From contig LBQR01000004.1 in assembly GCA_000990945.1 (NCBI GenBank), forward strand, positions 1 through 38,647: a stretch of DNA of 38,647 nucleotides, written 5' to 3'. This DNA comes from Candidatus Moranbacteria bacterium GW2011_GWF2_35_54. GTDB lineage: Bacteria > Patescibacteriota > Minisyncoccia > Moranbacterales > UBA9337. Shown here in pieces: positions 1-38,647 of the stretch. A program made the position numbers and the translations under genes. Below the pieces are notes generated by a model. The model did no database searches. It was given only the letters and a program-made list of their open reading frames with translations, and was not told where the DNA came from. The first letter of the stretch is position 1. Each line of letters begins with the position of its first letter.

Positions 1-108
1 GCAAATTTTTTGCATCTCTGCAATCTCTCTTTGCAGGTCAATTATCAGCCCCTCGACGACTTTAGCCCTTTCCCAAAGTACTGGCGGTGTATTTTTCTCG
101 TCAAACAT
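1..108 (-). CDS. Partial CDS (N-terminus only, runs off the window): MFDEKNTPPVLWERAKVVEGLIIDLQREIAEMQKIC...
   Basis: ATG at 108-106 (minus) preceded by a strong GGAGGGAG Shine-Dalgarno (plus ctccctcc 111-120); open for 36 codons to the window edge. Not in the supplied ORF track because it is truncated. Confidence 0.6.
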   Translation of the reverse strand, partial: MFDEKNTPPVLWERAKVVEGLIIDLQREIAEMQKIC

Positions 109-249
109 TTCACTCCCTCCTTGATCAAATGTTTTAAGCACAACGAATATCCCCGGAAATCTTTATCTAAAGCTAGCAAGATTAAGTCGCGAAGTCAAGC
201 ACGCCATTCATACATTAATAATTTTTAAAAACAATTTTCCAATTTAAAA

Positions 250-276
250 GCCCTGCGAGTCAATGACTGGCAGGGC
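250..276 (-). terminator. Hairpin terminator-like structure downstream of the zinc-ribbon gene
   Basis: GCCCTGC-g-AGTC-aat-GACT-g-GCAGGGC stem-loop just after the stop codon at 301; only a weak T-tract. Confidence 0.45.
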
Positions 277-300
277 GTTCTCCCTTTGTTTTCTATGTTT

Positions 301-2103
301 TTAATTTTTTAAACTTTCAGCAACCTTTTCCGGTTCACCTGAATTTTTTATTGCCAGAAATTCGTTTCGTGCGCTAGTGTCGCCTTCTTTAACTAAAAGC
401 TCAAGTCCTCTAGCAATGATTATTTCTTTGGACAAACCCATCCTGGCGACAACTTCTTTAAACTTTGAAACCGACAAACATTGCTGTTTATTGCCGCCGA
501 TTTTCAAAGCACATAGAGAAGATGTATAAATGCCGATGGTTTTTCCAAAGTCCACGATGGTCATTCTTTTTTCCTTGGCCGTCTCGTTAATAAAAGCCCA
601 CAAAGCCTTCGCAACAGGGGGAGCTTCTCTGAGATTTTTTTGAATTTTTCCCAGCAGAGACTCGGCCAATTTCACAAATACAATCTCTTCATCATCCGCT
701 AACTGTTCCTCTGGATTGGTCTTCTTATCTACGACCTCAGTCGAGTCGTCGACCACAATCTTCTCCTGATTGTTTTTTTCTAAATCAGTTTCAGAAAGAG
801 AACTCTTTTGAAGATTTTCTTTCTGACTCTGAGTCAACAAACCCTCTGCCAATATCTCCTCACCGGACATCGTGAAATATTCAGCCAGTTCAGTAAAAAA
901 TTTCAAAGAGCAATTACCACTTTGCTTGAGTTGCTCGAGAAATTTTTCTGAAAAAGGAACCTTGGCAAAAAATTCTCTTGTGTCTGGATTTTTCTTGCCG
1001 GTAGCTTCTTTCCATTCTAAAACCTTTTGGGAAAGAAAAGCGGCTAGAGATTCTCCCGTTCGAAGATTCTCATTAAGGTTTTCACTTATCCCCGCAAACA
1101 TCTCTGAAGCTTCTCTCGAGAAACTTTCTCTGGTGAGAATTTTCACAGGGATAGGAACTGCCGGTTCAGTGAGTTTGATTATTGCCTCAGCGGCATCTTG
1201 CGGAATTATTTCCGTAGCAATAATTGGCTGAGTAATAATTTCCCCTGGATTGCTAGAGGGAGCACCCTTAAACCAGGGTTTGCCATCAACAATAGCGAAA
1301 GCATGAAAAACTACTTTGCTCACGATGCAAGAAGCAACCGGCAATCTCCAGCTTTCCAGGTCGGGAGAATACCTCAGGAGAGTTCTTAGATATCTAGGTT
1401 TTTTGGCAAAAAGATCTCTAGCTGGGGAGCTTAAGACCTTGACCGCAAATCTCAAAAGAATCTCTTCAGTTTCTTGCTCACAGATAATTCCGTCAACAAA
1501 ACTCACATGCGCAGGTAATCTAATGATTGAATATTGAATTAAGTTCCTCTTGAACATAAAACTTCTTCTCTCTTCTGCACAAGAAAAACACATCCAATTC
1601 TCATTTCCTTTGGGACTTTTGCAGATCGGGCAATTCACCTCAACTCCAGGCTCTCTATTTGCCATTTTCCTAATCTCATCTTCGTACAAATAAAACCCAG
1701 GCACAATTTCGAGCAAATTATTTTCTCCGCTGATGTTTTTGGGAATATCCTGGCAAGGCATTTCCACGCTACTCTCCTCGACTTTTATCTCGGTCGGGGT
1801 TTCTAGTTTTTTAACGGCAGGCCGCCCATCTACAATTTCAAATTCAATCGTAACACTTCTTTTTTGCTGATATCGCTCAGGACAAATTTCGCAAAGGGCG
1901 TTATGGATGACTATATTCAGTTCATTTCCATACCGGCCGATACATTTATCGCAGACTAAATCATCAGGATTTTTTATTTTTTCACATACTGGGCAAGTCC
2001 GCCTTGTACTTTTCTCTCCGTAGGCCATTTTCCACAAAACTGATTTTGAGAGAGAAATCTTACTTACGCCTTTTGCATCCAAAGCAGGTTTTTTTGCGTT
2101 CAT
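301..2103 (-). CDS. Hypothetical protein with multiple CxxC zinc ribbons
   Basis: 600-aa ORF; CPVC-x10-CDKC, CEIC, and CPIC-x10-CFSC motifs; no recognised catalytic domain. Confidence 0.75.
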   Translation of the reverse strand: MNAKKPALDAKGVSKISLSKSVLWKMAYGEKSTRRTCPVCEKIKNPDDLVCDKCIGRYGNELNIVIHNALCEICPERYQQKRSVTIEFEIVDGRPAVKKLETPTEIKVEESSVEMPCQDIPKNISGENNLLEIVPGFYLYEDEIRKMANREPGVEVNCPICKSPKGNENWMCFSCAEERRSFMFKRNLIQYSIIRLPAHVSFVDGIICEQETEEILLRFAVKVLSSPARDLFAKKPRYLRTLLRYSPDLESWRLPVASCIVSKVVFHAFAIVDGKPWFKGAPSSNPGEIITQPIIATEIIPQDAAEAIIKLTEPAVPIPVKILTRESFSREASEMFAGISENLNENLRTGESLAAFLSQKVLEWKEATGKKNPDTREFFAKVPFSEKFLEQLKQSGNCSLKFFTELAEYFTMSGEEILAEGLLTQSQKENLQKSSLSETDLEKNNQEKIVVDDSTEVVDKKTNPEEQLADDEEIVFVKLAESLLGKIQKNLREAPPVAKALWAFINETAKEKRMTIVDFGKTIGIYTSSLCALKIGGNKQQCLSVSKFKEVVARMGLSKEIIIARGLELLVKEGDTSARNEFLAIKNSGEPEKVAESLKN

Positions 2104-2274
2104 AGCCTGTCTCCAATCTTGAAGTTTAAATAGCCTTTTTCGTTTTAGAGTGACATATAATCGATTAGCTTAATTTCAAGGTACAGCCAAAATTAAATAT
2201 TTTGGTTATTAAGAATATCATGGAATCATTTTTTTGCAAAATTTTTCTCTCCTACTATCTTCTCTTTAGCACAT

Positions 2275-2320
2275 TCCTGGGTTGCCACGTCGGGAGTACC
2301 CTCCTCGCAAAGACATGTCT
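2275..2320. repeat. REP-like extragenic element
   Basis: RC reads TGTCTTTGCGAGGAGGGTACTCCCGACGTGGCAACCC, resembling the widespread TGTCATTGCGAGGAG..CGACGTGGCAATC extragenic repeat; followed by a T-run. Confidence 0.4.
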
Positions 2321-2347
2321 GCTTTTTTTCATAGGGCTAGTGAGGAG

Positions 2348-4045
2348 CTACCTCAATTCCCCTTTCACAAACTCCATTAATTCTGCGATATATTTTTGAG
2401 AAAAATCAAATTTAATTCCCGCGGCTTTATAAACTTCAGAAACTGGCTTTGTATAACCCAAAGCTAGAAAATTTTTATATTGTTCCACTGCTTTTTGTGG
2501 ATTCTGGCGATAGTTGCGATAAATCGCAATTGCTCCCAGTTGAGCAATCGCATATTCGATATAATAAAACGGCAACTGAAAAATATGCAGTTGCATCATC
2601 CAGCGCATAGCTTTTTCTTTTTCCAAGTCAGTCCAATCGCCATCAATTTTAAACCTATCCAAAAGACTGGCAAAATATTCACCCCGCTCTTTCGCCGTGT
2701 GATTAGGATTTAAATATATCCAATGTTGAAAAGCATCCACCGCAACCTCCCAAGGAAGAAAATTTATTTTATCTATCAGTTCTTTTTTTATTATAATTTC
2801 CGACATGCCTGATTTGTAAAAATTATCCCAGTGATCTATAGAGATAAGCTCCATTCCCATAGAGGCCAATTCGGCGACCTCCATTGGCATATCTAAATAT
2901 TGAGAAATTGCCTGCTCTTTACTCATCATGTTATGCATCGCATGACCTGACTCATGAATAAATGTAGTTACATCACGCTCAATACCGACCGCATTCATAA
3001 AAATAAAAGATGAACCCTGCTCAAACAGAGGATAGCAATACCCACCGGGAGCTTTGGCTTTGCGATTTTGAGCATCGATAAATCCATTTTTTTGCATATT
3101 TTCCAACTCTTCTCCAAACAATGAGTCCACTTGGGAAATTGTTTTTATTCCTTTTGCGATTAGATCTTGATGCGTTTCAAATGGATTTGGAAATTCGCCT
3201 TCAACATTTACTTTCATATCCCAAGGCTTTAAAATTTCTAAACCTAATTTATCTTTTCGCTCTTTCTTAAATTCTTCCACCAAGGGAACAACTACTTTTT
3301 CAACAGTCTCATGAAATTTTAATAAATCCTCAGGCGTATACGAAAATCGTCCTTTGGCCTGGTGCGCATAATCACGATAATTTTTGAAGCCGGCATTTTG
3401 AGCTATTTGCACGCGGATGCTTTTTAATTCGTCAAATAAATTATCCAATCGGATTTGCTCTTTTTTATAACAGCCCAGCATAAGTTGCCAAGCTTCTTGC
3501 CGCACATGGCGATTATTGTTCTCAAGATATAAAGAAAGTTGTTGAATTGTTTTTTCCTCACCCTCATAAATTGCTGTCATCTTTGAAACTATCTCTCTAT
3601 ATTTTACAAAAAGCTTTTGCTCAGCTACAAACAACGGGGTGTTTTCTTCTCTGAATAATTCAATTTCATTGGCAATAATTTTTTTTAGATGAACATACTC
3701 TGAAGAAAGTTCTCTAGAAAATTGACTGTCGTAAAATTTCTTTTTTAATTTAAATGAATATAGCTCACTATTGGCCGCTATTTCAGAAATAAATAAATTA
3801 AACGCATCTCGATATTCAGTGTTATTTGAAAAACGCGTCATGTTTATATATAGCCAAGCTCCTTTATCTCCAACTATTTTATCCAACTCGCTAACCGTTT
3901 CCCAAAAATTAATCAAATCCTCTTTTGAATCAATTTTATAAGACAAAAGTTTTTCCAGTTCAATCTGTAAATTTTTCCAATTCGTAATTTCAAAGTCTCC
4001 GGAAAAATATTTTCTCTTTAATTGTTTTTTATTATTATTTTTCAT
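2348..4045 (-). CDS. pepF: M3 family oligoendopeptidase (PepF-like)
   Basis: HESGHAMH zinc-protease motif (HExxH) with downstream conserved E; full-length 565 aa; M3 peptidase context. Confidence 0.9.
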   Translation of the reverse strand: MKNNNKKQLKRKYFSGDFEITNWKNLQIELEKLLSYKIDSKEDLINFWETVSELDKIVGDKGAWLYINMTRFSNNTEYRDAFNLFISEIAANSELYSFKLKKKFYDSQFSRELSSEYVHLKKIIANEIELFREENTPLFVAEQKLFVKYREIVSKMTAIYEGEEKTIQQLSLYLENNNRHVRQEAWQLMLGCYKKEQIRLDNLFDELKSIRVQIAQNAGFKNYRDYAHQAKGRFSYTPEDLLKFHETVEKVVVPLVEEFKKERKDKLGLEILKPWDMKVNVEGEFPNPFETHQDLIAKGIKTISQVDSLFGEELENMQKNGFIDAQNRKAKAPGGYCYPLFEQGSSFIFMNAVGIERDVTTFIHESGHAMHNMMSKEQAISQYLDMPMEVAELASMGMELISIDHWDNFYKSGMSEIIIKKELIDKINFLPWEVAVDAFQHWIYLNPNHTAKERGEYFASLLDRFKIDGDWTDLEKEKAMRWMMQLHIFQLPFYYIEYAIAQLGAIAIYRNYRQNPQKAVEQYKNFLALGYTKPVSEVYKAAGIKFDFSQKYIAELMEFVKGELR

Positions 4046-4188
4046 AAATTAAATACCTTTTTTCTATTTGGATTTATCAATATGCTCGTTATAATAAATT
4101 AAATTCTAGTCTAAACTTATCATGAATGTATTTTGAAATCAACAAATTATTTGTAAACTTCCGCATTTTATAATTTTTATTTTAGCCC

Positions 4189-4224
4189 TCCCTCACCAAT
4201 GTCCGGCCGGACATTGGTGAGGGA
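4189..4224. repeat. 36-nt perfect palindrome
   Basis: TCCCTCACCAATGTCCGG|CCGGACATTGGTGAGGGA, 18-bp arms with no spacer, between divergent genes. Confidence 0.85.
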
Positions 4225-4271
4225 ACTTAATTTTTCTTAATTATTAACAGCGTTGCAATTATTTGTTGAAG

Positions 4272-4331
4272 ATAAAAAAATAAAATAAAAATAAAAAAAT
4301 AAAATAAAAATAAAAATAAAATAAAATAAAA
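4272..4331. repeat. (A4-7)T microsatellite / A-tract
   Basis: A 19-nt unit aaaaaaataaaataaaaat occurs twice in tandem (4274-4292, 4293-4311), then further AAAAT/AAAAAT units up to the putative -35. Confidence 0.85.
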
Positions 4332-4360
4332 TTGACTATTTCCAAAAAAAGCTATAAAAT
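4332..4360 (+). promoter_or_regulatory. Putative sigma70-type promoter of the exopolysaccharide operon
   Basis: TTGACT (4332-4337), then TATAAAAT (4353-4360); 17-nt spacer if -10 is TAAAAT (4355-4360); directly abuts the A-tract. Confidence 0.5.
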
Positions 4361-4420
4361 TAAAGTACTTATAGTGTTCTATACCGTTAGTTTTTAGATA
4401 ATCAACCTAAATTCAAAACT

Positions 4421-5344
4421 ATGGAAACACGAGAAACTACAAAAAACCCAATTGTTCCTGTTAATATTAATAAGAAAAAAATTTCCATAATCGGCTCTGG
4501 CTTTGTGGGAAAAGCCGCTGGGAAAGGCTTTCTGAGCCTGGGTCATGATGTAACCTTTGTTGATATTAACACCATTCTTATTGAATCTCTCAATAAGGAA
4601 GGGTTAGAAGCGTGCAATATCGGGGCAAGTTGCTCCAATGATCGCGACATTTACGTGGTCAGCGTCCTTACTCCAACCATTAACGACCACTTAGATTTTC
4701 GTTTTATTGATTCCGCCCTAGCTAGCCTCGGACGCGTCCTTAAAAGTAACGCCAACTGGCCCTTGATAATAATCCGCTCCACCGTCCCTCCGGGAACAGT
4801 GGAAAAGCGCTTTGCTCCAATTCTGGAAAAATATTCTGACAAAAAAGCGGATAAGGATTTTGGCATTGCTATGAATCCCGAATTTCTTCGCGAGGTTAGT
4901 GCTGAAGAAGATTTTATGCATCCTTGGATTGTCATCCTTGGTAGTCGCGAACCCAGAGTCGCTCAAATTCTCCAGGAGCTCTATCAACCTTTCAACGCAC
5001 CCATCATCCACATGACTATCAAAGAAGCTGAGATGATGAAATACGTGCACAACATCTATAACGCCAATAAAATCTCTTTCTTCAATGAGATGCGCCTCGT
5101 AGCTGAATCAGCCGGGGTTGATGCTGATAAGATTTTTGAAGCTGTGGTTGAAAGCGCTGAGGCTTCTTGGAATAAAAAATATGGCATCCGAAATTTCGGG
5201 CCATTTGATGGTTCTTGCTTGCCCAAAGACACGTTAGCCTTCTTGAATTGGGCTAACGAAAAAACAAAAAAGAAAATGCCCCTCTTGCACGCTGTTATTA
5301 AGATCAACGAGCATCTGAAAGAAAAAGAATACTTGGGATATTAA
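4421..5344 (+). CDS. UDP-glucose/GDP-mannose 6-dehydrogenase family protein, short (lacks C-terminal nucleotide-binding domain)
   Basis: Rossmann IGSGFVGKA; catalytic-Cys motif GSCLPKD; ends at about residue 307, where the C-terminal domain normally begins. Confidence 0.85.
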   Translation: METRETTKNPIVPVNINKKKISIIGSGFVGKAAGKGFLSLGHDVTFVDINTILIESLNKEGLEACNIGASCSNDRDIYVVSVLTPTINDHLDFRFIDSALASLGRVLKSNANWPLIIIRSTVPPGTVEKRFAPILEKYSDKKADKDFGIAMNPEFLREVSAEEDFMHPWIVILGSREPRVAQILQELYQPFNAPIIHMTIKEAEMMKYVHNIYNANKISFFNEMRLVAESAGVDADKIFEAVVESAEASWNKKYGIRNFGPFDGSCLPKDTLAFLNWANEKTKKKMPLLHAVIKINEHLKEKEYLGY

Positions 5345-5387
5345 AATCCCACAGCAATGTTTTTTTATCCATTAAAAGAATAATTTT

Positions 5388-8204
5388 ATGGACGCATTAT
5401 TTTCTTTTTTAAATCATTTTAATTATCTTTTGCTTTTTTATATCCCCATCGGCATCATTGGATTTTGGCGCTGGAGTGTTTGGATTATTCGAAAAATAAT
5501 TTCTCTTTTTTATCGTCCGCCCCAGGGAGATTATCAAACCACTCTTTCCATCATTACTCCGGTTTATAATGAAGATCCGGGAATGTTTCAACTGGCCTTG
5601 CAGTCTTGGAAAATCAACCAGCCGGATGAAATTATTGCTGTGATTGACTATACAGACAAAAGTTCAATTGAAATTTTCAAAGAATTTTCAAAGAATTTTT
5701 CCGGTGCCAAATTAATCGCCACCAAAAAACCTGGCAAGCGCCCCGCCCTAGCCGATGGCGCTCGCACAGCCACAAGTGAAATTATCGCCTTTGTTGATAG
5801 CGACACTATCTGGAGCCCGGATATTAAAGACGACCTACTGGGTCCCTTTGCCGACACTGAAGTTGGCGGACTGGTAACCAGGCAAGATATTTTAAAGCCC
5901 GATACTCTGGCGCGAAAATTATTTAAAATTCTTTTAGACGACCGCTATCTGTTTGAATATCCTTTTCTCGCTACCGTAAGCGACGCTATGCTTTGTATCT
6001 CTGGACGAACTGCCGTCTATCGCCGAATCGCGATCATTGATGAATTAAAAAAGCTCGAAAATGAAAAGTTTTGGGGCAAAAAAATGATTAGTGGCGATGA
6101 TAAATCCCTTACCAATTTTATTCACGCCAAGGGCTGGAAAACTCGCTATCTAAAAAACGTTACAGTTTACACCAATGGCACGCCAGACATCGTCAGCTAC
6201 CTCAAACAAAAAATACGCTGGACCAGAAACGGTTTGCGTTCTGATTCCCGGGTTTTATTGAGTGGATGGCTTTGGAAAAATCATAAAATATTAGCTCTTC
6301 ACATGCTGGACAAATTAGTTTCGCCCGTAACACTTCTGATTGGCCTTTCTTATTTCATAATCTCGCTTTATTTCGGCCACTGGCAAATCGCTCTTATTAT
6401 TGCCATTTGGTGGATTTTGAGCCGCATCATAAAAATATTTCCCCACCTCAGAGAAAAGCCTGCTGACATTTTTATCTTGCCACTCTACATCATCACTACT
6501 TTTGCCATCGCCGTAATTAAAATTTATGCTTTAGTCACCATCGATAAACAAAGTTGGATTACTCGCTGGGATAGAAGCCGTTTAAAAAGTTTTACTTTTT
6601 TAGAAAGCTTCGCAACTTACATAGCAACTTTTTCTATGGTTTTTGGAATATTTTTCATTATTTTTTCTTACAAAAATACCACTTTAAAAATTGTTTCGCT
6701 CCAAGAGTTAGAGGCATCAACACTTCAAAGAAATAATCTTAAAAATAAAAATAAACTTCCTTCAATTTTTACACCAGAAAAACCGCGCCCCGCTAGCGCT
6801 GAATTGGAAAGCCAAGGAATCGAACTTGCCAAGGAAAATCAATCCGATCCTTACGGCTATTACATCTCAAAAATCGACGAAACTTTGCCTTTATTAGAAA
6901 AAAGATTTAATTTAATCTCAACGGGGAAAATTTTAAACGCCGATACAAAAGCGCCCATTCCAAGATTCACAATTCTTAGCCCCGGCACAAAAGTTGCTAT
7001 TGCCATAAAAGATTTGCACAGTCCCATCAGTCTTAATTTATTAAACGTTTTTGCCAAGCCCATAAACGTTACCTATGATGCGCCTAGCAACACAATTTTT
7101 GTAAAACAGGGAGGAAGTGTCGCGACACTCGGCAGAATAAATCGCGCCCTCGCTCTGGAAAATAAACATCTTCTCCAGCAGCTATCTCCAGGGGAATGGA
7201 TTTTGCGGGCCAATCTTTATATCGGCAAAGATGTAACTTTAATCTTAAATAGTCCTGAGACAAATTATTTAAAATTAAAAAGCAACCGCGATGATTTTGT
7301 CTGGCTTCGCTCCGAAACTGGCAACATGCTTTTTTCCAAAACAAAAATTACCTCTTGGGACGAGCAAAATAACACGCCTGATTTTAATTATGCAAATGGC
7401 CGAGCTTACATCACTGCCAAAAACAGCGGGCGCATGGACATCCTTAATTCAGAGCTTGCTTACCTCGGCTATGCCGGACTGCCCAAGCGTGGCGGACCAT
7501 TTGGCGGTTCCTATGGAGTTTCTTGGAAAATCAAAAGCCAAGGATTGCATGACCGCTTGCTTACCGGCGTAGTAACTGGCAGCAAATTTCACAATAACTA
7601 TTTTGGAGCTTATACTTTCGGCGTAACGGGAATAGTTTTTTCAAAAAACGAATTTTATGACAACATCGAATACGGCCTAGATCCGCACGACGATTCTAAT
7701 AATTTATTAATTGAAAATAATCTAGCTTATCAAAATGGCAATCATGGAATAATTCTTTCCAAGCGTTGTTTCGATAATGCCATCGTTGGCAATATCTCTT
7801 ACAATAACCGTTTGCATGGCATAATGCTGGACCGCAGTTCTAATAATAATCTCGTTCAAAAAAACACAATCTACGGCAATGTGGATGGCATTGCAATCTA
7901 TCAGTCCAATAGAAATATTATTTTGGATAATAATATCCATAACAATATCCGTGGCATCCGGTTGAATGAGGGCGCCCGGGAAAATTTCTTAAAAAATAAT
8001 TCTATCACCAAAAACAGCAATGGTTTCTATATCTACGATCAAGCCGAGAAAAATATTCTGGCAAATAATTCTGTTTTGGATAATAAGATTGGAATTACGT
8101 TAAAAAATGCCAACCATAATATCTTTCTTGATAATTTCAAAACTCTTGAAAATACCAAGGATGGCGTTATAGCAAAAGATGCTTATGAAAACAATATTCA
8201 GTAA
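5388..8204 (+). CDS. Fusion of processive GT2 glycosyltransferase (Alg8/NodC/HAS-like) and AlgG-like right-handed beta-helix (mannuronan C5-epimerase-like)
   Basis: N-term: SIITPVYNED, VDSDTIW (DxD), QKIRWTRNG (QxxRW) and TM helices. C-term: beta-helix repeats with DPHD motif (EYGLDPHDDSNNLLIENN...HGIILSKR) characteristic of AlgG. Confidence 0.85.
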   Translation: MDALFSFLNHFNYLLLFYIPIGIIGFWRWSVWIIRKIISLFYRPPQGDYQTTLSIITPVYNEDPGMFQLALQSWKINQPDEIIAVIDYTDKSSIEIFKEFSKNFSGAKLIATKKPGKRPALADGARTATSEIIAFVDSDTIWSPDIKDDLLGPFADTEVGGLVTRQDILKPDTLARKLFKILLDDRYLFEYPFLATVSDAMLCISGRTAVYRRIAIIDELKKLENEKFWGKKMISGDDKSLTNFIHAKGWKTRYLKNVTVYTNGTPDIVSYLKQKIRWTRNGLRSDSRVLLSGWLWKNHKILALHMLDKLVSPVTLLIGLSYFIISLYFGHWQIALIIAIWWILSRIIKIFPHLREKPADIFILPLYIITTFAIAVIKIYALVTIDKQSWITRWDRSRLKSFTFLESFATYIATFSMVFGIFFIIFSYKNTTLKIVSLQELEASTLQRNNLKNKNKLPSIFTPEKPRPASAELESQGIELAKENQSDPYGYYISKIDETLPLLEKRFNLISTGKILNADTKAPIPRFTILSPGTKVAIAIKDLHSPISLNLLNVFAKPINVTYDAPSNTIFVKQGGSVATLGRINRALALENKHLLQQLSPGEWILRANLYIGKDVTLILNSPETNYLKLKSNRDDFVWLRSETGNMLFSKTKITSWDEQNNTPDFNYANGRAYITAKNSGRMDILNSELAYLGYAGLPKRGGPFGGSYGVSWKIKSQGLHDRLLTGVVTGSKFHNNYFGAYTFGVTGIVFSKNEFYDNIEYGLDPHDDSNNLLIENNLAYQNGNHGIILSKRCFDNAIVGNISYNNRLHGIMLDRSSNNNLVQKNTIYGNVDGIAIYQSNRNIILDNNIHNNIRGIRLNEGARENFLKNNSITKNSNGFYIYDQAEKNILANNSVLDNKIGITLKNANHNIFLDNFKTLENTKDGVIAKDAYENNIQ

Positions 8205-9504
8205 AAAAATTTACACCCAGCTGTTTCTCTCTTTTTTAATTATGCTAATTTTTTCCGCTATTGGCGTCCTAATTCTCAGAAAGACTCAACAATTGGAAAA
8301 AGAACGTTTTTTCGCTGGAGAACTTCAAATCGATACCATTTCAGATTCGCGCGCGCTGGGTTATTCCGGCCAAAGAAAGCTTGTTCAAGACAGCGCGGGA
8401 AATATTTTTGTCGGCTACAGAAAAGATTACCAGAAAAATGCAGAAATCTTTATCGCGAAAATTTCCCAAACCCTATCTGATTGGCGCATCTCCGGCACCG
8501 AAAAACCAATCATCTCCATTGAAAGAAATAATGACCAGCGCGTCCCTTCCTTGGCAATTGATGCGAAAAATACTCTGCATGTTGTCTGGTATGGCTCCGA
8601 CACAGAAAACAAAAAAAATAATCGCCAGATAAAATACTCCCGCAAATCTTCAGACGCTGAAAATTGGGAAAGCTGGCGCAACATCGCCTATGTCAGCGGC
8701 TATGAAAATGATGAACTTTGGCAAGAGCATCCAATGCTTTTGGCTGGAAAAGACGATACCCTCTATGTCGCTTGGGAGGGGAAGGATGAAGAAAATGAAA
8801 AACAGCAGATCAAATTTAGCAAATCAAATACTGGCGGAGCCGTTTGGACAAAATGGAAAAATATTTCTCCCTCAAAAAATAATACCCACTCGCGACCCGC
8901 TTTGATTGAAGACAAAAATGGAAAACTTTATTTATTTGCTTATTCATCTTTGGGAAATGAAGATAATCTGCAACAGATCCAATATGCATCTTCCTCAGAT
9001 CAAGGAGAAACTTGGACCGCTTGGCAAGCAATCTCTGATTCCTTTTTTGACTCCAGGCACATCAGTGTGACTATTGATAAGCTGGAAAAAATACATGTTG
9101 TCTGGAGAGCTCAAACGATGATTGATGGACCAAGCCAAATAATTTACCGCAATTTTTATGACGACCGCTGGTCCGAAATTGAAATCGTTTCTCCTTCAGA
9201 AAATTACCAATTTTTTCCCAATATTGGCACCAATCAATCTGGCGCAATTTATGTTTCTTGGATGGAAAGCCCGGATCCAGCCGAATTTCCCCGAGAAAAT
9301 CCAACTGGCAGTCTGGGATTAATTTCTTTTTTGAAAAAAGAAAGGTTTCAGCCTCCATTCAAAATTTCCGAAAAAAATAATATTCTTTATCCCAATCTAA
9401 GCGAAAAAAATAACCTTGATAAATTTGTTCCGGTTTTTTATGCCCAACAACTAAACGAAAAAGAACTTAACTTAAAACTTAAATTTTTCGACAGTAGCAA
9501 ATAA
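8179..9504 (+). CDS. Membrane-anchored BNR/Asp-box (sialidase-like beta-propeller) protein
   Basis: N-terminal TM segment; repeated S-x-D-x-G-x-T-W-like blades (SSSDQGETWTAW, SNTGGAVWTKW); overlaps the upstream ORF by 26 nt. Confidence 0.7.
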   Translation: MLMKTIFSKKIYTQLFLSFLIMLIFSAIGVLILRKTQQLEKERFFAGELQIDTISDSRALGYSGQRKLVQDSAGNIFVGYRKDYQKNAEIFIAKISQTLSDWRISGTEKPIISIERNNDQRVPSLAIDAKNTLHVVWYGSDTENKKNNRQIKYSRKSSDAENWESWRNIAYVSGYENDELWQEHPMLLAGKDDTLYVAWEGKDEENEKQQIKFSKSNTGGAVWTKWKNISPSKNNTHSRPALIEDKNGKLYLFAYSSLGNEDNLQQIQYASSSDQGETWTAWQAISDSFFDSRHISVTIDKLEKIHVVWRAQTMIDGPSQIIYRNFYDDRWSEIEIVSPSENYQFFPNIGTNQSGAIYVSWMESPDPAEFPRENPTGSLGLISFLKKERFQPPFKISEKNNILYPNLSEKNNLDKFVPVFYAQQLNEKELNLKLKFFDSSK

Positions 9505-9543
9505 TATTCAAACACGTAAACTCTAAATCAGATTATTTTAGGG

Positions 9544-10743
9544 TTATGAACTACACTTTATAATAGGATCGAATTTTTTGGAAAAATCACCCACGCAGAT
9601 TCCCTTGCCACAATTTGTAACAGTATTTCCGCAGATTGTTTGCGGAGAACGCATAACTTTTACACCGCCATTTTTATTGTCATAAATATTATTAGCTTTT
9701 TCATCGCCACCTAACCGCACTCCCGCGCCCAAACAGCCGAAGATTTGATTGTTACGAAAAATATTTCCATTGCCACGCGCATCCAAGCCGGCCGATTCAG
9801 TATCTTTCTGTCCGGTACATTTATTTCTTTCCACAATATTTCCCGAAGAAGATTCTTTGATATCGACACATTCATTGCCTTGCGTATCAATCACATTATC
9901 ATGAATCCAGTTCTCGTTAGATTGATCCGGATCAGTGGTTGGATTTTTTCCATCCTTTAATTGTTCGGGAGCCGTTCCGATATAAATCCCTTCGCCGTTT
10001 TTTCCGCCACCATCAAATTTAAAATCAACCACTCCACAATTAGTGATTACATTATTAACAATTTCGTTTTTGGTCGCAAAATAACGCAAACGGATGCATT
10101 CTCCGCCCGCATTTTTAATATTCATATTTTTAATTTTAAATCCAGTTACGCCATCTTTTTTTTCTTTCCCAAGCGCATAGATTAATTTATCTCGATAGCT
10201 CTCCACTTTTTTGGCTGAGTCAAAAAAACCATCAACAGTAAACCCGTCCAAAACAATATGATCATGATTAATTTCGATTACTCGTCCTTTTCCTCCGCCC
10301 TTCACAATAGACTCCGCTGTCCCCTTGATTATAATGGGAGCATCGATATTGCCATTGCGTTTGGAAACAAAGTCTTGCAGATATGTTCCTTTGGTTAGAT
10401 TTATTGTCTCGCCTGACTGAGCCAGATCAATAGCTTTTTGTATCGATTTAAAAGCTTTGACTTCAGACAACCCATCGGCGCTATCGCTACCAGATGGACT
10501 GACATAATAATTTACTGCCACGACATCGGGAGTGGCATCTGTTGCCTCTTTTCTGACACTCTCTTCGGAAATAGCTTGATATTCCAGAGGCTTATCCTCC
10601 ACTACAGTCATCTCTCCGAATGCAGGCTCTCCACTAACAGCTTGCACTGGCGTATTGTTTTTTGCTGAGAAAAAATAATACAATAAAAAAAATAACCCAA
10701 TAATAAAAAGAGTTATCGAAACAAAACCAAATAATTTTTTCAT
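9544..10743 (-). CDS. Membrane-anchored right-handed parallel beta-helix protein (pectate-lyase-like/DUF1565-like)
   Basis: TM anchor; YYVSPSGSDSADGLSEVKAFKSIQKAIDLAQSGETINLTKGTY motif typical of beta-helix lyases; N-rich coil repeats. Confidence 0.75.
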   Translation of the reverse strand: MKKLFGFVSITLFIIGLFFLLYYFFSAKNNTPVQAVSGEPAFGEMTVVEDKPLEYQAISEESVRKEATDATPDVVAVNYYVSPSGSDSADGLSEVKAFKSIQKAIDLAQSGETINLTKGTYLQDFVSKRNGNIDAPIIIKGTAESIVKGGGKGRVIEINHDHIVLDGFTVDGFFDSAKKVESYRDKLIYALGKEKKDGVTGFKIKNMNIKNAGGECIRLRYFATKNEIVNNVITNCGVVDFKFDGGGKNGEGIYIGTAPEQLKDGKNPTTDPDQSNENWIHDNVIDTQGNECVDIKESSSGNIVERNKCTGQKDTESAGLDARGNGNIFRNNQIFGCLGAGVRLGGDEKANNIYDNKNGGVKVMRSPQTICGNTVTNCGKGICVGDFSKKFDPIIKCSS

Positions 10744-10904
10744 ATTTATTTAGCGGAGAAATATTTAATTTTCTTGCGCGATCTCCTTATTTCGAGCAAG
10801 GTGATAGTAATTATACGCTACAAATAGAAATGCGTCAATTAAAAAAATCTTTAACCACAACGATGGTCCCAGCTTTATTCTATGCAGTCAAACTTGACTG
10901 CTTT

Positions 10905-11693
10905 TTATCTTTTCTTTTTTTCTGCGCCAATTGCCAAACAGCTCTGGGCAAAACCCGCGACTAGTTCTTCGGCGAGAATTTCCGAAAAATCATCTCGGCC
11001 TTCTATGAGTCCTCGCTCAAAAACTTTCATGGTCATCAAGGCGGAAAAGTTATGGCCATTGAGATTGCCAGCAACGAATTTTCTGACAAATTTTTCATAG
11101 AAATCTTGTTTTCTTTTATTTGCCGATAGAAAGTCAAGAAATTTTCTGAGGAAGGCATCACCTTCTGCATTTCTTTCTCTGCTTAGGCCGCCCAAAAAAG
11201 CAAGTTGCTTTACAACCTCATTGACGTCTAGGCCAATAATTTCTCCCCCCAAATCGACACTCTGTCCAAAGGGAATAAAGGCACTGTCGGAAACTACTTT
11301 CAGATTTGCACCCATCGCAAATATAGGCACTCCAAAGCCGGGTAGTGTATTATTATTTCTGAACGTTTTCAGCGCTACCCAATACATTCTCTCAGCATGA
11401 TTTTCTGCAATACCGAGATGTTTCTTTCTGTCCAGACTGATAATGTCCATCATAACAATTTCGCCAAAGTTATGAAATCTCAGGCTAAGAACATATGGTT
11501 GCTTCTCTTTGGATTGATTACCATTTTCGATAAAAATACGGACAAAAATTGGGATTGTGCTACCAAAATTTTTTTCTCCGCCAGAAATTGCAAAACATCT
11601 GCTGATATTTTCACCTCTTACATTCTGATAGGCTTCTTGAAAAGATTTTTCAAGAAAAGTATGCCTTAACTCCTCGCCACTGATAATTCTCAT
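10905..11693 (-). CDS. Hypothetical protein
   Basis: 262-aa ORF; no recognised motif. Confidence 0.55.
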   Translation of the reverse strand: MRIISGEELRHTFLEKSFQEAYQNVRGENISRCFAISGGEKNFGSTIPIFVRIFIENGNQSKEKQPYVLSLRFHNFGEIVMMDIISLDRKKHLGIAENHAERMYWVALKTFRNNNTLPGFGVPIFAMGANLKVVSDSAFIPFGQSVDLGGEIIGLDVNEVVKQLAFLGGLSRERNAEGDAFLRKFLDFLSANKRKQDFYEKFVRKFVAGNLNGHNFSALMTMKVFERGLIEGRDDFSEILAEELVAGFAQSCLAIGAEKKKR

Positions 11694-11807
11694 AATCTCC
11701 CTTTCTTATTCTCTTTTGTTTTTTGATAAAACAGAACAATTTTGTTCTGCGGACTAAAAACTAGCTTAATACATTCCGATTGATGTGTCAATCCGTCGTC
11801 TCTTGAG

Positions 11808-11862
11808 TTCAAGAAATAGTTGCAACACTTTGATTAAATTAAATAAAATCAAAATATATATT
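11808..11862. repeat. Dispersed repeat copy 1
   Basis: ttcaagaaatagttgcaacactttgattaaattaaataaaatcaaaatatat; matches 12682-12746 and 25142-25200. Confidence 0.75.
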
Positions 11863-11903
11863 TCGCAAGAACGGTCCTTGCATTTATTTTTTTCTTTTTA
11901 TTT

Positions 11904-12554
11904 TTAGACTTTCTCCGTCTCAAATATTTTAGCTCCCCGAAACACAAGCCACATTATAAATACCATTTCTCCTAAAGTTAGGATATCAAATATTGGCATT
12001 ATTTTTTCGGGGTTAGACATTAGCAACTGAACGAATGATCCAAATAAATATCCAATTCCTCCTATCACTACAGCTGGTCCAATAAGCTTTGGGAAATAGC
12101 CTGATTGTCTAATTAAATTTCCAAGCGGAAATAGCCAAAGTCCCCAAAATATTGAAGCGATAATAATACCTTGCTCGTTTAGATTTATGAAAAGCATCAT
12201 AAGAGCATTGTCACTCCCGGCAAGATTGAGTGCTGCAAGTTGTCCGAGTGTACTAACCATAGCAATAGGTACTGATATTAGAGCAAAAATAAGCATGTTT
12301 AAAGTGCATGTTTTACTAACTGACCTAAATAAATGATAGAGCAAAATAACTGTAAAGATAAAGAGTAATTGAGCAAACAAATTGCCAACAATACCAAGCT
12401 TAAAAAGCAGTTCATTGCCTAAAATATTATTTGCAGTCTGAACTGCATCCTCAGCAATAAGCCTAGATGGAACATACACGAGACTAAACATTCCCACCAC
12501 CATCCAAATAGGATAAAGAATCCGCAAACCCTTTAATGCTTCTTTTTGTGTCAT
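11904..12554 (-). CDS. DUF4386-like integral membrane protein
   Basis: Six-TM-like hydrophobic pattern; start MTQKEALKGLRILYPIWMVVGMFSLVYVPSRLI and GNLFAQLLFIF typical of DUF4386. Confidence 0.65.
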   Translation of the reverse strand: MTQKEALKGLRILYPIWMVVGMFSLVYVPSRLIAEDAVQTANNILGNELLFKLGIVGNLFAQLLFIFTVILLYHLFRSVSKTCTLNMLIFALISVPIAMVSTLGQLAALNLAGSDNALMMLFINLNEQGIIIASIFWGLWLFPLGNLIRQSGYFPKLIGPAVVIGGIGYLFGSFVQLLMSNPEKIMPIFDILTLGEMVFIMWLVFRGAKIFETEKV

Positions 12555-12681
12555 ATGATTATATTTTAATTATTTTTTTGACATTCTCCTCGCATCCATA
12601 CTATTTTTTAATAATAAATTTATTTTATTTAATTTTATCATAAAACATTCCAATACGTAAACTACGTTGTACAATTCTGCT

Positions 12682-12746
12682 TTCAAGAAATAATTACAAT
12701 ACCGCCTTAATTAAACTAGCTAAAATCAAAGTGTATGAAAAAATTA
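12682..12746. repeat. Dispersed repeat copy 2
   Basis: ttcaagaaataattacaataccgccttaattaaactagctaaaatcaaagtgtatgaaaaaatt. Confidence 0.7.
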
Positions 12747-12860
12747 CCACGAAGAATTACTTCGTCATCTCGTAATTCACGCAAAATTCGCATAATGTCT
12801 AAGCGACGCTGCGAGACAAAAAACTGCCTTTAGCTGAACTGTACTTTTATAATTTTCGTC

Positions 12861-13055
12861 TTATTTATTATCCGTATTGATTCCAAAAAGCTTATACCCC
12901 AAACAAAATCCTGTCATTGCAGTAAAAAGCATAACAACCGCCAAAACATATGCGACCACACTCAATACGCCAGTAAAAATATAAGCCCCTAAGATAAAAA
13001 ATATAACTGCCAGAACTACTCTAATTATGCGATCTAGACCACTTTCGTTTTTCAT
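12861..13055 (-). CDS. DUF2892 (YgaP-TM-like) inner membrane protein
   Basis: 64 aa; MKNESGLDRIIRVVLAVIFFILGAYIF...GFCLGYKLFGI. Confidence 0.8.
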   Translation of the reverse strand: MKNESGLDRIIRVVLAVIFFILGAYIFTGVLSVVAYVLAVVMLFTAMTGFCLGYKLFGINTDNK

Positions 13056-13073
13056 ATGATTATTAATAAAAAA

Positions 13074-13337
13074 TTAACTTATTTTAAATAATGTTTTTAG
13101 GTACGACTCATCGATAGTCTTCTTTCCTTGCTGTTTACACGCAAGGTCATTTTTCAACAGCTCCACACCCAGATTAGAAATAGCCGATCTAATGGCCGAT
13201 ACTTGCATGATAATATCAACGCATTTCTTTTCTTCTTTAATCATGCGATGAATACCCCTTAGCTGTCCTTCAATACGAACAATTCTATTGGATAGTTGTT
13301 CTCGTAATTCTTTTTCCGTTTTTTTTGCTTTTGCCAT
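13074..13337 (-). CDS. CsoR/RcnR/CstR-family (DUF156) transcriptional repressor
   Basis: NRIVRIEGQLRGIHRMIKEEKKCVDIIMQVSAIRSAISNLGVELLKNDLAC is diagnostic of the family. Confidence 0.9.
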   Translation of the reverse strand: MAKAKKTEKELREQLSNRIVRIEGQLRGIHRMIKEEKKCVDIIMQVSAIRSAISNLGVELLKNDLACKQQGKKTIDESYLKTLFKIS

Positions 13338-13382
13338 AAAATTAAATCTTTATGATTTTATTATACACCATAATGTAAAAAT

Positions 13383-14273
13383 TTAGCCACGAATTAAATA
13401 CACTTTTACAAAGTTTTTTTTAAGCTCTCCTGCCATTGTTGGCAATTGATCTGACTTTCCATCCTTGGCAAGCTGTAAAATTTCATCCAAATTTTTGCGA
13501 ATTACTTGAATCTCAACGTCATTGGCCTCTTGTTCAACTGCTAATAATTTATTGTTGGCTTCATCATATGTTGCGATTACTTTTGCCGCATCTTTTGCAT
13601 TTGCCCCATCGAGAACTTTTTCCATTGAATCATGAAAATCCACCAATGTTATTGCAAGCATAGAAAAACCATTGCGCTTCAAGATGTCCTGGGTAATTGG
13701 ACGCACTTTTTCAAATTCTAAGTGCATCGCTTTTAAATCCCCATTATACACACCATCCTTTGCGCCCAGAATAATTTCCTCAATCTTTTTTAAATCAGCA
13801 TCAAATGACACGTCCCCTCGCAAAGAATAAGGGTGGTATACTAAATATTTGTTTTCAAAAATTGCGTATGAAACAACTAGTTTATCGTAATTTTCTTTAG
13901 ACTCCATTCTCTTCCCTTGTCCAGTCTCAAAAAGTGTCTGCTTGTAATCCTTGTTCATTGCATTAAAATCCTCCACAAATATTTTCTTGGTTAAAAAAAC
14001 ACTTCCATATGCTCCCGCAGAAAGTAAAATAAACGTGTAAACAAAAAGAAATAAAAATTTTCCTTTGGTTATTTTTTTAACCGAATATAACGACTCTTTA
14101 CCAATCAAGACGTACAGCGGACAAAATCCAATTATCGCAAACACACCAATAGCCATAGCCCCGATAAGAAGCCCGACTTGCCAAATTCCACTTACCCAAA
14201 AAAACGCACCTAGAAACAAGATCGCTGAAATGGCTATTTGAATACTCCTTTCAATGATTCCTTCGTTTTTCAT
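13383..14273 (-). CDS. DUF2892-like membrane domain fused to a C-terminal helical (probably extracytoplasmic) domain
   Basis: N-term MKNEGIIERSIQIAISAILFLGAFFWVSG...GFCPLYVLIG parallels the 64-aa DUF2892 protein; second TM; about 190-aa charged helical tail. Confidence 0.65.
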   Translation of the reverse strand: MKNEGIIERSIQIAISAILFLGAFFWVSGIWQVGLLIGAMAIGVFAIIGFCPLYVLIGKESLYSVKKITKGKFLFLFVYTFILLSAGAYGSVFLTKKIFVEDFNAMNKDYKQTLFETGQGKRMESKENYDKLVVSYAIFENKYLVYHPYSLRGDVSFDADLKKIEEIILGAKDGVYNGDLKAMHLEFEKVRPITQDILKRNGFSMLAITLVDFHDSMEKVLDGANAKDAAKVIATYDEANNKLLAVEQEANDVEIQVIRKNLDEILQLAKDGKSDQLPTMAGELKKNFVKVYLIRG

Positions 14274-14365
14274 ATGTTTGTCTTAAATATATTAATTAAT
14301 TACTAAATATAATAGGTTAAACTTAATATTGCTTTTGCTCAAATAAAATCTATTCTCCTACATAC

Positions 14366-14400
14366 TTGACAGTATATACCCCCCTGGGGTATTATGTCAA
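14366..14400. promoter_or_regulatory. Overlapping divergent promoter pair with central CsoR-type operator
   Basis: Plus: TTGACA(14366-71)-N18-TATTAT(14390-95). Minus: TTGACA(14400-395)-N18-TATACT(14376-371). Operator ATACCCC-CCT-GGGGTAT (14376-14392) lies in the shared spacer. Confidence 0.85.
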
Positions 14401-14458
14401 ATACATAGTCTCGAAAGATTTTTTATTTACAATTAATTAATAACCCATTTAAAAAAAT

Positions 14459-15574
14459 ATGCAAAAGTTTTTCATTAAACAGCGTTACTCCATATTTGGA
14501 GTAATTACCATAGTTATTCTAGTCACATTTTTATTCTCAAAGATGAATAGTAACAGCGCTAACAAAAATATTCCAACAGTTCAAGTGGTAAAAATTATTA
14601 CAGCGCATGCGGCTGACAAAAGTATACCATTAGAAATTTCCGGATTTGTTCGCGGAGAAAATAGGGCTGATATTTCCCCAGCAAGTAGCGGGAGAATTTT
14701 ACATATATTCAAGCATGAAGGAGAAACAGTAAAAAAAGGCACTGTCCTTGCAACAATCGATGCAAATGTTTCTAACGCTCAAATTGCAGCAGCGTCAGCA
14801 AATGTTGATGCATTAGCTAAAACATTAGTTGATAGCAAAAAATATTATGACCAACTTGTCGATCAAGCTAAAAGTGACTCTGGCTCAAACAATGAGGCAA
14901 CGAAGAGTGCTAAGCGTGGCCGTGATCTCCAAATTCAAGCAGCTAAAGATCAGCTAATTGCAGCTCAAGGAGCGTTGGGTGTCGCCCAGGCTAATAAAGA
15001 TAATTCAACCCTCGTTGCTCCATTTTCGGGAACAATAACAACCATTTATGGACATGAAGGCGGATTTGCAAACTTTTCTATGCCACTTGTCAGTATCAGT
15101 ACTCAAAATAGCAAGGAGCTGGAAACTTATGTTTCAGCCACCAATGGACAGAGTGTTACCGTTGGAGCAATTGCAACATTACAAACCTCAAGTGGACAAC
15201 CTGTCTCTGGTGTAGTAACTACCGTTTCAGCTGGCAGTGATACACAAAGTCTAAAGACACTCCTACGCATACACATAGACGATACTTCTGATACTATTTA
15301 CTTGGGGGATTTTTTGCATGGGCAGATTTTAATTCCAAGCACCAAAGAGGCAGTTTCGATTCCAAGAAACGCAGTCGTTTCTCGCGGAGGAGATCAAATT
15401 GTTTTTACTCTAGATGATAATAATATTGCCAAAGAACAATCAATAAAAATAAGCTCTGAACATAATGGTCTAATTGATGTGACTCAAGGTTTAGAAATAA
15501 ATCAAAAAATCGTAACAGAGGGTCAACAATATTTAATCAATGGATCAGTCACAAAACCTTATGAATCAAATTAA
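14459..15574 (+). CDS. RND efflux periplasmic adaptor (HlyD/MFP family)
   Basis: N-term TM; lipoyl-like GRILHIFKHEGETVKKGTVLATID; LVAPFSGTITTIYGHEGGF. Confidence 0.9.
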   Translation: MQKFFIKQRYSIFGVITIVILVTFLFSKMNSNSANKNIPTVQVVKIITAHAADKSIPLEISGFVRGENRADISPASSGRILHIFKHEGETVKKGTVLATIDANVSNAQIAAASANVDALAKTLVDSKKYYDQLVDQAKSDSGSNNEATKSAKRGRDLQIQAAKDQLIAAQGALGVAQANKDNSTLVAPFSGTITTIYGHEGGFANFSMPLVSISTQNSKELETYVSATNGQSVTVGAIATLQTSSGQPVSGVVTTVSAGSDTQSLKTLLRIHIDDTSDTIYLGDFLHGQILIPSTKEAVSIPRNAVVSRGGDQIVFTLDDNNIAKEQSIKISSEHNGLIDVTQGLEINQKIVTEGQQYLINGSVTKPYESN

Positions 15575-18500
15575 TATGTCAAACCAAGAGCATCCAAAAA
15601 AATTAAGCTTAGCTGGACGCATGGCTAGTCTTTTTGTAAAAAATAAAGAGCTAAATATTTTAGTTATGCTTTTTATCGTAGCTTGGGGCATCGGTAGTTT
15701 CATCTTGATGCCAAAAAACTACAATCCTGATATTGTTGCGCCAGCTTTTACTATCACGACTGCTTTTCCTGGAGCGACTGCTCAGCAAGTTCAAGAGCTT
15801 GTTACTCGTCCTATGGAAGATGCGATAAGTGAGCTTCCTGATATCGATCAACTTATTTCTCATTCATTTGATGGGGGCCAAAGCGTTGTGATGGTGCAAT
15901 TTAAAGTTGGCACTCCCGCTGAAAATGCAAAAATTTCACTCTCTCAAAAATTTAAGGATAACATGTTTCAAAAACCAATTGGTGCCAGCGATCCATCTAT
16001 GATAACGTTGGATCCTGATGATGTTCCAATAATTTCCATAGCACTGACATCCGACACTCGCTCTCCACAAGCCTTACGAAATTTAGCTTTCGACTTAGCT
16101 GATGAACTAAAATTAGTAACTGGTACCTCAAAAGTAGCTGTAGTTGGCGGGCTTAGCAATAATCTACAAATAGAATTAAATGCCGAAAAATTGTCCGCCT
16201 ATCATTTAGCTGTTTCAGATGTAATTAACACACTCAATACTTCCAACGGCATATATACAGCCGAACCCTTAAAAAATAATAACGATACAGAAACATTGAG
16301 AGTTAACGGCAGCATAGCATCGACCGAAGATGCTGCGCATATCGTCCTAATCCCAAGTCAGGATAAACCCATCGCCCTTGGCGATGTGGCAATAATTACG
16401 CAGGGACCTGGGGAGATAACTAAAAATGTACACTTCACAGAAAAAAATTCTGACCCAAAAAATGCAGCCTACGTTACGATTGCAAAAATCAAAGGTGCCA
16501 ATATAAGTTCGGTTACAAATGCTGTTCGAGAAAAACTTGCCACTGCAAAAAAACAAGGTCAATTTTCATCAGTCAATTTTTCAGTCTTGAGAGATGATGG
16601 CGAAACTGCCCATGATGAAATATTTACTCTCACCAAACATCTTATTTTATCAATCGTTATTGTGGTAATCATTTTAATGGCATTTTTAGGAATTAGAAAC
16701 TCCTTAATTGTGGCTATTTCTATTCCACTTACCCTTTTGACTTCTTTTGGAATTGGGCTCCTGGCTGGTCAAACTGTAAATCGCATTACGCTTTTTGCAC
16801 TCATTTTGGCCTTAGGACTTCTCGTTGATGATGCCATTGTGATTATTGAAAATGTGCACAGAACAATAAAAAATAATCCTGGCGGTCGCAAATCAACTCT
16901 AATTATCCAAGCAGTTGATGAGGTTGGCGTGGGAGTATTTATGTCCACAATTACAATACTCCTCGCTTTTATTCCTATGGCATTTGTAAGTGGCATGATG
17001 GGTCCATATATGAGCCCTATTCCATTTTTCGTATCTGTAACTCTTTTGGTTTCATTGTTTTTTGCCTTCACTATCAATCCAGCGCTTACTGGAATGTTTT
17101 CTTCGCACAAGGCTGAGGAAAAAGAAAATGTGTTTGTGAAATCAATTCATAAAATTGAAAATCACTATGCCACATTAATTGGTAATCTCGCAAAAAATAA
17201 GCGTAAAAAAAATATCGTATTAATCTCAGCTGGAGTTTTGCTTTTTCTCTCTTTGCTTTTGCCCCTATTTAAAATAGTACAATTCCGTATGTTACCGAAA
17301 GCCAACAAAGAACAATTTTACATTTATTTAAATATGCCAAATGGAACCACTTACACCAAAACAAATGAAGTATCCACTGAGTTGGAAAAAGCATCGCTTA
17401 ATTCAAAAGAAGTTACAAGTGTTGAGAGCTTTATCGGTACAGCACCCATATCTGATTTTAATGGACTCTTCAAAGGAAGTTTTATGCGCTCTCAGGAGAA
17501 TCAAGCAACCTTAAAAATAAATCTTACACCCCACACCCAACGTAGCGAAACATCAGAGCAAATCGCTCTGCGCCTACGTGACACTTTAAACCAAGAAGTT
17601 CTCACTCATGTTGGTGATGCAAAAATAATAGTTGTTGAAGACCCGCCAGGGCCACCAGTGCGCTCAACTTTTTTCCTAAAAGTCCAGGGTAATGATCAGC
17701 AGCTCTTGGACTCTACTGCCAAAGATTTAGCACAAATATCTAGTAGCATCGCTGGCATTGTCGATTTAAATACATCTTCATCTCAACGATCCATTGAAAA
17801 ACAATATAAAGTTGATATTGAAAAAGCTGGTCGAATTGGGGTTGCACCAGCGGTAATTATTGAAACTCTTCACGCGGCGCTATCAGGCATAAATGTTGCG
17901 CGCTATCAAACAACTCTGGCTAATACTGATCGTCAAGCTGAACAACAATTCGTAATTTTGCGCATGAAGCAGTCTGATCGGACCGATATTAATGACCTTT
18001 CTCATATCACTGTAAAAAGTACTCTTGGCGCCACTGTGCCCATATCGGAGTTATTAATTGAGGAACCTCTTGCCGCCCAAAGTGAACTTGCCACAGACGC
18101 GAGACAACAAGTTATATATGTTAGCGGAGAAATGGGAGCCAGAAGTGTTATGTATGCTGTCTTTGACCTCTTTCCTAAACTCTTTGGATATCATCTCAAT
18201 GATGGCACTGGACACATAACATCATGGTCGCCACTAGGAGTAACTTACACAAATGCAGTTGGTCAAAGTGTAGATGTTCGCATTGATGGAGAGTGGAAAC
18301 TTACACTTGAAATTTTTCGTGATCTTGGCACAGCTATGGCAGTAGCATTACTACTTATATATTTTGTATTGGTTATTCAAATTCGTTCTGTTGTGGTGCC
18401 TCTTCTTATTATGGCAACTATTCCACTAGCATTGATTGGGGTGCTTGTTGGATTTGCAGTCCTGGGCGCAACTAAAGGTACATATTTCAATGCCACATCC

Positions 18501-18809
18501 ATGATTGGAGTTATTGCGTTGTCTGGTATCGTAGTGAAAAACGCTATCATATATCTGGCTTATCTTGATGAGCTTAAAGAGCGTAAGTTGCCACTTACTG
18601 ATGCTTTAATGGAAGCAGGACGTGTCAGATTACTTCCGATTCTTCTAACATCCCTTACTGCAATCTTGGGATCACTCACTATTATTGCCGACCCAGTTTG
18701 GGAAGGTTTGGCTTGGGCAATTATCTTTGGGCTTTCAGTTTCAACTATTCTAACGCTTATTATATTCCCCCTATTATATCAAACATTTGAAGGAAAAAAG
18801 TGGGATTAA
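15540..18809 (+). CDS. RND efflux permease (AcrB/MMPL-type, HAE-like)
   Basis: 1089 aa; FPGATAQQVQELVTRPMEDAISELPDI, LVDDAIVIIENVHR, SMIGVIALSGIVVKNAIIY; overlaps the adaptor ORF by 35 nt. Confidence 0.95.
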   Translation: MDQSQNLMNQINMSNQEHPKKLSLAGRMASLFVKNKELNILVMLFIVAWGIGSFILMPKNYNPDIVAPAFTITTAFPGATAQQVQELVTRPMEDAISELPDIDQLISHSFDGGQSVVMVQFKVGTPAENAKISLSQKFKDNMFQKPIGASDPSMITLDPDDVPIISIALTSDTRSPQALRNLAFDLADELKLVTGTSKVAVVGGLSNNLQIELNAEKLSAYHLAVSDVINTLNTSNGIYTAEPLKNNNDTETLRVNGSIASTEDAAHIVLIPSQDKPIALGDVAIITQGPGEITKNVHFTEKNSDPKNAAYVTIAKIKGANISSVTNAVREKLATAKKQGQFSSVNFSVLRDDGETAHDEIFTLTKHLILSIVIVVIILMAFLGIRNSLIVAISIPLTLLTSFGIGLLAGQTVNRITLFALILALGLLVDDAIVIIENVHRTIKNNPGGRKSTLIIQAVDEVGVGVFMSTITILLAFIPMAFVSGMMGPYMSPIPFFVSVTLLVSLFFAFTINPALTGMFSSHKAEEKENVFVKSIHKIENHYATLIGNLAKNKRKKNIVLISAGVLLFLSLLLPLFKIVQFRMLPKANKEQFYIYLNMPNGTTYTKTNEVSTELEKASLNSKEVTSVESFIGTAPISDFNGLFKGSFMRSQENQATLKINLTPHTQRSETSEQIALRLRDTLNQEVLTHVGDAKIIVVEDPPGPPVRSTFFLKVQGNDQQLLDSTAKDLAQISSSIAGIVDLNTSSSQRSIEKQYKVDIEKAGRIGVAPAVIIETLHAALSGINVARYQTTLANTDRQAEQQFVILRMKQSDRTDINDLSHITVKSTLGATVPISELLIEEPLAAQSELATDARQQVIYVSGEMGARSVMYAVFDLFPKLFGYHLNDGTGHITSWSPLGVTYTNAVGQSVDVRIDGEWKLTLEIFRDLGTAMAVALLLIYFVLVIQIRSVVVPLLIMATIPLALIGVLVGFAVLGATKGTYFNATSMIGVIALSGIVVKNAIIYLAYLDELKERKLPLTDALMEAGRVRLLPILLTSLTAILGSLTIIADPVWEGLAWAIIFGLSVSTILTLIIFPLLYQTFEGKKWD

Positions 18810-18858
18810 ATTTTGAAATAAATTGGTTTAAATTCCAGATTAAGATAATAAAAAAAAT

Positions 18859-18881
18859 TATCCTGGCAAGATAGTCTTTTT
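18859..18881 (+). terminator. Possible terminator of the RND operon
   Basis: TATCCT-ggc-AAGATA hairpin followed by gtcttttt, 50 nt after the RND stop. Confidence 0.4.
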
Positions 18882-18975
18882 AAATTTTAGAATAAATTTG
18901 AATCGCATTTCTATAAAAATAGAAAACCCACCAATAGTGCAGTCTATTGCAGATACTGCTCAAAATGTAGACTAT

Positions 18976-19575
18976 TTAAAACGAACCTGTTTTCACATCG
19001 CCTGCACGTTTATAGTTAGCGATGATGACTCCGTTCGGTGAAGTCAAGTTTTGAGTCAGCTTAAATGCCCCAGGAATCGTGCCTTCGGCAAACAGTCTCT
19101 TACCTGAACCTAACGTAATGGGAAAAATTTTAAGCCACAATTCGTCAACCAAATCATGTTTCAAAAGCGTTTGAATGAGATTGCCACTGCCATGCACTTG
19201 CAAATCAGGGCCGTTTTGCGCTTTGAGTTTTTTCACCTCCTCGGCGACATCTTCTGCAAGCAACACAGAATTATCCCAATCAAGTTTTAGCGATGCGTCA
19301 TGTGAAGCAACATATTTAGTAGCCTCATTAATACCCGGCCATTCTTTTTCGTGGCTCGGCCAATACCCGGCAAATATTTCATAAGTTTTTCTACCTAAAA
19401 GCAGATCAAAGGGTCTCTTCATTTGCTCATTCATAATTTTGCCCGCAAAGTCATCAAAATACGGCACGGTCCACCCGCCGTATTTGAAGCCACCCGAAGT
19501 ATCCTCCTCGGGTCCGCCCGGTGCTTGCATCACGCCATCGAGTGTAATAAATGTGAGTACAATAATTTTTCTCAT
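18976..19575 (-). CDS. Dihydrofolate reductase family (RibD C-terminal-like) protein
   Basis: MRKIIVLTFITLDGVMQAPGGPEEDTSGGFKYGGW, LLGRKTYEIFAGYWP, LQVHGSGNLIQTLLKHDLVDELWLKIFPI. Confidence 0.9.
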   Translation of the reverse strand: MRKIIVLTFITLDGVMQAPGGPEEDTSGGFKYGGWTVPYFDDFAGKIMNEQMKRPFDLLLGRKTYEIFAGYWPSHEKEWPGINEATKYVASHDASLKLDWDNSVLLAEDVAEEVKKLKAQNGPDLQVHGSGNLIQTLLKHDLVDELWLKIFPITLGSGKRLFAEGTIPGAFKLTQNLTSPNGVIIANYKRAGDVKTGSF

Positions 19576-19645
19576 ATAATTATTTTTATACCCGCACCCT
19601 CTCCCCCTCCTTGACCGCGTGTCGTTATAGCTTTAGCGGTGGCGC

Positions 19646-19669
19646 AGGGGGAGAATTAAAGAGGGGGTG
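19646..19669. repeat. G-rich intergenic repeat (exact RC copy at 26863-26886)
   Basis: AGGGGGAGAATTAAAGAGGGGGTG. Confidence 0.8.
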
Positions 19670-20025
19670 TTTTTATAAATATTAATTTAAACAAATTATA
19701 ATATCAATCAACATATAATACGCTCAAGCACCAAATAAATTTTCAAAATAAAAAAACTATCCTATAAGACAGTCTTTTTGAGTTTTTTGAAGCGGTGCCA
19801 CGCGATAAAAAATCTGCCTCGTTTAAAGGGCAGTTTTTTTATTTTGCGTGGCTCCGAAAGCTGGAGGAAGTTCGAACCTGTTTCAAAAAACAAGAATCAA
19901 CAAGTTGCCACAGTGGCAGATTAGGTTAATTAATCTCGAGCAATCTAATTGCCCCTTGTTTGTCCATGTGACCAAAGATTAAAAGATAATTATCAAATCG
20001 TACACAAAATTTAAGATCCCTGACA

Positions 20026-23000
20026 TTATTCTTCAAACATCTCCTCATCTCTCATTGCACTTTCTTTAATTTCCCCTTCAGCATATTCCTTAATATCCTT
20101 ATAAAATTCATATACAGGTGTGCCAATCTGGTATTTTTGCATAAGTTCATAGGATGCATCTCTCATTTTTATATCCTCAGGCATTGGTTGGCCAGCAGTG
20201 CCACTTTTGGAACGTGAATTAGCTCCCCAAAATAAATTACTTCTTACGCTTTTATAGCATTCTTCTCCTAAGTTTTTAGCTGCATTTAATAATTTTTCAA
20301 CAAAATCAGGATTCTCAAAAATAAAATCATGATATGCATGATGTATTAATGATCCTATTCCCATTATTTTTGATTTATCCTGGGAATCAATCGATTCCGT
20401 GAGAATACCCAAGGTAGTTTCATTAAAATTTCCAGTAAGAACTTTAAACAATTTTGCATACGCATGATTATCTTTCTTATACTCACATGCAACATCCCTA
20501 ATTTTTCGGAGGACTTTTTCGTAATCAGGCGAGTCTTTTAGTGGAGAAACTTGTTTATGCAGTGAATGACCAAATGGCTCATACGTGTATTTTTTTCTTT
20601 TCTCGCCTATCTTAACCCTATTCAATAAAAAATCGATAAACATCTCCGGAAATTTTTCGCTAACATATTTTAGGAAATTTTCAATCCAGTAATGTCCTAT
20701 TTTTTCTACTTGAGTCAGTTTCGAAAAAATCATAGCGATTTCCTCTTTATCAAGAGAATCTGGATCTATAGCATACGCCTTGTTAATCTGTTCAACATAT
20801 TCTTCAGCCACTTGTTCATCTTTCCCAACTTTAGCCAATTTCATAAGTTTCATTCCTAGATTGCGATCATTTTTTCCTATGCGTCCAATTGCCCTAACAG
20901 CCAATCTCCTTACAGTTGGATTTCTGTGCGTAATTAACTTCTTTATATTTTCAATATCTAGTTTGTTTATTTTTTCCACAGAAACTCTATATCCATAATA
21001 ACTTGCCATTGAAAACAATAACTTCTCATCCTGAATTTCAATAGCTTTTCTGGCAATTTTTGATGAAGCGTCATGATCTGTATCATCCATTCCATACAAC
21101 AAAAAATCAACCTGCTTTCTAAGTAATGCTTTCTTGCTTCTTATCGTTATGGTACACAATTTATTTGCATAATCAGGATACAATTTTGCGAGCTCTGACA
21201 GAAACATGCTAGAGCTATAAAAGCTGGTGCTCAATTCAAGCTCCTTGAAAATTTCCTCAATTTTTTTAAATCCTATTTCAGCTTTTGGATATTCTTTTAT
21301 AAATTTTTTAGCTGTAGACTTTTGAAAATTTAGATTAATTTTTTGTCTGTCCTCATATGAATATTTTTCATCTTCAGCTAACCATTCTTTCCCATCGGGT
21401 CGCATTAAGCATTCGGTTAAATTTGTCTCAAATGATTTAGACAAGCTTTCGAATAATTTGCGAGCGCCATCTCTTACTCCATTATTTCTACTTCTCTTAA
21501 TATACCAAACAATGTCGTCTTTTATGGCTATATGAACCAAGGGTTCTTTTCTACTTTTAGATATTTTCCTTAAACTATCCAATGCTGCTAATTGTTCACT
21601 TTCCCATTTTTTATGTTCCTCTTCTGAAATTGTTCCATTAAAATGTGCAGTTGGCTCAGCTAAGGCCTTGTGCAAACTTGAAATCGCACGTAAAGCGATA
21701 GATAGATCACTTTTTAAAGCATATTCAGTAGCAATATTTAATGCTTCATTCCTTATTGTAGCCGTATTTTCCTTACTTACCATGAAAGGATGAAAGGTTA
21801 TTTTATTTCCTTCATATGTATCAGAATGAGAAGACTTTTCAAATAGCGGATCTAATACATCAAAGGTAGAATGGGTATATTTGTGAGCATCATCATTTTC
21901 TAGCCATTTTTTTACAGCCTCGAGCATTAGTTTATTAACTTGCACAATTTTACCTATGTCATATTTAGCCAAGCCCTCGAGAACTCTCATAGCATGCTCG
22001 GGATGTTGATTTGTGGCTCTTTTATCATTTCTTCCTAGCTCCCAAAGGATATTGGAACAACGGGGCAAATATTCAAGATGATAAGATATTTTTTGAAGCA
22101 AGGCGGGCAATTTTGTCAGACAATCCTTATGGCTAAAGCCGTATAGTTTAGAAAATTTTTTATCTTCAGGTTTAATTGCTGGATTATGTATAACATGCTC
22201 AATAATGCGCAGTGTTTGTTCAGGCTGATAATATGCAACCGATTCTAATTTCTTAAGAATCTCGCTTCTTTCGTAATGATTTCCATTTTTGATACTTTCT
22301 TCTATTTTTTTCCAGATATCTTCCAATAAATTAACCTTTCCTTTCGACCTGCTCACTCTCCAGTCAAGCTCACCTAAATTTTGCAGAATTTCTTCAAAAC
22401 ATCTTTCCTGAAAATGATCAAAGGCTTTTTGCGCAAAACCATTCGGCTTCCCGGATACGGTTAGACAAGCTCTGGAAACTATATGATCAGCAAGTACGTC
22501 TGGAATTATTCTGATCATGCGTCCTCGTCTTACTAACACGCCATCAGTCTCCAGTAAATCCAAAATATTTATAACGTCAGTTTTGTCTAATGGTAAAAAA
22601 GATGCCAAAAGATCAAGCACAGTTTCATCTGATGGATTTATTGGCTGTATAATAGCCAGTATATTTATAAAGCTCTTTAGAATATTTGTGTCATAACCTT
22701 CTTCTATTTTCCCCAATGCAACGTCACTAAATCTATCCAGGACAATTCTTGTAAAATTCTCATCCTGCTCCAATAATTCAAGCGGGATGTCCTTTTGAAC
22801 AATTAACTTACCACCAACGACTAATATCAAGGGGCAATCTTTTGCTTGTTTTGCCAAATGCTCGATCAATCTCTTATTTGCGCTTCCAAGAACCTGTTCT
22901 GCCAACTGCTTTGCTTCTTCTAAAGAAAGTTTTTCAACCTTCTCATTTTCAATAATAGAAGGATCATAATTATTTTGGATAAAAGTAGATCTAACGGGAG

Positions 23001-23916
23001 TAGATCCTTGTGGACGAGTAGAAAGTACGAATTTGATGCTTCTAGGATGTGCTTTTAGTAAATTGATGATATTCGCTATATCCTCACGACGATGAGCGTC
23101 ATCAATCACAATAACATATGACTCTAATTCTAGATCTTTAATATCTTCTGGCCTTACCGACATTTCATTCTGTAAAAATAGCAGTTTTACTCCAGGATGC
23201 TTTTCGCTGAATTTGCCTGCAAATTCCTTTAATACCTTTGTTTTTCCAATGCCGCCTATGCCTTCCAAAATAAACACAGCCCTGTCTGATTCAACAAAAT
23301 CATCAAGTTTTTTGATAATCCCATCCCTGCCCACTAAATCCCATGCCTGATTGAAAAGATCGTTTTTATTTATCAATCTTTCAAAATAGTATTCTGAAGA
23401 AATAAAGGGAGAAACGCTTTTCAGGCCAAGAAATTTTTCAGCCCACCTATGACCAAAGTGATTAACAACCAGCCTTCTTTGATTTTCAGGAGATAAGCCA
23501 GACTTAATTTTTCTGCAAATATCATCAGCATCAAGCACATCCCACTTTTTGTTATTTCTGCAGACATCTCTGACTCCAGTTCCCACCAATGAGGATACGA
23601 GTATGGTGTAACTATCAGCTTTATAGGTAGTGTCCTTAATAGCTTTCTTCGCATTGGCTTTTGTAAAGGATTGATATTCCTTGCTTTGGTAAGTTATATG
23701 CTTACCATCCTGCTTATCCACAAACATATCTATGCCTCTCTGCTTACTTCCCTTAACTCCATACTTGTGAACTTTTGTAGCAGATCCTGTATGTAACGCA
23801 TTAATAAAATCAATGCAAAAAGATTCAAATTGTTCCCATGAAATAAAATTCAATGGAAGAAGCTCATCGTGCGATATTATTGGCTCAGGAATTAATCCCT
23901 TTTGTTTTTTAGGCAT
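20026..23916 (-). CDS. Mrr-like PD-(D/E)xK nuclease + STAND/P-loop NTPase + HEAT-like repeats; candidate antiviral STAND (Avs-like) protein
   Basis: N-term GSKQRGIDMFVDKQDGKHITYQSKEYQSF (D...QxK); Walker A GIGGIGKT; Walker B SYVIVIDDAH; VLSTRP; C-term HRNPTVRRLAVRAIGRIG repeats. Confidence 0.8.
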   Translation of the reverse strand: MPKKQKGLIPEPIISHDELLPLNFISWEQFESFCIDFINALHTGSATKVHKYGVKGSKQRGIDMFVDKQDGKHITYQSKEYQSFTKANAKKAIKDTTYKADSYTILVSSLVGTGVRDVCRNNKKWDVLDADDICRKIKSGLSPENQRRLVVNHFGHRWAEKFLGLKSVSPFISSEYYFERLINKNDLFNQAWDLVGRDGIIKKLDDFVESDRAVFILEGIGGIGKTKVLKEFAGKFSEKHPGVKLLFLQNEMSVRPEDIKDLELESYVIVIDDAHRREDIANIINLLKAHPRSIKFVLSTRPQGSTPVRSTFIQNNYDPSIIENEKVEKLSLEEAKQLAEQVLGSANKRLIEHLAKQAKDCPLILVVGGKLIVQKDIPLELLEQDENFTRIVLDRFSDVALGKIEEGYDTNILKSFINILAIIQPINPSDETVLDLLASFLPLDKTDVINILDLLETDGVLVRRGRMIRIIPDVLADHIVSRACLTVSGKPNGFAQKAFDHFQERCFEEILQNLGELDWRVSRSKGKVNLLEDIWKKIEESIKNGNHYERSEILKKLESVAYYQPEQTLRIIEHVIHNPAIKPEDKKFSKLYGFSHKDCLTKLPALLQKISYHLEYLPRCSNILWELGRNDKRATNQHPEHAMRVLEGLAKYDIGKIVQVNKLMLEAVKKWLENDDAHKYTHSTFDVLDPLFEKSSHSDTYEGNKITFHPFMVSKENTATIRNEALNIATEYALKSDLSIALRAISSLHKALAEPTAHFNGTISEEEHKKWESEQLAALDSLRKISKSRKEPLVHIAIKDDIVWYIKRSRNNGVRDGARKLFESLSKSFETNLTECLMRPDGKEWLAEDEKYSYEDRQKINLNFQKSTAKKFIKEYPKAEIGFKKIEEIFKELELSTSFYSSSMFLSELAKLYPDYANKLCTITIRSKKALLRKQVDFLLYGMDDTDHDASSKIARKAIEIQDEKLLFSMASYYGYRVSVEKINKLDIENIKKLITHRNPTVRRLAVRAIGRIGKNDRNLGMKLMKLAKVGKDEQVAEEYVEQINKAYAIDPDSLDKEEIAMIFSKLTQVEKIGHYWIENFLKYVSEKFPEMFIDFLLNRVKIGEKRKKYTYEPFGHSLHKQVSPLKDSPDYEKVLRKIRDVACEYKKDNHAYAKLFKVLTGNFNETTLGILTESIDSQDKSKIMGIGSLIHHAYHDFIFENPDFVEKLLNAAKNLGEECYKSVRSNLFWGANSRSKSGTAGQPMPEDIKMRDASYELMQKYQIGTPVYEFYKDIKEYAEGEIKESAMRDEEMFEE

Positions 23917-24119
23917 ACTATTTTTTTGAAAGTTAATAAAAAATAGCTTTATGATTAGTCTATCACTTCTATTAACTTTATAAAGGCCCTTAATGATTTT
24001 TAATAGAAAATCATAATTTAGCTACCTGCTTATTAAAAGAATACGTTTCAATAAATTCAGCTATGCTTTCTTTTTTCATTCTTATCCCCCACTCTGGCTT
24101 GCTTTTGGCATATTCATAA

Positions 24120-25064
24120 TTATTTTCTTACCCTTTCGCGACTGTCCATATATCTCTTCAATGCATCTTTAGACGAAAGCCAATTGCGGCCTTCTTTGTG
24201 TGCTTCAAGTTTTCCGCTACGCGCCAAAAGATTGAGATATTTTTCTGTAAATTTTGATTTCTTAGCCAATTCAGCTAGAGAAATAAATTTTTCATTACCT
24301 TTTCTGCTTGGTGCTAATATTTTCAAATAAATATCAAGAGTTCTTTCGACCGCTCTACCGATAAAATTTACAAATAAAGCATAATCACCCTTATCTGCTA
24401 AAGACAATGTTTTATAATATCTTTTACGATCATTCTTCATTACAATTACTAAGGGGAATCCAGCTTGCATAAGAATAATATTCATAGCCAAACGTGAAGT
24501 CCTACCATTACCATCAAAGAATGGATGAATGTAAACCAACTTGTGATGCAATATGCTCGCCAATTCAACTGGGTGCATTTTTTTCTTATTATCTCCGACC
24601 CAGTCGATTAGATTACTCATCATTTTGGGAATTTCCAATGCCTCGGGCGGTCGATGATCAGCACCACCAATTATCACGGCGCTATTGCGATATCTTCCAG
24701 CCCATTCTTTATCAATATTTTGCTGAACTATTTGATTAAGCGATCTGATTAAATTTTCTGAAAAAGTGTTTTTCTTATTAGAGTCAACCATATCATAAAG
24801 ATATTCCAACGCTTCTTGATGATTCTTAGCTTCAAGATGATCTTTGAGCGGTTTCCCTTTTATGGTTAACCCCTCATTTATCACCAAATAAGTTTCTTTG
24901 AGCGTCAAGCTATTGCCTTCAATCGCATTAGAATTGTAAGTCATCTCTACTTCAAACTGCTCCTTAAGTTTTTTAACCGCAGAAACTGGAAGTGGACGAA
25001 ACGAATTAAGCAATGTCAATTTTTCATCAATTCTTTTTTGAATTTTTTTGTCTAAATATTGCAT
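24120..25064 (-). CDS. Fic/DOC family protein with N-terminal inhibitory helix and C-terminal winged-helix-like domain
   Basis: HPFFDGNGRTSR core motif; SNAIEGN inhibitory motif; C-term FISLAELAKKSKFTEKYLNLLARSGKLEAHKEGRNWLSS. Confidence 0.92.
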   Translation of the reverse strand: MQYLDKKIQKRIDEKLTLLNSFRPLPVSAVKKLKEQFEVEMTYNSNAIEGNSLTLKETYLVINEGLTIKGKPLKDHLEAKNHQEALEYLYDMVDSNKKNTFSENLIRSLNQIVQQNIDKEWAGRYRNSAVIIGGADHRPPEALEIPKMMSNLIDWVGDNKKKMHPVELASILHHKLVYIHPFFDGNGRTSRLAMNIILMQAGFPLVIVMKNDRKRYYKTLSLADKGDYALFVNFIGRAVERTLDIYLKILAPSRKGNEKFISLAELAKKSKFTEKYLNLLARSGKLEAHKEGRNWLSSKDALKRYMDSRERVRK

Positions 25065-25067
25065 AAA

Positions 25068-25125
25068 TTTCTTAATATGGTTTAAATGATTATTTATAGT
25101 ATACCATATTAAGAAAAGCCGTCAA
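25068..25125 (-). promoter_or_regulatory. fic promoter with 14-bp inverted repeat operator
   Basis: Minus: TTGACG(25125-120)-N16-TATACT(25103-098). Inverted repeat TTTCTTAATATGGT (25068-81)/ACCATATTAAGAAA (25103-116) overlaps the spacer and the leader. Confidence 0.75.
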
Positions 25126-25141
25126 TACATCCAGCATCAAA

Positions 25142-25200
25142 TTCAAGAACTAATTGCAACACTTTGATTAAATTAGCTAAAATCAAGGTGTATGAAAAAA
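25142..25200. repeat. Dispersed repeat copy 3
   Basis: ttcaagaactaattgcaacactttgattaaattagctaaaatcaaggtgtatgaaaaaa. Confidence 0.75.
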
Positions 25201-25416
25201 TTCAGTATACAAAGCTTGCTCATATAGCAGTATCGCGAGAGGGATTCGGTCACAGATATTTTTATTGGTATAAAAATTCTTCGACCCCGTCTTTCTCTGT
25301 ATATAGATAGGTAATTCTTTTATTATCACAATTAAATATCTTTTTTAAAATAATGTTTCAATTGCTTATTTAAATACTTTCTTCCAGATCCGCCCTTGAG
25401 GAATTTTTCTCTTTAC

Positions 25417-25692
25417 CTATTTTTTATTTAAATACTCTCTCAACATACTTCTAAGAGTAGTTTTGCCTTTTGTGGTTTTGAAATATTTTTCCCGTCTCAA
25501 CGCGTCATATTTATTTCTATAAGCTTCATAAAATATTATTTCAAAAGGCTTTCTGCATTTAGTGGAAAAAGTTTTTCCACTATTATGCTCAGAAACTCTT
25601 CTTTTTAAATCCTCTGTAAATCCAATGTAAAAATTACCATCTTTCAGACTAAGTAATATATAGACATAATAAAATACAATTTTATTTTTCAT
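25417..25692 (-). CDS. GIY-YIG nuclease superfamily protein (YhbQ/UvrC-N-like)
   Basis: YYVYILLSLKDGNFYIGFTEDLKRRVSEHNSG; start set at MKNKIVFYY because the upstream GTG lies in a terminator hairpin. Confidence 0.85.
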   Translation of the reverse strand: MKNKIVFYYVYILLSLKDGNFYIGFTEDLKRRVSEHNSGKTFSTKCRKPFEIIFYEAYRNKYDALRREKYFKTTKGKTTLRSMLREYLNKK

Positions 25693-25716
25693 ACAATAAT
25701 TATATACTACAAAATA

Positions 25717-25742
25717 AAAAATCACACTACTGTGTGATTTTT
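25717..25742 (-). terminator. Rho-independent terminator downstream of tRNA-Asn
   Basis: 11-bp stem AAAAATCACAC/GTGTGATTTTT with 4-nt loop, followed by TATTTT on the minus strand. Confidence 0.75.
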
Positions 25743-25800
25743 CCGACTGGAAGGCGAAGTCAATGGAACTTCATTCTGTATTATAAACATTACAAAACAA

Positions 25801-25878
25801 AGTTTTCCGTGGCTCCGCCCTGTACCAGCCGGTACAAAACGGAGTTTTCCGTGGCTCCGCCCTGTACCAGCCGGTACA
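25801..25878. repeat. Two tandem 36-nt repeats (period 42) with embedded hairpin
   Basis: agttttccgtggctccgccctgtaccagccggtaca at 25801-25836 and 25843-25878; second copy contains CCTGTACC-AGCC-GGTACAGG (25861-25880). Confidence 0.9.
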
Positions 25879-25881
25879 GGG

Positions 25882-25953
25882 CTCCGCGAGAGGGATTCGA
25901 ACCCCCGACCAATTGATTAACAGTCAACTGCTCTACCACTGAGCTATCGCGGA
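25882..25953 (-). tRNA. tRNA-Asn (anticodon GTT)
   Basis: RC TCCGCGATAGCTCAGTGGTAGAGCAGTTGACTGTTAATCAATTGGTCGGGGGTTCGAATCCCTCTCGCGGAG: 7-bp acceptor, D, anticodon (CTGTTAA) and T arms all fold; CCA not encoded. Confidence 0.95.
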
Positions 25954-26192
25954 ATAAAATTTTTAACAAACTCTCTACCTCTGAAACTTTTTAATTGCTT
26001 CTCCCTCTTTAAGGCATCTATGCGAGATTCAACTTCTTCAGAGTAGATTAGAATCCATTCACCATCAAAACGAGAAGTAAAACCTTTAAACGTTTTTTGA
26101 TTGTGTAACTCTAATCTATTCTCAAGATCTTTTGTTTGTCCTATATAAATCTTATTGTTTTTTTTATTATAAATGCAATATATATGAAACAT
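25944..26192 (-). CDS. GIY-YIG nuclease superfamily protein; its last codons overlap the tRNA-Asn 5' end
   Basis: FHIYCIYNKKNNKIYIGQTKDLENRLELHNQ; stop TAG at 25946-25944 is tRNA positions 8-10. Confidence 0.85.
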   Translation of the reverse strand: MFHIYCIYNKKNNKIYIGQTKDLENRLELHNQKTFKGFTSRFDGEWILIYSEEVESRIDALKREKQLKSFRGREFVKNFIPR

Positions 26193-26194
26193 AT

Positions 26195-26240
26195 GACAAC
26201 TACTCTACCTCCGCCAGCTGGCGGAGAGCTATCGCGGAAT
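26195..26240 (-). pseudogene. Truncated tRNA-Asn 5' half with 16-nt palindrome in the D-loop
   Basis: gagctatcgcggaat (26226-26240) is identical to 25941-25955; caact(a)ctctacc (26197-26209) matches caact(g)ctctacc (25925-25937); the intervening 'act' is replaced by tccgccagctggcgga. Confidence 0.85.
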
Positions 26241-26460
26241 GCTTGGCCCGTTAAATTTGTGCTCTATTTAACTGGGTTAAATTTTCAATGTTTGATTAAC
26301 AATAAAATTATTAATCAAATTTTAAAAATTAGTCCAAAGGGAGAGAGGGGAAATCTAATATAAAAAATTTACTGGCTTTAAATATCAAAAAACCCATCAC
26401 AAAGCCAACAAAGACTATTATATATTATTTATATAATAAATCAAGGGTCTGCTGTTATTT

Positions 26461-26847
26461 TTAATGAGTATACTTATTTTTGAACTCAGGCTTTTCCATA
26501 ATAGCTGTATACATCACGCTAGCAAAATCCCTTGCTTGCTCCTTTTCTACCAAACTCGCTTCTTCATTTATTCTATCAGCCAAGGTTGACTTCCAAGTTT
26601 CAGTCAACATTTCAATAGTAGAGCCATTTCCATCATTCAAATATTTAGTTTCGATAAATTCCATTAAATCTTTCTCTTCTCGAACATTTCTCAAGCCCAA
26701 TCCCAATTTTTTTGATAACTCCGCTAAAGCACCCTCCACTATTCTATCTTTGAGGCTTAAATATCCTTCGTGCTCACGACCCTCATTTGAAATCCTTCCT
26801 TCTACAGGAGGTTCAAAAACTACATCTTCTATTCCAAAATTTTCCAT
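26461..26847 (-). CDS. Hypothetical protein
   Basis: 128-aa ORF, charged/helical; no recognised domain. Confidence 0.5.
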   Translation of the reverse strand: MENFGIEDVVFEPPVEGRISNEGREHEGYLSLKDRIVEGALAELSKKLGLGLRNVREEKDLMEFIETKYLNDGNGSTIEMLTETWKSTLADRINEEASLVEKEQARDFASVMYTAIMEKPEFKNKYTH

Positions 26848-26862
26848 ATTTTTATTTTAATC

Positions 26863-26911
26863 CACCCCCTCTTTAATTCTCCCCCTCCAAAGGTGGAGAG
26901 GGAACGGTGAA
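26863..26911. repeat. C-rich intergenic repeat
   Basis: caccccctctttaattctccccct (26863-26886) is the exact RC of 19646-19669; followed by tccaaaggtgga. Confidence 0.8.
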
Positions 26912-26929
26912 ATTTTATATTTTTTAAAA

Positions 26930-28330
26930 TTAATAATCTCTTAATTTTCCAAGGCCTTTTTGATTTCTTATTTTGTCCAAGGCTTTAGCTTCAATTTGTC
27001 GGATGCGTTCTCGGGTTACGCCAAACTCTTGCCCCACTTCTTCCAAAGTATGAGTTACGCCATCATCCAAACCAAAACGAATTTTTAAAATCCTTTGTTC
27101 GCGTGGACTTAATTCTTCTAGTATTTCAATCACGTGGCTTTTCAGAAGTGTCCGAGAAGCGGTTTGGTCGGGCATAATAGTTTCTGTGTCTTCGATAAAA
27201 TCACCCAACACACTATCATCATCACTATCTCCGATAGAAGTCTCCAAAGAAACAGTTTCTTGGGAAATTTTTTGAATGTGCCTAATCTTGTCCACTTCCA
27301 TATCCATTTCAGCAGCAATTTCCTCTGCCAAAGGCTCTCGGCCCAATTCTTGGACTAATTGTCTCACTATCTGTGTGTATTTATTGATAGTTTCTACCAT
27401 ATGCACGGGGATACGAATCGTTCTGGATTGATCAGCTAGGGCTCGAGTAATCGCTTGACGAATCCACCACGTTGCATAAGTGGAAAATTTATAACCCTTA
27501 TGATAATCGAATTTCTCTACTGCTTTATGAATCAAATCTAATAAAGACAAATTATTAGATCTGCCCACGTATTTTTTGGCGATACTCACCACTAAACGAA
27601 GGTTAGCTTCGGTTAATTTTTGCTTGGCGGAAATCTCTCCTTTTTCAATTAATTTCGCCAACCGAACCTCGTCATCAGATTTCAAAAGAGGAACCTTGCC
27701 AATCTCCCGCAAATACATCTGAACTGAATCATTATAATTAGGCTCCGATTCTTCCACGGTTTTCTTTTTCTTTTTACCGGCTTTATTTTTCTCAACCACA
27801 AAATCTTCCGCAATTTTGTCCGTTTCGTTTTTAATTACTTCGCCTGAACTCATTATTCTCACTCCGCCCGTTTCCAGCTTGCTATAAAGCTCCTCTAATT
27901 CTTCAATATTCTTTTCCATATCTGGAAAAGTATGAATAATCTCATCTTCTGTTATAAAGCCCCGTTGCTTTCCACGAGAAACTAAATCATCTATGACATT
28001 ATTTATTTTTTCTTTGGGCTTAAGCGCCTTCTTGCCTTTATTTAATACCGCCGATTTTTTGACTGATTTTTTCGGCGTTGCTTTGACCATCTTTTTATTT
28101 ATTTTTTTCAATTTTTTCTTAATTATTTTTTTATCTTTTTTCACAGTTTTCTTAATATTTTTTGCAATATTCTTCTTTTTAACTATCTTTTTAAAACTCT
28201 TTTTAACATTTTTCTTGATCGCCTTTTTATTTTTCGATTTTGGCGCAACGTTTCTCTTGGGAGATTTTTTGGCAATCCCTTTTTTATTGGCAGTTATTTT
28301 TTTATTGTTCCTTTTTTTGATTGTAACCAT
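26930..28330 (-). CDS. rpoD: RNA polymerase primary sigma factor (RpoD) with Lys-rich N-terminal extension and shortened region 2.2
   Basis: [38 protein letters not shown]; region 4 [33 protein letters not shown] lacks the usual QEGNIGL block. Confidence 0.95.
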
Positions 28331-28388
28331 TTTTTTGAAAGTAATGCTAGTTAAAAAACAAAAAATATCAATGCAAAAATGCCCTTCC

Positions 28389-28898
28389 TCAACAGTTGTA
28401 TTCTATACTATTTCTAGCATAAAAACAACTGCAAGCAAACATTTTCAACTTGCTAGTCAACCTTTTCAGCTCCTCTTTATCGCCTCTTTTTTCTGCTTCT
28501 TTGATTTCATTTATAATAATCGCGCTTTTTCCCCTGATGACTTCCCGTTTTAGCTCTACAAAATATTGATCAACTACCCGCCATCTATCTTTAACCGATA
28601 CGATTTCTTCATTCTTTTCGCAATTTTTGAAATACAATTCTCGCAAAAATTTCTTTTGTTCTAAATTATCTAATCCATCCAATAACTTTTCAAAATTAAA
28701 ATCGTATAGTTTCCCTTTATCCAGAATAATTTCCACTATCTTTGGATTATTAAAATATTCGCTTATTTCTCCTTTGTATTTCCGAGTAGCCTCTTTCCAG
28801 ATGCTATTATCGCTAATAAATGTCCCCATTATTTGAATTTGGATATCTTTAATTTTGTCATAACTGTTTTTGTTATTGCTTGGATTGATATAGTTCAA
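28389..28898 (-). CDS. Probable DnaG C-terminal (helicase-interaction) portion, out of frame with upstream dnaG
   Basis: TTG-start ORF overlapping the dnaG stop by 26 nt; combined length (about 600 aa) is normal for DnaG. Confidence 0.6.
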
Positions 28899-30183
28899 AT
28901 TGTGCTTCCCTTAAAGCACTTTCCGATATATTCAATCTCTCCGCCACTTCTCTCATCCAATGCTCCCGCTCAATTTTATTTGAAAAACTGTTGATCAAAC
29001 CGGACAATTCTTCAATTATTTTTTTCTTATCTTCAATATCTGATTTGTTTCTCCCGCGCAAAGTTTTCTCAATAAAATAATTCATTGCCACAACTGAGCC
29101 GTCGATTGCTTTTATGAATTTTTGCACATCTTCTTTCACTGCATCCGCCGCATCTTTGCCCTCATCAATTGACACTATAAAAACATTTAATTCTCTGTCA
29201 AAAGCTAACTGGGCGCTGCGTTTAGCCGCTTTTTGCCCGGCTTCATCCATGTCAAAAAACATTCTTATATTTTTTGTATACCTCTTAATGATACTCAACT
29301 GTTCCAACGTGAGAGCTGTGCCAGAGACAGCTACGGTGTTTTTTATTCCAGCCTGATTGGTGGCAATAACATCCATCTGACCCTCTACTAGAAGAATCCA
29401 ATCTTTTTCTTTGGCACTCATCTTAGCTTTATCTATTCCATACAAAACATTGCTCTTATGGTAAACTTCAGTTTCAGGAGTGTTAATATATTTAGCCTGA
29501 GACTCATCTTCTCCAGGAACAATTCTAGCTGAATATCCGATTACTTTCCCAACTGGATTAGTAATTGGGAACATTATTCTATTCCTAAATCGATCATAAA
29601 AATTTTCTATTTCTTGGCTTTTCCCCTCTTTATGGATAACCAATCCCGCCCTTAAAATGTCTCCTATTTTATAATTTCTGCCTACCAAAAATTGCGCGAT
29701 ATTTCTCCAGCCGTCAGGAGCATACCCCAACCTAAAATCACGCACTGTCGATTCTTCCAATCCTCGTCCTTTGAGATATTCTAGAATTTTTTTTCCGCCT
29801 TCGGTTTCCCAAAGTTGCTTTTCGTAAAACAGAGTTGCTTCTTCTAAGATATCTTCTATTTTATTTTTTTCTAAATTAGTTATATTTTCTCTTGCGCTAT
29901 ACTTAGGCAATTCCACTCCTGTTTTTTGAGCTAAGTTTTCCAAGGCCTCCCTAAAACTTAATCCTTCTATCTCCATCAAAAAGCCAAAAGCATCTCCGCC
30001 CTTGCCACAACCAAAGCAATGCCAAACCTGCTTATCCTCGCTGACAGAAAAAGATGGAGTTTTTTCATTGTGGAATGGACAACATGCTTTCCAATTATTG
30101 CCTGCTTTTTGCAAGCGCACATATTCTCCGATTAAATCCACAATATTTAATTTAGCTTTTATAGCTTCTATTTCTTGGCTCAT
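28873..30183 (-). CDS. dnaG: DNA primase DnaG (zinc-binding + TOPRIM)
   Basis: CPFHNEKTPSFSVSEDKQVWHCFGCGKGGD; LLVEGQMDVIATNQAG TOPRIM; ends at residue 436. Confidence 0.95.
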   Translation of the reverse strand: MSQEIEAIKAKLNIVDLIGEYVRLQKAGNNWKACCPFHNEKTPSFSVSEDKQVWHCFGCGKGGDAFGFLMEIEGLSFREALENLAQKTGVELPKYSARENITNLEKNKIEDILEEATLFYEKQLWETEGGKKILEYLKGRGLEESTVRDFRLGYAPDGWRNIAQFLVGRNYKIGDILRAGLVIHKEGKSQEIENFYDRFRNRIMFPITNPVGKVIGYSARIVPGEDESQAKYINTPETEVYHKSNVLYGIDKAKMSAKEKDWILLVEGQMDVIATNQAGIKNTVAVSGTALTLEQLSIIKRYTKNIRMFFDMDEAGQKAAKRSAQLAFDRELNVFIVSIDEGKDAADAVKEDVQKFIKAIDGSVVAMNYFIEKTLRGRNKSDIEDKKKIIEELSGLINSFSNKIEREHWMREVAERLNISESALREAQFELYQSKQ

Positions 30184-30259
30184 TATTTTAGTTTATAAAT
30201 AGTGTCTGTTATTATTGCACAATAACAGATTTTTTGAAAGAGTTTGATTTTTAAAATAA

Positions 30260-32044
30260 CTAGTCTTGGCTAAGTGTAACTTTTATCCTAGAAGGATACC
30301 GAGGAAAACTATTAGAAAGAAAACTGGGTGAAATCACTGCTTCTACTTTGCTTATTTCCGGATAATTGCGCACTACATCACTGAGTTCATCTCTATTCTT
30401 TCCGGCTAAACTATTTGAAATTTTATCTGCATCAATTTTAGATCTTAATTTTGCATTCACGTTCACATCCATCTTTATCGTTTTCTTAGAAAAATCAATA
30501 TCAGCATTTCCATAATTATTTTCAAAAGAAATTAATTCCATGGAAAATTTATCTTGATCAGAATTAGCTTTAATGAAACTAGTTATCTTTTCATTCATTT
30601 CTTTGGCAGAAAATACAAGTGCTTTGATTTTAATTTTTGCCTGATATTCAAAATTTTCAGTAATTGAGCCTTCCTCAGGAAAAACAGAAAAATCCACAAC
30701 TTCATAAGCCATCGCATTGTCCAGTAAATATTTTTCTTCCGTCAGGCTATTTTTAATATTCTCTCTTAACTGAGTCTTCAATTGCTCTTCTGTTTTAAAT
30801 TTGGCGCTCTCAATATCACTTTTAGAAACTACTTTCAACCCGTTGCCACTGCTACCGCCGCCCTTTGTCTCTTGCTCCAATTTTGCATAAAATTTTTCAT
30901 ATTTAGAACTTCCCTTGAAACCTGGAATTGTGAAAGTGGCTTCTTTAATATTAAATTCTTCACCGGCTTCATCAGCTACAATGTCCGCTTCTATTTTTCC
31001 CGGCTCCATCTTGCCATCTTTCATCGCCATCCCCGGAACAGTAACTGTTTCCAACAACCTAAATAATTTATTGTCATTGCTTAAAAAACGAGTAGTAACT
31101 ACCAATATCTGGCTTGCCTCGCTAAATTCATTATAAATAGTCATTTTCCCTCGAGCTTTTTGATTTGAATCGCCTTTTTCTCCGCTAGCATCAAAATTAA
31201 GCGATAGCATACTCTCTTTTTCAATTACTTCTGTTTTCAAATTAATCAAACTGTTCTGCTCGCCAAAACTACCGGAATCTTCTGCTACATTTAATTTCAG
31301 ACTCAAGTTTTCATTCTTATTGAAAGGAAAAACCTTCACTTCAGCGCTAGGCAAGAAAAAATAAGCGCCTATGCCCGCAATTAAAATTACAATGACTACT
31401 GCAAAAATCCAAAGAAATTTCAATATTCTATTTGTAGAAAATTCATCCTTATTTTCAGGCATCGTTTGCTCTGGGGATTTTGTAAAAAGATTTTTGAAAG
31501 CGATTTCTTGTTGCTCTAAAAATGAATCATTTCCAGCATTATCTTCTGGAAATTTGTCGAAAACGCTTTCTTTCTCTGACAATTTGATATTTTTAATTTC
31601 ATCTGACTCTCTTTTTCTTTCCGCTATTGCACCAGCCGAGATGAAACTGTCCGATCCTAAATTGATCAATCTATTTTTTTTATCTGCTATATTACTTAAA
31701 TCCAAACTATCAGATTCTTTTCTGCTCAGCTCTCTATTTGCTTGAATATCTGTTTTTTTTAATACTGCTTGAGTATTCAAGCCTTTGACATCTTCTAAAC
31801 TTTTTTTTACCGGAAAACCGATTTTCTCAGCCATAGACGCCGCTCTTTCATCTCTGATAATCATCATCACTTTTTTATCAAGCGAATCAATTTCTCTTTT
31901 TATTAATTTTAAACTAACAGCGCTCTGCATCAATAAAGCACCTTGGGCAATAACCAAAATATTATATTTGGAATTTGATTTTTTAATTTTACCGATAATA
32001 GAATTTACTTCTTCATCGACATCGATATAAAAAATTTGATGCAT
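30260..32044 (-). CDS. Membrane protein with baseplate-J/gp47-like extracytoplasmic domain
   Basis: Single TM ILKFLWIFAVVIVILIAGIGAYFFLP; TIYNEFSEASQILVVTTRFLSNDNKLFRL...ADEAGEEFNIKEATFTIPGFKGSSKYEKFY. Confidence 0.65.
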   Translation of the reverse strand: MHQIFYIDVDEEVNSIIGKIKKSNSKYNILVIAQGALLMQSAVSLKLIKREIDSLDKKVMMIIRDERAASMAEKIGFPVKKSLEDVKGLNTQAVLKKTDIQANRELSRKESDSLDLSNIADKKNRLINLGSDSFISAGAIAERKRESDEIKNIKLSEKESVFDKFPEDNAGNDSFLEQQEIAFKNLFTKSPEQTMPENKDEFSTNRILKFLWIFAVVIVILIAGIGAYFFLPSAEVKVFPFNKNENLSLKLNVAEDSGSFGEQNSLINLKTEVIEKESMLSLNFDASGEKGDSNQKARGKMTIYNEFSEASQILVVTTRFLSNDNKLFRLLETVTVPGMAMKDGKMEPGKIEADIVADEAGEEFNIKEATFTIPGFKGSSKYEKFYAKLEQETKGGGSSGNGLKVVSKSDIESAKFKTEEQLKTQLRENIKNSLTEEKYLLDNAMAYEVVDFSVFPEEGSITENFEYQAKIKIKALVFSAKEMNEKITSFIKANSDQDKFSMELISFENNYGNADIDFSKKTIKMDVNVNAKLRSKIDADKISNSLAGKNRDELSDVVRNYPEISKVEAVISPSFLSNSFPRYPSRIKVTLSQD

Positions 32045-32059
32045 AAAAATATTTATAAA

Positions 32060-33328
32060 TTATTTATAATCAACTTTATTCATAGCTCTTTTCAAAATTC
32101 CCGCTAAGACTTTCTCTTCTTGGGACAGTTCCAATACCAATCCTGCCAGACCCATCGGGGTAACGTCTTGCGTACTCGTCAATTCGCCGGTTTTATCGAT
32201 AATGTTGGCGGCATCCTGCGGTCGCAAAAAAGATATTTTGGGCGGGTTGACAAAAGCCAGCTTGCTCAGCCATTCCTTGGACAAAAGAGCTTTCTTTATA
32301 CCAGGCAATCCCGAACCCCCTCCGCACATTAAAATTTTATTTGGCAAAAGATCACTTTGGGAAAATTCTGCCAAGGCTAATTCTATGCCATTTAACCATA
32401 TTCGGCAATCATCTTCGAAAATTCTTTCTACTTTTTCTGTATCCATCTTGCTTAATTTTCCCAAGGAATAATTTATTTTTAATTTCTCTGCTCTTTCGAA
32501 ATCCACGCGTACTTCCTGCGCTAATCTTTTAGTAAAAGCTCGTCCGCCTAAAGCAAACATTTTCGTTCCTTCCAAGCCACCATTTCTAACTACGGCAATA
32601 TCAGTTGTGCCTCCCCCGATATCGATAAAGATAGAATTGAAATTCAAATCTCCTTCAAAATCAACTAATTTTGCTACGGCATAAGGCTCCGCAGCAATAC
32701 TAACTAAATCAATTCCCAATTCATTTACGATAGATTCAATCGCCCCCAAATGGATAGTTGGAGCATATGCATTGAAAACACTGATGGAAACATTATGCCC
32801 TTGGAAGCCGAGGGGATTGTTAATTCTGTAACCATCAATGCGCACATCTGAAACTGCCGCGTTGATTAATTTTATATCAATATTGCTTTGTCCGGTTTCC
32901 CAAGCAATTTGTTCTCCAATTCTTTCATAAGCTTTCTGTTGAACTTTTTGAATAATATTGCTCAATTCGGGCAAACCAATTTTTAAATCAGCATTGGCAC
33001 GCTCATAATGCACCGTAGTTGTGGTTCCCTTAACTAATTCTCCAGCTATTCCGACTATAGCATACTTTACATTTTTTACCCCCGCTTTTTCCTTGGCGAT
33101 ATCAATCGCTTCTCTGGCTATTTTTACCACTCCGGCAATATCGGACACTGCTCCGCTTTGCATATTTCCCAGTTCCTGCCGAATCTTTCCTACTCCAATA
33201 ACTATCCCTTTATTATTAGCACTATCCACCTGAAAAACAAGTGCTTTAATAACTTCTGTTCCGATATCCAAAGCCAAAACTACATCTGATTTTTTTTGAA
33301 TAGATAAAATTTTTGAAATAAATCCCAT
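32060..33328 (-). CDS. FtsA/PilM-like actin-fold ATPase
   Basis: VVLALDIGTEVIKALVF, IFIDIGGGTTDIAVVRNGGLEGTKMFALGGRAFTKRLA, ILMCGGGSGLPGI. Confidence 0.85.
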   Translation of the reverse strand: MGFISKILSIQKKSDVVLALDIGTEVIKALVFQVDSANNKGIVIGVGKIRQELGNMQSGAVSDIAGVVKIAREAIDIAKEKAGVKNVKYAIVGIAGELVKGTTTTVHYERANADLKIGLPELSNIIQKVQQKAYERIGEQIAWETGQSNIDIKLINAAVSDVRIDGYRINNPLGFQGHNVSISVFNAYAPTIHLGAIESIVNELGIDLVSIAAEPYAVAKLVDFEGDLNFNSIFIDIGGGTTDIAVVRNGGLEGTKMFALGGRAFTKRLAQEVRVDFERAEKLKINYSLGKLSKMDTEKVERIFEDDCRIWLNGIELALAEFSQSDLLPNKILMCGGGSGLPGIKKALLSKEWLSKLAFVNPPKISFLRPQDAANIIDKTGELTSTQDVTPMGLAGLVLELSQEEKVLAGILKRAMNKVDYK

Positions 33329-33337
33329 AATTATGTG

Positions 33338-34292
33338 CTAGTTTAACTTTTTTATTTTAATCTTCTTTATTTTTTTTTCAATCGCATCACTATTTAATAA
33401 TCCTTGCTTGCCACCGTAATATAAAATAACATTACTACTATTAGCTATTCCCATTTTTAAAGATTCTTCTAGCGATTCACCTTTTATATGACCAGCTGAA
33501 AAGCCGCTAAAAAAGGCATCACCTGCACCAGTAGAATCAACTGCCTCTATTTTCATGGCATCTGCATGCAAAAATTCTAATCCATCATATACCCAAGCTC
33601 CCCTATTTCCGTCGGTAATAATTACTATTTTGGCGCCTGATTTCTTCAATTCGGTCAAGAGAAATTTTTCATCATTAATTTTATCCGCTTCTATTGTCTC
33701 TCCCTTAATTCTATTAACAATCTCAATTGCCTCATCTTTATTCACAAAAAATAATTCTGTTTTTCCCGCAAAAGCATAAACAGCCGCCGCATCTTCAACG
33801 ATATTTTTTCCCCGTGGAGTAAAAGAAATCTTGGCATCTGTTTGCGCAGAAGTCTCTGCTACTTTTTTTAAAATATCTCGCCAATCACCACTGGGATCAG
33901 ACACGCTATTGTTACATTTAAGCGTTCATTAGCTTCTTGGTTGGAAAAAATAATTCTTTCTCCGCTGTTTTTATCAATCACTATTGCCGAAAGTCCGCTC
34001 AAACAATTTTCTTTTTTAATCAAATTCGTTTCCACTTTTTCTTTTTTCAGTTCATTTTCAATCCACTCTCCATCCGCGTCATTTCCCAAGACAGTATAAC
34101 AAGAACTTTGGATATTCAATCTTTGCAAACCGCAGGCCACATTGACTGCGCAACCTCCCACTGATTCAAATCTATCCTCTATGTGATATTTAGCCCCTAA
34201 TTCAAAAGTTATTTTTTTCTGAGCCGTAATATCTTCGGGCGTATCAAAAAAATATCTTTGGATGTTGACCCAATACAAATCACTTGAAACAT
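33338..34292 (-). pseudogene. PfkB-family carbohydrate kinase disrupted by two apparent 1-nt deletions
   Basis: ATG 34292 gives MFQVICIGSTSKDIF, then frame loss at a 7-T run (about 34243-34249); second frame change near 33915-33925; C-term DSTGAGDAFFSGFSAGHIKG kinase motif intact. Confidence 0.8.
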
Positions 34293-34316
34293 AAATTATT
34301 TATTACATTGAATTAC

Positions 34317-34335
34317 GAAACTGGTTCCCAGTTTC
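34317..34335. repeat. Hairpin GAAACTGG-TTC-CCAGTTTC
   Basis: 8-bp perfect stem, 3-nt loop. Confidence 0.7.
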
Positions 34336-34345
34336 CTCATAGGGA

Positions 34346-34465
34346 GAAGATCTCTTATCCTCTCCCTCTTGTACTCAAGGGGGAGAGCTAGAGAGGGGGT
34401 TTCTTTTTCCACATTTTAATTCTAACCCCTCCTCAATCCTCCCCTTTCAAAGGGGAGGAGGCTCT
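34346..34465. repeat. Pair of C/G-rich hairpin repeats, same style as 19646 and 26863
   Basis: CTCTCCCTCTTG-tact-CAAGGGGGAGAG and CCTCCCCTTT-c-AAAGGGGAGG. Confidence 0.65.
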
Positions 34466-34471
34466 GTTTGA

Positions 34472-34858
34472 TTATTTTAAATTTTCAACACTCTTCACTG
34501 AAATATTAACTAAATCCGGATTAATCGTATTTAATATTATCCAGGCAAACAAAACCGCAATCAATCCATATAGGGCATCCGCAATTACTTTCTTGCCGCT
34601 TTCCATTTTAGAATTATTACCCGCCGCTGTAAAGTACATAAATCCGCCGATAGAAATCATCAATAAAGCCGCAATTCCCACTGACCACATAGCAAACTTA
34701 TAAATTGCGTTGACATAGGCAGGGAATTCTTTAATTGCGCTTGTTCCGCCTGAGGTGCCTGGGATTGGTTCCAATGGCTCATAGACTGCCCCAGCTTGAT
34801 CGCCCAAGAATAAAACCGCTAAAATCAATACACTGGCTACCAAAAAAAATTTTCTCAT
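34472..34858 (-). CDS. TrbC/VirB2-like pilin membrane protein
   Basis: Signal peptide; two TMs with AGNNSKMESGKKVIADALYGLIAVLFAWIILNTINP typical of CPR VirB2/pilin-like proteins. Confidence 0.7.
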   Translation of the reverse strand: MRKFFLVASVLILAVLFLGDQAGAVYEPLEPIPGTSGGTSAIKEFPAYVNAIYKFAMWSVGIAALLMISIGGFMYFTAAGNNSKMESGKKVIADALYGLIAVLFAWIILNTINPDLVNISVKSVENLK

Positions 34859-34868
34859 ATTTTTATTT

Positions 34869-34968
34869 ACCCCGTTAAATCAATATTGATTAAACAAAGC
34901 TTTATAATTAATTGTTATTTATTTGTAATTTATCACATCACTAGAAATAGATTCTTATTTAACGGGGT
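34869..34968. repeat. 12-bp inverted repeat ACCCCGTTAAAT ... ATTTAACGGGGT
   Basis: Arms 34869-34880 and 34957-34968; related elements at 26247-26276 and 38227-38280. Confidence 0.75.
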
Positions 34969-34978
34969 GAATTAATTA

Positions 34979-37468
34979 TTAAGTCCTAAATTTTGTCCGA
35001 TTCATTATCTCCTTATTAACTATACTCGCATCCCGCCCATATTTCAAACGAGACATTTCTTTGAGATATCCCACTATTTCTTTATTGCCAGCTTTAGGCG
35101 GATAAGTTTTTATGTTGAAAGGCTTAGTGGTTTCATTGTTGATTAATAATTTTGCAAATCCGCTATAATTACTTACATTGATCAAATCACTAGCCGCAAA
35201 AATCGGCTCAAATTGTTTTTCTAAAAATTCCGCATCTGCCGGTCCTACGCGAAAAGCGCACAATGATCCCACATTGCCGAAAACAGCCTTGGAAATTTCT
35301 TCGCTCAACTGGCCGATAAATTGATGCGCGATAATCAAATTTAATTTATATTTCCTAGCTTCGGAAAGAATTTGGGAAATTGAATCCGTAGTAACATTTT
35401 GAAATTCATCAATATAAAGATAGAAATCTTTTCTTTCATCTTCCGGCATATCTACCCGAGAAAGTGCAGCCATTAAAATTTTTCCCACAATCACCATTCC
35501 CAAGAGATGGCTATTGATTTCTCCAATTCTTCCCTTGGAAAGATTAATCAGTAATATCTTACCTTCATCCATTATTTTTCTAAAATCTAAAGCACTTTTT
35601 TGCTGAGCGATAATTGGTCGCATCAAATCATTGGAAATGAACGTTGTCAATTTGGAAGTAATGTAAGGCACCATATTGGCTAGCGCAGCTTCTCCCCCCG
35701 CTTTCTCCGCTTCCTTTAGCCAGAAATCTCGCACCACTGGATTTTGACAATGTTCTAATTTCATTTTTCTAAATTCTTCATCTGCCAAAACTTTAGGTAT
35801 CTCCATTAGAGTTGACCCTGATTCCGGATGTTCCATAATCAAAAGCATCGCGTTTCTGGCATATTGTTCAAACATCGGACCGCCTGTTTGCTTGAGATCA
35901 TACAACTTATCAAAAATACCAATCATTTCATTGATCACAAAACTTTTTTCCTCCGGTCTGCCATATTCCAACATATTAAGCCCCAACGGCCGTTCACTAT
36001 CGGCCGGATTAAAAATAATCACATCCTCAGCACGCTCTTTGGGAATAGCTGTTAAAATGTCCTCAATAGCATCGCCGTGCGGATCAATAAAGCACATTCC
36101 TTTGCCATTGCGCACATCTTGCTTAGCCATTTCTTGAAGAAAATTTGATTTTCCAACTCCGGTTTGTCCGATAGCATAGAGATGTCTTCTTCTGTCGCTA
36201 TCTGTTATTCTTATATCAGTCTTTTCTCCACGATAGTCATTGTAACCCAATAATATTCCTTCTGCAGGAATACTAATTGGCGGTGGAGCGGCTCCAGCTT
36301 TTAACCATTTAATCTTAGGGGTTTCGGTGGTTGAAATAGGAAAATGAAAAATACTGGCGATTTCCTCGGTATTCAAAATTACCGCGCTCTCTTCACTAAA
36401 ATTTCTAAAAATATAATCGAAAGAAACTGTTTTATTTTTTATTCTTTTTTTGACTTTAAAAAAATTTATTCCATAATTTTCAAATTGGGAAAAAGAATTT
36501 TCTATCTGTGATAGGATCTCATCCGCTCTTTCTTGAGAATTGGCCGAGGCTAAAAGTCTGATGTTGACCATGAAGCCCGCTTTGTTGGATTTGCCCTCAA
36601 TAGACTTGATGAGCTCCTGCTCTTCCGGAGTTAAATGGATAATATCCTTTTTTTCCATTTCTCCCGCATTCGCTTTACTACTTGAAATCATCGTATTAAC
36701 AAAGTCTCCGGCTCCTTTTCCGATGTCATTTCCTACTTTCAAAAATAGAGAATTACTATGAACATCTTTCAATCTTTTTCCTTGTTGCATTTTATGTGCG
36801 ATTGTTTTTCCCAATGTCTGCCAGCCTTTCTTGGCAGGAGCAATCACCAATTGGATAGCCGCCCCCTCTTCCTCTGTTTTAAATTTACTGAGAGAATTGG
36901 ATAATTCATTGAGCGGATCGCTATTCATACTGGCATAAGTTTTAATTGGCAGGGCATATTTATTTTTTAATTCCAGTACCGCCGAAGAAGTAAAGCTCCC
37001 TGGAGAAAAAATAGTGTAATCGGAAATTTTTTCGATAGAAGCATTGGGGAAATAACTATGAATTTGTTTTTCGATAGTTTCCCTGAATTTTTTCGAAATA
37101 GCCACATAAAAAGATATTTCTTCGCTGTTTGATGGATTGGCTATCTCAAAAGAAACGCAGGGCGTATCATAAAATAAATTTACAAAAAAAGATTGGCTTA
37201 TTCTAATTTTAGACAAAGTCGTCAGCAATTGTTCCATTGCTCCAATTTCCTCTTTCCAAGCCTCTCCAGTCTGTCCGCCTGTCCCCGTGCCACTTTCTTT
37301 CTTGTTTAGCTTAACTACCCGCACCACTTCCAAATCCATATTCATGGAATGATTTATTTGGATGCGAAAGCGAAAAAAACTGCGCACCACCAAAAAAAGT
37401 CCGCTACAAGCGGCAATGGCGCTTAACGAAATCATTAAAAACACTAAAATTAAATTAAAATCCAACAT
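34979..37468 (-). CDS. VirD4/TraD-like (T4SS coupling/DUF87-type) ATPase
   Basis: Walker A AIGQTGVGKSNFL; FIDPHGDAIEDIL; Walker B FYLYIDEFQNVTTDSISQILSEARKYKLNLIIAHQ. Confidence 0.88.
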   Translation of the reverse strand: MLDFNLILVFLMISLSAIAACSGLFLVVRSFFRFRIQINHSMNMDLEVVRVVKLNKKESGTGTGGQTGEAWKEEIGAMEQLLTTLSKIRISQSFFVNLFYDTPCVSFEIANPSNSEEISFYVAISKKFRETIEKQIHSYFPNASIEKISDYTIFSPGSFTSSAVLELKNKYALPIKTYASMNSDPLNELSNSLSKFKTEEEGAAIQLVIAPAKKGWQTLGKTIAHKMQQGKRLKDVHSNSLFLKVGNDIGKGAGDFVNTMISSSKANAGEMEKKDIIHLTPEEQELIKSIEGKSNKAGFMVNIRLLASANSQERADEILSQIENSFSQFENYGINFFKVKKRIKNKTVSFDYIFRNFSEESAVILNTEEIASIFHFPISTTETPKIKWLKAGAAPPPISIPAEGILLGYNDYRGEKTDIRITDSDRRRHLYAIGQTGVGKSNFLQEMAKQDVRNGKGMCFIDPHGDAIEDILTAIPKERAEDVIIFNPADSERPLGLNMLEYGRPEEKSFVINEMIGIFDKLYDLKQTGGPMFEQYARNAMLLIMEHPESGSTLMEIPKVLADEEFRKMKLEHCQNPVVRDFWLKEAEKAGGEAALANMVPYITSKLTTFISNDLMRPIIAQQKSALDFRKIMDEGKILLINLSKGRIGEINSHLLGMVIVGKILMAALSRVDMPEDERKDFYLYIDEFQNVTTDSISQILSEARKYKLNLIIAHQFIGQLSEEISKAVFGNVGSLCAFRVGPADAEFLEKQFEPIFAASDLINVSNYSGFAKLLINNETTKPFNIKTYPPKAGNKEIVGYLKEMSRLKYGRDASIVNKEIMNRTKFRT

Positions 37469-37575
37469 TTTTATTTTTCCTTTTTTATTATTTTATTTTC
37501 CTACAAAATATATACTCCGTTACTCGAGTCATTAGAGTGATAATACCAAATCAAATAAATCAGTTCCGTAGTGTT

Positions 37576-37692
37576 TGTCATCTTGAGCGGAATTGAGCTC
37601 AGCAGAGCGAAATGAAGTCGAAAGATCTGGGTTTAGATTCCTCGATTTCGTTCATCCTCCTTGAGGTCGGATTCGCTTCACTCGGAATGACA
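37576..37692. repeat. REP-like extragenic element with imperfect inverted ends
   Basis: TGTCATCTTGAGCGGAA...TTCACTCGGAATGACA; resembles the widespread TGTCATTCTGAGCGAAGCGAAG.. family. Confidence 0.6.
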
Positions 37693-37762
37693 TTATAGCA
37701 GTATTTAAGTTGATTCAGTATAATTCATGTATTCGAGTCGCACTACTAAAACGACCCTAAAT

Positions 37763-38218
37763 TTATTCTGGAGAAATGAAATTTTTTTCTACTAAAACTT
37801 TATGCAATTCTTCTGAAATCATTTTGTCATGCAATATATCCAATACATAATTGTCATCCAAATGCTTGGCTACTTTAACGGCATGCACAACTCCCTTGGC
37901 TGCAGCCAAGTCCACCAAGTGCTGAATTTGACTCTCAGCATCCATCTTTTCGGAAACTGCTTGAGCATCGTTTTTAACATCGCTGCCCGTCACATCGCTG
38001 GCTTGCTGGGAAACTTTGGAAACAATTTTGCTATAAGCTGAGTCTTTTTCCACTTCGGATATTTCTTTTTGACCTTCTTTTTCTAAATCAAAAACAATAG
38101 ATTCTTTTTTATCCAATTTCGGCTTAGCCCCCTCAACATGTCCGAATTTCTGGGCTAAATCAGAATCTTTATCATCAATCGACTCTAAGTTAGGATTTAT
38201 CACTTTTTCATCAGGCAT
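37763..38218 (-). CDS. Hypothetical protein
   Basis: 151-aa acidic ORF in a conserved-looking minus-strand cluster. Confidence 0.6.
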   Translation of the reverse strand: MPDEKVINPNLESIDDKDSDLAQKFGHVEGAKPKLDKKESIVFDLEKEGQKEISEVEKDSAYSKIVSKVSQQASDVTGSDVKNDAQAVSEKMDAESQIQHLVDLAAAKGVVHAVKVAKHLDDNYVLDILHDKMISEELHKVLVEKNFISPE

Positions 38219-38331
38219 ATATTTTTACCCCGTTAAAATGCGGTAGTTCGCACTATTTAACTGGGATTACCCCATTAAATTGTTTAAATTTAACTGGAAT
38301 TAACTTTTTAACTATTTAACTGTTCAACTAT

Positions 38332-38634
38332 TTAACTATTCTTTATATCATTTTTAACTTCCTCAACTATTCTACTTATTATCATATCATAATTTTCAAT
38401 TTTTGTATTGAGAAATTTTTCTATGCTATCTGCGTCCGTTCCTTCTTTAAGCATTTTTTCAAATTCCGCCCTATCTGTCTCTCCTAGTTTATCTACCGTT
38501 TCAATAAATATTTTTTTTAAGATAATTTCTCCAATTTTCGCCAAAATCTCATCTTGTTTATCTTGAGAAAGTTTATTCAATCCCAGATATTGCATGATAT
38601 CCTCCTTGATTTTGTCTTGGTTTTTTTGGTTCAT
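38332..38634 (-). CDS. Hypothetical protein (DUF5663-like)
   Basis: 100 aa, all-helical; LGLNKLSQDKQDEILAKIGEIILKKIFIETVDKL resembles CPR DUF5663 proteins. Confidence 0.55.
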   Translation of the reverse strand: MNQKNQDKIKEDIMQYLGLNKLSQDKQDEILAKIGEIILKKIFIETVDKLGETDRAEFEKMLKEGTDADSIEKFLNTKIENYDMIISRIVEEVKNDIKNS

Positions 38635-38647
38635 ATTTTTAATTTTA

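Follow-up and report, generated by a model that had tools for sequence, protein, structure and literature searches.

Polymer synthesis and C5-epimerisation are normally carried out by separate proteins within a large envelope complex. The Alg8/Alg44-AlgG-K-X-E machinery is multi-protein, and its epimerase AlgG is a separate periplasmic protein in Pseudomonas (PDB 4nk6/4ozz; NF038177). AlgG probably uses the histidine of its DPHD motif to remove the proton, with Tyr314 positioning the water that gives a proton back and an arginine screening the charge (PMC4444821). The locus described here follows a similar logic of dehydrogenase, GT2 and AlgG-type epimerase, but places the synthase and the epimerase in one polypeptide, with no Alg44, AlgK, AlgX or AlgE in the window, that is, in the whole 38,647-nucleotide stretch of Candidatus Moranbacteria DNA that was analysed.

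The protein in question, encoded by a single-copy gene in its genome, by its sequence combines a membrane-bound GT2 synthase with a beta-helix of the AlgG type (Table 1). The GT2 half matched the Pfam families PF13641 (1.8e-19) and PF00535 (1e-14). The epimerase domain matched the NCBIfam AlgG model NF038177 over residues 592-881 (4.5e-40), and the fusion matched PDB AlgG 4ozz with an E-value of 3.5e-30 for the single sequence and 1.5e-45 for the family profile. These matches bear out the union of GT2 synthase and AlgG-type epimerase that a preliminary description of this DNA had proposed, and the features named there were all present in the 938-residue frame, namely the VDSDT, GDD and QKIRW motifs, the transmembrane (TM) segments, and a beta-helix with EYGLDPHDDSNN...HGIILSKR. 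The NF038177 score of the fusion, 137.8 bits, was far under the equivalog cut-off of 700, and an AlgG-type protein from a Rhizobium plasmid likewise stayed below it (287.5 bits). On Rhizobium plasmids the AlgG-type domain lies near the C-terminal end of proteins of about 1250 residues in alginate-type operons (L056:6526-10266 and L057:6499-10266). AlphaFold2, run with two-sequence alignments, gave a mean pLDDT of 31 for the whole fusion and 34 for the epimerase domain, and thus no confident model.

Table 1. Positions of the fusion gene, its parts and its neighbours in the window.
Feature	Position	Strand	Basis
'Half' nucleotide-sugar dehydrogenase, 307 aa	4421..5344	+	TIGR03026, PF03721 + PF00984
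Fused synthase-epimerase, 938 aa	5388..8204	+	Intact ORF; Pfam, NCBIfam and PDB matches
Predicted cytosolic GT2 catalytic domain, residues 50-281	5535..6230	+	Pfam, HAS profile, motifs
Predicted C-terminal membrane segments, about residues 301-430, including WITRW	6288..6677	+	Hydropathy, HAS alignment
Linker, about residues 486-545, seemingly LysM-descended	6843..7022	+	PF01476 in relatives
AlgG-type right-handed beta-helix C5-epimerase domain, residues 592-881	7161..8030	+	NF038177, PDB AlgG
DPHD catalytic motif, D765-P766-H767-D768	7680..7691	+	Invariant in 16/16 family members
Membrane-anchored BNR beta-propeller protein	8179..9504	+	PF13088, 3.1e-9
Beta-helix (DUF1565) protein	9544..10743	-	Domain matches; recurrent neighbour

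The fusion was found at full length in 15 further genomes (G066, G091, G082, G090, G063, G074, G037, G337, G403, G507, G492, G500, G604, G636 and the lake bin L021), which brings the total to seven families; it is therefore neither a product of chance nor a chimeric or frameshifted assembly. The homologues are about 880-946 residues long, that of G403 stopping at a contig end, and the L021 contig is apparently the same as that of G505. Within the order, 14 of 131 genomes gave an AlgG match, which lay in open frames of 901-960 residues in 12 of them; of the other two, the G034 frame is truncated by the end of its contig, and in G001 each half has a frame of its own. In a survey of the class, 6 of 384 genomes matched, every frame being 934-949 residues long. 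No stand-alone AlgG was seen in the 131 genomes of the order or the 384 of the class. In G001, which belongs to the same genus, the break between synthase and epimerase falls within the linker (L030:4461-7125), possibly through fission, pseudogene formation or an assembly error. A contig scan of genomes gave only one close locus, no relatives were found in viral contigs, and among plasmid records the epimerase domain was matched only in Rhizobium. We did not find a GT2-AlgG fusion described in the open-licence literature. Mean pairwise identity across the family was 52% for the GT2 part and 55% for the AlgG part, compared with 24% for the linker, and the distance matrices of the two domains were correlated (Mantel r 0.85, a value reached by none of 5000 permutations). 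These values indicate that both domains are constrained and have been inherited together.

The fusion and AlgG are homologous over about 290 residues. The equivalent of Tyr314 (Y762) and the DPHD motif are invariant in all 16 members. The spacing between the catalytic His and Arg had been put forward as preserved, and numerically this is correct: H767 and R793 are 26 residues apart, and the distance from His to Arg in the PDB AlgG chain is also 26, in agreement with the catalytic numbering of AlgG, His319 and Arg345. In both HMM alignments, however, a one-residue gap puts Arg345 opposite K792, and R793 opposite the next residue, a Glu. R793 is therefore not homologous to Arg345, and the literal spacing was dropped as evidence of homology. 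What is shared with AlgG at the Arg345 position is a basic residue, in 15 of 16 fusion members: 11 of them have Lys and 4 have Arg, the sixteenth having Val. R793 is kept in 15/16. In the one deviating member, G403 (L034:3292-6012), V and G stand in place of the two basic residues that follow the HGII motif. Its locus also has no half-dehydrogenase directly upstream, and the contig ends just downstream. G403 may represent a natural loss of epimerase activity, judging from these substitutions, and such activity may accordingly not persist in every member.

Where the epimerase domain resides depends on the membrane topology. Hydropathy revealed one N-terminal segment and several past the GT domain, the last spanning roughly residues 404-430. 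Past the first TM segment the flanking sequence is positively charged, a positive-inside pattern, and Lys and Arg before the last TM segment were at least as numerous as those after it in 14/14 members examined. Should the segment before WITRW be an interface helix, as in BcsA/HAS, the chain would exit the last segment outside. Between this segment and the beta-helix lies a linker that looks LysM-derived: PF01476 was matched in the relative G337 (2.2e-10) and in three others (0.003-0.01), with no match in the linker of the window's own fusion. LysM domains bind cell-wall glycans, and a linker of this type favours an epimerase outside the membrane. The TM pattern, the charges and the linker together suggest that the epimerase domain is probably outside, in keeping with the proposal that the polymer meets it on leaving the channel, and in this arrangement, unlike that of AlgG, it would be tethered to the synthase.

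The scanned genes of the window include no Alg44, AlgK or AlgE, as had been noted before. Omp85 was not found in the genome (1.22 Mb, 92% complete; relatives about 0.5-1.4 Mb), while the same search was positive in 7 control genomes. Genomes of this size make a Patescibacteria-type (CPR) host likely. The lack of Omp85 fits export across one membrane, and given that the search detected no factor for assembling an outer membrane, export machinery of the AlgK/AlgE type would be unneeded. A weak PilZ match, a potential Alg44 candidate, occurs elsewhere in the genome. The window also encodes an RND-type permease with an HlyD-type adaptor (14459-18809, + strand), in a genome without detectable Omp85.

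We then compared the GT2 half with known polymerases. DxD, GDD and QxxRW, along with TM segments past the GT domain, mark it as a processive membrane GT2 of the HAS/NodC/Alg8 type. GKRxAL, DSD/DCD, SGR, GDD/GED and QxxRW are kept in 16/16 members, the window's fusion having GKRPAL, DSD, SGR, GDD and QKIRW. W(I/V)TRW, also kept in 16/16, aligns with WGTR of hyaluronan synthase. The fusion thus has in common with hyaluronan synthase and NodC the GT2 motifs, the WGTR-like WITRW, and the plan of a one-protein polymerase with C-terminal TM segments; it differs in bearing a C-terminal epimerase, in belonging to a separate lineage, and in having SGR where a HAS-like reference has SGP. Hyaluronan synthase chains were matched at 8.5e-12 with the single sequence and 5.3e-25 with the family profile. 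The fusion GT2 profile scored 215 bits against a Curtobacterium plasmid GT2, 169 against a HAS-like plasmid GT2, 130-139 against NodC, and 83-89 against Rhizobium Alg8. The top-scoring reference (plasmid pTCL, L062:5917-10488) adjoins a glycosyl hydrolase and a full-length sugar dehydrogenase, and its locus is possibly another uronan cluster. In a midpoint-rooted tree with few reference sequences and several unresolved forks, the fusion family was placed between Alg8 and the HAS/NodC clade on long branches to both, grouping neither with Alg8 nor inside HAS/NodC. On profile scores and tree, the reading as an Alg8 orthologue was rejected. The N- and C-terminal segments of the GT2 can be aligned to Alg8. 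Of the alginate-like minimal system envisaged earlier, the compactness and the lack of Pseudomonas periplasmic and outer-membrane parts in the window stood, whereas the GT2 turned out to be HAS/NodC-like and remote from Alg8. The sugar of the predicted polymer could therefore be either D-mannuronate or D-glucuronate. The genome encodes both GMP_PMI of the GDP-mannose route (473.7 bits) and GalU of the UDP-glucose route (329.7 bits), each over its cut-off, so that the donor may be GDP- or UDP-linked.

A prominent feature of the locus is the short dehydrogenase gene upstream of the fusion. Its product matched TIGR03026 over the cut-off (1.4e-63, 215 bits) and shares with UDP-glucose and GDP-mannose 6-dehydrogenases the NAD-binding domain (PF03721), the central domain (PF00984) and the catalytic Cys in GSCLPKD. 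In contrast to those enzymes, it has no C-terminal nucleotide-binding domain (PF03720), and this domain and the EPGL loop region are missing in all aligned half-dehydrogenases, which are 291-340 residues long. No stand-alone PF03720 was present in the genome, whose only further sugar dehydrogenase is a full-length protein similar to UDP-ManNAc/GlcNAc dehydrogenases. Of the 17 loci for which upstream sequence is available, 16 have the short gene immediately before the fusion; the one without it is that of G403. Among the 131 genomes of the order, strong matches were confined to those with an AlgG match (13/14, against 0/117 of the rest). A sugar dehydrogenase without the C-terminal domain was not found described in the open-licence literature. 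We propose that the half-dehydrogenase supplies the uronic acid donor, a role made uncertain by the loss of the domain in which the nucleotide is usually bound.

On the other side, the gene for the BNR protein overlaps the 3' end of the fusion gene by 26 bases, and a homologue adjoins the fusion in several relatives. A DUF1565 homologue adjoins it in G090, G063, G074 and G037 and lies near it in L021, so that both proteins recur beside the fusion in several families. The propeller protein could be a polymer-binding protein or a lyase, and the same is possible for the DUF1565 protein. Farther away, the window encodes a 1296-residue protein with STAND NTPase matches (nSTAND_NTPase5, NB-ARC; 20026-23916, - strand), possibly related to defence.

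The earlier reading of the locus is thus partly supported, and we think it probable that the fusion is a compact polyuronate synthase which also acts as C5-epimerase on its own product where the chain leaves the channel, the half-dehydrogenase being its partner. The half-dehydrogenase would oxidise a nucleotide sugar at C6. By homology to HAS, the GT2 domain would build the uronic acid chain on the cytosolic side and thread it through the membrane segments of the same protein. The LysM-derived linker, in line with the predicted topology, may keep the beta-helix on the outer face, by the channel exit and the cell wall. There, if the chemistry follows that of AlgG, H767 would abstract the C5 proton, K792 and/or R793 would neutralise the carboxylate, and Y762 would hold the proton-donating water, so that some residues of the polymer would be turned into the C5 epimer.

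This reading has narrower forms that differ in the sugar. One is a true minimal alginate system, with GDP-mannuronate made into polymannuronate by the GT2 and guluronate formed by the AlgG part. It is to mannuronan C5-epimerases in particular that the epimerase domain is related, GMP_PMI is present, SGR/TGR, GDDK and RWxxN features are common to the fusion GT2 and Rhizobium Alg8, and the match of the half-dehydrogenase to GDP-mannose dehydrogenase 1mfz is almost as good as its best PDB match, to a UDP-glucose dehydrogenase. Since Alg8 scored well below the HAS-like and NodC sequences with the GT2 profile, and a long branch separates it from the fusion in the tree, we regard this form as rather unlikely. 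The other is a glycosaminoglycan-like polymer of glucuronate, drawn from UDP-GlcA with or without UDP-GlcNAc, in which the AlgG-like domain would produce L-iduronate. It has in its favour that hyaluronan synthases are the best characterised relatives of the GT2, that a HAS-like plasmid GT2 beside a nucleotide-sugar dehydrogenase scores well, that UDP-glucose dehydrogenase leads the PDB matches of the half-dehydrogenase, and that GalU is present; AlgG-type epimerases, however, are known to act on mannuronan. The human heparan epimerase belongs to a family other than AlgG. It is this human enzyme that a bacterial glucuronyl C5-epimerase resembles (PMC4432689). We hold the glucuronate form, too, to be doubtful.

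A different possibility is that the beta-helix is a non-catalytic guide that binds the polymer, or a secretion scaffold. A structural role of AlgG separable from its activity is indicated by the title of a study (Gimmestad 2003, cited in PMC4444821), G403 lacks both basic residues, and Lys replaces Arg345 in most members. Against this, the Tyr and DPHD are invariant throughout the 16 members and the basic residue is retained in all but one, which makes a non-catalytic domain improbable.

Beyond the preliminary description, the analysis adds the LysM-type linker and the conserved half-dehydrogenase. We tentatively suggest, at somewhat less than even confidence, that these genes may belong to a so far undescribed lineage of uronan synthases from bacteria with small genomes and a single membrane, in which a non-Alg8 GT2, a LysM-type tether and a C5-epimerase form one protein and a dehydrogenase without the nucleotide-binding domain completes a two-gene route to epimerised polyuronate. 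The half-dehydrogenase offers a direct test case for the dispensability of that domain. The mannuronan synthase of brown algae has yet to be validated functionally, and the GT2s of these algae reportedly lack homology to Alg8 (PMC11468063); a non-Alg8 GT2 with a mannuronan-type epimerase in the same chain gives a starting point for finding non-Alg8 uronan synthases. A single chain that possibly does both steps would be a compact coupling of synthesis and epimerisation, and may provide a tool for making defined uronans.
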